Below, one piece after another: positions 1 through 64,000 of a stretch of DNA of 64,000 bases. Source of the stretch: Bacteroidota bacterium (lineage in GTDB: Bacteria; Bacteroidota; Ignavibacteria; Ignavibacteriales; Ignavibacteriaceae); assembly GCA_021777835.1 (NCBI GenBank), contig JAJYDC010000004.1:1-64000 (forward strand), given 5' to 3'. Under the pieces are notes generated by a model. That model saw nothing but the letters and a program-made list of their open reading frames with translations, did not search any database and had not been told where the DNA came from. The number at the start of each line of letters is the position of its first letter. Within the stretch, counting starts at the first letter, position 1. A program made the translations under genes and the position numbers.

Positions 1-601
1 TACATGCTAGAATTATTGAAATACTCAATCTGAATTGATTATATTATTATAAATGGAAAAATTACACTATTATTTATCTGTGTTTTTTATCTCTGTTAAG
101 GTTACCTTTTATTATGAGTCAACGAATTCCTATCTATGGTTACCTTTTATTATGAGGCAACACGAATTACTTAAGTTATGCAAAAATGAATTTTGTTATG
201 AAAAAAACCTTAATTAATTACTCTCACAATTTGCCCCCGAACCTTCGGAGAAAGTGGGAATACATTTTTTGCCTATTTCAGAATATTGGATAACCGCTTT
301 CTTGCGTTTGACATCTATTATCTACAGTCTCGCAGAACTTCAGTTAATTGTAAAATTGTTAAGCAAAGATATAAGACTGTAAAATAACAAAATTTATTTA
401 TGCTTAAATAATAATAATATTCTCGTTGCAATTTTTTGAAAATATTACTTTTGATATATTGAAAGAATCGAGACTAACTATTCTATTTAGATACTTACAT
501 CAACAATTTATTCAATTCCAAATAATTGAGCATTATTTATTAAGAAGCATATTAAGAGCAAATATTATTATATTATACAATTAAAAATCACCAATTCATA
601 A
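1..601. other. Gene-free AT-rich region
   Basis: I see no credible coding region, tRNA or rRNA here. The stretch is strongly AT-rich. It holds a short direct repeat (listed separately) and a tiny inverted repeat, CCGAA-cc-TTCGG, near 237-248. The last part leads into the small membrane-protein gene at 602 without an obvious ribosome-binding site or -7 motif. It may be the decayed end of a neighbouring gene or simple spacer; nothing in the sequence decides this. Confidence 0.5.
100..156. repeat. Two-copy direct repeat
   Basis: The 19-base word GGTTACCTTTTATTATGAG occurs at 100-118 and again at 138-156, a 38-bp period. Similarity continues past each copy (TCAACGAATTC against GCAACACGAATTAC). 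Only two copies are visible, so this is a local duplication rather than an array. No gene or mobile element is attached to it. Confidence 0.8.
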
Positions 602-853
602 ATGGAGAATAAAATGCCAAATGAAAAGGGTTCATCTGCGCTAAATGACGAAGATGTAATAAAAAACAGGAATAATAGTAAGGGAAAAGACAATGGTCTG
701 GTCGGAGGAATATATGGAATGGCCTTTATTGGAGCCGCTATATATTTTATTCAACATGCAACAACATTTTGGCTGGGGGTTTTGGGATTAATTAAATCAC
801 TTTTATGGCCCGCCGTGTTAATATATAAGTTGCTCGAGTTTTTAAAAGCGTAA
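602..853 (+). CDS. Small two-segment membrane protein, unknown function
   Basis: This is an 83-residue protein with a polar, Asn/Lys-rich N-terminus (residues 1-33). Two hydrophobic segments follow, roughly 38-52 (GMAFIGAAIYFIQHA) and 55-80 (FWLGVLGLIKSLLWPAVLIY), ending in a short charged tail. The pattern of aromatic residues, Gly and one Pro in the membrane part is like small conserved membrane proteins often called hypothetical in Bacteroidota; that family link is from memory. It stands alone, with no gene within 600 bases upstream. I cannot assign a function. It is probably real because of its clear membrane-protein composition and clean ATG start. Confidence 0.7.
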   Translation: MENKMPNEKGSSALNDEDVIKNRNNSKGKDNGLVGGIYGMAFIGAAIYFIQHATTFWLGVLGLIKSLLWPAVLIYKLLEFLKA

Positions 854-1070
854 ACTATTAAGAATTAAATTGGTTAAGATATTATCTATTCAAAACATGG
901 AGTTAGCCATATTTAATCAAAATTATAATTTCAGAAATATTAAAATGTTCACGTATTATTTTTGTTATATGTAATATTATGCATGTTTGAAATCATATTT
1001 TGTATTACTACTTAAAAATCAACTTGACATTATTATCATGCAGAGTTATCTTTGCTATTAAATTTAGAGA

Positions 1071-1232
1071 ATGATGAACAACACGAAAATAAATATTAAT
1101 TCAAAATTAGCCGCAGTAACTACAAGCGGTCGGAGTGTTGTTATTACAAATTCTATAAGTTACACTTCTTTAGATATCATATTAGGGATTTCGATTATTA
1201 TTAGCGTGCTAGGAATTATTATTCTAGGCTAA
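1071..1232 (+). CDS. Possible small peptide with hydrophobic tail
   Basis: Two adjacent ATG codons (1071, 1074) open a 53-codon frame. The first 35 residues are polar (Asn, Thr, Ser). Residues about 36-53 are almost all Ile, Leu, Val and Gly, like a C-terminal membrane anchor. Only a weak AGAGA precedes the start. In AT-rich DNA such Ile-rich frames arise by chance, so this is a low-confidence call made only because of the abrupt polar-to-hydrophobic change. Confidence 0.2.
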   Translation: MMNNTKININSKLAAVTTSGRSVVITNSISYTSLDIILGISIIISVLGIIILG

Positions 1233-1546
1233 TAATAATAGTCAATCCCAAATCAAATAAACAAAAATGTAAAAAAAAGATTCGGGATTGTCGAAGCCCC
1301 AAAAAAATATCTGAAGTTATTATTATTCAGAGGCTACTGTGAGATCTCGATTCAAATATAACGGCTATCAAAATACTTCCAAAAGAAGATTTTATAAATA
1401 CGCCTTACTCACCAAAAGTGTTGTAACACTAAAACAACATCTCACCAAATGCTTTGTAATTATTGCATCGTTCATAAATATAGAAATGTATTCGCGCAAG
1501 CGAGTAGGTAATATTTGTGAACTAACTATTAGTCGCATCTAGGCTT

Positions 1547-1563
1547 AAGGAAATCGTTTCCTT
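1547..1563 (+). promoter_or_regulatory. Hairpin in the ilvB leader region
   Basis: AAGGAAA (1547-1553) and TTTCCTT (1557-1563) form a perfect 7-bp stem around a 3-base TCG loop. It lies about 117 bases before ilvB. No U-run follows, so it does not look like a finished intrinsic terminator. It could be a leader-RNA element or a dyad for a regulator; the sequence alone does not say which. Confidence 0.35.
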
Positions 1564-1679
1564 TAACGGTTGACTTTAATAGCTTAGGTGCAAAAATAAC
1601 AGCAATAAAAAGCTAGGTTTCAATTACTATTTTATTTTGAAATTAATTCTTCTTAAAGAATATTTAATTTTCTTACAAA

Positions 1680-3416
1680 ATGTCAGAAAGGAAAAGTATG
1701 ATTATCTCAAAACCGAAATTATCAGGTGCAGAAATATTTTTCGAATGTTTGAAAAGAGAAAAAGTTGAGCTGATATTTGGGTACCCAGGTGGTGCAGTAT
1801 TAAAGCTTTACGAAAAGCTATATGATGTTGATTTTCTAAAACATATTTTAGTGCGCCACGAGCAAGGGGCAACGCACATGGCCGAAGGATATGCAAAAGC
1901 AACTGGTAAAGTAGGGGTAGTGCTTGTAACTTCGGGACCCGGAGCAACGAATACAGTAACCGGGATAGCAGATGCATATATGGATTCTGTTCCAATTGTG
2001 GTCTTTACTGGACAAGTGCCAACACATCTTATCGGGAATGATGCATTTCAGGAAGCTGATATTGTAGGAATTACCCGACCGATAACAAAGCATAATTTTC
2101 TTGTTCGAGATGTTGCTGAATTAGCGTCAACTATAAAGAAGGCTTTCTATATTGCGTCTACCGGGAGACCTGGTCCTGTTCTTGTTGATCTTCCTAAAGA
2201 TGTTATCAATTCTGTCTGTGAATTTGAATATCCTGACAAGATTGAAATGCGAGGATATAAGCCAACTTTCCTAGGACATCAAAATCAAATTAAGAAAGCT
2301 GCAGATATTATTAAAAAGGCAAAACGACCTTTGCTTTATGTCGGAGGCGGGGTAATAATGTCAAACGGATATCGCGAACTTAGGCTTTTAGCAAAGGAAA
2401 ATAATCTTCCGGTAACTATGACACTTCAAGGGCTTGGAGCTTTTCCAATGACAGATGAACAATCACTTGGTATGTTGGGAATGCATGGTACTTATTGGGC
2501 CAATCAAGCTGTTAATAATTGCGATGTTCTAGTTTCACTAGGTGCTCGATTTGACGATAGAGTGACGGGGAAAGTTGATTCATTTGCTCGAAATGCTTAC
2601 AAAATTCATGTTGATATTGATCCAACATGTATTGACAAAAATGTAGTAGTAGATCTTCCTATAGTTGGTGACGTAAAACATGTTCTAGCTGAATTAGCCG
2701 CGGAGTTTGAGGAAGCTCCGGATTTAACTCAATGGTGGAAGGAAATAAACCAGTGGCGTAAGGAATGCCCACTTCAATATGAAAAAAATGACGGAAAATT
2801 AAGATCGGAATATATTATTGAAAAAATTTCTGAAAAGACAAAAGGCGAAGCAGTAGTAATAACTGATGTTGGTCAACATCAAATGTGGGTATCCCAATAC
2901 TATAAATTTACAAATCCTCGCTCTCATTTAACTAGTGGCGGGCTTGGCACAATGGGATTCTCTTTGCCTGCATCGATAGGTGCTGCGTTTGGGATTAAGG
3001 ACCGGCCGATTATTTCAATAAGTGGAGATGGCGGTTTCCAAATGAATATTCAAGAATTAGTTACAGCCGCTTATCATAAGCTTCCGATTAAAATAATTAT
3101 TATTAATAACAGTTTCTTAGGGATGGTTAGACAGTGGCAAGAACTATTTCATGCTGAAAAATACAGCTTTACAGATCTTTCAGAAAGTAATCCAAATTTT
3201 GTTAAAGTTGGCGAGGCTTTTGGGATAAAATCATTCTCAACAAATACTCCTACAAATGTTGATTCAATTCTTGACGAAGCTTTATCTTATAACGATGGGC
3301 CTGTTTTAATTGAATTCAAAGTTGTAAAAGAAGATATGGTTTTCCCAATAATTCCCGCCGGACAAACCGTAAATGAGATAATGACAAAACGTCTTGACCC
3401 AAAGGAAATGGTGTAA
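1680..3416 (+). CDS. ilvB: Acetolactate synthase large subunit
   Basis: The enzyme joins two pyruvates to acetolactate (valine/leucine path), or pyruvate with 2-oxobutyrate (isoleucine path), using thiamine diphosphate, Mg and FAD. The 578-residue length is normal. The N-terminal thiamine-binding domain has the catalytic Glu61 in RHEQGATHMAEGYA. The central FAD-binding domain and the C-terminal cofactor domain follow, with GDG at 449-451 ending in IINNS. The first ATG gives MSERKSM; a second in-frame ATG at 1698 has AAAGGA just upstream and may be the true start. It is the first gene of an eight-gene operon, and the regulatory subunit follows after 3 bases. Confidence 0.96.
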   Translation: MSERKSMIISKPKLSGAEIFFECLKREKVELIFGYPGGAVLKLYEKLYDVDFLKHILVRHEQGATHMAEGYAKATGKVGVVLVTSGPGATNTVTGIADAYMDSVPIVVFTGQVPTHLIGNDAFQEADIVGITRPITKHNFLVRDVAELASTIKKAFYIASTGRPGPVLVDLPKDVINSVCEFEYPDKIEMRGYKPTFLGHQNQIKKAADIIKKAKRPLLYVGGGVIMSNGYRELRLLAKENNLPVTMTLQGLGAFPMTDEQSLGMLGMHGTYWANQAVNNCDVLVSLGARFDDRVTGKVDSFARNAYKIHVDIDPTCIDKNVVVDLPIVGDVKHVLAELAAEFEEAPDLTQWWKEINQWRKECPLQYEKNDGKLRSEYIIEKISEKTKGEAVVITDVGQHQMWVSQYYKFTNPRSHLTSGGLGTMGFSLPASIGAAFGIKDRPIISISGDGGFQMNIQELVTAAYHKLPIKIIIINNSFLGMVRQWQELFHAEKYSFTDLSESNPNFVKVGEAFGIKSFSTNTPTNVDSILDEALSYNDGPVLIEFKVVKEDMVFPIIPAGQTVNEIMTKRLDPKEMV

Positions 3417-3419
3417 TCG

Positions 3420-3929
3420 ATGAAACATACTATTGCTGTTCTAGTTGAAAATCAATATGGTGCCTTTAATCGCGTAGCTACAATGTTTAGTGGTAAGGGA
3501 TTTAACATTCACAGTATATCTATAGGTGAAACCGAAGTCCCTGAAATTTCGCGAATGACAATTGTGACAGAAGGGGAAGATAAAATAATTGAGCAAGTTG
3601 TAAAGCAGTTAAATAGGTTAATTGATACAATCAAGGTTATTGATTTAACTGGTCAAACAAGGGTCGAAAGGGAATTGGCATTGATTACGGTATTTTATCA
3701 AAAAGGTACCCGTGCTGAAATTACTAATATTTGTGAAATATTTAGAGGGAATATTGTTGATATTAATAACAAAACTTTAACACTGGAAATTACTGGTCCG
3801 CCAGACAAGATAGATGCAGTAGTAAATGTATTAGAATCATACGGAATAAAGGAAATGGCTCGTTCCGGAACTGTCGCTCTAAAAAGAGGCGAGCAGTTAA
3901 AACACGAGAAAAAAGAAACAGTTGTATAA
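3420..3929 (+). CDS. ilvN: Acetolactate synthase small (regulatory) subunit
   Basis: This subunit binds branched-chain amino acids and stimulates and feedback-inhibits IlvB. The 169 residues begin with an ACT domain (about 1-75), with the typical [20 protein letters not shown] opening and [11 protein letters not shown] strand. The C-terminal small-subunit domain follows, including the [15 protein letters not shown] helix region. Length fits the IlvH/IlvN long form. The start lies 3 bases after the ilvB stop, and ilvC follows after a 17-base gap carrying AAAAGGAAAA. Confidence 0.95.
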
Positions 3930-3946
3930 TAAAAAGGAAAAATGAA

Positions 3947-4963
3947 ATGAAAGTTTATTATGATGGCGATGCTTCGCTGGATTATTTGTTAAATAAGAAA
4001 ATTGCTGTTCTTGGTTTTGGAAGTCAAGGACATGCTCACGCTCTAAATTTAAAAGAAAGCGGTTGTAATGTTGTAGTTGGCCTTCGCCCCGGAAGCGATA
4101 GATGGGCAAAAGCTGATAAAGCTGGTCTGAAAGTAAAAACTGTTTCTGAAGCGGCTGAATGGGGAGATGTTGTTATGATATTATTGCCGGATCAGAATCA
4201 AAAAGCAGTTTACGATAAAGATATTGCTCCTTATATCAAACCTGGTAATACAATTGCTTTCGGACACGGGTTCAATATTCATTACAATCAAATTGTCCCG
4301 CCTCAAGATGTAAATGTTATGATGATTGCGCCTAAGAGCCCAGGACATCTTGTGCGTCGTACTTATTCGGAAGGAAGCGGAGTTCCATGTTTGATAGCAG
4401 TTCATCAGGATCCATCAGGAGAGACAAAACAATTAGCTCTTGCATGGGCAAAAGGAATAGGCGGTACAAGAGCCGGAGTTATAGAAACAAATTTCAAAGA
4501 TGAAACTGAAACTGATTTATTTGGAGAGCAAGCAGTTCTTTGCGGAGGCTCTGCGGAATTGATCAAAGCAGGCTTTGAAACATTGGTAAACGCAGGCTAC
4601 CCGGCTGAGCTAGCTTATTTTGAATGTATGCATGAAATGAAATTAATAGTAGATCTTTATTATGAAGGAGGTCTATCGCGAATGAATTATTCTGTAAGTG
4701 ATACAGCCGAATATGGCGGTATGACAAGAGGAAGTCGTTTAATAACGGCAGAAACACGAAAAGAAATGAAAAAAATATTGGGAGAAATTCAAAGCGGTCA
4801 ATTTGCAAACGAATGGCTTACCGAGTATAAGAACGGTCAACCATTGATGGAAAAATTGAGAAAAGAAAATCGTGAACATGAAATTGAAAAAGTTGGCGGA
4901 AAACTTCGTCAAATGATGAGTTGGTTATTTAAGAAAAATGCAAAAGAAGAGGTCGGTGTATGA
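3947..4963 (+). CDS. ilvC: Ketol-acid reductoisomerase, class I
   Basis: It isomerises and reduces acetolactate or acetohydroxybutyrate with NADPH and Mg. The 338-residue length is exactly that of class I enzymes. The N-terminal Rossmann domain has [13 protein letters not shown]. The Mg-binding acidic pair is in [10 protein letters not shown], with Asp190 and Glu194 at the usual family numbering. The C-terminal knotted domain holds [18 protein letters not shown]. The stop codon overlaps the leuB start (ATGA), so the two are translationally coupled. The next enzyme, dihydroxy-acid dehydratase (ilvD), is not in this window. Confidence 0.97.
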
Positions 4964-6057
4964 ATTTTAAAGTAACACTTCTTCCGGGTGATGGTATTGG
5001 GCCTGAAGTAGTAAATGCAGCAGTTTCTGTTATGAAGGTAGCCGCGGAGAAATTTAATGTAACCTTTAAATATAATGAACAGCTTGTAGGGGGCTGTTCA
5101 TATGATAAAAACGGAATTCCGTTAACTGATGAAGTATTAAGTTCATGTTATGATTCGGATGCTATTTTACTTGGAGCGGTTGGCGGATATAAATGGGAAA
5201 CACTTCCGCAAAATCTAAAACCCGAAGCTGCTTTATTGAAACTTCGTAAAGCATTAGGGCTTTATACTAATATACGACCTGCAAAAGTATACTCGGCCTT
5301 GCTCTCAGCCTCGACTTTAAAATCAGAAGTATTGGACGGAACTGATTTTATAATTTTGCGGGAATTAACAGGAGATGTTTATTTTGGAGAACCGAGAGGA
5401 TTTGATGAAAACCATGGTTGGAACACAATGGTATATTCCCGTGAAGAGGTTGAGCGTATAGCAAAATATGGCTTTGAACTTGCAAGAAAGCGCGGCAAAA
5501 AAATTACTTCTGTTGACAAGGCCAATGTGCTTGATTGCTCCCAGTTTTGGAGGAAGATAGTGCATGAAGTTCATAAAGATTTTCAAGATGTTGAACTAAA
5601 GGATATGTACGTTGACAATGCCGCGATGCAAATAGTTCGAGATCCAACTCAGTTTGATGTTATCCTTACACAGAATCTATTTGGCGACATATTGAGTGAC
5701 ATAGCTGCAATGATTACGGGCAGCTTAGGGATGCTTCCATCGGCAAGTCTTGGTAAAAATTACGCATTATATGAGCCAGTGCATGGTAGTGCTCCTGATA
5801 TTGCCGGGCAAGGGAAAGCAAATCCATTAGCTACAATATCTTCGGTAGCAATGATGTTTAATTTGTCATTTCAAATGTCGAAAGCTGCTGAATTGATTGA
5901 GGCAGCTATAGAGAAGACATTGACCATGGGTTATCGTACTGCAGATATTTATACCCCAGATACAATTTTAGTTTCAACTTCACAAATGACAGAAGCAGTA
6001 ATTGAAAATTTTAATCATATTTATGATGAACAAGCACTTGGAGTTTTTACACTTTAA
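4960..6057 (+). CDS. leuB: 3-isopropylmalate dehydrogenase
   Basis: It oxidises and decarboxylates 3-isopropylmalate to 2-oxoisocaproate with NAD, the third leucine-specific step. The 365-residue protein shows [11 protein letters not shown] at the N-terminus and the substrate-binding [15 protein letters not shown] and [14 protein letters not shown] segments. The NAD/metal motif is in [21 protein letters not shown], followed by [18 protein letters not shown]. It overlaps ilvC by 4 bases. CimA-derived citraconate/methylmalate intermediates of the isoleucine route also use this enzyme in organisms with the citramalate pathway (family knowledge). Confidence 0.96.
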
Positions 6058-6111
6058 GAGTTCAAATTAGTTTTCATTTTGTGAAAATAAATTTAATAAT
6101 AAGGTAGAAAA

Positions 6112-7707
6112 ATGAATAATCGAGTTATTGTATTTGATACTACATTGAGAGACGGAGAGCAAGCACCGGGAGCTTCATTAAATGTATTTGAAAAGTTGGA
6201 AATTGCAAGACAGTTAAAAAATCTTAACGTTGATGTTATCGAAGCTGGTTTCCCTGTGTCATCACCAGCTCAATTTGAGGCCGTTAAAAGAATCGCTGGT
6301 GAAGTAGATACTGTTATTGCAGGTCTTGCCCGAGCAAAAGAAATTGATGTTAAAGCAGCTTATGACTGTCTTAGAGATGCAAAACAATATAGGATTCATA
6401 CATTCTCAAGTACTTCGGATATACATATTCTCGGCAAGTTCTCGGACGATAGATATGGAAAAACGCTTTCTGAAAAGAGAAAAACGATTATAAAAATGTC
6501 TTATAACGCTGTCGCTTATGCAAAAACTTTTACAAACGATGTAGAATTCTCTGCAGAAGATGCAGGCAGAACAGACCTAGGTTATCTTGCTGAAGTAATT
6601 GAAGCTGCTATTGAGGCCGGGGCAACTACGGTTAACATACCTGATACAACCGGATATAATTTTCCTACTGAATTCGGTGCTAAGATATTAGCATTGAAAA
6701 TGAAAGTTAAAAATATTGATAAAGCTATCATTAGTGTTCATTGTCATGACGATTTAGGTTTAGCAGTTGCAAATTCTTTAAGTGGAATTGAAAATGGGGC
6801 CAGGCAAATTGAATGTACAATAAATGGTATTGGCGAACGAGCGGGCAATGCTTCACTTGAAGAGATAGTAATGGCATTAAAGGTGAGGAAAGATCTTGTA
6901 GAGTATTATACGAATATAAATAGCGAAGAAATTTATAATACTAGTAAAATGGTATCTTCATTTACTGGAATGATCGTACAGCCAAATAAAGCCATAATTG
7001 GAGAAAATGCATTTGCCCACGAATCAGGGATTCATCAAGATGGTATGTTAAAAAACAGACAAACATATGAGATAATGACCCCTGAAAGCGTAGGTGTTAA
7101 AAAAACAAAGATAGTTTTGGGAAGACATTCAGGACGGCATGGATTAAAATCTAGACTTCTTGAACTTGGTTATACAGTTTCTGAGAATGAATTAAATTTA
7201 GTATATGATAAATTCAATGAACTTGCCGATAAGAAGAAGGAAGTTTTCGACGAAGATCTCAGAGTAATGATGGGCGACGAATCAGTTGATAAAAAGGATG
7301 AGTATTATGAGCTTGACTATCTTCATGTAAATATGGGCACGAATTCAATTCCTACGGCAACTATTAGAATAAAATCTAAAGAGAATATTGTTCAAGAATC
7401 AGCAACTGGTGACGGTGCGGTGGACGCTTGTTTTAATGCTATTGAAAGAGCTCTTGAAATTAAACCTCAACTTGAATCTTATAATGTCCGTTCAGTTACT
7501 TCGGGGAGACAAGCCATGGGCGAGGTAATAGTTAGAATTAGAGAAAATGAATTCTCATTTACAGGGCGTGGTGTCTCTACTGATGTAATTGAGGCAAGTG
7601 CTAAGGCTTATTTGCAAGCACTCAACCAACGCCAAGTCTTTTTTAAAATGAGATCGGAAGAACAATTATTAAATAATATACTATCAGATCTATCACAAGC
7701 AGTATAA
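6112..7707 (+). CDS. leuA: 2-isopropylmalate synthase
   Basis: It condenses 2-oxoisovalerate with acetyl-CoA, the committed and leucine-inhibited step of leucine synthesis. The HMGL-like TIM barrel spans about residues 1-280, with [15 protein letters not shown] at its start and the metal ligands of [13 protein letters not shown]. The C-terminal allosteric dimer domain (about 390-510) contains [12 protein letters not shown] and [20 protein letters not shown]. Total length of 531 is typical. The 54-base gap after leuB contains a weak inverted repeat (TTTTCA/TGAAAA) and AAGGTAG before the ATG. It is related in sequence to cimA at the end of the same operon. Confidence 0.95.
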
Positions 7708-7717
7708 GGATTATTTT

Positions 7718-9013
7718 ATGGCAATGACTATAACAGAAAAAATTTTAGCAAAAGCTGCCGGTAAAAGAAGAGTCGAACCCGGTGAAAATGTTTGGCTTGA
7801 TGTTGACGTATTAATGACCCACGATGTTTGCGGACCACCGACAATTGATATATGGAAGCGCGAGTTTGGTGAGCAGGCTAAAATTTGGGATAAAGATAAA
7901 CTTGTTATCTTTCCAGATCATTACATTTTTACAAAGAATCCACAAGCAAATAGAAATGTAGAAAAATTAAGAATATTTGCAAAAGAATTTGGCGTTCAAA
8001 ATTATTATGATGTAGGTACAGACAGGTATAAAGGCGTATGTCACATAGCTCTTGCTGAGGAAGGATATAATTTACCAGGTACAGTTTTGTTTGGCACAGA
8101 TTCTCATACTTGTACCTCCGGTGCTTTCGGAATGTTTTCTACAGGTGTCGGCAATACCGATGCTGCTTTTATCCTTGGTACAGGGAAAATATGGGAAAAA
8201 ATTCCTGAATCGTTAAAGTTTACATTTGATGGGGAACTACCTCCTTACTTAACGGCTAAGGACTTAATTCTAAAAGTATTAGGTGAAATTACTACAGACG
8301 GAGGAACTTATCGTTCATTAGAATTTGACGGAGCTGCTGTATATTCTTTATCTATGGATGAAAGAATGACATTGACGAATATGGCAATAGAAGCAGGTGC
8401 TATGAATGGTATAATTGCTGCAGATGAAACAACAGAATCGTATGTGAAACAACGAATCAATAAGCCTTATGAAATCTTTAATAGTGATAAGGATGCAAAT
8501 TATAAGGCTAAGTATCAATTTGATGTAAGTAAGATGGAACCATCTGTCGCGAAACCTCACAGCCCGGATAATTATGATATTGTCAGGAATGTTAAAGGAA
8601 CAAGATTAACTAAATCATATATAGGTTCTTGTACAGGTGGAAAGTTAAGCGATTTTGTTGCAGCCGCAAAAATTCTTTTTGGTAACAAGGTGGCAATTCC
8701 GACATTCATTGTCCCAGCTAGTACTTTAATTGCGCAGCAACTCGATGAGGAAACCGTAAGTGGTGTTTCATTAAAACAAATTTTTGAAAATGCCGGCTGT
8801 TTAATTGCCCAATCTTCATGTGCGGCATGTTTAGGTGGTCCAATGGATACAGTAGGGCGTGCAGTAGACGGAGAAACAATTATTTCAACAACTAATAGAA
8901 ATTTTCCTGGAAGAATGGGGAGTAAGAAATCATCTGTTTATTTGGCATCGCCTTTGACAGTTGCAGCTTCTGCATTAACAGGTGTAATCACGGATCCAAG
9001 AGATTTCATATAG
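7718..9013 (+). CDS. leuC: 3-isopropylmalate dehydratase large subunit
   Basis: With LeuD it moves the hydroxyl group between C2 and C3 of isopropylmalate through a 4Fe-4S cluster. The three cluster cysteines are visible as Cys305 (GSCTGG), Cys368 and Cys371 (SSCAACLGG). The 431-residue length and the DHYIFTKNPQANRN segment place it in the shorter archaeal/thermophile-like LeuC branch (homoaconitase-type), not the longer E. coli type. Its partner leuD begins 59 bases on. The same pair probably also handles citramalate in the isoleucine route, as in other CimA organisms. Confidence 0.94.
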   Translation: MAMTITEKILAKAAGKRRVEPGENVWLDVDVLMTHDVCGPPTIDIWKREFGEQAKIWDKDKLVIFPDHYIFTKNPQANRNVEKLRIFAKEFGVQNYYDVGTDRYKGVCHIALAEEGYNLPGTVLFGTDSHTCTSGAFGMFSTGVGNTDAAFILGTGKIWEKIPESLKFTFDGELPPYLTAKDLILKVLGEITTDGGTYRSLEFDGAAVYSLSMDERMTLTNMAIEAGAMNGIIAADETTESYVKQRINKPYEIFNSDKDANYKAKYQFDVSKMEPSVAKPHSPDNYDIVRNVKGTRLTKSYIGSCTGGKLSDFVAAAKILFGNKVAIPTFIVPASTLIAQQLDEETVSGVSLKQIFENAGCLIAQSSCAACLGGPMDTVGRAVDGETIISTTNRNFPGRMGSKKSSVYLASPLTVAASALTGVITDPRDFI

Positions 9014-9072
9014 TCTATTGAGAAATTGTTTGTTAAAGAAAAATATTAAAGAAAACTATCGGAGAAATTTTA

Positions 9073-9633
9073 ATGGAAAAAATAGTTAAGGGAAAAGCTT
9101 TTGTCCTCGGAAATAATGTAGATACAGATCAAATTATCCCTGCTGAGCATTTAGTATACAGTCTAAGTGATCCGGAAGAAAAGAAAAAATATGGACATTT
9201 TGCTTTATCAAGCGTTCCTCTTACTCAATCTGGTTTGCCTATGGGCGGGATACCATTTATAACGGGACAAAATTCTACCTCTGAATTTAATATTATCGTT
9301 GGTGGAACAAATTTTGGATGCGGATCATCTCGCGAACATGCTCCTTTTGCTTTACAAGCAGCAGGAGTAAAAGCAATTATTGCAGAGTCATACGCGAGAA
9401 TATTTTATCGTAATTGTGTAGACGGCGGATTTTTACTTCCTTATGAAACTACGTTTAACTTAAATAAAAAAATTAAAACTGGTGACGAGCTGGAGTTGAA
9501 TGTAGAAACAAATACTCTAAAGAATTTATCAAGCGGTGAAATATTTTCTTTAAGGTCATTAGGTGATATTCTTCCAATAATTGAAGCTGGTGATATATTC
9601 AAATATGCAAGACATTCCGGAATGTTAGAATAA
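9073..9633 (+). CDS. leuD: 3-isopropylmalate dehydratase small subunit
   Basis: This is the swivel domain that completes the active site of the isopropylmalate isomerase. The signature GNNVDTDQIIPAEHL lies near the N-terminus and the substrate-contacting GCGSSREHAPFAL near residue 85. At 186 residues it is of the archaeal-like small-subunit type, matching the LeuC branch next to it. CGGAGAAA precedes the start. Confidence 0.94.
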   Translation: MEKIVKGKAFVLGNNVDTDQIIPAEHLVYSLSDPEEKKKYGHFALSSVPLTQSGLPMGGIPFITGQNSTSEFNIIVGGTNFGCGSSREHAPFALQAAGVKAIIAESYARIFYRNCVDGGFLLPYETTFNLNKKIKTGDELELNVETNTLKNLSSGEIFSLRSLGDILPIIEAGDIFKYARHSGMLE

Positions 9634-9671
9634 GTAAATTTAATTGAAGGTAAAAGATTAACGGTGAAATT

Positions 9672-11261
9672 ATGAACAACCAAATTGAAGTATTTGATAC
9701 TACTCTTCGTGATGGAACGCAAGGAGAGGGCGTAAATTTGTCGGTTCAGGATAAAATATTAATTGCTCATAGATTGGATGATTTTGGAATTGATATTATC
9801 GAGGGTGGATGGCCGGGAAGCAATCCGCGTGATGAGGAATTTTTCCGAAAAATTAAAAATTCGGATTTTCAGATGGCGCAAATATGTGCTTTCGGGTCCA
9901 CGGCACGTACTTTAAATAGAATTGATGAAGACCAAAATTTGCAGGCCATACTTAGGGCGGAAACCTCAATTGTAAGCATATTTGGTAAAACATGGAAACT
10001 TCATTCTGAAAAAGGGTTGGGTATTTCAACTAATGAAAATGCTGAACTGATATTTAAATCTATTGAATTCCTAAAGAAGAATGATAAGAGGGTTATTTAT
10101 GATGCAGAGCATTTTTTTGACGGCTATAAAGATGATAAAGAATTTGCATTGAAAATGCTAAAATCAGCAGAGGCTGCAGGCGCAGATACTATTGTCCTAT
10201 GCGACACTAATGGCGGAACATTGCCTCATGAAGTTTATGATATAGTCTTAGAAATAAAAAATCATATTTATTCGCCAATTGGTATACATACGCATAACGA
10301 CTCTGAACTTGCGGTTGCAAATTCTATAGCTGCAATTGAAGCAGGTGCGGTCCATGTCCAAGGTACAATAAATGGTGTGGGTGAAAGATGTGGTAATGCC
10401 AATTTATGCAGTATTATACCTAATATAATATTAAAATTAAAAAGGAAGAGTAAACAAAATATTAATTTAGAACATCTTACTTCGCTTTCAAATTTTGTAT
10501 TTGAACTTATGAATTTGGCACCTAATTCAAGGACCGCCTATGTAGGCAAATCTGCATTTGCGCATAAAGGCGGAATTCATGTTAGTGCAGTTTTGAAAGA
10601 TAGCAGGATGTATGAGCATATTGATCCGAAAACAGTGGGAAATAAACAACGTGTTCTGGTCTCAGATCTATCAGGACAAAGCAATATATACTACAAGGCT
10701 AAAGAATTAGGTATAGACCTTGCAGATAAGAAAGAGCTTAGCAAAAAGCTTGTTACTTATATAAAGGATTTAGAGTATAATGGATTTCAATTTGATGGTG
10801 CAGAAGCGTCTTTTGAACTACTGCTTCGATCTGAATTGAATGAATTTCTCCCCTACTTTGACGTGCTTGATTCAAAGGTTAATGTTTTTTATGATAAACA
10901 AGGTGTTTCCAAAGCAGAAGCAGTACTAAAAATCAAAGTTGATGGCGAGATAGAGCATACTGCTGCGGATGGAGATGGTCCTGTTAACGCGCTTGATAAC
11001 GCTTTGCGTAAAGCATTGCTAAGATTCTACCCCGATATATCTCTAATAAAGCTAGTTGATTATAAGGTTCGCGTACTAAATGAAAAAGAAGGAACAGCCG
11101 CTAAGGTTAGAGTTATTATTGAATCTAGTGATGGTAACGAAACATGGAGTACAGTAGGGGTATCAGAAGACATTATAGAAGCAAGTTTTCAAGCATTAAG
11201 AGATAGCATCAACTTTAAATTGTTTAAGTTTCAAACTTCGAAAGCAAAGCTCACTGCTTAA
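9672..11261 (+). CDS. cimA: (R)-citramalate synthase
   Basis: It condenses pyruvate with acetyl-CoA to citramalate, giving 2-oxobutyrate for isoleucine without threonine deaminase. The TIM-barrel domain starts with DTTLRDGTQGEGVNLSVQDK, which has Gly-Glu-Gly where LeuA has Ala-Pro-Gly-Ala, and continues with GGWPGSNPRDEEFF and HTHNDSELAVANS. The C-terminal LeuA-type dimer domain (about 390-520) ends in GVSEDIIEASFQALRDS. Those segments match the CimA branch rather than homocitrate or isopropylmalate synthases. It is the last biosynthetic gene of the operon, and a GGTGAAATT stretch precedes its ATG. Confidence 0.92.
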   Translation: MNNQIEVFDTTLRDGTQGEGVNLSVQDKILIAHRLDDFGIDIIEGGWPGSNPRDEEFFRKIKNSDFQMAQICAFGSTARTLNRIDEDQNLQAILRAETSIVSIFGKTWKLHSEKGLGISTNENAELIFKSIEFLKKNDKRVIYDAEHFFDGYKDDKEFALKMLKSAEAAGADTIVLCDTNGGTLPHEVYDIVLEIKNHIYSPIGIHTHNDSELAVANSIAAIEAGAVHVQGTINGVGERCGNANLCSIIPNIILKLKRKSKQNINLEHLTSLSNFVFELMNLAPNSRTAYVGKSAFAHKGGIHVSAVLKDSRMYEHIDPKTVGNKQRVLVSDLSGQSNIYYKAKELGIDLADKKELSKKLVTYIKDLEYNGFQFDGAEASFELLLRSELNEFLPYFDVLDSKVNVFYDKQGVSKAEAVLKIKVDGEIEHTAADGDGPVNALDNALRKALLRFYPDISLIKLVDYKVRVLNEKEGTAAKVRVIIESSDGNETWSTVGVSEDIIEASFQALRDSINFKLFKFQTSKAKLTA

Positions 11262-11275
11262 AATATTTTATATAT

Positions 11276-12037
11276 ATGGAAATAGGATTAGTTCAATATT
11301 GCCCATCCTGGGAAAACAAGGATGAAAACCAGAAGAAAATAACTTCTCTTCTAAACACATTTATTAAGGATGAAGTAAATTTATTAATATTTCCCGAAAT
11401 GACATTAACAGGTTTTACAATGTCAGCAGAAAAATATTCGGAGAAATTAAGCGGTGAAAGCTTTAATTACTTTTCTAATATTGCTCAGAAGTTCAAAAGC
11501 CATATAATTGCTGGGATAATTGAAAGAGAAGATGAAAATTTTTACAATACGTTGCTCCATGTAAATGAAGATGGAAATATTGTAAAAACTTACAGAAAGA
11601 TTCATCCCTTTTCAATTTCATCTGAAGATAAGTACTATACTAAAGGGAAAAAGCCAGTTGTTACCAAAATTGATAATTGGAAAGTTGGGCTTTCAATTTG
11701 TTACGATTTACGTTTCCCAGAACTCTATCGTCAATACTGTAAAGAGAAGGTTGAATTGATCGTAGTGAGTGCTAACTGGTCAGAAACTAGGATTGAACAT
11801 TGGAAAACCTTATTAAAAGCTAGAGCTATTGAGAATCAGTGTTATGTAGCAGGTGTGAACCGTATTGGAAATGATCCAAAGTTAGTTTATTCTGGATTTA
11901 GCGCTGTTATTGATCCTATGGGAAATGAAATTATTTCTTCAATAAATGAAGAGATTATTTTTTGTAATATCAATTATAAAATAGTAAATGATGTAAGGAC
12001 TAAATTGCCATTTTTAACAGATATTACTCTAATCTAA
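11276..12037 (+). CDS. Nitrilase-family amidase (omega-amidase-like)
   Basis: This cytosolic carbon-nitrogen hydrolase has all three residues of the catalytic triad: Glu41 (FPEMTLTGF), Lys108 (YRKIHPF) and Cys142 (SICYDLRFPELYR). The 253-residue length and the SICYDLRFPELYR segment fit the Nit2/YafV omega-amidase group, which hydrolyses 2-oxoglutaramate or 2-oxosuccinamate made as by-products of glutamine or asparagine transamination. It lies 14 bases after cimA and 59 bases before gltB, so it bridges branched-chain and glutamate metabolism, which suits an omega-amidase. The substrate is inferred, not shown. Confidence 0.8.
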   Translation: MEIGLVQYCPSWENKDENQKKITSLLNTFIKDEVNLLIFPEMTLTGFTMSAEKYSEKLSGESFNYFSNIAQKFKSHIIAGIIEREDENFYNTLLHVNEDGNIVKTYRKIHPFSISSEDKYYTKGKKPVVTKIDNWKVGLSICYDLRFPELYRQYCKEKVELIVVSANWSETRIEHWKTLLKARAIENQCYVAGVNRIGNDPKLVYSGFSAVIDPMGNEIISSINEEIIFCNINYKIVNDVRTKLPFLTDITLI

Positions 12038-12096
12038 TATGAAAAGAACAGTCATTATAAATACTTCAAATAATCCGTTATAGGAGTTAGTTGGAT

Positions 12097-15000
12097 ATGA
12101 AAGATAGCAAATTTTTAAATGAGCAGACAAATAATTTTACTCCTTTAACACAAGGAATGTATGAACCAAGGTATGAACACGATGCATGCGGTATGGGTTT
12201 CGTTGCAGAAATAAGTGGGAAGAAGTCACGCCAAATAATTGAAAAGGGAATTGAAGTATTAAATAATTTAGAACATCGCGGTGCGGTTGGAGCTGATCCA
12301 TTTACTGGAGACGGTGCTGGAATATTAATCCAAATGCCTGATGAATTTATGAGAAGAGTTGCATCAGAGAGCGATATAACTCTTCCGAAGGAAGGTAGGT
12401 ATGGAGTTGGAGTAATGTTTCTTCCTCAAAACCCGATTTTAAGAAAATCAGTAGAAAACATTGTAGAGAAAATAGTAATCGATGAGGATCAGCAATTTCT
12501 TGGTTGGAGAGATGTTCCTATAGACCCAAATGTACCGGGTGAAGGCGCACGTGCTACTCAACCTTTTATTCGTCATTGTTTTATTGGTGCTGACAAACGA
12601 ATAAAGAATCAAGATGAATTTGAAAGGAAACTCTATCTAATAAGAAGAATAATTGATCATAGAATTAGGACCGAACTAAAATGTGATAGAAGTAAATATT
12701 ATGTCCCATCATTTTCAAGCAAAGTTTTGATATATAAAGGAATGCTTCTGGCTCCACAGATGACGGCTTTCTACAAAGATTTATATGCTGAGGATATGAA
12801 ATCGGCAATGGCTATGATCCATATGCGCTTTTCGACAAATACATTCCCTACTTGGGATCTTGCGCATCCATTTAGAATGATTGCACATAATGGAGAAATA
12901 AATACGCTTCAGGGAAATAAGAATTGGATGAAAGCTCGTGAAGCTGTCATGGAATCTCCTTATTATGGAAGAGATTTAAGAAGAATGCTTCCTATAATTA
13001 TGGATGGCCAAAGTGATTCTGCAACTTTCGATACTGTGCTAGAGCTTTTGGTAATGAGCGGGAGGAGTCTTCCTCATGCAATGATGATGATGATACCTGA
13101 AGCTTGGTCAAAAAACGACTTAATGGATCCTGACAGAAAAGCTTTTTACGAATTTCATGCAACAATGATGGAACCTTGGGACGGTCCTGCAGCAGTTGTG
13201 TTTACTGACGGAACTGTTATTGGTGCTACACTCGACAGAAATGGTTTACGCCCTGCACGCTATACAATTACGAAAGATAATTTAGTTATTTTAACATCAG
13301 AAGCTGGAACGCTGGAAATCGAGCCAGAGAATGTATTATCAAAAGGTAAACTACAGCCGGGAAGGATGTTTTTACTTGATCTTAACCAAGGAAAAATATT
13401 AGACGATGAGGAAGTTAAAAGTGAAATTGTAAAGCGCAAACCATATCGGCAGTGGATAACTGAAAATATGTTGAAAATGAATCATTTACCTACTCCCAAT
13501 CAGATATCAAATGCAAATCCAGAAACTTTAATTAGTCGTCAAAAAATATTTGGTTATACAAAAGAAGATTTATCAATTGTAATCCAACCTATGGCATCAA
13601 ATGGTGAAGAAGCAATAGGATCAATGGGCACAGATGCAGCACTTGCGGTATTGTCGGATCGCCCTCAAGTGTTATTTAGATATTTTAAACAAATGTTTGC
13701 ACAAGTAACAAACCCTCCTATAGACTCCATTAGAGAGGAATTAGTAATGGAGCTTACAACCTACATAGGACCCGAGCAAAATCTTTTAGATGAAACTCCT
13801 AAACATGCTCACCGGCTTGAACTAGAGCATCCTCTACTATCAAATTCGCAACTAGAAAAAATTAGACACATAACGCGTGGACACTATAAAGCAATAACAA
13901 TTTCACTATTGTTTGATCCAGATGTTCGTCATGATATGCGCGAAAGATTAGATAAAATTTGTAATGAAGCAGTTGAAGCTGTTAAAACGGGAGTATCACT
14001 TATCATCTTGTCAGATAAAGGCATTGATGAAAGGCATGCTGCAATTCCAAGCCTCTTAGCTGTTTCTGGTGTACATCAATTTTTAATAAGAGCTGGATTA
14101 AGAACCAAAACTGGATTAATTATAGAAAGTGGTGAGCCAAGAGAAGTATCACACTTTGCTTTATTATGCGGATATGGAGCTAACGCTATAAATCCTTATT
14201 TAGCCTATGAAACTTTATCAGACCTATGCAAAAAGGGATTTATTCCTGTTGATTATAAAACGGCTAAGAAGAACTTTGTTAAAGCAGTAAGCAAGGGATT
14301 ATTTAAAATTTTTAGTAAAATGGGTATTAGCACTTTGCAATCATATTGCGGTGCACAAATATTTGAGGTTGTTGGTCTAGATACTGAAATAGTAAATAAC
14401 TATTTCACGGGAACGGCAACTCGGATTGAAGGAATTAGTCTAGAAATGCTTGAAGAGGAAACCACACTTCGCCATAAGAGTGCTTTTGATTCATTAACTG
14501 ATCATAATACGCTTGATTCTGGTGGTTTATATCAATATAGGCAGGGAGGGGAAAAACATTTGTGGAACCCTCTTACTATTTCTAAGCTTCAACTTAGTAC
14601 TAGGAATAATGATTACAAAACATTTAAAGAATATACTGAACTAATAAATAAGCAAAATCAAAACCGTGTTACTTTAAGAAGTCTATTTGAATTTGATACA
14701 AGAGGTGAGCGTATCCCACTTGAAGAAGTTGAGCCTGCCTCTGAAATCGTTAAAAGGTTTTCCACAGGTGCAATGAGTTTCGGATCAATTTCCTGGGAAG
14801 CACATACTTCATTAGCTATTGGAATGAATCGAATTGGTGGCAAATCAAATACAGGAGAAGGCGGAGAAGCGGAAGAAAGGTTTATTACGCTACCAAACGG
14901 CGATAGTATGAGATCAGCAATTAAACAAGTTGCATCTGGAAGATTTGGCGTTACAGCACACTATTTGGTTAACGCCGATGAGCTTCAAATAAAGATGGCA

Positions 15001-16677
15001 CAGGGTGCGAAACCTGGAGAAGGCGGTCAATTGCCTGGGTTTAAAGTCGATAAAATTATAGCTAAAATTAGACACAGTATGGCGGGAGTAACCTTGATTA
15101 GTCCACCTCCTCATCACGACATTTACTCTATTGAGGACTTAAAACAATTAATCTTTGACTTGAAAAACATTAATTCTAATGCTCGAATTAGTGTAAAATT
15201 GGTGTCAGAAGTTGGTGTTGGGACAATAGCAGCCGGTGTTGCAAAAGCTCATGCAGATCATATTTTAATAAGCGGGCATGATGGCGGAACAGGAGCAAGT
15301 CCAATTACTTCAATCCAATATGCCGGTACACCATGGGAATTAGGCTTAAGCGAAAGTCATCAAACATTAGTACTTAATGGATTACGTGACCGTGTTTATC
15401 TAGCAACTGATGGTCAACTAAAGACCGGCAAAGACGTTGTGGTTGCAGCACTGCTTGGCGCTGAAGAGTTTGGATTTGCCACTGCACCATTAGTAACTCA
15501 AGGCTGTATTATGATGCGCAAGTGTCACCTTAATACGTGTCCAGTTGGAGTAGCAACTCAAGATCCCGAACTTAGAAAGAAATTTACTGGCAAACCCGAG
15601 TATGTTATAAATTTCATGTTTTATATTGCTGAAGAAGTTCGCGAGTTAATGTCACAGTTAGGCTTTAGAAATTTCAATGATATGATAGGTCAAACAGACA
15701 AAATGATTCCAAAGAGATTAAACAATCATTGGAAAGCTCGTGGTGTTGATATGAGCAGACCTTTGTTTAAACCGACTCCACTGTATAATACAGATCTTTA
15801 TAGGACGCACGCTCAAGATCATAAACTAGAAGAACAAATCGATCACGAGTTGATCAAACTGGCAAAGCCGGCACTTGATAATGCTATTCCTGTAAAAATA
15901 GAAATGCCGGTAAGAAATATTAACCGAACAGTTGGCACAATGTTGTCTAGTGAAATTGCGAAGCGTTACGGCGCGCAAGGCTTACCGGACAGCACTATAA
16001 AAATATATATGACTGGAACGGCCGGGCAGAGTTTCGGGACTTTTCTTGCAAATGGAATTGAACTGCATCTTACAGGAGAGTCTAACGACTATACCGGTAA
16101 AGGCTTATCCGGTGGAAGGTTAATAGTTAGAACTCATCCTAAAGCCACATTTGATCCTGGTGAGAATATTATAATTGGAAATACTTGTCTCTACGGAGCA
16201 ACAAGCGGCGAAGTTTTTATTAACGGTGTTGCAGGGGAAAGGTTTGCGGTAAGAAACTCTGGAGCTAGAGCAGTTATTGAAGGGGTAGGCGACCATGGCT
16301 GCGAATATATGACAGGAGGTAGAGTTGTAATTCTGGGTCGTACCGGAAGAAATTTTGCAGCTGGCATGTCTGGCGGTATTGCTTACATTTGGAACCAAAA
16401 GCATGATTTTAATAAATACCTAAATCACTCACTTGTAGAGTTAGAGTACCTTGTAAACGAAGATGATATTGACGAAGTATATAATTTAGTTAGAAAACAT
16501 TTTGAATATACAGGTTCAAAAAGGGCAGAGTTTATTCTAGATAATTGGGAAACTGAAGTAGAAAACTTCTGGAAGGTAATTCCAGAAGAATACAAAAAAG
16601 CATTAGCAAAATTAAAAGATGAAGAGAGAAAATTATCTCAAGACGTGAATGAACTTAGGGAGGTCTTAAATGGGTAA
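12097..16677 (+). CDS. gltB: Glutamate synthase (NADPH) large subunit
   Basis: It makes two glutamates from glutamine and 2-oxoglutarate with electrons from GltD. The N-terminal nucleophile Cys of the glutaminase domain lies at about residue 31, in [10 protein letters not shown], so a short propeptide must be removed. The central domain follows, then the FMN-binding TIM barrel with PGEGGQLPG. The 3Fe-4S cysteines are at 1137, 1143 and 1148 ([15 protein letters not shown]). A C-terminal beta-helix rich in Gly repeats completes it. I chose the ATG at 12097; a TTG two codons upstream is in frame, but AGGAG at 12082 is better spaced for the ATG. It overlaps gltD by 8 bases. Confidence 0.96.
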
Positions 16678-18127
16678 ACCAACAGGCTTTAAAGAATATA
16701 AAAGAGAAGTACCTAAAAAAGATCCAATTGCTGAAAGATTAAGACATTTCAAGGAATTTGAACACCCATTTAAGGAAGAAACGGCTAAGACTCAAGCCGC
16801 ACGTTGTATGGACTGCGGGATACCCTTTTGCCATGGTGACACTGGATGTCCAGTAGAGAACTTAATTCCCGAATGGAATGATTTGGTTTATAAAGGACAC
16901 TGGAAAGAGGCACTTGAGAATCTTCATTCGACAAATAATTTCCCTGAATTTACTAGCAGGCTTTGCCCTGCTCCTTGCGAGTCAGCTTGTACACTAGGAA
17001 TAAACGAACCTCCCGTATCTATAAAACATATTGAAAGAACAATAATTGATCGTGGATTTAAGGAAGGGTGGATAAAACCCGAGTTGTCAAGAGAATTAAC
17101 AGGGAAAAATATTGCTGTTGTAGGTTCAGGGCCTTCTGGATTAGCGGCTGCACAGCAATTAGCTAGAGCTGGCCACTCTGTTATTGTGTTTGAGAAAAAT
17201 GACAGATTAGGCGGGCTGCTCCGCTACGGAATTCCTGATTTTAAGTTAGAAAAATGGATTATAGACCGGCGCTTGGATCAAATGATGGCGGAAGGTGTAG
17301 TTTTTAAGACTAATGTTAATATCGGTGTTGATGTTTCTGTTAATGAATTAACCGAAAAGTTTGACGCTGTAATATTAGCTGGAGGTTCAGAAAAACCACG
17401 AGATATAAATATTCCAGGACGAGAACTAAAAGGAATTTATTTTGCAATGGAGTTTTTGCCGCTTCAAAATAAAATTAATGCGGGTGATGACATTGAAGAT
17501 CAAATTGTTGCTACCGGAAAAAACGTAGTTATAATTGGCGGAGGGGACACAGGATCAGATTGTGTTGGTACTTCAAACAGACAGGGTGCAAAATTCATAA
17601 CTCAATTGGAAGTACTTCCTATGCCTCCCCTAGAAAGAGCTGAAAGCACTCCTTGGCCATACTGGCCGTTGATGTTTCGTACATCTTCAAGTCATGAAGA
17701 AGGTGCGGATAGAAAATTTAGTATTAATACTAAAAATTTTATCGGTAATGAAAATGGTGAAGTAAAAGCTTTGGTATGTAATGAAGTTAGATTTGAAAAT
17801 GGAAAATTAGTTGAAGTCCCAGGTACTGAGTTCGAGATTGCTGCTGATTTAGTTTTAATAGCTGCCGGATTTGTTCACCCTGTACATGAAGGTATGATAA
17901 ATGAGTTAAAGGAAAGCGGGCTTGAACTTGATGCTCGCGGAAATGTAAAGGCTATTTTTGGTAATGGTGAAAATTCTCACTCGACATCATTGGCGAAAGT
18001 ATTTGCTTGCGGCGATATGAGGCGTGGACAATCACTAATCGTTTGGGCAATTTCAGAGGGTAGGAAGTGTGCAGCAGCTGTTCATAAAGCTCTAACTGAG
18101 GTCCCTTCTGAAGAAGTAATTGAATAA
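16670..18127 (+). CDS. gltD: Glutamate synthase (NADPH) small subunit
   Basis: It oxidises NADPH and passes electrons to GltB. The N-terminal cysteine-rich domain holds two cluster-binding sets: Cys46, Cys49, Cys54 and Cys60 ([17 protein letters not shown]), then three cysteines in [12 protein letters not shown]. The FAD-binding [10 protein letters not shown] follows near residue 152, and the NADPH-binding [11 protein letters not shown] near 290. The 485-residue length is normal. The start lies inside the last codons of gltB (GGGAGGTC just upstream), so translation is coupled and the two subunits should be made together. Confidence 0.96.
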
Positions 18128-18266
18128 TTTAATGTTATCCTTTGTGAATTCTAATTGAAAGCATTAAAGTTTGAAGTAATGTTTATAACTTTACTATTTT
18201 TATCTAAGATATTATTCTTAGTAATATGCCTACCTTAAGAGTGTTTCAAAACAAAATATAATAATC

Positions 18267-18294
18267 TTTGAATGATCGTTTTTATTTATATTTG
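18267..18294 (+). promoter_or_regulatory. Predicted promoter of the clc gene
   Basis: TATATTTG at 18287-18294 matches the Bacteroidota -7 element TAnnTTTG completely. TTTG at 18267-18270 lies 16 bases upstream as a candidate -33 element; the usual spacing is slightly longer. A transcript from here would have a leader of about 45 bases. That this organism's main sigma factor reads this motif is inferred from its placement near Bacteroidota. Confidence 0.45.
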
Positions 18295-18346
18295 TGTAAG
18301 AATTACTTTTTTCTTATCAAGTTATCCTAAATATTCCAATAAGTAA

Positions 18347-20149
18347 ATGAGACACCTATTCAAGTTCCTAAGAATCAATTCAAGAATATACATAAGACGA
18401 ATAATCCATCTCATCGCGACTAAGGTAGAACTAAGAACTTTCATTATATTAGCAAGCCTAGTGGTGGGTATTTTATCAGGCTTAGCATCTGCAATATTAA
18501 AGAATTTTGTACACTTTCTTGAAGTTGAACCGAAAATATATTTTGACAAATGGGGGATTTCATTTTTACTTCCCTTTACTCCGCTTTTAGGGATAGTTTT
18601 ATCTGTATTAGTTGTCAACGCATTCTTTAGTGGAAAAATTAGCAAAGGTATATCCAATGTTATCTATATAATCTTGAGGAAATCTTCAGATATACCTAAG
18701 GTTGATATGATATCACATTTTATTACTAGCGGAATAACTGTGGGATTAGGCGGATCAGCGGGATTGGAAGCTCCAATTGTAGTTACAGGTGCAGCATTTG
18801 GCTCGAATATAGCGAAAGAATTAAAATTTAACTATAAAACAAGAACGCTATTATTAGCATGCGGGTCTGCCGCAGGTATTTCTGCAATATTCAATAGCCC
18901 GGTTGGGGGTGTAATTTTTGCAATAGAGGTCTTACTCCCTGAGTTTTCAATTCCCTCTTTTATTCCACTTCTTATAGCGTCAGCGTCGGCCGCTGTCGTT
19001 TCAAAATTCTTGTATAGCGGTCAGTTATTTTTTCTAGTTACCCAAGGTTGGGTATTAAAAGCAATACCTTTTTATATAATTCTTGGAATTCTAACTGGGA
19101 TTATATCACTTTATAATATTAAGGCTACTTTTTTAATTGAAGACTATTTTGAGAAAATTAAAAAGCAGTACATAAGAGCTGCAATAGGCGGGGTGGTTCT
19201 TTGTTTGTTAATATTTATGTTCCCTTCGCTTTATGGAGAAGGTTATATCACAATAATGAATTTATTAGCAGGGAATTTTAGCAAGATTATCCCATATGCA
19301 TTTTTGACTAATATATTTGATAAGAATCTTCTGCTGATAATTATCGCTTTGTTGATAGTAGTGACTAAAGTTATTGCTACATCATTTACAATCAGCTCAG
19401 GAGGCAATGGAGGAATAATCGCACCGTCGTTATTTATCGGAGCTTTTACAGGATTTTTCCTTGCGAAGTTGTTGAACTATTTAGGAATTGTCGATCTTAA
19501 CTACGCAAATTTTATTGTAGTTGGAATGGCAGGTGTATTAGCCGGTACACTGCATGCACCGCTGACAGGAATATTTTTAATAGCAGAAGTTACGGGTGGA
19601 TATATTTTAGTCGTACCTTTGATGATAGTTACGGCATTATCATTTTTTATATCCAGGCATTTTCATCCAAATTCTGTCTATTCTACTCCGCTATTTCAAA
19701 GGGGAATTAAGTTTAGATCAGAAAAAGAAAAATACTTTATTCAGCAAATAAAAGTCAGTGAATTACTAGAAAGTGATTTCGTTGTACTTCAGCCAAACTC
19801 TACATTAAGAAAAATTGTAAATGAAGTTATTCATGCTAAACGAAATTTATTTCCCGTGGTCGACAAAGATAATATGGTAGTTGGTATTATCACGTTGAAT
19901 AATATAAGAGAGATTATGCTTAATACGGATGTTTACGATGTAATATTGGCATTTGAAGTAATGGACTCTCATTTCCATTCTATTGATATTAATGCTGACA
20001 TGAATCTTGTTCTTGAAATGTTTGAAGAACATGATGTTTGGAACTTAGTCGTGACTGATAAAGGAAAGTACTGCGGTTTTATTTCAAAGTCGAATATCTT
20101 TAATAAGTATTTATCTTCATGGGCGAAACACCAGGGGGAAGCAATATAG
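18347..20149 (+). CDS. ClC-family chloride channel/transporter with CBS domains
   Basis: This 600-residue inner-membrane protein has the ClC fold over about residues 25-440. The selectivity segment GGSAGLEAP contains the gating Glu141 (equivalent to E. coli Glu148). A second pore motif, SGGNGGIIAPSLFIGAF, lies near 355. The internal proton-path residue (E. coli Glu203) is Val here: the segment reads GVIFAIEVLLPE, as in eukaryotic ClC channels, so it may act as a channel rather than a proton exchanger (inference). The first pore motif GSGIP is also not recognisable. A cytoplasmic pair of CBS domains (about 470-590) probably senses nucleotides. It stands alone, downstream of gltD. Confidence 0.9.
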   Translation: MRHLFKFLRINSRIYIRRIIHLIATKVELRTFIILASLVVGILSGLASAILKNFVHFLEVEPKIYFDKWGISFLLPFTPLLGIVLSVLVVNAFFSGKISKGISNVIYIILRKSSDIPKVDMISHFITSGITVGLGGSAGLEAPIVVTGAAFGSNIAKELKFNYKTRTLLLACGSAAGISAIFNSPVGGVIFAIEVLLPEFSIPSFIPLLIASASAAVVSKFLYSGQLFFLVTQGWVLKAIPFYIILGILTGIISLYNIKATFLIEDYFEKIKKQYIRAAIGGVVLCLLIFMFPSLYGEGYITIMNLLAGNFSKIIPYAFLTNIFDKNLLLIIIALLIVVTKVIATSFTISSGGNGGIIAPSLFIGAFTGFFLAKLLNYLGIVDLNYANFIVVGMAGVLAGTLHAPLTGIFLIAEVTGGYILVVPLMIVTALSFFISRHFHPNSVYSTPLFQRGIKFRSEKEKYFIQQIKVSELLESDFVVLQPNSTLRKIVNEVIHAKRNLFPVVDKDNMVVGIITLNNIREIMLNTDVYDVILAFEVMDSHFHSIDINADMNLVLEMFEEHDVWNLVVTDKGKYCGFISKSNIFNKYLSSWAKHQGEAI

Positions 20150-20240
20150 AGTTAGGTGTATTTCCGGCTAAAACAAATAATTAGGCTTGATTGGTTTGCG
20201 TGGGATTAGGCTGTTTCTTAGAAGTAGCATGCCTTTTAGG

Positions 20241-20284
20241 GTGCATTCAGAGTGTATTCATAGTGCATTCAGAGTGCATTCATA
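20241..20284. repeat. Four-copy 11-bp tandem repeat
   Basis: Four consecutive 11-base units are visible: GTGCATTCAGA, GTGTATTCATA, GTGCATTCAGA, GTGCATTCATA. Units 1 and 3 are identical, and units 2 and 4 differ from each other by one base. The array therefore looks like a duplicated 22-bp pair. The period is about one helical turn, but the place is between two gene ends, where an operator is not expected. Confidence 0.9.
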
Positions 20285-20386
20285 TTTTGTTGAGATTTGA
20301 TTTGATGTGTGATTTTTGGTTTGCGATACCTTTTCTGAGTACTTTGGAAGCAGAATCGGTAATATTAATTTAATTATACAATGCAG

Positions 20387-20414
20387 CAAATAGGAGCTAT
20401 TGTTTGCCTATTTG
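20387..20414. terminator. Possible bidirectional hairpin between clc and the MFS gene
   Basis: CAAATAGG (20387-20394) pairs with CCTATTTG (20407-20414) across a 12-base loop. The site lies between two convergent genes, where a terminator is expected. No long U-run follows on either strand, so termination is only suggested. Confidence 0.35.
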
Positions 20415-20510
20415 TAATATATTAAATTGTAAAATATTAATCAAGAATAGAATATGGGGGACTTCTTTTATTTTAAAATACTAAGATTATTTTGAATGAG
20501 GGCGAGTGGA

Positions 20511-21803
20511 TTATAACTTTCCGCCTTCTTTTTCCACTATTATTGAGTCAGCTGAATCTTTCTTATAGTCGCGCAAGTGAAGTTTTCTTAAAGTTATCAC
20601 ACCATAAATTGCAGCAATAATTGCAGCAAGTCCACTTACTGTTAACCCCCATCTTGGGCTTGCATGTTCACCAATCCATCCAATAATTGGACCTCCTATT
20701 GGAGTTGAGCCTAAGAATGCGACAGACCATAAAGACATTACTCTGCTTCTCATTGTGGGTTCGCTTTCTAACTGAAGCATTGTTTCTCCCATTGAGGAAA
20801 ATCGAATTGAAAAAAAGCCTACTATTACCATAGCTAAAATTGCTATATGTAAACTCGGTGATATTGCAACTAAGATAACAGCAGCACCAAAAAAGAAAAT
20901 GGTACTGAACATACTTTTGAGTAGAACGTTCTTTCGACTTGCTGCTGCAAGGCCTCCTAGAACAGCGCCAATGCCCATTCCTGAGTTCAATAAAGCAAAA
21001 CCAGTTGCACTGCTATTAAATGTAAATTTGGCTAATAGCGGAAGATTGACTTGGAATTCGTAAGTCAGTGTGCCGATAATGGCCATCATTATCAACAGAT
21101 TGAAAAGAAACGGATCATTGCGGACATATTTGAATCCTTCCCGAAGTTGACCCTTAGCTCTTTTGATAGGTTCGACGAGATGAAGCTCATTTTCATTCAT
21201 AAGATAAAGGCAAACTAAAACTGCTATATAGGATATCGCATTTAGATAGAAACAGGAAGCAAGACCGGCGCCTGCTATTATAGCGCCCGCAATAGCAGGC
21301 CCAACTATTCGGCTCAAGTTAAATGACGTAGAGAATAGAGTAACTGCATTATTTAAGTCTTTTCTCCCAACCATCTCAATGACAAAAGTCCTTCGAGTTG
21401 GGTTATCGACAGCGTTAAACAGTCCCATTAGTGTTGCAAGTACATATATCATCCATAGCTGGACTGTATTAGTAGAGACTAGCACGGCTAATATTAGGGC
21501 AAGAGCGCCTGCTCCCGCTTGAGTAATATAAAGTAACTTCCGCTTTGAAAATCGATCTGCTAAAACACCTCCCATAGGTCCAAAAAAGAGCACGGGTAAA
21601 AACTGAAGAGCTGTTACTAATCCAAGAGCTGTCCCGGAATTAGTTAATCTAAGTACCAGCCACGCCTGACCAATAGTTTGCATCCATGTGCCAGTAAGTG
21701 AAATGCTTTGTCCAATAAAGTAAAGCCGGTAGTTGCGGATTTTTAATGAAGAAAAGGTACTCTTACTGAGGTTATTTACTTTAGTAGCTAATTGATTTAA
21801 CAT
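20511..21803 (-). CDS. MFS transporter, EntS/MFS_3-like exporter
   Basis: This inner-membrane protein has about 12 hydrophobic segments. It opens with FIGQSISLTGTWMQTIGQAW, typical of the MFS_3 (enterobactin-exporter-like) group, followed by PVLFFGPMGGVLADRFSKRK, the loop-2 motif of the superfamily. Substrates in this group are siderophores, drugs or unknown compounds; none can be named here. I start at the ATG at 21803; an in-frame TTG at 21845 would add 14 residues before the conserved part. It is monocistronic, with a TAnnTTTG element 65-72 bases upstream. Confidence 0.85.
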   Translation of the reverse strand: MLNQLATKVNNLSKSTFSSLKIRNYRLYFIGQSISLTGTWMQTIGQAWLVLRLTNSGTALGLVTALQFLPVLFFGPMGGVLADRFSKRKLLYITQAGAGALALILAVLVSTNTVQLWMIYVLATLMGLFNAVDNPTRRTFVIEMVGRKDLNNAVTLFSTSFNLSRIVGPAIAGAIIAGAGLASCFYLNAISYIAVLVCLYLMNENELHLVEPIKRAKGQLREGFKYVRNDPFLFNLLIMMAIIGTLTYEFQVNLPLLAKFTFNSSATGFALLNSGMGIGAVLGGLAAASRKNVLLKSMFSTIFFFGAAVILVAISPSLHIAILAMVIVGFFSIRFSSMGETMLQLESEPTMRSRVMSLWSVAFLGSTPIGGPIIGWIGEHASPRWGLTVSGLAAIIAAIYGVITLRKLHLRDYKKDSADSIIVEKEGGKL

Positions 21804-21867
21804 GAGAAATGTAGTTCCGAAAAAAATTAAAGCACGTATATGCAAAACGCATAAAAAATATTATGTA

Positions 21868-21875
21868 CAAAAATA
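21868..21875 (-). promoter_or_regulatory. Candidate -7 element of the MFS gene
   Basis: Read on the minus strand the bases are TATTTTTG, a full match to TAnnTTTG. No clear -33 TTTG lies at the usual distance upstream. The position, about 65 bases before the chosen ATG, fits a promoter. Confidence 0.3.
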
Positions 21876-22033
21876 ATAAAAGGAAAGATTAGATTGCGTA
21901 CATTGTGCAGCGATTATGACAAATTTACATTTTACATTAATACCAAGTTTATAAAGAAAAGAAAATCAGATGATATTAATCAGCGCAAAATAGTTTTTTA
22001 ATTTTATCTGCTAAGAGCTGCTACTATATATAA

Positions 22034-22621
22034 TCAATTTATCGTAATTGATAAGCCGCGCACTATAGAGGCAAGTCTAATAGCGTCATAAACTCTAACC
22101 TCTGAGCAGCCATAATGTCTTACTGATTCTTCATGGGAATTGACGCAAGATTCGCATCCATTTATAGCCGAGACTGTAAGGCTTATCAATTCAAATAACT
22201 CTTTACCAAGCACGGGGCTCATCATAATGTTCATTTTTATTCCTGCCGGCATACTTTGATAATTTGGATTACTGTCTTTTATAAAGTGTTTGAACCTATA
22301 AAACACATTGTTTGAGGCAAGAGTTGAAGCACAGGCACATGTCTCAGCGATTTCCGGAACGGTTGCTCCTTTTTCCTTTGCATGTTTGGTAAATGCTTCA
22401 ATTAAACTATTATTCCTTTCATTAACAGCAATTGCAAGTGCAATTAAATAAGCATCCTTAATATTCAAATTTTCGGAGCTAAGTGCATTTTTAAGATTTA
22501 TTCTTAAGTCTCTTACATACTTAGTTTCACCTTCAACCATTTTTTCTAAAACGGGGAAGACAGTGCTCTCGTCAATACCCAAGTCCTTAAGTAAATCTAT
22601 TTTGGTTTCGTTAAACGACAT
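22034..22621 (-). CDS. ahpD: Alkyl hydroperoxide reductase AhpD-like
   Basis: A carboxymuconolactone-decarboxylase-fold protein that, in Mycobacterium, reduces AhpC using lipoylated dihydrolipoamide succinyltransferase. The full catalytic set is present: Glu144, Cys156 and Cys159 (GCESCVNSH) and His163, with the same spacing as Glu118, Cys130, Cys133 and His137 of the M. tuberculosis protein. The 195-residue length is near the family norm. It lies downstream of ahpC on the same strand with a 157-base gap, and the pair faces oxyR. This supports a peroxide-reduction role. Confidence 0.9.
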   Translation of the reverse strand: MSFNETKIDLLKDLGIDESTVFPVLEKMVEGETKYVRDLRINLKNALSSENLNIKDAYLIALAIAVNERNNSLIEAFTKHAKEKGATVPEIAETCACASTLASNNVFYRFKHFIKDSNPNYQSMPAGIKMNIMMSPVLGKELFELISLTVSAINGCESCVNSHEESVRHYGCSEVRVYDAIRLASIVRGLSITIN

Positions 22622-22778
22622 TTAATTCCCTTTCTAATTTGTTTTAACCTCAAGTGCCTATGAGGCTTATTGACAGAATATTCTTTTCATATAATAAAAA
22701 TTTAATTCTGCCGCTAAGCCACAAAGGCTACTCGAGTTAATAAGAAATAATATGTATGCAATTTCAGAAGGTAGTTAA

Positions 22779-23333
22779 CTAAGCTACTTTAATAGTCTCT
22801 TGTCCCTTTTCCCAATTACACGGACATAACTCATCAGTCTGTAAAGCATCAAGTACGCGCAGAACTTCTTTAACATTTCTGCCAACATTTAGATCATTAG
22901 CGCTAACCCATCTAATAATTCCTTGCGGATCAACAATGTAAGTTACTCTATAAGCGACCTTTTCATTTGCTTCAAGAATTCCAAGATCCTCAGCAAGAGA
23001 CTTGGAAGTATCAGCTATTAAAGGAAATTTTAGATTTTTTAAGTCTTTGTGATCTTTTCTCCAGGCTAGGTGTACGAATTCAGTATCAGTTGAAGCGCCT
23101 ATTAGTTGGGCATCTCTATCACGGAACTCTTCATAGTTCGTATTGAATTCAGCAATTTCGGTAGGGCAAACAAAAGTAAAATCTTTTGGATACCAGAACA
23201 TTACCATCCATTTGGCACCGTTGATATGATCTTGTGACGTAATCTCTGCAAATTCTTTTCCTTTTTCAGTAGAAACGACAGCAATTTTTTTGAATTCCGG
23301 GAACTGTGTACCTATTGATAGTAGGTTACTCAT
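22779..23333 (-). CDS. ahpC: Peroxiredoxin AhpC, three-cysteine type
   Basis: It reduces hydrogen peroxide and organic hydroperoxides in the cytoplasm. The peroxidatic Cys56 is in FTFVCPTE; two further cysteines, Cys170 and Cys172, lie in LCPCNWEKG near the C-terminus. The same three-Cys arrangement is found in M. tuberculosis AhpC (61, 174, 176), which uses AhpD instead of AhpF, and ahpD is indeed the next gene. AGAGGATTT precedes the ATG. The gene is transcribed away from oxyR, and an OxyR-type operator lies about 80 bases upstream. Confidence 0.95.
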   Translation of the reverse strand: MSNLLSIGTQFPEFKKIAVVSTEKGKEFAEITSQDHINGAKWMVMFWYPKDFTFVCPTEIAEFNTNYEEFRDRDAQLIGASTDTEFVHLAWRKDHKDLKNLKFPLIADTSKSLAEDLGILEANEKVAYRVTYIVDPQGIIRWVSANDLNVGRNVKEVLRVLDALQTDELCPCNWEKGQETIKVA

Positions 23334-23411
23334 AATTTAAATCCTCTCTTAAGTTTATAATTATATGAAAAATGTATTTCTAAATTTAAACTTAAGGCAC
23401 TCGTTATTCAA

Positions 23412-23447
23412 ATAGATTATGCCTATGACATCATAGGTATTATTGAT
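23412..23447. promoter_or_regulatory. OxyR-type operator between ahpC and oxyR
   Basis: Two ATAGnTnnnAnCTAT-like half-sites are visible: ATAGATTATGCCTAT (23412-23426) and ATAGGTATTATTGAT (23433-23447), separated by 6 bases (7 in the E. coli consensus). The core is a perfect dyad, CCTATGA-CA-TCATAGG (23422-23437). Sitting between divergent ahpC and oxyR, it should control both. Binding is inferred from the consensus and the context. Confidence 0.65.
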
Positions 23448-23607
23448 CGGACACAATTACCGGAATGATATTGATTAAATCACAATTAGTTTCAAGAATA
23501 ATATTATGCAAGGATGGATTACTTTGCTCTGCTATTTAAATCCCATTCTATTCAAGTAATGCATCAATAATGAACATCGCTCTATTTTAATTATTTAGAG
23601 CTTTAAG

Positions 23608-23615
23608 TATATTTG
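23608..23615 (+). promoter_or_regulatory. Candidate -7 element of oxyR
   Basis: TATATTTG is a full TAnnTTTG match ending 13 bases before the oxyR ATG, so the transcript would have a very short leader. No convincing -33 TTTG is seen at the right distance. Confidence 0.4.
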
Positions 23616-23628
23616 TTAAAACAAGAAT

Positions 23629-24567
23629 ATGACTCTAACACAGCTTTATTATATTGTAGCAGTAGATAATTTTAGACATTTCGGTACCGCCGCTGATCAT
23701 AGCTTTGTTACACAGCCAACATTAAGTATGCAGATACAAAAGCTTGAGGAAGAATTGGGTGTAATAATTTTTGATAGAGGAAAACAGCCCATAGTCCCAA
23801 CGGAAATAGGGGAGAAGATTCTTAAGCAGGCTAGAACTATTTTACAGGAATCTGAACGTCTTCAGAATATTGTTGAAAGCGAAACCGGCGAATATACCGG
23901 AACACTTAAAATTGGGATCATACCTACAATTGCACCATATCTTTTGCCTTCATTCCTTCAATCATTTATTGAAAAATATCCTAACCTTGAATTGATAATT
24001 GACGAAATAACTACGAGCGATATACTAACCGGAATTCATAAAGATTTAATTGATGTTGGAATTTTAGCACTTCCCGTGAACGATCAAGATATTACAGAAC
24101 GGATGCTTTATTTTGAGCCTTTCGTAGCATACGTGGGAAAGAAAAGTCCGCTTTACAAAAAGAATAAAGTTGATATTGATGATCTTTCAACAAATGACCT
24201 TCTTCTTCTTAAGGAGGGACATTGTTTACGAGGACATGCTTTGAAGCTATGTAAGAGCACAGAAAAGGAATGGAGCCAAGGGAAAAGGAAAATATTATTT
24301 GAAAGCGGTACTCTTGATACTCTGAAGAAACTTGTTGAACAAGATTTTGGTATTACGCTTCTTCCGTTTCTTGCTATTAAAGATTTAGGAAGCAAAGAAA
24401 AAATTGCGCTGGTTAGAGAGTTTAACCCTCCGGTGCCTAAAAGAGAAATCGGATTGGTGTTTAGCAAAGCATATTTGAAAAGGCATCTTATAGAGGCATT
24501 GGCGGAAGAAATAATAGATGTAATTCCGAAAAACCTCCTATCAAAAGAGAATAGCATAATTTTGTAA
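23629..24567 (+). CDS. oxyR: Peroxide-sensing LysR-type regulator OxyR
   Basis: This LysR-family activator senses peroxide through a disulfide. The N-terminal winged helix-turn-helix (1-60) includes TQPTLSMQIQKLEEELGV. The regulatory domain has Cys199 and Cys208 in EGHCLRGHALKLC, the same residue numbers as the redox pair of E. coli OxyR. Length is 312 residues. It is divergent from ahpC across 295 bases with an OxyR-like operator, and the hotdog thioesterase follows 29 bases downstream on the same strand, probably in one transcript. Confidence 0.95.
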   Translation: MTLTQLYYIVAVDNFRHFGTAADHSFVTQPTLSMQIQKLEEELGVIIFDRGKQPIVPTEIGEKILKQARTILQESERLQNIVESETGEYTGTLKIGIIPTIAPYLLPSFLQSFIEKYPNLELIIDEITTSDILTGIHKDLIDVGILALPVNDQDITERMLYFEPFVAYVGKKSPLYKKNKVDIDDLSTNDLLLLKEGHCLRGHALKLCKSTEKEWSQGKRKILFESGTLDTLKKLVEQDFGITLLPFLAIKDLGSKEKIALVREFNPPVPKREIGLVFSKAYLKRHLIEALAEEIIDVIPKNLLSKENSIIL

Positions 24568-24596
24568 AAGGACGAAAAGTCAAAGAGGTAAATAAA

Positions 24597-25004
24597 ATGT
24601 TCAAGACGATAACAAGAATTAAATTTAGTGACTGTGACCCGGCAGGGATATTATTTTTTGGAAGGGTTTACGAACTCTGTCATTCGGCATACGAGGAAAT
24701 GATTACCAGCTTTCACCTTGCCGAAGACTATTGGAATAATGATGAGTATATAGTCCCGGTTATAAAAAGCGAAGCACATTATCATCAGCCTATGAAATAT
24801 GGAGAGGAAATCACAATAGAAATATTAGTCAAGATTTTAAAATCTTCTTCTTTTGAACTGGAATATTTATTAAAGAACGGGGGCGAAGTTGAATGTGTTT
24901 TGGTTAACACAGTTCATGTATTTGTCGATAAAAGGACATGGAAGAAAAAGGCGATGAAAAAAGAAATTGCTAATGGATTCGAGAGATATTTAGCTGCAAA
25001 TTAA
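24597..25004 (+). CDS. Hotdog-fold acyl-CoA thioesterase, possible DHNA-CoA hydrolase
   Basis: A 135-residue 4-hydroxybenzoyl-CoA thioesterase-like protein. The catalytic motif is near the N-terminus, DCDPAGILFFGRVYELCHSA, with the conserved Asp-x-Asp-Pro-Ala-Gly. It ends 35 bases from the end of menE, the last gene of the menaquinone cluster on the other strand. The cluster has every step to DHNA-CoA and the prenyltransferase after it, but no hydrolase between them. In cyanobacteria and plants that hydrolase is a hotdog protein of this kind, so MenI function is likely but inferred. AGAGGT precedes the start. Confidence 0.75.
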   Translation: MFKTITRIKFSDCDPAGILFFGRVYELCHSAYEEMITSFHLAEDYWNNDEYIVPVIKSEAHYHQPMKYGEEITIEILVKILKSSSFELEYLLKNGGEVECVLVNTVHVFVDKRTWKKKAMKKEIANGFERYLAAN

Positions 25005-25039
25005 AAGTGGAAAGGAAGAGAGTAATAAAGCTTAATATT

Positions 25040-26491
25040 TTAATTCTTAAACATTTCTCTTAATTTTTCTTTTTGGACTTTCCCAAGCTCTGTTTTCGGC
25101 AGTGATTCGACGATTAAAATTTTCTTAGGATGCTTAAAAGAAGCAAGTTTATTTTTAAGAAAAGATTTTATCTCTTCAAGTGTTATATTGTTATTATTAT
25201 TAACAACAAGAGCCGCGGCAATGATTTGTCCCCATTCTTGTTCCATCAAGCTGAAGACGCATACTTCATTTATTAACGGATGTTTTAGCAATTCAGTTTC
25301 AACTTCTACAGGATTTACATTTTCGCCTCCGGTACTTATTAAATCATTGCGGCGTGCTTGTACATAAAGAAATCCATTATCATCTAAAAAACCATAATCT
25401 CCTGTAAAATAAAGTCCCATTGAAAATTTCTTTTCCGTTTCTTCGGGATTATTTAAGTAGCCTTTAGTAACTGAATTCCCTTTAATTACGATCTCGCCGG
25501 TTTTCCCAGAAGGCAAGATATTTTTATTCTCATCTAAGATTAATATTTCATTCGGAGGCAGAGCCTTACCTGCAGATTCTCTTCTATTAAAAAATTGATC
25601 AGGCGTTAATACCGAAACAAAAGAACAAGTCTCTGTAGCACCGAATGATTTTGCTACGTTCCACCCATTTTGAATTGCACTTTCTATCAAAGAGGATTCA
25701 ATAAAACCACCTCCGAGTAAGACCCGGCGCAATTCTTTGTTTGGACTAATGCCAGATTCAATTAATCTTTTTAATTGAGTAGACACTAATGAAACGTGAG
25801 TGGGATGAATATTATTTATTGCATTTGCTAAATGTTTGATATCTAAGCTTTCAGGAAAGATTAACGTAGCACCGAGGAGGAAAGTCCTTATGATTATAGA
25901 AAAGCCGCCGATGTGGTAGAAAGGCAGGCTTGCCAACCAACGGTCATTCTCTTGATGAGCAAAATATTGATTACCGATTAAAGCACTTTGGACAAGATTG
26001 GTAAATGTAATCTCTACTCCCTTTGGTTTCCCCGTTGATCCGGAAGTAAAAATTACTAAAGCTATGTTATCTAAATTTATATTGAAATAAATATCATTCT
26101 TTATGCTAAGATTATCAAATGGAAAAATAATTTTATCAACAACTGACGAGCTGTACTTGGAGGTCAACTCATTCGAAATAAAAATTCTTTTGCAGCCGGA
26201 TACAGAGAGTAGCTCTGATATTTCACTTTCAAGTAAACGGTTGTTAATTAAGACCGGAATTGCGTCTATTAACCATAAAGAAAAAATCAGAACAACAAAT
26301 TCGGGAGAATTATTGCTTAAGACACCCACATACTCATTTTTACTTATTTCAAGAGTATCCAAGTAAGAAATGGTGCTCAGAATTTTCTTTTCTAGTTCGG
26401 AATATGTGGTTGACTGTGAGCCGGAATAAATTGCAGACTCATTTGAAGGAAAGTCATTCAAAACGTTGAAAAGCTTTTGTGCGAAGTTCAT
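25040..26491 (-). CDS. menE: o-Succinylbenzoate-CoA ligase
   Basis: It activates o-succinylbenzoate to its CoA thioester through an acyl-adenylate. The AMP-binding P-loop-like motif IFTSGSTGKPKGVEIT lies near residue 150, FGATETCSFVS near 280, and YFTGDYGFLDDNGFLYV with the following RRNDLISTGGENV near 370. The C-terminal lid ends in LPKTELGKVQKEKLRE, which carries the catalytic Lys. The 483-residue length fits MenE. It is the last gene of the men cluster, 15 bases after menC. Confidence 0.92.
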   Translation of the reverse strand: MNFAQKLFNVLNDFPSNESAIYSGSQSTTYSELEKKILSTISYLDTLEISKNEYVGVLSNNSPEFVVLIFSLWLIDAIPVLINNRLLESEISELLSVSGCKRIFISNELTSKYSSSVVDKIIFPFDNLSIKNDIYFNINLDNIALVIFTSGSTGKPKGVEITFTNLVQSALIGNQYFAHQENDRWLASLPFYHIGGFSIIIRTFLLGATLIFPESLDIKHLANAINNIHPTHVSLVSTQLKRLIESGISPNKELRRVLLGGGFIESSLIESAIQNGWNVAKSFGATETCSFVSVLTPDQFFNRRESAGKALPPNEILILDENKNILPSGKTGEIVIKGNSVTKGYLNNPEETEKKFSMGLYFTGDYGFLDDNGFLYVQARRNDLISTGGENVNPVEVETELLKHPLINEVCVFSLMEQEWGQIIAAALVVNNNNNITLEEIKSFLKNKLASFKHPKKILIVESLPKTELGKVQKEKLREMFKN

Positions 26492-26506
26492 TCTAAATAT
26501 ATAAGA

Positions 26507-27541
26507 CTATTTATTATTTTGAAGGAAGATCCTTCCGTTTCTGATAGGGTAAGGATTTGGATAGAGATCATTTTTTAAGAACCTTGCAGTATCAAGTCCG
26601 TGAGCAATATCTTCTTTTACGGTAGATGCAGCAAATATTGCCCAAGATCGACCTAAAGATGATTCAAAAGAAGATGATATAATAACTTTTAGGTTTTCTT
26701 TTTCTGCAATTTGAATAATTTTCAAAGTAGGAATAATTCCGCCTAACAACATTGGCTTAAGCACTAATGCTTTTATTGTTCGTGATTGGATAAAATTCTT
26801 AGCGTCATTGAAGCTCCTAATAGACTCATCTGCAGCTAAAGGTATAGGAGACTTTTTAGACACTTTCAGAAATCCGATTAAGTTCTTTACCGGTTGTTCA
26901 ACATATTCAATATTGAAGATATCCAAGGCTTTAAGATTTTCGATCGCTTCGATTGTCTTCCATTTGCCATTGGCATCAATGCGTAATTTTACTTCATCAC
27001 CGACTGCTTTCTGAATTGCTACTAAACAATTCAGATCATCCTTAAACTGTTCTCTTCCTGCTTTTATTTTTAATGTTGTAAAGCCTTCCTTAACTAATCT
27101 TAAAGCGACGGACGCAGATTCGGCAGGGTTTAACAATCCAATTACTGCGTTTACCTTTATTTCAGGTCGAGAAGTGCAATTTAAGATTTCATTCAAAGAA
27201 ATGTTCGCTTTAGCGCATAAAAGATTTAATATAGCTTGTTCAAAGCCGTGCCGTAAAGCGGGCAAATCTGACAAGGCTTTCAAACTATCTTCAATGCTTT
27301 CAATAAAGTCCTCAGGTAAGATATTAAGATTAAGTTTGAAGCCTTTTAGTGCTTCTTCATCTTGTTCAAAAGTTTCGGATCCAAATTCGGGGAGAGGATT
27401 TGCTTCGCCGTAACCTGTTTTCCCGTCGCTTTCTAATTTTATAATAAATCCTTTGCGATCAAATAACTTGGCTTTAGAATTTTCAAATTTATTTGAAAGC
27501 TCAAGATTGAACGGAGAATATTTTAGACTGATATTATTCAT
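26507..27541 (-). CDS. menC: o-Succinylbenzoate synthase
   Basis: An enolase-superfamily enzyme that dehydrates SHCHC to o-succinylbenzoate. The barrel shows the catalytic Lys in TTLKIKAGREQF, the first metal ligand in LRIDANGKW, a second in NIEYVEQPV, and a third in LAADESIRS; the second Lys follows in IKALVLKPMLLGG. Length is 344 residues. The start overlaps the menA stop by 4 bases, consistent with one operon. Such enzymes can also act as racemases, but the menaquinone context settles the call. Confidence 0.9.
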   Translation of the reverse strand: MNNISLKYSPFNLELSNKFENSKAKLFDRKGFIIKLESDGKTGYGEANPLPEFGSETFEQDEEALKGFKLNLNILPEDFIESIEDSLKALSDLPALRHGFEQAILNLLCAKANISLNEILNCTSRPEIKVNAVIGLLNPAESASVALRLVKEGFTTLKIKAGREQFKDDLNCLVAIQKAVGDEVKLRIDANGKWKTIEAIENLKALDIFNIEYVEQPVKNLIGFLKVSKKSPIPLAADESIRSFNDAKNFIQSRTIKALVLKPMLLGGIIPTLKIIQIAEKENLKVIISSSFESSLGRSWAIFAASTVKEDIAHGLDTARFLKNDLYPNPYPIRNGRIFLQNNK

Positions 27542-28434
27542 AATGTGAGACCGGCGGCAAATAGAATTCCAAACAATGCGGAAAACTTTGCAGTTAGTTC
27601 GAGGGTCTTGTTAAGTTGAAGTCCATCCAAGGTATACAGCATTAATACTAGGCGATAAGCAAGAGGCAAAGTAAGATATGGAAGAAAAACCCATGCATGG
27701 AAATTAAAAAATAAATAGAGAATTGCCGGAATAGCAAAAGAAGTGATAAGGAGAAAGATAAATTGATACCTTGTAAAATTACGACCGAAAAAAACAGCTA
27801 GAGTGTTTTTCCCAGCTGCTTTATCTTCTTCAATGTCCCTATAATTATTAACTACAAGAATATTAGTGACCAACGCGCCGACCGGAACGGAAGTCAAGAA
27901 AGACAGGAGCGAAAATTCTCTTAGATGAAGAAAATAAGTTCCAGCAGTGCCGACCACTCCGAAGAATATAAAAACGAAGATATCTCCAAGACCGTTATAA
28001 GCAAGCGGAAAAGGTCCGGCAGTATAAGCAATACCTGCTATTATTGAAATAATACCTATTATTAGCACAACCACCCCGCAGGCATATACTAAATAAAGTC
28101 CTAAAAGAAATGCAGTAAAAAAAACTAAAAAGCTTCCCACTTTCATTTCATTAACTGAAATTAGTCCAGAAGCCAGGACTCTAAGAGGACCTTTTCTTTT
28201 ATGATTATCCGCGCCTTTAAGGAAGTCATACAAATCGTTTGTAAAGTTAGTGCCGATTTGTATTAGCAGAGAACAAAGCAATGCAACTAATGAATAAATG
28301 AGGAAAAATTTTCCTCTATTTATTGCAAGAGCTGAACCAACAACGACAGGAACAACACCGGCTAGAAGAGTCTTAGGGCGGCTAGCTAATACCCAGCTTT
28401 GAAATTTCGAAATCTTTAATGCATCTTCATTCAT
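27538..28434 (-). CDS. menA: 1,4-Dihydroxy-2-naphthoate octaprenyltransferase
   Basis: An integral membrane UbiA-family prenyltransferase that attaches the polyprenyl tail to DHNA. The first Asp-rich motif is NFTNDLYDFLKGAD (about residue 65), and the second is NNYRDIEEDKAAGKNTL (about 190). About eight or nine hydrophobic segments follow the N-terminal SKFQSWVLASRPKTL. Length is 298. It lies 6 bases after menB and overlaps menC by 4. The final methyltransferase (menG/ubiE) is not in this window. Confidence 0.92.
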   Translation of the reverse strand: MNEDALKISKFQSWVLASRPKTLLAGVVPVVVGSALAINRGKFFLIYSLVALLCSLLIQIGTNFTNDLYDFLKGADNHKRKGPLRVLASGLISVNEMKVGSFLVFFTAFLLGLYLVYACGVVVLIIGIISIIAGIAYTAGPFPLAYNGLGDIFVFIFFGVVGTAGTYFLHLREFSLLSFLTSVPVGALVTNILVVNNYRDIEEDKAAGKNTLAVFFGRNFTRYQFIFLLITSFAIPAILYLFFNFHAWVFLPYLTLPLAYRLVLMLYTLDGLQLNKTLELTAKFSALFGILFAAGLTL

Positions 28435-28440
28435 ATATTC

Positions 28441-29274
28441 TTAAGGTAATTTTGGAAACTTCCCAAAGTTGGGTTTTCTTTTTTCAAGATATGCTTTTTT
28501 CCCTTCCTTAGCTTCTTCGCTCATATAATAAAGCAAAGTTGCATTACCGGCAAGTTCTTGTATGCCAGCTTGTCCGTCAAGTTCTGCATTAAAAGCGGAT
28601 TTAAGCAACCTAAGAGCCATAGGGCTATGTTGAAGAATTTTGTTAGCCCAATCAACTCCGGTTTTTTCTAGATCTTCGACAGGAACAACTTTATTTACTA
28701 AGCCCATATTAAGTGCTTCTTGCGCGTCGTACTGTTCACATAGATACCAAATTTCACGAGCTTTCTTTTGTCCTACAATTCTTGCCAAGTAACTAGATCC
28801 AAAGCCGCCGTCAAAGCTACCAACTTTTGGTCCAGTTTGACCGAAAATAGCATTATCGGCAGCAATAGTTAGATCGCAAACTACATGAAGGACATGACCT
28901 CCGCCAATTGCATAACCGGCAACTAAGGCAATAACTGGTTTCGGAATACTTCTTATTAATTTTTGAAGATCAAGAACATTTAGTCTTGGGACGCCATCTT
29001 TACCTATATAACCTTTATCTCCTCGAATCCTTTGATCTCCGCCTGAGCAGAATGAATATTTTCCATCTTTGCTTGGTCCGATCCCGGTCAATAATATAAC
29101 GCCGATGGTCTGATCTTCTCTTGAATCGGAAAAAGCATCATACATTTCGGTAACTGTTTCCGGTCGAAAAGCGTTGCGCACGTCGGGGCGGTTAATTGAA
29201 ATCTTAGCAATTCCATCCATTTTTTCGTAAATAATATCCTGATAGTCTTTAGATTTTTTCCAATTAAATTTCAT
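28441..29274 (-). CDS. menB: 1,4-Dihydroxy-2-naphthoyl-CoA synthase
   Basis: A crotonase-fold enzyme that closes the second ring of o-succinylbenzoyl-CoA. Family hallmarks are [26 protein letters not shown] (oxyanion hole and active-site loop) and [20 protein letters not shown], ending in [16 protein letters not shown]. Length of 277 residues is normal. It is the fourth gene of the cluster, between menH and menA. Confidence 0.96.
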
Positions 29275-29323
29275 TTTTAACCTTGATTATTTCAGGATGA
29301 AAAATATGGAAAACTTTATAAAG

Positions 29324-30145
29324 TTAGAATTGAGAAAGGAAAGAATTTATTGCATGGATAAAATCATCCGGTTGTTCAAGGTGAGTGTTGTGACCTGCAT
29401 TACTTAAGATAATATGTTTAGATGAAGGGAACATTTCGGACATTCTTTGGTTCAAATTACAATATTTTATATCCTTCTCACCAGTAATAAGCAATGTCTT
29501 TTGACTAAATTTTTTTAATTTATCGTATAAAGGAAGCATTTTGCCGGTACCAAATCCTCTAAGAGAGTGTGCTAATCCAGTTTTATTGTTTTTTAATTTA
29601 TTATCTCTAATCTTATTAAGTTTATCTTCAAGTAATTCTTTCTGTGAAGAAAACAAGTCTATATTCATCCAGTAGTCAACAAAGTCTTCTACAGTATTAT
29701 TCTCAATATACGCTGCTAATCTTTCGTCATCATTTTGTCTTTGTAATCTTTGAATTTCATCGTCAATTCCGGCAGATGAGCTTTCCAATACTAATGAAAG
29801 CACTTGTCCAGGATTTTCAATAGCAAAATTTAACGCTACACGGCCTCCCATAGAATAGCCAACTAAGGTGACGGGTTCATTGGTAAATTGATAAATTATA
29901 AATTTTAATTGTTGAGAGATGGAAGAAAAGTTATAAAATGAAGCATCATTTGGCGAGTCACTTTTCCCATGTCCTACTAAGTCTATAGCAACGCACTGAT
30001 AATGAGGATTTATGAATGGAATGATTTCGTTCCAATCTCCGGCATTTCCGGTGAAACCATGGATGAAGAATACATAGCGAGGAATTCGTGATTTCGGTTT
30101 CGAAACTTCAACATTCAATGAAAGATTAGACAATTTTAGAAGCAT
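29324..30145 (-). CDS. menH: SHCHC synthase, alpha/beta hydrolase
   Basis: It eliminates pyruvate from SEPHCHC to give SHCHC. The alpha/beta-hydrolase fold shows the oxyanion motif FIHGFTGNAGDW, the nucleophile Ser in LVGYSMGGRVAL, the acid in LITGEKDIKY and the catalytic His in NAGHNTHLEQP. Length is 273 residues. Its place between menD and menB makes MenH the natural assignment; the fold alone would be ambiguous. Confidence 0.88.
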   Translation of the reverse strand: MLLKLSNLSLNVEVSKPKSRIPRYVFFIHGFTGNAGDWNEIIPFINPHYQCVAIDLVGHGKSDSPNDASFYNFSSISQQLKFIIYQFTNEPVTLVGYSMGGRVALNFAIENPGQVLSLVLESSSAGIDDEIQRLQRQNDDERLAAYIENNTVEDFVDYWMNIDLFSSQKELLEDKLNKIRDNKLKNNKTGLAHSLRGFGTGKMLPLYDKLKKFSQKTLLITGEKDIKYCNLNQRMSEMFPSSKHIILSNAGHNTHLEQPDDFIHAINSFLSQF

Positions 30146-30217
30146 AATTTAGAAGATAAATAAAATTATATTAATTGTAATTAAAACTAACGTATTATTT
30201 TATTTAGGTCTAGATAG

Positions 30218-31999
30218 TTATAACGTTTTAATCATTTCTTTATTTACACTTTTCCAGAATTTCCTGCGCAATTTTACTGATGTTGCCGTGTTTGTCTTAA
30301 TCTCTAGCACCGTTAAATCTTTTATTTTGGTCGCACGAGTTAATAATTTCTTAAATTGTCTCCAGCTGCTTGCAGAAAAATACTTACCTTCATAGGCATC
30401 TACAAGTTTTGCAAAGTTTAATTTGTGCGGTGTTATAAAATATTCTTTAAAGATTTTTCCATAATTTGATATTGGAAGGATTTCGAAAATTCCACCCCCG
30501 TTGTTATTTATTAGAACAATGGTAAGGGAAGTCTTGTATTTTTGTGCAAATAGAAGAGAATTCAGGTCATAATAAAAAGCGAGATCTCCAATTAGTAAAA
30601 TAGTATGATTCTTACTAACAGCCGAAATGCCTAATGCAGTTGAAATTATTCCATCAATTCCGCTAGCGCCGCGGTTATTATATACAGTAATGGTTTTATT
30701 GTTGTTTGATGCAAAGTAATCAAAATCTCTAACGGGCATGCTATTGGAAAGCATAATATTGCAGCCATCGGGTGCTACTTTCAAAATTTCTTCAATGATT
30801 CTACCTTCGCATGCAAATTCTGATTGGTCAATAATTACGTTCTTAAGATTAGCAGTCTTGTCATCAGCATTCTTAATTTTAGTGAGCCAACTCTTATCAG
30901 CTCTCGAAAAGCCTGAATTATCAAGAATCCGGTTAATTGATTTGCAGAATACAAATGGATCGAAAGCATAAGCAGCTTTTGCTCTCTCTGAAGGATCAAA
31001 CCAGTCACCATACTCGTTTATCATGTACCTATCAGCGCTGCAATTACTAAGAAAAGATTCTAGACCTTTAGAAGTAATTGTTCTGCCAAACTGAAGAATA
31101 ATGTCTGGTTGAATTTGTTTTGCAAAATCATCAGATCGAAGGAAGGCATCATAGTTTGATATAATGTTGTCTTTTTTATGATTCCCGAATCTTAATTGAG
31201 AATTTCCATCCGCAAATACGGGATAATTTAATCGTGCCGAAAGTTTATGGCATTCATCTATAAAAGCCTTACCAAAATTTCCAGGTCCAACAATTATGAT
31301 CCCTTGCGTTCTAGCAGAGACTAATTTTGAGATATCATTAATCCATGATTTTCGAGAAATGGTAGATTCACTTTCTGGTAGGGCATAGAGATTATTTTTA
31401 GCGGTACTTTCTGCAAACCTTAAGGTATCCTCGTCAATTTCATTAGTAAAGGACTTTGGCTCAAATGGTTTTTTGAATGGAAAATTAATATGGACAGGGC
31501 CTTTTTCGCTAAATAAACATTTATGAAAGGCTTTATTGGTTTCTTCTTTTAACTTAGAGATTCTTTCTATTGTCATCTCAGGCAAACCAGCATCATAAAA
31601 CCATCTTATATGGTTTTTATACAAGTTATTTTGATTGATGGTTTGGTTTGCACCTCTCCCACGAAGTTCAGGAGGTCTATCTGCAGTACAAACAATTAGA
31701 GGGATTCGCTGCTGATAAGCTTCAATGATTGCCGGGTACAATTCTGCAGTAGCAGTGCCAGAAGTACAGACAATTGCGACGGGAGAGTTCGTTGCCTTTG
31801 CAATTCCAAGGGCAAAAAACCCGCTGCTTCTTTCATCAACATGTACAAATGATTTAATCTTTTTATTTTGTGCAAAAGCTAAGGTTAGTGGAGTATTTCT
31901 TGAACCCGGAGAGAGGGAAGCGTATTTAACTCCGCAAGAAACAAGTTCTCTTACAAAAGTCTCTGACCAAAGAATATTACGGTTAACTTGGATTTTCAT
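30218..31999 (-). CDS. menD: SEPHCHC synthase
   Basis: A thiamine-diphosphate enzyme that adds 2-oxoglutarate-derived succinate semialdehyde to isochorismate. The N-terminal domain has YASLSPGSRNTPLTLAF and the conserved Glu in VHVDERSSGFFALG. The C-terminal cofactor domain carries NRGASGIDGIISTALG and LIGDLAFYYDLNSLL with NNNGGGIF. Length 593 is typical. The start overlaps menF by 17 bases, and menH follows after 72 bases. Confidence 0.94.
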   Translation of the reverse strand: MKIQVNRNILWSETFVRELVSCGVKYASLSPGSRNTPLTLAFAQNKKIKSFVHVDERSSGFFALGIAKATNSPVAIVCTSGTATAELYPAIIEAYQQRIPLIVCTADRPPELRGRGANQTINQNNLYKNHIRWFYDAGLPEMTIERISKLKEETNKAFHKCLFSEKGPVHINFPFKKPFEPKSFTNEIDEDTLRFAESTAKNNLYALPESESTISRKSWINDISKLVSARTQGIIIVGPGNFGKAFIDECHKLSARLNYPVFADGNSQLRFGNHKKDNIISNYDAFLRSDDFAKQIQPDIILQFGRTITSKGLESFLSNCSADRYMINEYGDWFDPSERAKAAYAFDPFVFCKSINRILDNSGFSRADKSWLTKIKNADDKTANLKNVIIDQSEFACEGRIIEEILKVAPDGCNIMLSNSMPVRDFDYFASNNNKTITVYNNRGASGIDGIISTALGISAVSKNHTILLIGDLAFYYDLNSLLFAQKYKTSLTIVLINNNGGGIFEILPISNYGKIFKEYFITPHKLNFAKLVDAYEGKYFSASSWRQFKKLLTRATKIKDLTVLEIKTNTATSVKLRRKFWKSVNKEMIKTL

Positions 32000-33404
32000 T
32001 AAACAAAGATAGGATAGTTTTCAGTTTTAATTCAGTTTCTTGATATTCATTATCCGGGTCAGAATTCTCGACAATTCCGCATCCAGCAAAAGCAATAATC
32101 CTATTGTTAATTGAAAGTGCTGATCTTATTCCAATAACAAACTCGCCCTCTCCTTCAAAATTAAACCAACCGATTATACCCGAGTAGAGCCCTCTTTTGT
32201 ATCCCTCCAATTTTTTTATTAGTTGAAGGGAAGCGTCTTTAGGCAGACCGCAAATAGCTGGTGTAGGATAAAGTTCTTTAAGCAATGTGTGAATTGAAAA
32301 AGATGGATTCAATTCTGCAGAAATCTTTGTCCATAAATGTTGAATGTTTGTAAGCTTTCTGATGTGTGAATTTGTTTCGATAACAATATCTTTAGTAAAA
32401 TTGCTTATAGAATTCTTTATATGATTTATGACAATACCATGTTCATTCAAATTCTTTTTATCGTTTAGTAAATCGTTTTCAATTTTCAAATCTTCGTCTG
32501 CAGTTTTGCCTCTTGGAGCAGAACCTGCTAAAGCATCTACTTCTAGAGTACCATGACTAAACTTCGCAAGTCTCTCCGGTGTAGCCCCAAAAAAAGATGA
32601 TTTGCCGTGATGGTAAATAAATAAGTATGAGTCTTTATAATTCATCCTCAGATTTTGGATTATCTCTGAAAAATTTGGTTCCTCTGAAATGACTAAATCG
32701 ACTTTCCTTGATAGTACGATTTTCTCAAGCTCATTATCATTTATGATTTCAAGAGCTTCAGAGACCATGTTTTTCCACTTTTTCTTATCCTTAGGTGAAT
32801 TACCCGATATATTACGAATTTTTAATTGAGGTTTATTATTTACTTGTGAACTATTCTTAAAGAGTTTCTCAAGTTTTGATTTGAACTTACTTATGGTAAC
32901 TGCTTTAGAAAAGTCCTGAGAATGAATGAAGTTATAAAGTAAATAACTTTGCCCTTCCAGTTTTACCAACATAATTTCCGGAACTAGCCAAGAGGAGTCA
33001 TTATAATCTGACCAATCATTATCAGCATGCTCAATTGTAAATTTCATTGCGCCGACAAATAAGGGAAAATTTTTACCGGGGAATGCATTCCAGTTGGAGA
33101 TAAAATTCTGTTTCCATTCTTTAACTTTTTTATCAGTGGCAGCAAATCTTTTATCACCGTTTTCAGGGATGATTAATGCCTCATCAAGGCCAAAAATTAA
33201 GAAATTTTCGTCCGGCTTTTCATAATAAAAAGATCTCTCATGCAGCCTTAATAGTGAATCTATTTGGCTATCGATTTGAAAATTGTTAATTGTGTCAGCA
33301 AAGCTTACAAGAACATTGTTTGAGTATTTCTTTTTAGCCTTACTATCTGAATCGGCAAGAAATTTAGTAAATCTATCCGCCGAAGCTGAAATGAATTCTT
33401 CCAT
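31983..33404 (-). CDS. menF: Isochorismate synthase
   Basis: It converts chorismate to isochorismate, the entry to menaquinone. The chorismate-binding domain covers about residues 200-465, with LEKIVLSRKVDL (general-base Lys), FFGATPERLAKF, DALAGSAPRGKT, ELYPTPAICGLP and the metal-binding AFAGCGIVENSDPDNEYQET. The N-terminal 200 residues are less conserved, as usual. It is the first gene of the men cluster; 81 bases separate it from the rsgA end, so it may share a transcript with rsgA or have its own weak promoter. Confidence 0.93.
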   Translation of the reverse strand: MEEFISASADRFTKFLADSDSKAKKKYSNNVLVSFADTINNFQIDSQIDSLLRLHERSFYYEKPDENFLIFGLDEALIIPENGDKRFAATDKKVKEWKQNFISNWNAFPGKNFPLFVGAMKFTIEHADNDWSDYNDSSWLVPEIMLVKLEGQSYLLYNFIHSQDFSKAVTISKFKSKLEKLFKNSSQVNNKPQLKIRNISGNSPKDKKKWKNMVSEALEIINDNELEKIVLSRKVDLVISEEPNFSEIIQNLRMNYKDSYLFIYHHGKSSFFGATPERLAKFSHGTLEVDALAGSAPRGKTADEDLKIENDLLNDKKNLNEHGIVINHIKNSISNFTKDIVIETNSHIRKLTNIQHLWTKISAELNPSFSIHTLLKELYPTPAICGLPKDASLQLIKKLEGYKRGLYSGIIGWFNFEGEGEFVIGIRSALSINNRIIAFAGCGIVENSDPDNEYQETELKLKTILSLFNENPS

Positions 33405-33485
33405 TCTTTCTAGTATTTTTATTTGTTAAATAAAATTTAATTAAAAAATGATTTCAATAATAGTAAATAATATAAAACATGATAA

Positions 33486-34454
33486 TTAAAAATTTATGTC
33501 ATCTTCAATAGTCTCAAGCAGTCGTAAATAGCTTTCATATCTTTCAAGAGATATTTTATTTTCCTCAACTGCTTTAATTATGGCGCATCCCGGTTCATGG
33601 TTATGAGTGCAAGTATTAAATTTACAATCCTTAATATATTCTGAGAATTCCAAAAAATAATGTCCTAGATCTTCTTTCTTAACTCCATAAGGGTCAATTT
33701 CTCGAATTCCAGGCGTATCAATTATGTAAGTATTATCATCCATTTTTAGCATCAAGCTTGTTACAGTTGTATGCTTTCCTTTATCAGTATAAGTGCTGAT
33801 ATCGCCAGTAATTAGATTTATTCCCGGAAACAATTTATTCAGGAGTGAAGATTTGCCGACGCCTGACTGTCCCCAAAATAAGTTTTTCTTACCATATAAC
33901 AGATTCTTTAATTCGACAATACCTTCACCAGTTATTTTACTTGTAGATAGTATTTTATAACCAATCTGGGAATAAAGATTCAACCATTTTTGTTCAATTC
34001 CATCAACATCAAGATCAATTTTATTTAAAATAATTACTACGTTAATCTTTGAGCTCTCAGCAGTGACTATAAGGCGGTCAATCACTTTATTATTGAACGG
34101 AGGTTTAGTTACGCTGCTAATGACAAACAAATTATCAATATTAGAGGCAACAATTTGTTCTAATCGCTCACCGCGGTAGCTTGAGCCCCGCATCTTTATG
34201 GCTTTGCGGGACAAATAATTCTTTCTATCTTCAATTTTATTAATAACGCCTGTACCGTCATCGTTAATTTCGAACTCAACGCTGTCTCCGACCACAGCAA
34301 TATCAGTAAGATAAAGCTTATCCTTTTTAAGGTGGAAGTCTTTTTTAAATTTTCCACGGAGTGAACATCTTATTGTCTCCCCCCCTCCTAACGGAAGCAC
34401 ATAAAAATCTTTGCTTTCAGTTCTACCTATTGTGCCCTTAATACAATTCTCCAA
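33486..34454 (-). CDS. rsgA: Ribosome small-subunit GTPase RsgA
   Basis: A circularly permuted GTPase that helps the late maturation of the 30S ribosome subunit. An N-terminal OB domain (1-75) precedes the GTPase motifs in permuted order: NKIDLD (G4) near 142, GQSGVGKSSLLN (G1) near 197 and DTPGIRE (G3) near 248. The C-terminal zinc site is CKFNTCTHNHEPGC. The only plausible start is TTG (34452-34454): upstream in-frame codons give no ATG or GTG, and the OB domain begins correctly from this TTG. Confidence 0.93.
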   Translation of the reverse strand: MENCIKGTIGRTESKDFYVLPLGGGETIRCSLRGKFKKDFHLKKDKLYLTDIAVVGDSVEFEINDDGTGVINKIEDRKNYLSRKAIKMRGSSYRGERLEQIVASNIDNLFVISSVTKPPFNNKVIDRLIVTAESSKINVVIILNKIDLDVDGIEQKWLNLYSQIGYKILSTSKITGEGIVELKNLLYGKKNLFWGQSGVGKSSLLNKLFPGINLITGDISTYTDKGKHTTVTSLMLKMDDNTYIIDTPGIREIDPYGVKKEDLGHYFLEFSEYIKDCKFNTCTHNHEPGCAIIKAVEENKISLERYESYLRLLETIEDDINF

Positions 34455-34495
34455 ATTAACATTACCCTTAAAATAATTTGCTTTTCTTACTCTGT

Positions 34496-34503
34496 CAAAT
34501 ATA
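34496..34503 (-). promoter_or_regulatory. Candidate -7 element of rsgA
   Basis: Read on the minus strand this is TATATTTG, a full TAnnTTTG match about 42 bases before the rsgA TTG start. It lies in the gap after the hairpin that ends the upstream envelope operon. Confidence 0.4.
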
Positions 34504-34573
34504 TTTTAGTTGAATTTTATAAAATGTATAGGGGATTGAGGGGGATAAGATGTTTTGAATCATGGATATTAAG

Positions 34574-34613
34574 CAAGAAAACCGGTAATGATAAATTAAA
34601 TTATCATTACCGG
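34574..34613 (-). terminator. Intrinsic terminator of the envelope gene cluster
   Basis: CCGGTAATGATAA (34582-34594) and TTATCATTACCGG (34601-34613) form a perfect 13-bp stem with a 6-base loop. On the minus strand the stem is followed by TTTTCTTG. It lies 20 bases after the stop of the FadL-like barrel gene and before rsgA, so it should end that minus-strand transcript. Confidence 0.8.
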
Positions 34614-34632
34614 ATATAGTTTATTTAATTCT

Positions 34633-36075
34633 TTAGAATCTATAAGTTGTTGATAGGATAAATTTATTTGTAGTAATGTCCTGATATGTTCTTGAAACAT
34701 CTACGCCATAATTATCGCCATAATTACTCCATGAACCGTGAGCAAAGGCGAAATCGATACCGATTGAATTATCAGCTAAATAACCAAGTCCGAAAGTATA
34801 ATACTTTCTATCGTACTTAGAAGGATCATTAAGATAAGCAGAAGGTTGGACAAAATAACCGGCCCGTAATCTAATACCAAGACCCGGCAGCGTGTATTCT
34901 GCGCCGAAATTATAATTTACTACAGATCTAAGCTGATCCTTTATATTTTGATTTATTGAGGCTACATAATCAGTAGTTAATCCGCTTGCATTTTGAAATT
35001 GCATTTGAGTATAATCAACAAAAGTAACTTGTGCGCTTAATATTAAGCTTTGAAGATTAACTGCTGCACCACCTCCTAATTCATATGGAGTCACAATATC
35101 ATACTGAACTTGATCACTATAATTTGTTGGATCTAAATTGTAGGATTGTCCAGTAGCAAACTGACTATAACCGCTGACATTAAAATTTTCTTTAATTGTA
35201 TAAGTTTTAGGAAATTGGACAGTAATTCCAAAACGTGCCATATCCTTTAACTGATAAAGTAAGCCAAACTTCGCATCCCAGCCGGAAATATTCCAATCTA
35301 AAAGCTTATTAAGGTAGAATGTTTGAAATCCTTTAGTCGCGGGCGTATTAGGATCCGTTTGAACATTTGCATAATAACCGTTAAAATCATCTTCATAATA
35401 ACTGTTATTATTTTCGTAAGTACCTGCAATAATATTAAGATTTAGTCCCAAGAACAGATTTTTATATACTTCAATAGCTCCTGAAAAAGTCCAATTGTTT
35501 GTTGAGCCAGTTTCAAGGATGGTTCCGCTTTGGTTTAAATGTCCGTTTATAGGAGTATTATAATTTGTATCCGTGAGATAAAGATCGTATGGAATATTTG
35601 TATTAGAATTCAAGTCCTGAATCATAGAAGTGTTACCGCCATTATAGCCGTTAAACTTAAGGGCTCCCGTGTAATCCTGTGTATTGTGATAAGCAATAGC
35701 AAAAACCAAACTTCCCTGGGTGGTTGGGAAGGGAAGAGCAAGGCTAAAATTGCTTAATCTGGTAGCACTATTTGAGTAATTAGTATATTGGTTGAGGAAG
35801 GTTGTGTTATTGTTATAACTTTGATAATCGATGCCGCCGGAAACTTCCATCCTATTTAGAAGTCCCCAACCAGCGGGGTTAAACTCCGCAGCACCCGCAC
35901 CATCACTTAAACCGATATAACTATTACCCATTCCAAGAGCTCTAGCGTCTGACCCTGTACCCGGTAATCCTACCCTTAATGCATCAACAACTCCTTGGGC
36001 AAATATGCCTTGAAGAGATAGTAATGAAATAATTAGGGTTAGATATATTAATCTTAAATAAAAGCGCTGCATCAT
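34633..36075 (-). CDS. FadL/OmpP1-like outer-membrane barrel protein
   Basis: A 480-residue secreted barrel. The signal peptide (about 1-26) ends at GIFAQG. The mature start has the FadL/PorV-type segment GSDARALGMGNSYIGLSDGAGAAEFNPAGW, followed by many alternating beta-strands and a terminal Phe (TTYRF), the usual barrel end. FadL homologues move hydrophobic compounds across the outer membrane; the related PorV/PorQ proteins serve type IX secretion. Which applies here cannot be read from the sequence. It overlaps the upstream lipoprotein gene by 4 bases and is followed by a strong terminator. Confidence 0.75.
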   Translation of the reverse strand: MMQRFYLRLIYLTLIISLLSLQGIFAQGVVDALRVGLPGTGSDARALGMGNSYIGLSDGAGAAEFNPAGWGLLNRMEVSGGIDYQSYNNNTTFLNQYTNYSNSATRLSNFSLALPFPTTQGSLVFAIAYHNTQDYTGALKFNGYNGGNTSMIQDLNSNTNIPYDLYLTDTNYNTPINGHLNQSGTILETGSTNNWTFSGAIEVYKNLFLGLNLNIIAGTYENNNSYYEDDFNGYYANVQTDPNTPATKGFQTFYLNKLLDWNISGWDAKFGLLYQLKDMARFGITVQFPKTYTIKENFNVSGYSQFATGQSYNLDPTNYSDQVQYDIVTPYELGGGAAVNLQSLILSAQVTFVDYTQMQFQNASGLTTDYVASINQNIKDQLRSVVNYNFGAEYTLPGLGIRLRAGYFVQPSAYLNDPSKYDRKYYTFGLGYLADNSIGIDFAFAHGSWSNYGDNYGVDVSRTYQDITTNKFILSTTYRF

Positions 36076-36587
36076 TTCCTCCCGTTGGAATTTCGACTTC
36101 CGTCATTGTTTCGTACACTATTCTTTTTTTCCGGACTACTGTCTCTGTTTGGAGTGGTACTTTGTGTACCGCTATTTGAATTCTCCACTCTTGTTGCGCC
36201 GGTTGATGTTGAGTTGTTACTATTGGTGGATGTAGTTGTTGCTGTCGAACCACCTCTTACTGTAGCCGGAGCAAGTACATTCAAAATAGCATTTCTTATC
36301 GAAGAGCCTCTACCTGCTTCATGATTTCTAATAAAAGAATCTGTTTGATTAGTATCTCTATTATATGCCGGTGAACTTGTTTGATAGCTTGGCAGACTAT
36401 TAGTCCACCAAGGAGAGTTATAATAAGTTCCATAATTACCGTAAAACACTTCCGGATAAAAATTATCTACAGTTTGGGTAGAATCCGGTAAATTTTGATC
36501 CGGAGTCCAAACCATTGTATAACATCCAGGGAATAAAGTTATTGCGGATGCCATTAGAATTACAACTGCTAGATATTTTGGTTTCAT
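36072..36587 (-). CDS. Low-complexity lipoprotein, unknown function
   Basis: A 171-residue lipoprotein. A short signal peptide ends in the lipobox LFPGC at about Cys22, followed by YTMVWTPDQ. The last third is Ser/Thr/Asn-rich. The segment ATVRGGS near residue 113 also occurs in the next gene upstream, and both proteins start their mature part with GCYT, so the two are probably distant paralogues. It lies 5 bases from that gene and overlaps the barrel gene, indicating one operon. No known domain is recognised. Confidence 0.7.
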   Translation of the reverse strand: MKPKYLAVVILMASAITLFPGCYTMVWTPDQNLPDSTQTVDNFYPEVFYGNYGTYYNSPWWTNSLPSYQTSSPAYNRDTNQTDSFIRNHEAGRGSSIRNAILNVLAPATVRGGSTATTTSTNSNNSTSTGATRVENSNSGTQSTTPNRDSSPEKKNSVRNNDGSRNSNGRK

Positions 36588-36592
36588 TATAA

Positions 36593-37795
36593 TTACCGTC
36601 CTCTTCCTGAACCACGTGAACTACTACTACTACCTCGACTGCCGCCTCCACTACTTCTAACTTCTCCACCACTTGAACGTGCCGGAGGGTTGTAACTTGG
36701 CGGAGGTGAGTAGCTTCTAGGAGTATAAGAGCTTCTTGGAGCTGCATAACTTTTAGGTGCTGAAGTATTTCTTTGTGTCGAATAACCACCAGGATTACTA
36801 TAAGATCTACCACCCTTTGTGTAGTTCTCATTTCCTCTGTTATTAGCTGCAGCAGCTGGCCTAGATTCGTTATTACGATAGATTTGTCGTTCGCGATTTA
36901 TCCAATTATTGTATTGTTGTCTTTGAGTATTAGTTAATCTACTGTTGGAATTTCCCGAAGTTATATTTCGAGATTCTCCGCTACTTCTTACGGTACCGTT
37001 ACTAAGTATCCAAGAATTATCTCTTGAATTGGAACTACTTCTATTTCCTCTTAGCACTGATCCGCTTTGAATATTAGGATTAGTCGATCTTACTACCGCA
37101 GGAGAATAGGTAGATGTTCCTACAGAGCCGCCTCTAACGGTAGCAACTCCTCCATTAGCAGGAGAGGCAAAACCACCTCGTCCTCCGAATTCCCTTCTAA
37201 ATCCGTCATTATTTCTAATGTTTGACATTCCTTGTGACCTAGGTGGGTTATTTGCGGCGCTGTAATAACCCCAATAGTTTTGATAATATGGATACATGTA
37301 GCTGCCTGGATAATAATATCCGGGATAATAACTTACCGGGTTATAGAAATATCCGTAGTAATAAGGAGAATACAGGTTATAACTCCACAAATTAAAAGGA
37401 TCCCAGCTATATGGATTATACCAGGAGTAACCGTAATTGAAGCCAAATGATAGTGAGGGATAACCATTATATCCATAACTACCGCAGAAAGGATTATAGT
37501 TATTATAGTTATAATAATTATATCCATCTGCTTGGCCATTGTCTTGAGGATTTTGATTGTAATTGTATTGGGAATAATTATTATTGGTAGAGTCATAGGA
37601 ATATTGATTCTGATTATTTGCCGAGTCTGCAGGATATTGATTTTGGTTATCATAATTATTTTGATTGTCATAGCCATAACCATAACCTGAATTGTCAGGT
37701 GAACTACTTTGAGTAGCGAGCTGAGTATAGCATCCTCCTAATAGGAAAGCTAAAGTTACAATCAAAACACCACTTAAAATCCTAATCTTTTCCAT
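36593..37795 (-). CDS. Tyr/Asn-rich lipoprotein with Arg-Gly-Ser tail
   Basis: A 400-residue lipoprotein with signal MEKIRILSGVLIVTLAF and lipobox LLGGC. I chose this ATG because AAGGAG lies 8 bases upstream; a longer frame adds 13 residues. Mature residues to about 190 are extremely rich in Tyr, Asn, Gly and Pro (YYYPG, YNYYNYNNY). The middle has RGG and ATVRGGS segments, and the tail is Ser/Gly/Arg-rich, ending SRGSGRGR. Such composition suggests a disordered, sticky surface or periplasmic protein. No enzymatic motif is seen. It heads the operon with the smaller lipoprotein and the barrel. Confidence 0.75.
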   Translation of the reverse strand: MEKIRILSGVLIVTLAFLLGGCYTQLATQSSSPDNSGYGYGYDNQNNYDNQNQYPADSANNQNQYSYDSTNNNYSQYNYNQNPQDNGQADGYNYYNYNNYNPFCGSYGYNGYPSLSFGFNYGYSWYNPYSWDPFNLWSYNLYSPYYYGYFYNPVSYYPGYYYPGSYMYPYYQNYWGYYSAANNPPRSQGMSNIRNNDGFRREFGGRGGFASPANGGVATVRGGSVGTSTYSPAVVRSTNPNIQSGSVLRGNRSSSNSRDNSWILSNGTVRSSGESRNITSGNSNSRLTNTQRQQYNNWINRERQIYRNNESRPAAAANNRGNENYTKGGRSYSNPGGYSTQRNTSAPKSYAAPRSSYTPRSYSPPPSYNPPARSSGGEVRSSGGGSRGSSSSSRGSGRGR

Positions 37796-37999
37796 AATAA
37801 ATCTCCTTAAATAATCCTTCTCGAATATCTTCAAAAATCAAGCCTGTAAAAAGGTAAAAATAAAACATGATTAAAGAAAAATTGGATCATAATGTATAAT
37901 TATCTAAACTTCCTTGTATACTTTTGGATACAAACCTCAACCTGTAATAACATTATGTTTGACATTATAAGTCAATAAAAAGTTTAAGTTTATTAAGAA

Positions 38000-38773
38000 T
38001 TAGAAAATACTTCTGATATATTCAATTCTTAATGCCCTATCTGCAGAAGACGGGCTCCATTTCTTATTGGCAAGCAAATCTCTGAGATCAAAACCAAGAG
38101 TAAAACCGGAACCGATAGACCATCTTATTCCTATATTCAGATAGCCATCACCATTACCAAAATATTTAGTTGCATTGTCATTAAAAGCAAAATCATATTC
38201 ACCAATAATTGAAACATTTTCGCCTAATGTTTTTTCGGCACCTACTCGCAGATCCACGAAATCATCCCCATCTTTACTTTCTAATGAGTAATTCACAGTA
38301 CCATGTAAACTCAAATATCCCATAAAAGCAAAGTTTTTACTAGCAGCAGCAAAAAATCCAGGAGACTTAATTGCATATCGAGATGTTGAATCAAAATATT
38401 CTCCTTTCCCTTGCGAATCAAAGCCAAGAGTTAGAGCGGGAGTTGATAATGTTTCATTCATTATTCTGAATCGAATATTTACACCAGGATATCCATACCA
38501 AATAGGGGAGCCAGCGCCAATAAGATTTTGCCCGCCGTATGAAATACCGAAACTTACATTATCAAAAACTCCGACTTCGATTCTTTCTATCAAATCGCCT
38601 CCCGGTAAAACATCTGAAGTTACGCCTACAAATCCCTTGTTTAGTATACCAGCAGTCGGCATATCAATTAAATATCTGTACTCATATTTGGCACCTGTTC
38701 CTGCAGTGCCTTGAGCAAAAATAATTGAAACAGAAATTACAAATAGTGCTAATATTAGTCGAATCGTTTTCAT
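38000..38773 (-). CDS. Predicted outer-membrane protein, unknown function
   Basis: A 257-residue protein with a signal peptide (MKTIRLILALFVISVSIIFA, cleaved before QG). The rest is alternating aromatic and glycine-rich beta-strand sequence (GVFDNVSFGISYGGQNL, LSLHGTVNYSLESKDG), ending IRSIF, a terminal Phe typical of barrels. It resembles small hypothetical barrel proteins of the group. It is separated from the lipoprotein operon by about 200 bases and probably has its own promoter. Function unknown. Confidence 0.7.
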   Translation of the reverse strand: MKTIRLILALFVISVSIIFAQGTAGTGAKYEYRYLIDMPTAGILNKGFVGVTSDVLPGGDLIERIEVGVFDNVSFGISYGGQNLIGAGSPIWYGYPGVNIRFRIMNETLSTPALTLGFDSQGKGEYFDSTSRYAIKSPGFFAAASKNFAFMGYLSLHGTVNYSLESKDGDDFVDLRVGAEKTLGENVSIIGEYDFAFNDNATKYFGNGDGYLNIGIRWSIGSGFTLGFDLRDLLANKKWSPSSADRALRIEYIRSIF

Positions 38774-38863
38774 ATTCCCTCAAGTCTAGTTGGAAAAAAT
38801 TTTTGAGAAAAATTCTAAATAGAAAAATAAGAATAATATTTATAATATGTTCTTTGCTGAAAT

Positions 38864-39256
38864 TTATTTAAGCGCGTAATCAGGATAAATATAAATTATC
38901 AATTCAGATGGTAGAAATGAATATACGGACTTAACAGATACGACTACCTTTCCAGCTTGTCCCTTTGATCTAAGAATAAGAATACCCTTACGGAAGTCTT
39001 CATGAACAACATCCACAAATTGACTTCCCTGAGTGATTTGGAATACAGTTTTGGAGTGTCTAAATAGCGCGCGGAATCCAAGAGCATTTAAAGGTATGGT
39101 CTCAATTTTAGCAGTGGACTTATAGTCGGCGAAAAGATTAGCAGGGTAAACTGAGTAAGTTACTTCATAAATATTAATTAGATAATGATAGGACAATAAT
39201 CCGATTATAATAATGAAAGAAATTATAATAAAATATATTTGTGATTTACTCATCAA
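38864..39256 (-). CDS. Membrane-anchored protein, unknown function
   Basis: A 130-residue protein with one N-terminal hydrophobic segment (about 6-28, Ile-rich) that looks like an uncleaved anchor. A mostly beta extracytoplasmic domain follows, with DVVHEDFRKGILILRSKGQAG near the middle and ELIIYIYPDYALK at the end. No family is recognised. It lies 36 bases downstream of the ATP-grasp gene on the same strand, so the two are likely cotranscribed. Confidence 0.6.
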   Translation of the reverse strand: MMSKSQIYFIIISFIIIIGLLSYHYLINIYEVTYSVYPANLFADYKSTAKIETIPLNALGFRALFRHSKTVFQITQGSQFVDVVHEDFRKGILILRSKGQAGKVVVSVKSVYSFLPSELIIYIYPDYALK

Positions 39257-39292
39257 GAATTAGTATTTAAGGTCGAATTAATATATTTAATT

Positions 39293-40195
39293 TTATTTTC
39301 CTTTAATAACTTCTTTTATCATGGATTTAATAATTTGCCGTATTACATTATCCGGTACGCCGTCACGATGTTGTGAGCTTAAACGCATATCACATTGATC
39401 ATTGACATAGTCAATTGCAATGAATTTGTTATCATCTGTTAATACGAATTCAGTAGAGAAGAAATCAAGTTTAGTATTTTCAGCAATAAGTTTAGTAAAT
39501 TTAATAAGCTTTTTCAATTTAAACTTTACTATTTCATCTGATTTCATTTCCTTATACAAATGTGTTTGGTCATCCCACCATACGGGGATTATAGTTCCAA
39601 AAGACCAAAAACATCTGAACCAGGCACGATTTCCTCCAAGTATTGCAGGGTAAATTTTTTCTTGGAGAATATATTTATCATGAATATTTGAAATACGTTC
39701 ATCCAGAATCTCTTTTAATGATTCAGCACCCGTAACAACCCCGACGCCGCCTCCAGTGGTATTGCATGGCTTTATAATAAACGGTCTTCCGAGATGGGCT
39801 AGGTCGTCTAGTGATATAAAGATTTCTGCTTTTTCACTGTGAGGCGGAATGATAATCGAGTAAGGTACATTTATTCCAGCGGTGATAAATTCAAGGTGCA
39901 TGCTAGCCTTATCGATTGCGTGAAGGACATTATGATAAGGATTAAATATATGAGTTTTTCTCCTTGACAAAACTTTGCCAAGTGCTTCAAACTCTTCATC
40001 AACATCCCAAGCACGGTCAAGATAAAAGTCAAATGAAAGCTGTCTGTCGTGAATTTTTTCTTTTACTTTGGATATATTATTACCGGAAACAATATAGGTA
40101 GTTAATCCTGCATCGCGGAACATCTCCCTGATCAGAGAGATAAATCCATCGTCATATTCCCAAAGAAAAGCCACACCAAGGTCAATTTTTTCCAT
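39293..40195 (-). CDS. ATP-grasp family enzyme, substrate unknown
   Basis: A 300-residue ATP-grasp protein. The N-terminal third is a Rossmann-like pre-domain. The ATP-binding part shows RPFIIKPCNTTGGGVGVV (phosphate loop, near residue 138), KYILQEKIYPAI (adenine-side strand) and FFSTEFVLTDDNKFIAIDYVNDQ (metal-binding acidic residues near the end). This fold ligates carboxylates to amines or thiols. The closest general resemblance is to RimK and D-Ala ligase relatives, but no substrate can be named. It is the first gene of a short minus-strand unit with the membrane-anchored protein. Confidence 0.7.
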   Translation of the reverse strand: MEKIDLGVAFLWEYDDGFISLIREMFRDAGLTTYIVSGNNISKVKEKIHDRQLSFDFYLDRAWDVDEEFEALGKVLSRRKTHIFNPYHNVLHAIDKASMHLEFITAGINVPYSIIIPPHSEKAEIFISLDDLAHLGRPFIIKPCNTTGGGVGVVTGAESLKEILDERISNIHDKYILQEKIYPAILGGNRAWFRCFWSFGTIIPVWWDDQTHLYKEMKSDEIVKFKLKKLIKFTKLIAENTKLDFFSTEFVLTDDNKFIAIDYVNDQCDMRLSSQHRDGVPDNVIRQIIKSMIKEVIKGK

Positions 40196-40213
40196 ACACT
40201 TAAAGTATTTTTA

Positions 40214-40221
40214 CAAAGATA
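40214..40221 (-). promoter_or_regulatory. Candidate -7 element of the ATP-grasp gene
   Basis: On the minus strand the bases are TATCTTTG, a full TAnnTTTG match 18 bases before the ATG. A plus-strand TATATTTG (40230-40237) lies next to it and could serve the divergent TPR gene with a leader of about 115 bases. Confidence 0.35.
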
Positions 40222-40361
40222 TTGTTTGCTATATTTGTAATCAAGAATTCATTGCTTGCTTGGTGTCAAATAGACATTATGTTCAAAGTAACCATAAGCG
40301 GCTAATTACCTTTTAAATAATAAAGCTTATTAATATATTTTCTAGAAAAAATTGTGAGTTT

Positions 40362-42173
40362 ATGATCAAATTATTATCGTTATTAATTTTGTTGTCTCTA
40401 TTAGCAGGTTGCTCTTCTCAGAAAGAAATAGGCAAATCTCATACCGATACTACAAACCAAAATAGTCGAGAATCTAAAGCCTTAAAAGATGAAGCCCTCA
40501 ATTCATTTATCAACGGCTCAATTGCTGAAGCAAAGGGAGATTATGCGAATTCGGTTATTGAGTATCAGGATGCATTACGGATTGATCCAAACGCAGGAAT
40601 TTATTTTGCAATAGCAAAGGACTATTTATTCTTAAATAAACTTCCACTTGCTTTGCAAAATGCAAATAAGGCGGTTGAACTTGATTCAAATAAAATTGAT
40701 TATTACAATCTGCTTTCGGATATATATATAACTGCGCGACAATATGATTCAGCAGCGGTTGTACTGCAGAAGGTTATTAACCTTGATTCTACGGATATAA
40801 GTTCATATTACAGGCTAGCTAGAATTTATGAAGGAAACAAACCATTACAAGCAATTGAAATTTATAACAAAATTACGGGTATTATCGGACCGGATTGGGA
40901 TGTCTTGACACATGTAGCCGAATTATATTCAGGTTTAGGTGAATATAAGGAAGCTGCTTCATCCATTAAAAGCCTTCTTACAATTGAGCCGAATAATAAT
41001 GGGCTGAAAATGATTTTATCAGAATATTATTTAAAGGCGAAAATGTATGATAATGCTTTGAAAGTAGTAGATAATATAATCGCATCTGAGCCTGAGAACG
41101 CAGGCGCGCATGAACGGAAGGCTCAAATTTATTTAGGCATGAATAAATGGACTGAAGCTGCCAAAGAATATTCGTTTCTCCTAAAGCAACCAAACATAAC
41201 TTTAGAACAGAAAATTAGAATTGGTGCTATTTATTTTGATCAATCGTTAAAAGACAGCACTCTTATGCCGATTACAAAGGGTCTTTTTGAAGCTATAGAC
41301 AAAGATACTTCCTATTGGCAGGTTAAGATGTATCTTGGCGCGATTGCGACGAGTGAAAAAAATGATTCTTTAGGGATTCATTATTTTAAGGCTGCAACAA
41401 AACTTGCTAGATGGAATGCGGAAGGCTGGGTAAGGCTGGGAGGTTTGTATTTTGACAACCATAAATATGATGAAGCTGTTAAATTAATGACCGAGGCAAT
41501 AAAATATTTCCCTGAGGATTTTAGGGTTAATCTAATTCTAGGATTGGCACTTTCACAGAATGGGAAGTATTATGATTCGAGAGGTTATTTACAAAAGGCG
41601 GCAATATTAGATTCAACTGATATTACTGCGCTTTCTGCATATGGATTTACGCTAAGCCAGTTAAAGGAAAATGATGAGGCAATAATTTATCTTGAAAAAG
41701 CTTTGGCAATATCTCCTAACGATATAAACCTGCTTGGTACTCTTGGTTTAATTTTTGATACTCAGAAGAAGTGGAATGAATGCGACAGTATATATCAAAA
41801 AGCTTTATCTATTGATTCGTCTAACGCCCTCATTAATAATAACTATGCATATTCACTATCGGAAAGAGGGATTAAACTAGATGAAGCATTAAGAATGTCT
41901 ACACTTGCGGTTAAAGCTGAACCTAAGAACTCAGCTTATCTTGATACTATGGGCTGGATATATTTTAAGATGGGTAATTATAAGGAAGCGGAAAAGTATG
42001 TTCAGGAATCATTAACTATCGGTGGCGATAAGTCTGACGAGCTTGAGCATCTTGGCGATATAGAATCAAAGATGGGAAATAAAGATAAAGCTATTCAGAT
42101 ATGGCAGAAGGCATTAGATATGGACAAGACCAATACTGAACTTAAAAATAAGATTGAGAAAGGTGAAATTTGA
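40362..42173 (+). CDS. TPR-repeat lipoprotein
   Basis: A 603-residue lipoprotein. The signal peptide ends in the lipobox LLAGC at Cys17. The rest is tetratricopeptide repeats from about residue 45 to 595, with repeated A-x-x-x-Y/F, LDP-like (LDSNKID, LDSTDIS) and GxxY patterns. Such proteins are assembly scaffolds in the envelope. It heads a plus-strand unit: its TGA overlaps the TTG start of the DUF4292-like lipoprotein, which overlaps the EnvC-like gene, so the three products may work together at the cell wall (inference). Confidence 0.85.
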   Translation: MIKLLSLLILLSLLAGCSSQKEIGKSHTDTTNQNSRESKALKDEALNSFINGSIAEAKGDYANSVIEYQDALRIDPNAGIYFAIAKDYLFLNKLPLALQNANKAVELDSNKIDYYNLLSDIYITARQYDSAAVVLQKVINLDSTDISSYYRLARIYEGNKPLQAIEIYNKITGIIGPDWDVLTHVAELYSGLGEYKEAASSIKSLLTIEPNNNGLKMILSEYYLKAKMYDNALKVVDNIIASEPENAGAHERKAQIYLGMNKWTEAAKEYSFLLKQPNITLEQKIRIGAIYFDQSLKDSTLMPITKGLFEAIDKDTSYWQVKMYLGAIATSEKNDSLGIHYFKAATKLARWNAEGWVRLGGLYFDNHKYDEAVKLMTEAIKYFPEDFRVNLILGLALSQNGKYYDSRGYLQKAAILDSTDITALSAYGFTLSQLKENDEAIIYLEKALAISPNDINLLGTLGLIFDTQKKWNECDSIYQKALSIDSSNALINNNYAYSLSERGIKLDEALRMSTLAVKAEPKNSAYLDTMGWIYFKMGNYKEAEKYVQESLTIGGDKSDELEHLGDIESKMGNKDKAIQIWQKALDMDKTNTELKNKIEKGEI

Positions 42174-42961
42174 AAAGGTATTTAATTGCAATTCTATTAG
42201 TTATAAATTTTGGGGGCATATTATTCTTTAACGGATGTGCGCCTACCAAAGAAGTTGAAAAGGTTGAAATTTTATCAGCCGAAAGATTAGTGGATAAGTT
42301 GGAAGTAAATCGAAGAAGAATAAGAACCTTTGAGGGAATAGGTACTCTGGTGATTAAGTCTGACGGCGTAGAAAACAGGGCATCTTTCAAAATTACTTTG
42401 ACTAAGCCTGATTCAATAGAACTTTCTATAATGGGACCTTTTGGAATTGAGCTAGGGGAAGCGCTGGTTACAAAGAAAAATTATATTTTCTATGATGCGC
42501 TTAGGAATACAGCATACGAAGGAGCGGTAAATGAGGATATATTAAAAAATATTTTTCGAATTGATTTACCTTTCAGCAATTTAATGGACGCATTTCTTGG
42601 AGCAGTAAATTTAACTAAGCATTTATATAAGATGCCTACAACATATGCTGTAGACGGCGATAAATATGTTTTAACATATGTTGATTCCGTAAATCAACAA
42701 ACAGAAGTATACCGAGTTGATATCCGGCAACTAGGTATAACAAATTATGACGTTAAGAACTTATCCGGCGATGAATTATTTATAGGAAGTTATTCCGATT
42801 TTGGACTGTTAGAAAATGTTGCAGTGCCATACACTGTCAATATAAATGATAAGCAGAACGATCAGACACTTTCAATAAAGTACAAGAAGATTTCAGCCAA
42901 CAAGCCATATATTCATATTAACTTTAGTATTCCAGCAGATGCAAATATTATCAAATGGTAA
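42170..42961 (+). CDS. DUF4292/LolB-like lipoprotein
   Basis: A 263-residue lipoprotein with lipobox FFNGC at about Cys23. The mature domain has RRIRTFEGIGTLVIKSDG and KITLTKPDSIELSIMGPFG, the pattern of the DUF4292 group, whose fold is related to LolB/LolA lipoprotein carriers. A role in outer-membrane lipoprotein or lipid handling is possible but not shown. The start is TTG, overlapping the upstream TGA (TTGA) with AAAGGTG before it. No ATG is available before the signal peptide. Confidence 0.75.
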   Translation: MKRYLIAILLVINFGGILFFNGCAPTKEVEKVEILSAERLVDKLEVNRRRIRTFEGIGTLVIKSDGVENRASFKITLTKPDSIELSIMGPFGIELGEALVTKKNYIFYDALRNTAYEGAVNEDILKNIFRIDLPFSNLMDAFLGAVNLTKHLYKMPTTYAVDGDKYVLTYVDSVNQQTEVYRVDIRQLGITNYDVKNLSGDELFIGSYSDFGLLENVAVPYTVNINDKQNDQTLSIKYKKISANKPYIHINFSIPADANIIKW

Positions 42962-44219
42962 GAATAAAATAATATTCTTATTTCTTATTTTTATTTGGGT
43001 GCAATCTTCTTTTGCTCAAGAAGGAAATTTGATCAAGAGCAAGAAGAATGAACTGGTAAGAATTAAAGATCAGATATCTGCATTAGAAAACAATCTTAAC
43101 CTAAAGACAGCTAAGGAAAAAGAGTCATACGACGCACTAGATAACTATAATCATCAAAGCTTTTTACTTCATCGTTTGATAAATAATCTAATTGCCGAAG
43201 AACAGAAAAAAGCATATGAAATTGTAAGCACGCAGAATGATATTCAACAATTAAGCAAAGAAATTAAATCATTAAGAGAGAATTATTCTAAATACGTAGT
43301 GGCAATATATAAACGGGGTACTGTGAGTGAATGGGCGAGTATACTCGATGCAAAGTCATTTGAGCAAGCGATACTGCGATATAAATACTTGAAAAAGTTT
43401 TCAGATCAAAGAATAAAAGATATAGCAGATTTAAAGTCAAAGAAAGAAGAATTGATCGCAGAAAAATCAACTCTTGAGAAGGAACGTGCTGATAAGGAAC
43501 AATTAGCGGAGCAGAAGCAAGAAGAGCAAGATAATCTTAATCAAAAGAAAATTGAAAGGAGCAGGATATTAAAGTCTATTAGGCATGATAAAGCTGCTCT
43601 CAGCAATGAGATTGCCGCAAAGCGTAATGCAGAAAAGAAAATAACAGGTTTAATAGCAAAGTTAATTGAGGAAGCGGAAAGAAGGAGAGAAGAAATGGCT
43701 CTTCTGAAGTCGAGAAGCAAAAGCAAAAAAGTAGGCATTAAAGAGACCGAGAAAAGAAATACAGATGAAAATTTGGCTACTTATGATATAAATCTATCTA
43801 CTTCCGGATTTGCTTCATTCGCTGCTATGAAGGGGAGACTAAACTGGCCTGTAGAAAGGGGAAGGATAGTAAAACAGTTTGGAGAAAACAGAAACGAGAA
43901 ATTAAACACAGTAACTTTGAATTACGGCATTGACATTAAGACAACGGCTGATGAAGACGTAAGGTCGGTAGCTGATGGAGTTATTTCGGCAATAGACTGG
44001 ATCCCGGGCTATGGTAGTGTTATAATAATAACGCACAAAGGTGATTTCAGGACAGTTTACAGCCATTTATCTAACATATATGTAAAAGAGGGAGACAGGG
44101 TAAAACTGGGGACAGTAATAGGGAAAGTTGGAGAAAGTCTGGAAGGGAACATTCTACATTTCGAAATATGGAACTCGCGGAGCAAACAAAATCCCGTAGT
44201 TTGGCTGGCGAGGAAGTGA
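42939..44219 (+). CDS. EnvC-like murein hydrolase activator (degenerate LytM domain)
   Basis: A 426-residue secreted protein. The signal peptide ends at SSFAQ, followed by a long coiled coil (about 30-265, rich in Lys, Glu and Leu) and a C-terminal M23/LytM domain (about 300-420). The zinc-binding His of the HxGxD motif is Asn328 here (NYGID), and the first His of the HxH motif is Ile405 (ILHFEI); Asp332, His376 and His407 remain. This matches EnvC-type activators, which stimulate cell-wall amidases instead of cutting peptidoglycan. It overlaps the upstream gene by 23 bases. Confidence 0.85.
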   Translation: MQILSNGKNKIIFLFLIFIWVQSSFAQEGNLIKSKKNELVRIKDQISALENNLNLKTAKEKESYDALDNYNHQSFLLHRLINNLIAEEQKKAYEIVSTQNDIQQLSKEIKSLRENYSKYVVAIYKRGTVSEWASILDAKSFEQAILRYKYLKKFSDQRIKDIADLKSKKEELIAEKSTLEKERADKEQLAEQKQEEQDNLNQKKIERSRILKSIRHDKAALSNEIAAKRNAEKKITGLIAKLIEEAERRREEMALLKSRSKSKKVGIKETEKRNTDENLATYDINLSTSGFASFAAMKGRLNWPVERGRIVKQFGENRNEKLNTVTLNYGIDIKTTADEDVRSVADGVISAIDWIPGYGSVIIITHKGDFRTVYSHLSNIYVKEGDRVKLGTVIGKVGESLEGNILHFEIWNSRSKQNPVVWLARK

Positions 44220-45488
44220 TTGAAATTAAAAATCTCAAATTCAGCTACTGTTTTCAAATTGATTCAAGAAGGAAAGTACGTCCTATTGTCTAATCTTCTT
44301 GAAAGAGCAACATTTTTTGTCGTATTCATTGTCCTTGCAAGGTCGCTACCAAAAAATATTTATGGCCTTATAACAGCTATTTTTGTATTCTCAAACATTC
44401 TTTATTTTTTTTTTGATTTCGGACTTCCTTTTTATTTCCAGAGGGAGTTTGCCATCTCAAATAACAATCTTATAAAGGAAATAGGCAGTATATTAAGATT
44501 AAAAATATACCTATTCTTAGTTTATATAACTTTTGTTTTATTGTATTTCAAGGGAGAGATATTGGAGAACACAAGCTTAATTTTAATAATATCAATTTCA
44601 ATTTATATCTTCGGCACGAACTCTCTATTCAATGCTATCCTGTTAGGTAAAAAGTTATATAGAACTTCTTTTATACTTATGCTGTTCAGCCGCTGTATGT
44701 TTCTGCCGGCATTTCTGGTCTCTTCATTTTATAATCTTAATGTAAATTTTATAATTTACAACTTTTTGATTGCAGCGATATTACATTCAATTCTATTGAT
44801 TAATCAGTTAGATAAAAATGAATTAAGAATTGATCTCAGAATTGTTGACAGAGATAAAATAATGAAAATATTAAAGTCGTCAATTCCGATAGGAGCAGGA
44901 TTAATATTTGTATGGTTTTATGATAAAGTTGATGTGCTTATTATTCAGAATATAATAAGCTTTAAAGCGGTTGCTTCATATGCAATTGCTTATTCCATTT
45001 ATAAAACGGTGCAAATAATTCCGGGTATTTTGCTGGTCCCGGCTTACAATAATTTTTCTAGGAATTTCTCCACTAAGAATTTTATTAATTGGAAAGAATT
45101 GAAGCCGATAATTATATTCTTAACACTTATCAGCCTCATTGTAATAACCGTATTCTATTTTTCGGCTGATATAATAATTTTAATAATATACGGGCGTAAA
45201 TATTTATCATCGGCTTTATATCTAAAAGGTCTGATATTTGCAATACCGGGGCTATTTTTAAATAATTTAACAGGAGTAATTTCAAATTCTATTAGGAAAG
45301 AAAATTTCCCCTTAATTGGAACAGGAATTGGAGCGGTGGTTAATATTTCGTTTAACATAATTATGGTCGGAGCAATAGGCATCTGGGGCGCAGTGTATTC
45401 AACTATTATTGCGGAATATCTGGTGCTTTTAATTCAACTTGTTTTACTTCGGAAATATTATATTTCATTTAAATACATCATGATTTAA
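44220..45488 (+). CDS. Polysaccharide flippase, Wzx-like
   Basis: A 422-residue inner-membrane protein with about 12 to 14 hydrophobic segments, of the MATE/MOP polysaccharide-biosynthesis group. The early FFVVFIVLARSLPKNIYGLI and FDFGLPFYFQREFA segments are typical. It should move lipid-linked oligosaccharide units to the periplasmic face. The start is TTG directly after the upstream stop, with AGGAAG 4 bases before it. It opens the run of glycosyltransferase genes and is probably coupled to the EnvC-like gene. Confidence 0.85.
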   Translation: MKLKISNSATVFKLIQEGKYVLLSNLLERATFFVVFIVLARSLPKNIYGLITAIFVFSNILYFFFDFGLPFYFQREFAISNNNLIKEIGSILRLKIYLFLVYITFVLLYFKGEILENTSLILIISISIYIFGTNSLFNAILLGKKLYRTSFILMLFSRCMFLPAFLVSSFYNLNVNFIIYNFLIAAILHSILLINQLDKNELRIDLRIVDRDKIMKILKSSIPIGAGLIFVWFYDKVDVLIIQNIISFKAVASYAIAYSIYKTVQIIPGILLVPAYNNFSRNFSTKNFINWKELKPIIIFLTLISLIVITVFYFSADIIILIIYGRKYLSSALYLKGLIFAIPGLFLNNLTGVISNSIRKENFPLIGTGIGAVVNISFNIIMVGAIGIWGAVYSTIIAEYLVLLIQLVLLRKYYISFKYIMI

Positions 45489-45504
45489 AATTATTTGTCG
45501 GTAA

Positions 45505-46614
45505 ATGAAAATTGTGTATTTAGGAAGATATAATTATTCTGAAATTCTTGGAGGACCTGAGAAAGTTGCCAAAAGAATATACTCACATTTATCTGATAAA
45601 TGTATCAATTCGATTTTTATCGAATATTTTTTTGAAGGTAAAAAGTACAGTATCAAAGAGAAACTATTTGGTAAAAAAATATTCAATACAACGGGAAATA
45701 AAATAGTTTATAGACTTGGTTTAATCAGACTGTTATTCTTTTTGATAAAAATCAAACCCGATTTAATCCATGTTATTACTTTTGAGCGATTTTCTATTAT
45801 TTCAATAGTCTATAAAATATTGTATCGGGTAAAACTTGTATATACAGTTCACGGTGTAATTGTAGATGAAAATAAAATTCAGAATCAAGGAATATCCCAC
45901 ATATATATTATTAAGGACATATTAGTCGAGAAATCTTTATTTAGGTTTGCTGATAGGGCTATTTTTTTATCTGAAATATCTATTCAAGCAGCGCAAAGGT
46001 ATTATAAAATTAATGATGATAAAGTTGTGATCATACCGAATGGTATAGATAATATTTTCTATAGAAAGGAATTACATAAAAACGATAACGAGGAAGAATT
46101 TAATATTGTTTTTGTCGGTAACACCAATAGAAAAGGAAAAGGATTTGATCTCTTATTATCGGCATTGAAAGAAGTTAAATTTAGGGCTAATCTTTATGTT
46201 GTTTCCGAATTATCCGAAACAAAGTTCTTGAATGAAAATGGACTAATAAAAATATTTTTTGTAAATAAAATGGATACCGAAGCTTTTGCAAAATTTTTAA
46301 ATGATAAACATTTTTTTATTTCGGCAAGCTTGTTTGATTCGTTTTCACTAACCGCTATTGAAGCCATGGCAGCCGGAGTTATTCCTGTCGTTACTAGGGA
46401 GACTGGAATGGCTAGATTCATTATTCACCGTGAAAGTGGTTTTATTTATGATTATGGTAATTATAAAACACTTGCTAATTTATTAACTCAATTGAGCTCA
46501 GATATGGAATTAAGAAAACGAGTTTCAAATAATGCCAAACTGATATACAATCTTCTTAGCTGGGATAAAATCATAGAGCAGTATATTTTCTTATATAAAG
46601 AAATAATTAACTAA
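45505..46614 (+). CDS. Glycosyltransferase family 4
   Basis: A 369-residue GT-B enzyme. The N-terminal acceptor domain starts MKIVYLGRYNYSEILGGPEKVA, with the Gly-Gly-rich loop usual for GT4. VYTVHGVI lies mid-domain, and the donor domain has IVFVGNTNRKGKGFDLL and the E-x7-E region DSFSLTAIEAMAAGVIPVVT. It should transfer a sugar from a nucleotide-sugar to a growing surface glycan at the inner face of the membrane. The sugar cannot be named. It ends 2 bases before the next transferase. Confidence 0.88.
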   Translation: MKIVYLGRYNYSEILGGPEKVAKRIYSHLSDKCINSIFIEYFFEGKKYSIKEKLFGKKIFNTTGNKIVYRLGLIRLLFFLIKIKPDLIHVITFERFSIISIVYKILYRVKLVYTVHGVIVDENKIQNQGISHIYIIKDILVEKSLFRFADRAIFLSEISIQAAQRYYKINDDKVVIIPNGIDNIFYRKELHKNDNEEEFNIVFVGNTNRKGKGFDLLLSALKEVKFRANLYVVSELSETKFLNENGLIKIFFVNKMDTEAFAKFLNDKHFFISASLFDSFSLTAIEAMAAGVIPVVTRETGMARFIIHRESGFIYDYGNYKTLANLLTQLSSDMELRKRVSNNAKLIYNLLSWDKIIEQYIFLYKEIIN

Positions 46615-46616
46615 AA

Positions 46617-47672
46617 ATGAAAGTTTTATTTATTACAAATGAACTGTTAAACTCTTGCGGAGTGTCAAATCATCTTTATTATCTTTTGCCGGAACTGAAA
46701 AAACTCCCTAATATAGAAATATTATTACTATGCGGTGGTGGGGATGCAGTAGATAAATTTAAAGAACTAAGTATCCCAATTATTGTAGATGCAAAATTTA
46801 ATCATAAGTATCGATCAATAAAGCGATACTTATTCGCTTTATTATGTCTATATAGATTGATAAAGAATAATAATATAGAAATTATCCACTCGCATAATCA
46901 TTATGCGGCTAGCATTGCATTTTACGCAAGCAAGATAACAAAGACCAAAACAATTCTAACAAATCATGGACTTTTTCCGGAAGTTGGTATATTAAATCAC
47001 TATTTAGCAGATAATATCGTTGCAGTGAATAATCATATTTACGATTATATTATTTCAAATAAATTTGCTGATAATCTAAAAGTAAGATTAATTAGAAACG
47101 GGGTTCCGCTATCTGGCCTTAATAAGTCACGAAATAAGAAAATTAAATTCTTAGCAGCATCAAGACTTGTGAAAGGGAAAGGAATTGATGTATTTATTAA
47201 AGCAGTTAGTCTTCTTCCCGCAAATTATAAAGAAAGGGCCGAGTTTTATTTTGCAGGCAAAGGTGAGCTTGAAGATGCACTTTTAAAAGTAAACAAAAAT
47301 CTTAAGGAGCCCGTAATATTTCTTGGTGAAATAAAAAACCTGAAAGACGAATTAATGAAATATGATGTTTTTGTTTTTCCATCCATATCAGAAGAGGGCT
47401 TCCCAATTGCGATGACCGAAGCAGCATTTGCTAAAAATTTAATAATTACGTCGACATTTAGAGGATTGGAACCGATATTCGATAAAAACGAAGATGGATT
47501 GATTTTCAGAATTAATAACGCAGTCGATTTAGCTGATAAAATAAAATATGCAATAGATAAATTTCCAAAACTTACGGGATTGGTTGAGGCGTTTTATATT
47601 AAGGTAATTGAATTGTTTGACCTACAAAGAATGGTAACTGAAATAGTCAAATTATATACCGAAATTCTGTAA
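46617..47672 (+). CDS. Glycosyltransferase family 4
   Basis: A 351-residue GT4. The acceptor domain begins MKVLFITNELLNSCGVSNHL. The donor domain has FLAASRLVKGKGIDVFIKA (nucleotide-sugar loop) and VFPSISEEGFPIAMTEAAFA (E-x7-E). The opening resembles the third GT4 of this cluster (CGISKTIYLL), so these two are probably closer to each other than to the one upstream. Its stop codon shares one base with the next start (TAATG). Confidence 0.88.
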   Translation: MKVLFITNELLNSCGVSNHLYYLLPELKKLPNIEILLLCGGGDAVDKFKELSIPIIVDAKFNHKYRSIKRYLFALLCLYRLIKNNNIEIIHSHNHYAASIAFYASKITKTKTILTNHGLFPEVGILNHYLADNIVAVNNHIYDYIISNKFADNLKVRLIRNGVPLSGLNKSRNKKIKFLAASRLVKGKGIDVFIKAVSLLPANYKERAEFYFAGKGELEDALLKVNKNLKEPVIFLGEIKNLKDELMKYDVFVFPSISEEGFPIAMTEAAFAKNLIITSTFRGLEPIFDKNEDGLIFRINNAVDLADKIKYAIDKFPKLTGLVEAFYIKVIELFDLQRMVTEIVKLYTEIL

Positions 47673-48646
47673 TGAATTTGTCAATTTTAATTACAACCTA
47701 TAATTGTGGGAATTTTATTACACCATCAATAATGAGTGTATTAAACCAAACACATAAATGTTTTGAATTATTAGTAATTGACGACGGCTCAAATGATAAT
47801 ACAGAAATTATTATTAAAAATTTTCAGGATAAAAGGATAAAGTACATAAAAATCGATCATATTGGGAGAAGTAAGGCGTTAAATTATGGCTTGAGGGAAG
47901 CTAAATATGAATGGGTTGCGTTAATGGATGCAGATGATATTTGGCATCCACAAAAAATCGAACGGCAATTAAATAATTTTTCTTTTAAGAAGAATGAGGT
48001 AATTGCTACTTGGTCTGCTTACTTTAAGCAAAAAACAATTTTATATACAGTAGATACTCCATTAGAGGTTATAGAGCTTAAGGAAAAGATGGCTTTGCAT
48101 TCATTTATATGTAATCCTAGTGTAATTTATAATAAGAATTTTGTACTTGAGAATGGCGGATATGATGAAAATTTAACTCGTTTTGAAGATTATGATTTTT
48201 GGCTCAAAACGTTAAACAAAATAAGTTTTACTATAATTCCCGAATATTTAGTTTTTATGAGAATTCGTGCTTCTTCGTCATCAAATGAAAACAAAAGCGT
48301 GACAAGGAAAATTGTTTATGAACTACAAGAAAAGTATTCTGATGAAAAGAAAAATAATTATTATCAGGTAAACCAAGCCGAAATGCTAAGACTAAAAGGT
48401 TGGCGGGAATATTTCTATGGTAATAAAATTAAGGTTAGGAGTAATTGGCTTAATATAAACATATTTAATTGGGATTATAGAATGTGTCTTGCGTTTGTGC
48501 TAACATTTTTCCCTTCAAATATCCTAAATATTATAAGAGAATACCGTTTAAGGATTAGACTAATAACATTTATCCATCGTTTAACAAATAAATATTGGTT
48601 ACCGGAAAAATTTCTTAGAGAATTCTTGCATCCAGAAAAAGATTAA
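47672..48646 (+). CDS. Glycosyltransferase family 2
   Basis: A 324-residue GT-A enzyme. SILITTYNCGNFITPSIMSV, LLVIDDGSNDNT and the metal-binding ALMDADDIWHPQKIERQ give the typical GT2 sequence, and the catalytic-base region NPSVIYNK...GGYDENLTRFEDYDFW follows. The C-terminal 80 residues are basic. It overlaps the previous gene by one base and belongs to the same glycan operon. Confidence 0.9.
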   Translation: MNLSILITTYNCGNFITPSIMSVLNQTHKCFELLVIDDGSNDNTEIIIKNFQDKRIKYIKIDHIGRSKALNYGLREAKYEWVALMDADDIWHPQKIERQLNNFSFKKNEVIATWSAYFKQKTILYTVDTPLEVIELKEKMALHSFICNPSVIYNKNFVLENGGYDENLTRFEDYDFWLKTLNKISFTIIPEYLVFMRIRASSSSNENKSVTRKIVYELQEKYSDEKKNNYYQVNQAEMLRLKGWREYFYGNKIKVRSNWLNINIFNWDYRMCLAFVLTFFPSNILNIIREYRLRIRLITFIHRLTNKYWLPEKFLREFLHPEKD

Positions 48647-48712
48647 AATGATATTAATGAAGAATAATAAGAAAGATTTCTAATATTGGTAAACTCTAGA
48701 ATTTATAATCTA

Positions 48713-49798
48713 ATGACGAAAAATAAGATTGTAGTATTACATCTTCAACCAGAATTAAATATTACTTGTGGCATAAGTAAAACCATTTATCTACTTGTAA
48801 TTAATTCTAATAAAAGATTTACTCAGTTAATTTGCACTTTCGGAGGTGATGGAATAGAAAGATTCACAAATGCAGGTGTTAAGCCTATACTTCTTAAGAA
48901 CTATAAAAATAAAATAATTTTTGCCCCAATTATATTTTTCAATTTGTATATCATTTGTAAAAAATACAATGTTGAGATAGTCCATTCGCATCATCGATAC
49001 TTTGATTTCCTATCCTATATTTTGTCGAAATTTATTAAAATAAAAACAATAACAAGTGTGCAGAGCAAAGTAAGTAGATTACAAAAGTTTAGTTATAATT
49101 CAGATATATTAATCGCTGTAAGTAACTCAATACAGAATCATTTGATAGAAAAATTTTTGATAAATAAAAATAAAATAGTGACAATTAATAATTTTATCAT
49201 AAGAGATGAGTCGTATATAAAGGAAAGCAGAGAATATTTAATGAAAAAGTACCTTCTTGGTTCTGAAGACATTACTCTGACTTTTGTCGGTAGGTTTGAT
49301 ACTGAAAAGGGGGTAGATATATTGCTAAAAGCATTCGAACCTTTACAGTCAATGAATAATAATTTAAAATTGTTATTAGTTGGTAATGGGCGAGAACAAG
49401 CTTTTGTTACTCAATTTATTAACAAACACAATTTGAAAGCTAAAATTATCAATGCAACCTTAAATATTTTTGAGATTTATAAGATATCAGATATCGTTAT
49501 TCTGCCTTCTAGAGTTGATCCATTCCCATTGGTAATGTTGGAAGCAGGATTAATGAAAAAACCGTTTATTGGAAGTATGGTTGATGGAATTTCCGAGTTT
49601 ATTCAAGATGGAATAAATGGATTATTATTTGAATCGGGAAATGCCAAGGAACTTTCATCCTTAATTCTGTCTCTCATTGAAGATAGAGAAAAGGCGAAAC
49701 AATTAGGGGAAAACTTATACCAAAAAGTAATTGAAAATAATACTTCTGATTATGCAATTAGAGCTTATCAAGAAGTTTATAAAAAAATGATTTCTTAA
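48713..49798 (+). CDS. Glycosyltransferase family 4
   Basis: A GT4 of about 361 residues. The start at ATG 48713 gives MTKNKIVVLHLQPELNITCG; an in-frame TTG at 48686 adds nine residues that do not look conserved. The donor domain has LTFVGRFDTEKGVDILLKA and VILPSRVDPFPLVMLEAGLM (E-x7-E type). Codon use is AT-rich like its neighbours. It is followed within 60 bases by the WecG-family gene. Confidence 0.87.
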   Translation: MTKNKIVVLHLQPELNITCGISKTIYLLVINSNKRFTQLICTFGGDGIERFTNAGVKPILLKNYKNKIIFAPIIFFNLYIICKKYNVEIVHSHHRYFDFLSYILSKFIKIKTITSVQSKVSRLQKFSYNSDILIAVSNSIQNHLIEKFLINKNKIVTINNFIIRDESYIKESREYLMKKYLLGSEDITLTFVGRFDTEKGVDILLKAFEPLQSMNNNLKLLLVGNGREQAFVTQFINKHNLKAKIINATLNIFEIYKISDIVILPSRVDPFPLVMLEAGLMKKPFIGSMVDGISEFIQDGINGLLFESGNAKELSSLILSLIEDREKAKQLGENLYQKVIENNTSDYAIRAYQEVYKKMIS

Positions 49799-49856
49799 GG
49801 GAAGTAGATCTATTACTATATTTAATATAAATATTAACAGTCTCAAGTATGATGAT

Positions 49857-50531
49857 TTGATGAGTCAAATATCAAAAGCGATGGAGAATGAGGGTGTGAA
49901 GTCCATTACTTATGTAACTTCTAACACGTTAAATTTAATCTTTGATAATAATAAGCTGCTAAACATTTTTAATCAATTTGACTTAATCCACCCTGATGGC
50001 ATGGGAGTTATTATTGCTTCTCAATTATTATATGGTAAAAACGGTTTAAAAAAAAGAATAACAGGCTCTGACTTTTACCCAATGTTGAATCAAGTTGCAA
50101 TAAAAAACAAATGGAAAATATTTTTCTTTGGGGATGAAGACACAACTTTGAAAAAAATAGTAAAGATTAACCCGCGATTACTTGTTGCAGGATGGCATAA
50201 CGGATATACTTATAACGATGATGAAATTGTCACAGAAATTAATAAATCTAAAACAGATATCTTAATAGTAGGGTTAGGTTGTCCTAAACAAGAGAAGTGG
50301 ATTGTTGAAAACAAGGATAAGCTATCTGTAAAGATTATTATAGCCGTTGGTGACGGCATTAAAGTTTTTGCCGGAATAAAAAAAAGAGGTAATAGATTCT
50401 TGCAAACTATTGGACTGGAGTGGGTGGCACGATTAATTAATAACCCAATGTTATATTGGAAAAGATATTTGATTGGAATCCCATTGTTTTTATTTCGGGT
50501 AATAGGATCAAAATATTCTAATGGCAAATAG
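49857..50531 (+). CDS. WecG/TagA/CpsF-family glycosyltransferase (GT26)
   Basis: It transfers a sugar such as N-acetylmannosamine(uronate) to a lipid-linked acceptor. The core motifs are LIHPDGMGVIIASQLLYG (catalytic Asp), KRITGSDFYPML, ILIVGLGCPKQEKWI and VGDGIKVFAGIKKRGNRFLQTIGLEW. The TTG/ATG start at 49857/49860 gives 224 residues, but the family's N-terminal strand and helix (IFNININSLKYDDLMSQ) is encoded in the same open frame upstream. The frame is open to a TGA at 49788, with no ATG, GTG or TTG before 49857. An ATT at 49812, with GGGAAG seven bases before, may be the real start. It overlaps the downstream frame by a few bases. Confidence 0.85.
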   Translation: MMSQISKAMENEGVKSITYVTSNTLNLIFDNNKLLNIFNQFDLIHPDGMGVIIASQLLYGKNGLKKRITGSDFYPMLNQVAIKNKWKIFFFGDEDTTLKKIVKINPRLLVAGWHNGYTYNDDEIVTEINKSKTDILIVGLGCPKQEKWIVENKDKLSVKIIIAVGDGIKVFAGIKKRGNRFLQTIGLEWVARLINNPMLYWKRYLIGIPLFLFRVIGSKYSNGK

Positions 50532-50532
50532 T

Positions 50533-53500
50533 ATGAAGTATTTTCTTTTTGTGTTGTTTGGTATAGTTATTTGCTTGGGCACCCTGCATGGTCAGCAAAG
50601 ACATATTACAAAAGTTCAAAACAATTCCTTTTTTGTAACAATTGATTCAAGTTCTTGCAAATTTACTGATACTACAAAAGGGAAATTTATTTTACGAGAT
50701 TATTATAATTTTGCTGACCCTGCTTCACCCGGTACTTATGTACTTCCATACAAAGACATAGTACTTGCAATACCCCCTTATTCGCGCCCTAACATTCAAA
50801 TCGTAAATAAACAGGAAACTATTCTAAGCGATTATATCCCAGCTACTAACCCTCTCCCTACTCTGACTAACGATTCAACTATTACTCTAAAAAATATCGG
50901 ATATAAAAATATAGAGAATTATAAGCCTCAAAACATTGTACAAGTTGAGGGCTATTTTTGGTTTAGAGATTATTATTGTGTTCACTTAAGAATAAATAAT
51001 TATTACTTCGATCAAAAAAACTCAAGCATTGTGGAATATAAGAACCTTCAATTATCATTTAGTTTTTCTCAACCTTTATCGTCATCAGCTCCGATAAAAA
51101 CCCGTTCACAATATGACAGACAACTTAAGAATTTAATTTATGATGCAGATATTGCCGAACAATTCAGAGCTAATCCAAAGTTAATTATGAACGATTCAAC
51201 GGATAATTGGATAAATTTCAATTCAACTTATGTTAAGCTTGGCGTAGCAAATGATGCTTTGTTTAGGATTTATAAATCTGATCTCACTAATCTTGGTGTG
51301 GATGTGACTGGGATAAATCCTAAAACATTTCAGCTCTTTTTATATGGAAAGGAAATACCGATTTTTGTTAAGAATGAAGATAGCGGAGTTTTTTCAGACA
51401 GCGATTATATAGAATTTTTCGGCACAAGAAATTACCCTACAATTTCATATAGGACAATAAATACTCCTGATCAGAACTACAACGAATATCTTAATCGTTA
51501 TACGGACACGTCAATCTATTTTTTAACATGGGGAAATCAAAATGGCATTCGTTCAAGTATTGACTCAACTTTCATAACTCCAATAAGCGATACACTTAAA
51601 TATTGTACTCAATTAGTGCACAATGAAAAAAATATAATGGTTCAAAATTTATATGATGATGAAGTTGAAAATCAATCACCCGGCTGGATGAGAAATAGAT
51701 CCTGGTATTGGACGTGGCTTTTTGTCGGACAAACCTCCTATTCATTCCAGGTTCCAAATTTATATCCAAATGAACCAGCTAATTTTTATTTTAAATTAGT
51801 CAGCGCTGGCTCAAACCTTTCTACAAATTCACACAATATTACTCTGTCTGTTAATAAGGCCACTTTAGATTCGGAAGTTGTAAACAGATATCAGCAAGTA
51901 CTTCTTCACGGTACTGTTAATTCCAACAATTTATTATCAGGGACCAATCAACTTTCTGTCAGGAATTATGATAACGGGACTTCCCCCAATTATCTTGCTA
52001 TAGATTGGTATGATATTGAATATCCAGCTTATTTAATTATGCAAAATGATTCTCTTTATTTTAAAGTCAGTGATGACGTTACAAGAAAGGTGAGAGTTAT
52101 TCAAATAAATAATGTTTCCGATACTGATCTAATCATTTACAAGGTAAAACCGGGTTTTATAAGAAAACTTAATTTTATTATATTGTCAGGCAAACTATTT
52201 TTCACAGATACGATTGGAGCAGGAGATACTTATGAAATCATTTCACCTTCAAAAATTCAGAGACCAGTTTATTATTACAAGAAGCAGTTTGTTGATTTAA
52301 GAAATTCAAATAACCAGGCTGATTACATCGCAATAACCCATCCTGATTTCCTGCAAGCTGCAAGCAATTACGTGCAAAAAATATCTTCAATGTATTCTGT
52401 AAATGCAAAATTAATTAACGTGCAGGACATCTATGATGAATTTGGATATGGATTTCCAACTCCAGAATCAATTAAGCTTTTCATTGAGTCTGCTTTCCAA
52501 TACTGGCAGAGTCCCAAACCTTCGTATCTTACAATAATTGGAGATGCAGATTATGACTATAAGCATTATTTGCTTATAAATAATGGGACAATCGGAGGAG
52601 GAAATTATGTGCCTTCGTACGGTGATCCGGTTAGTGATAATTGGTATGTTGTTTGGGGGGACAGTTCCATTGCAATTCCTCAAATGATGGTTGGAAGAAT
52701 CCCAATAAATAATTCTTCAGATCTGAATTATTATTTAAGTAAAGTTGTCAATAATTATAATTCACCATACGATGAATTCAATAAAAGGTATTTACTATTT
52801 TCCGGGGGAGATGCTACCAGTCAAGCAGAAATTGATCAACTAAAAACAGTTAATGATTCGATAATAACCGAGCTATTGCGGCCTAAACCAATAGCGGGAG
52901 AATATTCGCATTTTTATAAGACAATTAATCCAGCTACAAACTTTGGTCCTTATACTTCAGATCAAGTGCAGTCTGCGATTTCAAATGGTGGAGTCTTTAT
53001 CTCATATATAGGGCATAGTGGAACTGCTACCTGGGATAATAGCATTAACGAAACGACCCAGCTTGAAAACAATGTCGGTAAAAATTCCTTGATGACTGAT
53101 TTTGGCTGTTCTACAAATAAATTTGCAGAACCTGACATTATCTGTTTTGGTGAAAGATTTCTTTTAAGTAATACCGGGCAAGCTATAGATTATCTAGGCA
53201 ATTCGTCTCTTGGTTTTACCACTACTGCTACTACAGTACCAATTTTATTCTATCGTTCTCTTTTACTGGACACATTGCATCAAATTGGAGCAGCTCATTT
53301 AAATGCGAAAATCCAGATGTTTGATCTTTACGGAGGTTCGGAAGTATTTAACGATTTTTCATATACTAATTCACTACTTGGCGATCCTGTCATTGAAATA
53401 AAAATTCCAAATAAACCAAACTTAGAAATAAGTCAAGATGATATTAATTTTCAGGACAATTCAATTACTGAAAATGATGATTCAACTTTAATGAAATTTG

Positions 53501-55866
53501 TCGTGCATAATTTTGGATTGGCAATGAATGATAGTCTTCAGATAAGAATAATTCATTCATTACCGGACAAATCAGTAGAAATAAAAAACTTAACTATCCA
53601 GTTACCCGATATTTCAGATACGTTAAGTGCCTGGCTAAATGTTAAATCTATGCCGGGTACACATTCTGTACAAATTATTATTGATCCCAATGATTATGTG
53701 GATGAGATTTATAAAACTGACAATACTGCGCAGACTACCTTCTATGTAGCATCTGAAAGCCTTAAAGATTTGATAGCAAATAAGGTCGAAAATTCTACTC
53801 TTAATTTTATTGATGTTCTTAGTCCTACTTTGAATAAGTCGATAAAATTCAACATTATTATTCAGACATCTCTCGAAGCAAACTTTCAAACATATAACCA
53901 GTTCTCGGATTCTGCGCAACCCTTTATTACACATATAAGCCTTTCAAATCTTACCCCCGGGAATAGATATTGGGTACGTTATAAAATAGATGATCAGAAT
54001 TCCTTATTTTCACAGCCTAAATCATTTTTGAATTCAGGCAATTATAAATTTTACCTCGCTGATTCAACATCTTTTGAAAACCAGAATAATAAAAATGTAA
54101 GTTATTCAAATACTAATTTTCATCTTTCACAAGATTCGATAAAAATTTCAGTTATATCTGAAGGTTACTATTCCGGCGCCAGCTGCTCTATTTTGATAAA
54201 TGGAAATAATATTTTATCTAACACATATTTTGCAGGGATGGGAATAGCTGTTCTCGATCAGAATTCATTTGCAATAGATACGACTGCTTGGTATAACCTT
54301 TTTAATCAACCTGCTAACATGCAGCAATTAGTGAACCTTATTAATTCAATACCTAATGGTAAGATTGTACTAATGGGTGTTGCTGATGATGCAGCAAATA
54401 ATATAACGGCAGCTTTGAAAACAGCAATCAAAACTTTAGGCAGCGCTTTGATCGATTCATTAAAGTTTAGAGGTTCGTGGGCAATTATAGGTCAGAAGGG
54501 CGCTGCAAAAGGTTCTGTTCCCGAAGGAATCGAAGAGCCTTATAGTGGGTTAGTGACAATTGATTCCATTGTCTCAGTACCTGCAGTTGACGGGAGAATG
54601 ATTACTAATAATATTGGACCAGCATCTAAATGGCAATCAATGCAGGTTAACCAAAATATTTCTTCAGATGAGTCGATAAAATTCAGACCTATTGGAATAA
54701 AGGCAGACGGTTCTTCTGATACATTAAATTATCTGACTGTAATTAACAATTTCGCAGATTTAAGTTTTATTGACTCCAGAAAATATCCTAATCTAAAATT
54801 GGATGCAGAAATACATGCTTCTTCTGTCGGTATTTCTCCGACGATAAAATTAATTGGAGTTAATTATACCGGGTTAGCAGAGCTTGGCACTAATTACCAG
54901 GTTGTCTCGATCTCACGTGATTCTGTTCTTGTCGGAACAAATGAAGGTCTGCAATTCTACGTATACAATGTCGGAGATGTTCCTGCGGACAGTTTCAATG
55001 TTTTAGTAGATGCGGTTAATTCGGATAATTCAAAAAATAAGATATATGAAACTCTGGTAGATAGTCTTAATCCCGGAAGCAGGCGTTTGTTCAATTTAAA
55101 TTATGTGCCCACGAGTGCCGGCTCTAAAAGTTTTTATATTACCATTGATCCTGATAATAAAATTGCAGAACTATATAAAGATAATAACATATTTTCAATT
55201 CCATTTTATGCGAAGGGCGATACATTGAGCCCTTCATTAAAACTAACGTTTAATGGTAAAGATATTATGGATGGCGACTATGTATCTAATAATCCTAAGA
55301 TAAAAATAGAACTTAATGATCCTTCGGCACTTCCGATTACTGATACTTCAGATATCAGTATTTTACTTAATAATAATCCTGTTTATTATTCAAATAATAC
55401 TTCAGTACTTTCTTATCAATTTAATCCAGCAAATCCAAAGTTTGTTGTTAATTATTCTCCTCATTTGACCGATGGCAATTATAATCTTACAGTAACAGGG
55501 AAAAATGCACTTGGCAAAATCGTAGATTCTACCGGTATAACAAAAAACTTTTCCGTGTCGAACCAATTCCAGATTCTAGATGTCTATAACTATCCAAACC
55601 CATTTCCTAGCGGTACCTACTTCACATTTAAATTACCTCAATTACCAGATGAATTGGATATTTTAATATATACGGTGGCAGGTAGATTAATAAAGCAAAT
55701 TAAGGTTTATTCGCCCCAATTAAATTATGATTTTAATAAGATTTATTGGGATGGAAGGGACGAGGACGGCGACTTGCTTGCAAACGGAGTATACTTCTAT
55801 AAAATAATAATTAAAAGAGCGGGTGCTACAAATAACGTTATTCAAAAATTAGCAATTGTTAGATAA
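50533..55866 (+). CDS. C25-family (gingipain/PorU-like) T9SS protein with ILEI-like domain
   Basis: Residue numbers count from an ATG at 50521; I prefer the ATG at 50533 (four residues later), just after the GT26 stop. A signal peptide ends near LHGQ. A beta-rich prodomain runs to about 600 and a C25 peptidase domain spans about 601-960, with His832 (YIGHSG) and Cys863 (FGCST) as the catalytic pair. CARDB-like repeats lie near 985-1085 and 1460-1560. Residues 1204-1335 read like the FAM3/ILEI (GG) domain (GMGIAVLDQNSF, GKIVLMGVADDA, LKFRGSWAIIGQKG). A T9SS type A sorting domain (from YNYPNPFP, 1689) ends it. It could be the sortase PorU or a secreted protease; the length exceeds usual PorU. 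Confidence 0.85.
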   Translation: MKYFLFVLFGIVICLGTLHGQQRHITKVQNNSFFVTIDSSSCKFTDTTKGKFILRDYYNFADPASPGTYVLPYKDIVLAIPPYSRPNIQIVNKQETILSDYIPATNPLPTLTNDSTITLKNIGYKNIENYKPQNIVQVEGYFWFRDYYCVHLRINNYYFDQKNSSIVEYKNLQLSFSFSQPLSSSAPIKTRSQYDRQLKNLIYDADIAEQFRANPKLIMNDSTDNWINFNSTYVKLGVANDALFRIYKSDLTNLGVDVTGINPKTFQLFLYGKEIPIFVKNEDSGVFSDSDYIEFFGTRNYPTISYRTINTPDQNYNEYLNRYTDTSIYFLTWGNQNGIRSSIDSTFITPISDTLKYCTQLVHNEKNIMVQNLYDDEVENQSPGWMRNRSWYWTWLFVGQTSYSFQVPNLYPNEPANFYFKLVSAGSNLSTNSHNITLSVNKATLDSEVVNRYQQVLLHGTVNSNNLLSGTNQLSVRNYDNGTSPNYLAIDWYDIEYPAYLIMQNDSLYFKVSDDVTRKVRVIQINNVSDTDLIIYKVKPGFIRKLNFIILSGKLFFTDTIGAGDTYEIISPSKIQRPVYYYKKQFVDLRNSNNQADYIAITHPDFLQAASNYVQKISSMYSVNAKLINVQDIYDEFGYGFPTPESIKLFIESAFQYWQSPKPSYLTIIGDADYDYKHYLLINNGTIGGGNYVPSYGDPVSDNWYVVWGDSSIAIPQMMVGRIPINNSSDLNYYLSKVVNNYNSPYDEFNKRYLLFSGGDATSQAEIDQLKTVNDSIITELLRPKPIAGEYSHFYKTINPATNFGPYTSDQVQSAISNGGVFISYIGHSGTATWDNSINETTQLENNVGKNSLMTDFGCSTNKFAEPDIICFGERFLLSNTGQAIDYLGNSSLGFTTTATTVPILFYRSLLLDTLHQIGAAHLNAKIQMFDLYGGSEVFNDFSYTNSLLGDPVIEIKIPNKPNLEISQDDINFQDNSITENDDSTLMKFVVHNFGLAMNDSLQIRIIHSLPDKSVEIKNLTIQLPDISDTLSAWLNVKSMPGTHSVQIIIDPNDYVDEIYKTDNTAQTTFYVASESLKDLIANKVENSTLNFIDVLSPTLNKSIKFNIIIQTSLEANFQTYNQFSDSAQPFITHISLSNLTPGNRYWVRYKIDDQNSLFSQPKSFLNSGNYKFYLADSTSFENQNNKNVSYSNTNFHLSQDSIKISVISEGYYSGASCSILINGNNILSNTYFAGMGIAVLDQNSFAIDTTAWYNLFNQPANMQQLVNLINSIPNGKIVLMGVADDAANNITAALKTAIKTLGSALIDSLKFRGSWAIIGQKGAAKGSVPEGIEEPYSGLVTIDSIVSVPAVDGRMITNNIGPASKWQSMQVNQNISSDESIKFRPIGIKADGSSDTLNYLTVINNFADLSFIDSRKYPNLKLDAEIHASSVGISPTIKLIGVNYTGLAELGTNYQVVSISRDSVLVGTNEGLQFYVYNVGDVPADSFNVLVDAVNSDNSKNKIYETLVDSLNPGSRRLFNLNYVPTSAGSKSFYITIDPDNKIAELYKDNNIFSIPFYAKGDTLSPSLKLTFNGKDIMDGDYVSNNPKIKIELNDPSALPITDTSDISILLNNNPVYYSNNTSVLSYQFNPANPKFVVNYSPHLTDGNYNLTVTGKNALGKIVDSTGITKNFSVSNQFQILDVYNYPNPFPSGTYFTFKLPQLPDELDILIYTVAGRLIKQIKVYSPQLNYDFNKIYWDGRDEDGDLLANGVYFYKIIIKRAGATNNVIQKLAIVR

Positions 55867-55920
55867 TATCAATTAAAAATATTTTACTATATTGGTAATA
55901 AATTTTATAAAGGATTTTAA

Positions 55921-57288
55921 ATGAAAAAATTCATTCTATTTGCTCTTTTATTTGTTCTTATTAAGCCTGCATACTCTCAAGAGCCCTTTTATCCAAGACA
56001 AGGAAGCGGTTATTTCGACGGCGGCTTTGGTTTAAACTGGATAGATGGTGAACTCTATTATTCTTTTCATATACGTCCTGAGATTGCTTTAGGTAATTGG
56101 GGGATGGGTTTAGACTTAAATTTTGATATAAATAAGAATGGAAATGTTCGTAAAGAAAATTTTAATGAGTTATCAGATTATTTAAGCATTATACGTTATA
56201 TAAGATACGGAGAAAAACATGATCCTGTCTACATAAAATTAGGCGCGCTTGATTATTATAATCTTGGTTATGGCAACATAATGTATCAGTATAATAATAG
56301 CCCCAGTATTGACTCAAGAAAGATCGGATTAGTAACTGATATCGATTTCGGCAGCTTCGGTTTTGAATCTATTTACAGTACCTTTGCAGAAGCCGGCGTA
56401 ACTGCTGTAAGAGCATATGTAAGACCGTTAAGGTTTACAAATTTAGCTGACGTCCCGGTAATTGGCAATTTGGTAGTAGGCGGATCTTACGCTGTTGATT
56501 TTAATAAGTATTCAGGAATAGTTTATGTCCCAGATTATAGTAAAGCCACTCCAGTTCCACCATTAGGTAACTATTATGCTTTTAAACCACAAGATAAAGG
56601 CAGGATGCAAATTGTCGGAGTAGATTTGGGTTTGCCGATTATTAACACAAGTATGTTCAACCTACAGCTATATACGGATTATACAAAAATTATTAATTAC
56701 GGCAGCGGCGTCGCAACCGGAATCATGCTAGATATGAATGGTTTGGGAATTCTAAATGCTTCAGCAAGGCTTGAAAGGCGATTTAACCAAGCTCAATATA
56801 TTCCTTCATATTTTAATTCAATGTATGAAATTCAAAGGTATCAATTTGACACTGCCAATGGTTCTTTTACAAGCAAAGCTGATTTATTAGCCTCAATGAC
56901 TAATCCGGATAACGGTTATTTTGGCGAATTGGAATTACATTTTCTTGGATTACTTGACATAATCGGAAGCTATGAACGCCTCGATAAAACTCCCAACAGC
57001 GGGGTCCTTCATTTATTTGCAAACGTTTCATCTGAGGGAATGCCGGTGGTAGTCAGAGGCGGTTATGATAAAATTAATATCGGCTCAGAGTCACAGATTC
57101 TGAAGGTCGATAACAATTCTTTCATGTACTTTGAATTCGGTTATAAACCGCTTCCATATCTGCTAGTCTCGATGCTTTACAAATGGACTTTTACACCAAT
57201 AAGGGATTCAAATAATAACATCATAGATTACCAACCTCAAAAGAGAATTGAACCTAGAGTTTCTTTTATTTACCCCCTTAACTTCTAA
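55921..57288 (+). CDS. Predicted outer-membrane barrel protein
   Basis: A 455-residue protein with signal peptide ending at AYSQ. The mature part is mostly beta (YFDGGFGLNWIDGELYYSFH, LGNWGMGLDLNFDIN), ending in FIYPLNF with a terminal Phe, so an outer-membrane barrel is likely. It lies 54 bases after the C25 gene and could be its membrane partner. In Porphyromonas the C25 sortase PorU works with the barrel PorV, but this protein lacks the PorV-like ARAGGMG start. A hairpin terminator follows. Function unknown. Confidence 0.7.
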   Translation: MKKFILFALLFVLIKPAYSQEPFYPRQGSGYFDGGFGLNWIDGELYYSFHIRPEIALGNWGMGLDLNFDINKNGNVRKENFNELSDYLSIIRYIRYGEKHDPVYIKLGALDYYNLGYGNIMYQYNNSPSIDSRKIGLVTDIDFGSFGFESIYSTFAEAGVTAVRAYVRPLRFTNLADVPVIGNLVVGGSYAVDFNKYSGIVYVPDYSKATPVPPLGNYYAFKPQDKGRMQIVGVDLGLPIINTSMFNLQLYTDYTKIINYGSGVATGIMLDMNGLGILNASARLERRFNQAQYIPSYFNSMYEIQRYQFDTANGSFTSKADLLASMTNPDNGYFGELELHFLGLLDIIGSYERLDKTPNSGVLHLFANVSSEGMPVVVRGGYDKINIGSESQILKVDNNSFMYFEFGYKPLPYLLVSMLYKWTFTPIRDSNNNIIDYQPQKRIEPRVSFIYPLNF

Positions 57289-57302
57289 TAACAATAAGAC
57301 TT

Positions 57303-57331
57303 AGGAAGCCCAATGTAATAGTGGGCTTCCT
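57303..57331 (+). terminator. Hairpin terminator after the C25/barrel unit
   Basis: AGGAAGCCCA (57303-57312) pairs perfectly with TGGGCTTCCT (57322-57331), a 10-bp GC-containing stem with a 9-base loop, 15 bases after the barrel stop. The U-run is weak (CCCTCATT). It isolates the phosphate operon from the upstream unit. Confidence 0.7.
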
Positions 57332-57337
57332 CCCTCA

Positions 57338-57376
57338 TTAACAATTTCTTAACATAAGCGTAACTATTCATTAACA
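57338..57376 (+). promoter_or_regulatory. PhoP/PhoB-type box: four 11-bp-spaced repeats
   Basis: TTAACA at 57338, TTAACA at 57349, GTAACT at 57360 and TTAACA at 57371 are spaced by exactly 5 bases each, an 11-bp period. This is the layout of the Bacillus PhoP box (TTAACA-like hexamers every 11 bp), and E. coli Pho boxes also have an 11-bp period. It sits between a terminator and the porin-pst-phoU operon. A candidate -7 element begins 20 bases after the last repeat. Control by a PhoB/PhoP-type regulator is inferred from layout and operon content. Confidence 0.75.
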
Positions 57377-57396
57377 CACAGAATTTTTTTTATCCT

Positions 57397-57404
57397 TAAT
57401 ATTG
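57397..57404 (+). promoter_or_regulatory. Candidate -7 element of the phosphate operon
   Basis: TAATATTG differs from TAnnTTTG at one base. The last Pho-box repeat falls about where a -33 element would lie, as expected for an activator-dependent promoter. The leader would be about 55 bases and contains a perfect palindrome, TTTTAGCTAAAA (57414-57425). Confidence 0.45.
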
Positions 57405-57466
57405 TCACGTCAATTTTAGCTAAAAGTTTCAATCAAATATTTATTAACAAATAAAAGTAAAACACA

Positions 57467-58495
57467 ATGAAAAAACTATCATTACTATTTTTCTCCATCT
57501 TGGTTTTCGCCGGTATTCTAAATGCACAAGATAAAGGGCCAAAATTCAGTGGTTTAATGTTTGGTGATTACTACTACGTAACATCAAATCACGATCAAAC
57601 TCAAAATTACTTACAGGCATTTGAATTTAGAAGAATTTATTTAACTACTGACTATACAATTTCAAGTGACATGTGGGCTAGATTTCGTTTAGAATCAGAC
57701 CCAACCGCATCTAACCTTGGTAATGGAAAATTATCAACAATGGTTAAAGATGCATTCTTAGATTGGAAAAATGCAATAGGAAACGGTGATCTTACTATCG
57801 GTTTACAAGGCACATGGAATATCAACATGGCAGAAGGAATTTTCGGATACCGACCTCTTGAAAAAACAATTCAAGATTTGCACGGAATAAGCGCCTCAAG
57901 AGATCTTGGTATATCTCTTACACAAAAATTCTCTGATGCATTTTCAGCGGGACTTTTACTCGGTAATAATACCGGTAACGGTGATTCCTTCTTGCCAGGT
58001 CAAACCACAAATAACGGGCAGGCTAGATATAAATCGGGTTATCTTTTTCTACAATTTATTCCAACATCAGGCCTTACTATTTTAGTTGACGGACAATACT
58101 CGGGCGCACCTGCTTCAAGGTATGCTAAAACCGGGGATGTGATTGTCAATTATGCTACCAAGGAGTTTAGCATTGGAGCTCAGGGGTTTGTTAACGCAAT
58201 TGATCATGGCGAATCAGACGGCTCAACTTTACAAAGAAATGGCATCAGCTTAAATGGATGGGTTGGACTTTCAGATGATATTCGCTTTGTTGCAAGGTAT
58301 GACAATTATACACCTGACGCAAACAACAAGAATACAACAATTGCGAATAGTACTCAGAGTTTTGTAATGGGCGCACTTGACTTTGCAGTGAGAAAAAACG
58401 TTCACATTATGCCAAATATTGAGTATACTTCATACGGACTTTCCGGCTCTAAAGCAGATGTTTTACTAAGAGCAACTTTCTTCTTCAGTTTCTAG
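57467..58495 (+). CDS. Outer-membrane porin, probably for phosphate
   Basis: A 342-residue porin-like protein with signal peptide ending at ILNAQ. Beta-barrel sequence follows, with LQAFEFRRIYLTTDYTISSD near residue 45 and RFRLESDP, a start shared with OprO/OprP-type and related porins; it ends ATFFFSF with a terminal Phe. It is the first gene behind the Pho box and 54 bases before pstS, so it most likely lets phosphate into the periplasm for PstS. Specificity is inferred from position, not from seen binding residues. Confidence 0.8.
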   Translation: MKKLSLLFFSILVFAGILNAQDKGPKFSGLMFGDYYYVTSNHDQTQNYLQAFEFRRIYLTTDYTISSDMWARFRLESDPTASNLGNGKLSTMVKDAFLDWKNAIGNGDLTIGLQGTWNINMAEGIFGYRPLEKTIQDLHGISASRDLGISLTQKFSDAFSAGLLLGNNTGNGDSFLPGQTTNNGQARYKSGYLFLQFIPTSGLTILVDGQYSGAPASRYAKTGDVIVNYATKEFSIGAQGFVNAIDHGESDGSTLQRNGISLNGWVGLSDDIRFVARYDNYTPDANNKNTTIANSTQSFVMGALDFAVRKNVHIMPNIEYTSYGLSGSKADVLLRATFFFSF

Positions 58496-58549
58496 AATTG
58501 ATTTAAAATTATTTCACAAATTATTTATATTTACAATAGGAGTTATAAA

Positions 58550-59602
58550 ATGAAGTTCAAATTTCTTTCTCTGATAATAATGATAGCGGCAATATTCTCT
58601 GCTACATCATTTGCACAAGTTAAGCTTACGGGAGCTGGCTCTACGTTTGACTATCCAATTTTCTCTAAATGGTTTGATCTTTATAACAAAATGACAGGTA
58701 TTCAGATTAATTATTCATCTATAGGAAGCGGCGGCGGAATTCAGCAAATTACTGAAGGAACTGTAGATTTTGGTGCTTCTGACGCTCCATTAACACCTGA
58801 TCAAATGAATGCATTTAGATCAAAGAGGGGAACCGAGATCATACATTTACCCATTATTATGGGCGGGGTTGCAGTTACATATAATCTTCCAACTGTAGGA
58901 CAAGGTTTGAAGCTTGATGGTGAGACATTATCGGATATTTATCTTGGAAAAATTAACAAATGGAATGATCCAAGAATTGTTAAATTAAATCCAGGCAAGA
59001 ATTTGCCAAATAGAGCAATCCTTGTAACACATCGTTCGGAAGGAAGCGGAACAACCTTTATATTTACCAGTTATTTGTCAAAAGTTAGTCCTGAATGGGC
59101 AAAAAAAGTAGGTAACAGTACCTCAGTTGATTGGCCTGTAGGACTTGGCGGCAAAGGCAGTGAAGGAGTTTCGGGGTTGATTTCTCAAACACAGGGTGCA
59201 ATTGGTTATGTTGAATTAGCGTATGCAATTCAAAATAAACTTCCGTATGCCATTATGAAAAATAAAGACGGAAATTTTACTGCTCCAAATTTTATCACAG
59301 TTACGGAAGCTGCTGCCGGTGCAGTAAAGAATATGCCTAAGGACCTTCGTGCAGTTATTACCAATGCAGACGGTAAGAATGCATATCCGATTTCAGGTTT
59401 TTCGTGGATTGTGGTTCCGAAAGATATTAAAGATTACACAAGAGCTGCAGCTTTAGTTAAGTTTTTAAGATGGGGAATTACTAAAGGACAAGAGTATGCT
59501 CAAGGTCTTTATTACTCGCCACTCCCAAAACAAGTTCAGAAATTAGATCTTGAAAAAGTTAATTCAATTACAAGTAACGGAAAAAAGATTAGTGTTAAAT
59601 AA
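58550..59602 (+). CDS. pstS: Phosphate-binding protein PstS
   Basis: Periplasmic phosphate-binding protein of the Pst ABC transporter. The signal peptide is cleaved near SFAQ. The phosphate-binding loops are GAGSTFDYPIFSKW, SIGSGGGIQQI, FGASDAPLT and HRSEGSGTTFIFTSYLSK, followed by GAIGYVELAYA. The 350-residue length is normal. AGGAG lies 9 bases before the ATG. The end of the gene overlaps the candidate pstC starts, so translation is coupled. Confidence 0.95.
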   Translation: MKFKFLSLIIMIAAIFSATSFAQVKLTGAGSTFDYPIFSKWFDLYNKMTGIQINYSSIGSGGGIQQITEGTVDFGASDAPLTPDQMNAFRSKRGTEIIHLPIIMGGVAVTYNLPTVGQGLKLDGETLSDIYLGKINKWNDPRIVKLNPGKNLPNRAILVTHRSEGSGTTFIFTSYLSKVSPEWAKKVGNSTSVDWPVGLGGKGSEGVSGLISQTQGAIGYVELAYAIQNKLPYAIMKNKDGNFTAPNFITVTEAAAGAVKNMPKDLRAVITNADGKNAYPISGFSWIVVPKDIKDYTRAAALVKFLRWGITKGQEYAQGLYYSPLPKQVQKLDLEKVNSITSNGKKISVK

Positions 59603-60614
59603 TTCAGCCGAAAATTCGAACATAAATGAATCGTTCGTTAAAATTCAGAATTTCTTTAAGAAAAATAAGAGAAAAGATACTTCATCCTTCTTAAATAAAA
59701 TTCTTGGAAATAAGAATCTAGGCGACTTAATTTTTGAAAAACTAACACTGCTATTTGCAGTGTTAGTTTTTTTATTAGTAATCTTTATGGGATGGGAGAT
59801 GTATTCCCATTCAATTCTTTCGATTAAAAAATTTGGTTTAGGATTTTTAGTCTCATCTACTTGGGATCCATACCGTGAAATTTTCGGAGCTTTACCTGTA
59901 ATCTACGGTACATTAGTTTCATCATTTCTGGCATTGTTAATTGCTGTTCCACTTGGTATAAGCGTAGCAGTATTTTTGTCAGAGCTTGCACCTTCATGGA
60001 TTGAGAAACCGCTTTCATTTTTAACCGAATTATTAGCTGGGATTCCCAGTGTTATATATGGTTTATGGGGAATTTTTGTTTTAGTACCCTGGCTTCGTGA
60101 CACAATTGAACCCTATCTTCAAAATGAATTCCCAAACTCTCCTTTTTTTCAGGGAGCACCTTATGGATTTGGAATGCTAGCAGGAGCCATCATTCTTTCA
60201 ATTATGGTTCTTCCTATAATCTCATCAATATCCAGAGATATTTTACGATCGGTGCCCGATACTCAGCGAGAAGCGGCTTATGCTCTCGGTGCTACAAAAT
60301 GGGAAGTAACTAAAATTGTATTGGGTAATGCAAAATCGGGATTGGTTGGAGCTATAATGCTAGGCTTGGGCCGGGCTATTGGTGAAACGATGGCAGTTAC
60401 TATGGTTATTGGAAATCGAGCACAAATATCAGCTTCTCTATTGGATCCTTCTTATACAATGGCGAGTGCTGTAGCAAATGAATTTACTGAGGCCTCATCG
60501 GACATGTATTTAAATGCTTTAATAGAGCTAGCACTTGTCTTATTTGTAATTTCAATAATAATCAATATTCTTGCACATCTTCTTGTATGGAGCACTGAAC
60601 GTAAATGGAAATAA
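59592..60614 (+). CDS. pstC: Phosphate ABC transporter permease PstC
   Basis: An inner-membrane permease with six segments in the second part. A cytoplasmic basic leader (about 45 residues) precedes the first segment, LLFAVLVFLLVIFMGWEMY. The periplasmic and core loops are VSSTWDPYREIFGALPVIYG, LLAGIPSVIYGLWGIF, and the ABC-coupling EAAYALGATKWEVTKIVL. I start at GTG 59592, which overlaps pstS by 11 bases; a TTG at 59550 would overlap by 53. No ATG exists before the first membrane segment. Its end overlaps pstA by 10 bases. Confidence 0.92.
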   Translation: MLNNSAENSNINESFVKIQNFFKKNKRKDTSSFLNKILGNKNLGDLIFEKLTLLFAVLVFLLVIFMGWEMYSHSILSIKKFGLGFLVSSTWDPYREIFGALPVIYGTLVSSFLALLIAVPLGISVAVFLSELAPSWIEKPLSFLTELLAGIPSVIYGLWGIFVLVPWLRDTIEPYLQNEFPNSPFFQGAPYGFGMLAGAIILSIMVLPIISSISRDILRSVPDTQREAAYALGATKWEVTKIVLGNAKSGLVGAIMLGLGRAIGETMAVTMVIGNRAQISASLLDPSYTMASAVANEFTEASSDMYLNALIELALVLFVISIIINILAHLLVWSTERKWK

Positions 60615-61468
60615 AATCATACAAGGGAAAATTTAATTTTATAAGGAGAAGAATAACCAACGTTGTTATGCTCTCAATATCTTTTCTGGCAGCCATAATT
60701 ACAATTGCCCCATTAGTCTTGATATTTTATTACACAATATCCAAGGGAATTGCTAACCTAAATATCAATTTTTTCACAAAGCTTCCTACACCTGTTGGTG
60801 AATCGGGCGGAGGAATGGTTAACGCTATTGTCGGAACATTAATATTGATAGCTATCGGCGGAGGTATAGGCATTCCTGTGGGGATATTTAGCGGTGTATA
60901 TCTCTCGGAATTTGGGAAAAATAAATTTGGAGCTATAGTTCGTTTCTTTGCAGATGTATTGAGTGGTATTCCATCAATAGTAGTTGGTGTAGTTGCCTAT
61001 ACTCTTGTAGTAATTCCAATGAGGCATTTTTCCGCATTGGCAGGAGGAATTGCTTTAGCAATATTGATGATCCCTACTATTACTAGAACTACAGAGGAGA
61101 TGATTAAACTTGTTCCGCATTCTTTCAGAGAAGCGGGATTAGCATTGGGAATTCCCAAATGGAAAATTACCTTGATGATAGTTCTCAAAACTGCTTGGAA
61201 AGGAATTGCTACGGGTATTCTTCTTGGTTTGTCAAGAGCAGCTGGTGAAACAGCACCCCTTTTATTTACTTCGCTTGGAAATCGATTTTGGTCGACAAGT
61301 ATTTTCCAGCCAATTGCTTCACTTACAGTATATATATATCAATATGCATCGTCCCCGTTCAAAGATTGGAACGACCAGGCCTGGACGGCGGCGCTAGTAT
61401 TAATTATCCTTATTTCTCTTTTAAGTTTAGTTTTTAGAATTATTACAAGATCAAAATATAAAACATAA
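60605..61468 (+). CDS. pstA: Phosphate ABC transporter permease PstA
   Basis: The second permease of the Pst system, 287 residues with six membrane segments. Typical sequences are FSGVYLSEFGKNKFGAIVRF, LSGIPSIVVGVVAYTLVV, PTITRTTEEMIKLVP and the coupling helix EAGLALGIPKWKITLMIVLK, then GLSRAAGETAPLLFT. It overlaps pstC by 10 bases and lies 5 bases before pstB. Confidence 0.95.
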   Translation: MEIKSYKGKFNFIRRRITNVVMLSISFLAAIITIAPLVLIFYYTISKGIANLNINFFTKLPTPVGESGGGMVNAIVGTLILIAIGGGIGIPVGIFSGVYLSEFGKNKFGAIVRFFADVLSGIPSIVVGVVAYTLVVIPMRHFSALAGGIALAILMIPTITRTTEEMIKLVPHSFREAGLALGIPKWKITLMIVLKTAWKGIATGILLGLSRAAGETAPLLFTSLGNRFWSTSIFQPIASLTVYIYQYASSPFKDWNDQAWTAALVLIILISLLSLVFRIITRSKYKT

Positions 61469-61473
61469 AATAA

Positions 61474-62283
61474 ATGACGTTTAACACTAAGACTAATAAC
61501 GATTTTGAAGTGAAACCTAGTCACCCGAGGCATGACTCAGTTAAAATTTCAGTAAATAATCTTTCGGCTTATTTCGGAAAGACAAAAGTACTTAAAGACA
61601 TTTCAATAGCGATTCCTGAAAAGAAGGTACTTGCTATCATAGGTCCTTCCGGCTGCGGCAAGTCCACTTTTTTGCGAAGTTTAAACAGAATGCATGAAGT
61701 AGTCGGCGGTACAATTACCGGAAGCATCATATTTGACGGTGAAGATATTATGAAGCAAGACCCGGTTTATCTGCGAAGAAAAATAGGAATGGTATTCCAA
61801 AAGCCAAATCCTTTTCCCACGATGTCAATTTTTAATAATGTAGTTGCAGGATTAAAACTAAATGGATTTCATAATAAAAAAGCTCTTGCTGAAATTGTAG
61901 AAAAAAGTCTGATACAAGCAGCTCTTTGGGATGAAGTTAAAGATATTTTACATAAATCCGGCGCAAATATTTCAGGCGGACAGCAGCAACGTTTATGCAT
62001 TGCACGAACGATAGCAGTGAATCCTGAAGTAATTTTAATGGATGAACCTGCTAGTGCACTTGATCCGCTTTCTACTACGAAAATAGAAGAGCTTATTTTT
62101 GAATTGAAAAAAGATTATACAATAGTTATTGTTACTCATAATATGCAGCAAGCCGCAAGAGTAAGTGACTTCACAGCATTTTTTTATATGGGCGAGTTAA
62201 TAGAATATTCAGAAACAAAAAAAATGTTTGTGGCGCCAGTTAAAAAACAAACAGAGGATTATATCACGGGAAGGTTTGGATAA
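61474..62283 (+). CDS. pstB: Phosphate ABC transporter ATPase PstB
   Basis: The ATPase of the Pst importer. Walker A is GPSGCGKST near residue 53, the Q-loop region is [11 protein letters not shown] (PstB signature), the ABC signature is ISGGQQQR, and Walker B is [13 protein letters not shown], with [12 protein letters not shown] as the switch His. Length is 269 residues. It lies 5 bases after pstA, and phoU follows after 108 bases. Confidence 0.97.
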
Positions 62284-62326
62284 AATATATATAATACTCG
62301 TGAACTTATAGGGGGAGTGATTCTTT

Positions 62327-62374
62327 TAAGCGTAAGTTCAAGTTTAAGAATAAGACCAAGCCTAAGTTTAAGTT
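62327..62374 (+). repeat. Degenerate hexanucleotide tandem repeat before phoU
   Basis: Eight consecutive 6-base units fit YAAGNN: TAAGCG, TAAGTT, CAAGTT, TAAGAA, TAAGAC, CAAGCC, TAAGTT, TAAGTT. The next hexamer, AAAGGA (62375-62380), is the phoU ribosome-binding site. The array therefore fills the leader up to the Shine-Dalgarno sequence. It may vary in length by slippage or bind a protein; no function is known to me. Confidence 0.85.
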
Positions 62375-62391
62375 AAAGGAGATCAGGAAAT

Positions 62392-63069
62392 ATGGAAAGA
62401 CATTTTGAAAAAGAGCTTGAAGAATTAATAACAACCATCAACAAAATGGCGTCGATAGTTGATGATCAAGTTGAAAATAGCTTTAGAGACATGGAAGACC
62501 CGGGAGTTAGGTTGTATAAAGAAATCAAGCAAAGAGATAGGGAAGTAGATGCTTACGATAATCTAATTATGGCACAATGCGAAAATTTACTTGCATTATA
62601 TCAACCTGTAGCTACAGATCTCCGTTTTATATTGACTGCTATCAAGATTGACAGCCAACTCGAAAGATGCGGTGATATTGCCGTAAATATAGCACAGCGT
62701 GTAAAAAAGACAGATAACTTTAGGGATATAATAGTTCAAACAGATCTCCCGGAAATGTCTAAAATTGCTCGTGAAATGGTTAAAGATGCTATTACCTCAT
62801 TTATAAATCGTGATAGTGAACTAGCAAAAACTATCTGGAAGAAAGATGATATTGTTGATGATTTCAATAAGAAAATATTCAAACAGCTAGTGGAGAAAAT
62901 TCAATCAAACCCTGAAATTACAGAAGCATGTGCCCATCTTATTGTTCTATCAAGGCAAATTGAACGTCTAGCAGATCATGCTACTAATATATCCGAAGAT
63001 GTTATATTCTTAGTTGAGGCAGAAATTATTGCTCATCAAAAAAAATTAAGCGGATATCAATTCCCCTAA
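62392..63069 (+). CDS. phoU: Phosphate signalling regulator PhoU
   Basis: A 225-residue all-helical cytoplasmic protein that links the Pst transporter to the phosphate-sensing kinase and restrains uptake when phosphate is ample. Two PhoU repeats are seen: EELITTINKMASIVDDQVEN with ATDLRFILTAIKIDSQLERCGDIAVNIA, then SKIAREMVKDAITSF with CAHLIVLSRQIERLADHATNISEDV. AAAGGAG sits 10 bases before the ATG, directly after the hexanucleotide repeat. It is the last gene of the phosphate operon and converges with gltX. Confidence 0.96.
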   Translation: MERHFEKELEELITTINKMASIVDDQVENSFRDMEDPGVRLYKEIKQRDREVDAYDNLIMAQCENLLALYQPVATDLRFILTAIKIDSQLERCGDIAVNIAQRVKKTDNFRDIIVQTDLPEMSKIAREMVKDAITSFINRDSELAKTIWKKDDIVDDFNKKIFKQLVEKIQSNPEITEACAHLIVLSRQIERLADHATNISEDVIFLVEAEIIAHQKKLSGYQFP

Positions 63070-63151
63070 ATAACTTATAATAAATTGACAGATTTTCTGT
63101 AAATCGAAAGCGGGAAGCTTAGGTAAGTCTTAACATAATTAAATCATTAAT

Positions 63152-64000
63152 TTAGTGATCATCTTTTTTAATTTTATGCAATGCGGTTTTAATTCTCTTT
63201 ATTGATTCATTCTTACCAAGAATAAATAATATATCAAATACGCCCGGACCCACACTAAGTCCCGATACTGCTAATCTAAGAGGGTGAATCAATTTTCCTT
63301 TTCCTATATTTAAAGTTTCAGCAGTTATAGTCAAAGCCTTTTCAAAATCTTCTTTTGCCGGATCCATTAAAGCTGCAAAAGCTTCGCATAATTTATTTAA
63401 CTCGTCAGGGGTTTCAGATTTCCAGTTCTTATCTATTGCAGCTTGTTCGTATGCATTAGGAGCTTCAAAGAAAAATTTACTTTTAGTAAAATATTCGTTA
63501 ATAAAAATAACTCTTTCTTTCATGACATTAATAATTTTCAATAAATAATCGTCAGAAAAGTCTTGAAAGTTTATGTTCAGTTTTTGAGCTTCCTTTTTAA
63601 GGAATTGAAGAAGTTCTAAATCTGGTTTTTGACGGAGATGTTCAGAATTAAGCCAATTTAATTTTTCTAAATCGAATACTGCGCCTGATTTATTTACTCT
63701 TTCTAATGAAAACTTTTCAACCAATTCATCCATATTATAGAATTCTTTGTCGTCTCCTGCATTCCAGCCAAGCAATGCAACGAAATTAACCAATGCGTCG
63801 GGTAAAAATCCCTTTTTGCGATAATCTTCAACCGCAACATCTCCTTGGCGTTTACTTAGTTTAGTCCTATCGGGGTTAAGGAGCAACGGCAGATGTGCAA
63901 AAATTGGTTTTTCCCATTCAAAGAAATCATAGAGTAAAACATGCTTAGGAGTAGAAGAAAGCCATTCTTCACCGCGAATTACATGGGTAATCTGCATTAA
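63152..64000 (-). CDS. gltX: Glutamyl-tRNA synthetase, C-terminal part (cut by window edge)
   Basis: It charges tRNA(Glu) with glutamate. The frame is still open at the window edge, and the family has more sequence before ITHVIRGEEWLSSTPKH, so this is the last roughly 283 residues of a protein of about 500; the catalytic HIGH part lies outside. Visible are the KMSKS-type loop DRTKLSKRQGD and the C-terminal anticodon-binding helices, ending HKIKKDDH. A Met in view (MQITH) is internal, not the start. It converges with phoU. Confidence 0.93.
   Translation of the reverse strand, partial: LMQITHVIRGEEWLSSTPKHVLLYDFFEWEKPIFAHLPLLLNPDRTKLSKRQGDVAVEDYRKKGFLPDALVNFVALLGWNAGDDKEFYNMDELVEKFSLERVNKSGAVFDLEKLNWLNSEHLRQKPDLELLQFLKKEAQKLNINFQDFSDDYLLKIINVMKERVIFINEYFTKSKFFFEAPNAYEQAAIDKNWKSETPDELNKLCEAFAALMDPAKEDFEKALTITAETLNIGKGKLIHPLRLAVSGLSVGPGVFDILFILGKNESIKRIKTALHKIKKDDH

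Follow-up and report, generated by a model that had tools for sequence, protein, structure and literature searches.

What does a GG domain, best known from the animal FAM3 proteins and the stem of POMGNT1, do in a bacterial protein with a family C25 peptidase domain? The question is raised by a stretch of 64,000 nucleotides from an Ignavibacteriaceae genome (contig JAJYDC010000004.1, positions 1 to 64,000; hereafter the window), in which a gene for a protein of 1781 amino acids follows a cluster of glycan-building genes (Table 1). The GG fold, family C25 and PorU2 are each already known; their combination is surprising to the specialist. We found no literature on GG/ILEI domains in type IX proteins in a search limited to open-licence papers, and the name 'PorU2' does not occur in the papers listed by one such search. 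To our knowledge, and in the PMC passages available, most of what has been established about the choice of the sugar to which type IX cargo is linked comes from Porphyromonas and Tannerella. An enzyme with a lectin-type domain of a known animal fold that gene order ties to one glycan cluster makes acceptor choice directly testable. The wider result is twofold: nearly all sampled PorU2-related proteins are accompanied by GG, and within the order the gene is linked to glycan genes.

Table 1. Features of the GG-C25 gene and its upstream cluster; positions are those of the window and residues are counted from the first ATG.
Feature	Position	Strand	Basis or remark
Polysaccharide flippase	44220-45488	+	upstream cluster (44220..49798)
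Four glycosyltransferases	45505-46614, 46617-47672, 47672-48646, 48686-49798	+	upstream cluster
WecG/TagA/CpsF-family glycosyltransferase	49857..50531	+	directly upstream; stop overlaps or abuts the C25 gene start
C25-family PorU2-related protein, 1781 aa from first ATG	50521..55866	+	open reading frame and profiles
PorU-related N-terminal region including C25, residues 226-1068	51196..53724	+	NF052324, 385.5 bits (cut-off 450)
Peptidase C25 domain, residues 602-959	52324..53397	+	Pfam, E 1.5e-52
His832, putative catalytic dyad	53014..53016	+	conserved in 20/20 C25 members of A4; role by gingipain/PorU analogy
Cys863, putative catalytic dyad	53107..53109	+	conserved in 20/20 C25 members of A4; role by gingipain/PorU analogy
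GG (ILEI/FAM3/POMGNT1-stem) domain, residues ~1205-1350	54133..54570	+	predicted fold
Ala1238, place of POMGNT1 Arg129, not conserved	54232..54234	+	alignment
Pfam ILEI match, residues 1239-1328	54235..54504	+	profile
Asp1289, place of POMGNT1 Asp179	54385..54387	+	alignment
Arg1317, place of POMGNT1 Arg207	54469..54471	+	alignment
Beta-sandwich domain after GG, residues 1345-1462	54553..54906	+	no solved family matched significantly
CARDB domain, residues 1463-1559 (best stretch)	54907..55197	+	Pfam
C-terminal FlgD_ig/type IX sorting-type domain, residues 1698-1761	55612..55803	+	under curated cut-offs

The GG domain and its host protein

The 1781-aa protein contains an ILEI/GG domain by both profile and predicted fold. 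The Pfam ILEI profile (PF15711) matches residues 1239–1328 over profile positions 2–90 of 90 with 76.8 bits (E 1.9e-21), well above the family cut-off of 27. Searched against PDB sequences with phmmer, a 210-aa segment matches FAM3B (E 5e-9), FAM3C (4e-8), POMGNT1 (3e-6), TMEM2 (2e-4) and FAM3A (9e-4), and nothing else at E ≤ 10. The structure predicted for residues 1171–1350 from an alignment of 58 relatives (pLDDT 90.7, pTM 0.79) has 21 Foldseek matches in the PDB at E ≤ 0.001, every one of them FAM3, POMGNT1 or TMEM2. VIA-align superposes this predicted model on the POMGNT1 stem with Z 20.7 (1.8 Å over 139 residues), on the FAM3A, FAM3B and FAM3C monomers with Z 19.2–19.7, on TMEM2 with Z 16.0 and on the FAM3C dimer entry with Z 15.7; the 12 FAM3, POMGNT1 and TMEM2 entries listed thus span Z 15.7–20.7, and the next row reaches only 3.3. 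The predicted model therefore has the FAM3/POMGNT1 fold expected of a PF15711 member, and the aligned part covers model residues 33–180, i.e. protein residues ~1203–1350 (54127–54570). The original prediction, which placed an ILEI/FAM3 domain at 54130–54530, close to these limits, and proposed the ILEI profile search and the comparison with FAM3 structures as checks, is borne out by both, and the motifs that it quoted are present in the translation at that place.

Relatives of the domain occur in quite different settings. FAM3A, FAM3B and FAM3C (ILEI, PANDER) share its profile and fold but are stand-alone secreted animal proteins, whereas the POMGNT1 stem, which shares the fold of the predicted model, is joined to a glycosyltransferase rather than to a C25 enzyme. 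Among viral structure models, the GG fold is matched by tail fibre proteins of phages and by gp35 hinge proteins. Phage gp35, a hinge connector, is named among GG proteins in the available passages of PMC10276149, and those of PMC9437275 assign the fold to the streptococcal Tal CBM_1. These phage proteins are, by contrast, structural or adhesion proteins, and the available passages of the two papers describe no C25 part in them.

The host belongs to peptidase family C25, with 179.6 bits against a cut-off of 23. His832 and Cys863 are aligned with the corresponding residues of all 20 C25 members of an alignment of 21 proteins (A4), which includes two other C25 proteins of this genome; its remaining member, L062, is gapped at both places. 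With PorU2, the protein shares the N-terminal and C25 regions, and the PorU2 equivalog model (NF052324) aligns over nearly its full length but yields 385.5 bits against a cut-off of 450. With PorU (6za2, NF033707), it shares the C25 core and the Cys/His dyad, but the PorU equivalog model yields only 263.5 bits, where 420 is the cut-off. Because it scores under both cut-offs, the protein is formally neither. The A4 profile matches the solved PorU structure 6za2 at positions 93–831 (E 4.8e-93) and gingipain R more weakly (E 3.5e-26), while its GG part also matches FAM3 and POMGNT1. Judged by these profiles, the C25 host is nearer to PorU/PorU2 than to the gingipains. The host had originally been described as a 'gingipain-type peptidase or sortase': a C25 protein with an intact dyad it is, and of the PorU group, but the gingipains are not its closest relatives. 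In one orthologue (L075), the protein begins at the equivalent of the ATG at 50533.

The same profiles bear on the possibility that the protein is a secreted, gingipain-like surface peptidase, in which the GG domain would tether the enzyme to the cell's own capsule or to foreign polymers for nutrition or adhesion, with no transpeptidation. The presence of a C25 peptidase domain suits such an enzyme, as does the occurrence of GG domains in phage tail proteins, one of which is termed a carbohydrate-binding module in the available passages of PMC9437275. However, the A4 profile lies nearer to PorU 6za2 than to gingipain R, and we consider this reading unlikely.

Among the domains that the original prediction set around GG, C25 and CARDB are present, whereas the C-terminal FlgD_ig-type domain stays under curated cut-offs: the type IX sorting-domain model TIGR04183 gives 19.7 bits against 23 and FlgD_ig gives 24.1 against 27. 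FlgD_ig scores 30.8 bits in the orthologue L083. The beta-sandwich domain that follows GG was considered as a known lectin and rejected, as it has no Foldseek match at E ≤ 0.001 and its best Z of 7.5 is within the common beta-sandwich range.

Spread of GG among PorU2-related proteins

ILEI matches (E ≤ 0.001) are present in 72 of 97 related genomes and in 101 of 395 genomes of a phylum sample, 86 of these over the cut-off. We then related them to the PorU2 model in the phylum sample, where 100 NF052324 rows and 109 ILEI rows were used and a same-strand ILEI match within 2.5 kb was counted as downstream. Among the matches listed, an ILEI match lies downstream of 61 of the 63 NF052324 matches of 300–450 bits and of 8 of the 37 above 450 bits. 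The domain is therefore not peculiar to the protein studied here.

Canonical PorU2 proteins appear to carry a diverged copy. In profile comparisons with hhalign, the GG profile matches one alignment of canonical PorU2 proteins with a probability of 97.5 per cent over 172 columns and a second with 97.0 per cent over 162, and two control regions of such proteins with 0.1 per cent. These alignments held 19 of the 20 proteins fetched, as L157, in which no GG-like stretch was seen by eye, was left out before the comparison. Searched singly against profile A5 (47 sequences searched), 7 of the 20 match at E < 0.01, all at residues 1122–1237, and 8 at E < 0.1. By eye, their GG motif region looks different, and at least four canonical PorU2 rows have open frames of just 1091–1348 aa, which leaves little room for a GG domain. 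The canonical proteins share with our protein a GG-like stretch at the same place, as far as profiles can tell, but the protein studied here falls below 450 bits, its GG domain is far nearer to the animal form and its gene is linked to WecG in relatives. PorU2 has probably contained GG from early on, and in the canonical group the domain has drifted or been lost, although we are less sure of this than of the rest.

The idea that all other bacterial ILEI proteins belong to C25 was discarded, since only 14 of the 22 chosen for one alignment (A3) do. The 74 named loci from a scan with one peptide pattern (given below) are mostly from Ignavibacteria or Bacteroidota metagenome-assembled genomes and include Melioribacter roseus and Stygiobacter electus; the others belong to KSB1 and Caldithrix, followed by a few cyanobacteria, Acidobacteria, Omnitrophota and others.

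Glycan genes around the locus

Within the order, the GG-C25 gene travels with glycan genes, although the linkage is not universal. Among the 77 ILEI genes of the 97 related genomes, WecG/TagA is no more than 5 kb away in 53 cases and no more than 10 kb away in 56, against a rough chance value of 0.3 per cent per gene. In 52 of the 53 pairs, WecG is upstream; the two genes are on the same strand in 38 pairs and on opposite strands in 15, so the linkage survives a change of orientation. The remaining 21 of 77 ILEI genes are on contigs that lack a WecG match; some of these contigs are short, and others (e.g. in G020 and G045) are long with the WecG gene on another contig. Other C25 genes served as controls: WecG is within 10 kb of none of the 89 best-scoring C25 rows listed, nor of any of 52 further rows, mostly of a ~1900-aa class, for which only WecG rows of their own genomes were used. 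Four non-ILEI C25 rows outside both controls are on contigs with no WecG row. By genome, both ILEI and WecG are present in 65 of the 97, ILEI only in 7, WecG only in 5 and neither in 20 (Fisher p 1e-10, uncorrected for phylogeny).

Other sugar genes accompany WecG. We inspected the first and second upstream neighbours at 34 loci, i.e. those of L075–L125 with a complete frame of at least 1700 aa and with upstream neighbours covered: 24 of the 68 neighbours are of the WecG family, and 15 of the 25 neighbour families listed are glycosyltransferase families. Outside the order, the link is observed less often, with WecG within 15 kb of at least 12 of 78 hits (61 WecG rows listed). The genes that flank the locus in one distant genome (L073) resemble, when read by eye, those for a sugar transferase, a GDP-mannose dehydratase, a fucose synthase and a mannose-1-phosphate guanylyltransferase.

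That the gene usually stands beside genes that build sugar chains suggests that the domain picks a sugar chain. The linkage also argues against a gingipain-like enzyme turned towards foreign polymers, as glycan-building neighbours are easier to reconcile with a glycan of the cell itself than with a foreign one, and against GG as a module that binds no sugar (discussed below). It strengthens the earlier notion of a glycan-binding arm, a term that covers both the cell's own polysaccharide, the ligand that we favour, and a foreign one. A different use of the same neighbourhood would be a protease that acts on the machinery exporting the cluster's polysaccharide, to mature or regulate it, with GG sensing the emerging chain. 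The operon-like position right after WecG, the flippase and the glycosyltransferases fits such a role, but handling of surface cargo is what the kinship with PorU and the sorting-type domain at the C-terminus suggest instead, and we regard an export protease as highly improbable.

Candidate sugar contacts and proposed function

According to the available passages of PMC9802357, the POMGNT1 stem uses R129, D179 and R207 to bind beta-linked GlcNAc, and sugar binding has been reported for FAM3C and FAM3A. Those of PMC9437275 state that phage Tal CBM_1 retains R129 and D179. This set of residues marks the sugar-binding subset rather than the whole ILEI/GG family. Two of the three contacts are kept in the protein studied here (A1238, D1289 and R1317), which therefore has the Asp and Arg of POMGNT1 but Ala in place of Arg129 and falls outside that subset as so defined. 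In 59 aligned bacterial GG domains, the R129 place is R in 29, the D179 place D in 55 and the R207 place R in 54. Among 63 domains (62 loci and this protein), the triad RDR occurs 29 times and ADR, as here, 14 times. The loci were scanned with one peptide pattern, SWA[IL]IGxKG, so that the pattern residues are conserved by construction; the three contact places lie outside it. Replacement of Arg129 by Ala in the clade of this protein implies that the clade may bind a different sugar, or none. Carbohydrate binding is a candidate function of the GG domain here.

These residues cut both ways for the possibility that GG is a structural or protein-docking module, e.g. for a PorV-like shuttle or PorZ, which would bind no sugar in this protein. 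The loss of one of the three contacts in this clade and the persistence in canonical PorU2 of a diverged GG with a different-looking motif region are in its favour. Moreover, as the canonical GG is diverged, weak when searched singly and, by eye, absent in L157, sugar binding may not be the general job of the domain. However, nearly all of the aligned bacterial GG domains keep Asp and Arg at the D179 and R207 places, beyond what a mere scaffold would need, and the linkage to glycan genes also speaks against docking. We consider docking rather improbable.

A precedent for the pairing of a sortase with a glycan-binding partner is found in Porphyromonas, where PorU works with PorZ. In the available passages of PMC10202324, PMC8545088 and PMC7468200, PorU, a Cys/His enzyme, removes the C-terminal sorting domain (CTD) and joins the cargo to an amine on the linking sugar of A-LPS, and PorZ binds A-LPS and delivers it for PorU. 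PorZ (PMC8545088, as far as its passages go) assists a sortase by binding a glycan, the part that GG would play here, but it is a separate beta-propeller protein and is also encoded in this genome.

By this analogy and the gene linkage, we propose that the protein, as a relative of PorU2, may be a second sortase-like enzyme of the type IX system, in which GG would hold the glycan of the neighbouring cluster as acceptor; we would put this at slightly short of an even chance. In such a mechanism, (i) the C25 domain would cut the CTD off a cargo protein, as PorU does; (ii) it would then transfer the cargo to a sugar acceptor; (iii) GG, as a built-in lectin, would grip the acceptor glycan; and (iv) the acceptor would be a surface polysaccharide made by the adjoining WecG, flippase and glycosyltransferase cluster. 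The loss of R129, the scores under the PorU and PorU2 cut-offs and the sorting domain under its cut-off count against this sortase reading, as do the divergence of GG in canonical PorU2, the genome's separate PorU, PorZ and SprA, and the incomplete linkage to WecG.

This route would be additional to PorU and PorZ of the genome, as both are encoded there. The genome contains four C25 matches, namely this protein, the true PorU (L002) and two others, and this protein is its sole ILEI match; PorU scores 970 bits (cut-off 420) and, unlike the protein studied here, has no ILEI match. Translocon components are present (SprA 1019 bits, PorZ 391 bits, and PorU). With PorU, PorZ and SprA all encoded elsewhere in the genome, the function of the GG-C25 protein cannot be to replace them. 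For the same reason GG was rejected as a stand-in for a missing PorZ, which scores above the cut-off in 88 of the 97 relatives as well as in this genome.

A broader version, in which PorU2-related proteins would provide a second, widespread way of attaching type IX cargo with their own lectin and would choose the acceptor through a HexNAc-type linkage unit made by the co-encoded WecG/TagA, seems to us doubtful, if somewhat less so than the gingipain-like reading. If true, bacteria, phages and animals would share the use of the GG fold to recognise such glycans. The role of the domain in FAM3 proteins is unsettled, according to the available passages of PMC9802357, and the proteins described here also provide bacterial models of it.

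Partners of the enzyme were sought among PorV-like proteins, and two candidates were set aside. For PorV2 (NF052325), 95 of the 97 genomes have matches at E ≤ 1e-20, none over the cut-off; the two matches of this genome are on contigs C27 and C67, and the C25 gene is on C86. The gene downstream of the GG-C25 gene matches no PorV model and has a weak match to an ImpL63-named NCBIfam model (74.6 bits against 1000). The gene that follows the true PorU encodes a product whose first 108 aa match PorV/PorQ models, under their cut-offs for that partial stretch.

Domain architecture of GG-bearing proteins

No C25 match was found in 8 of the 22 chosen bacterial ILEI proteins that were scanned (alignment A3, whose members include L126, L127, L132, L136 and L144), and cyanobacterial proteins are among these eight. 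Counted for the whole set and not per member, FG-GAP repeats were matched in two of the 22 proteins and Tc-toxin-type domains in one. The 585-aa protein of locus L062 carries an N-terminal ILEI domain. A phosphatidylserine decarboxylase match obtained among scanned members that include L062 most likely comes from this protein because it is the sole scanned member without C25.

The position of the domain also varies. It lies at about residue 510–590, rather than 1200, in proteins of about 1880–1970 aa from six loci (i.e. L117, L118, L129, L137, L138 and L142; five from KSB1/Caldithrix), which is a different domain order.

Duplicated and broken genes

Two GG domains occur in one 2398-aa C25 protein (L064, the same gene as that of L109); L104 and L114 contain open frames that resemble it in length, the only property compared. 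Tandem pairs of ILEI-bearing PorU2-related genes are present at L065 and L068, which represent two separate families of the phylum. At L058, in a single-contig genome, a GG-bearing gene is broken into three open frames, reflecting either a true break or a sequencing error.

Coordinates of ILEI-bearing loci and of the gene downstream of the window C25 gene
Feature	Sequence	Nucleotides	Residues
Downstream gene	Window	55921-57288	
N-terminal ILEI protein	L062	11994-13751	
Two-GG C25 gene, first domain	L064	169-7365	about 1173-1349
Two-GG C25 gene, second domain	L064	169-7365	about 1797-1973
Tandem pair	L065	4500-15376	
Tandem pair	L068	4533-15134	
Broken GG gene	L058	9789-14940	

A third C25 class and the downstream gene

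A third class of C25 genes, with frames of about 1900 aa (e.g. L003), is common in the relatives. It has no ILEI match in this genome, and no WecG gene was found within 10 kb of its members (52 rows tested).

The gene downstream of the window C25 gene encodes a 455-aa protein that resembles an outer-membrane protein, has no Pfam family and weakly matches NCBIfam ImpL63. In several relatives, the neighbour on the downstream side is at least 50% identical to it.
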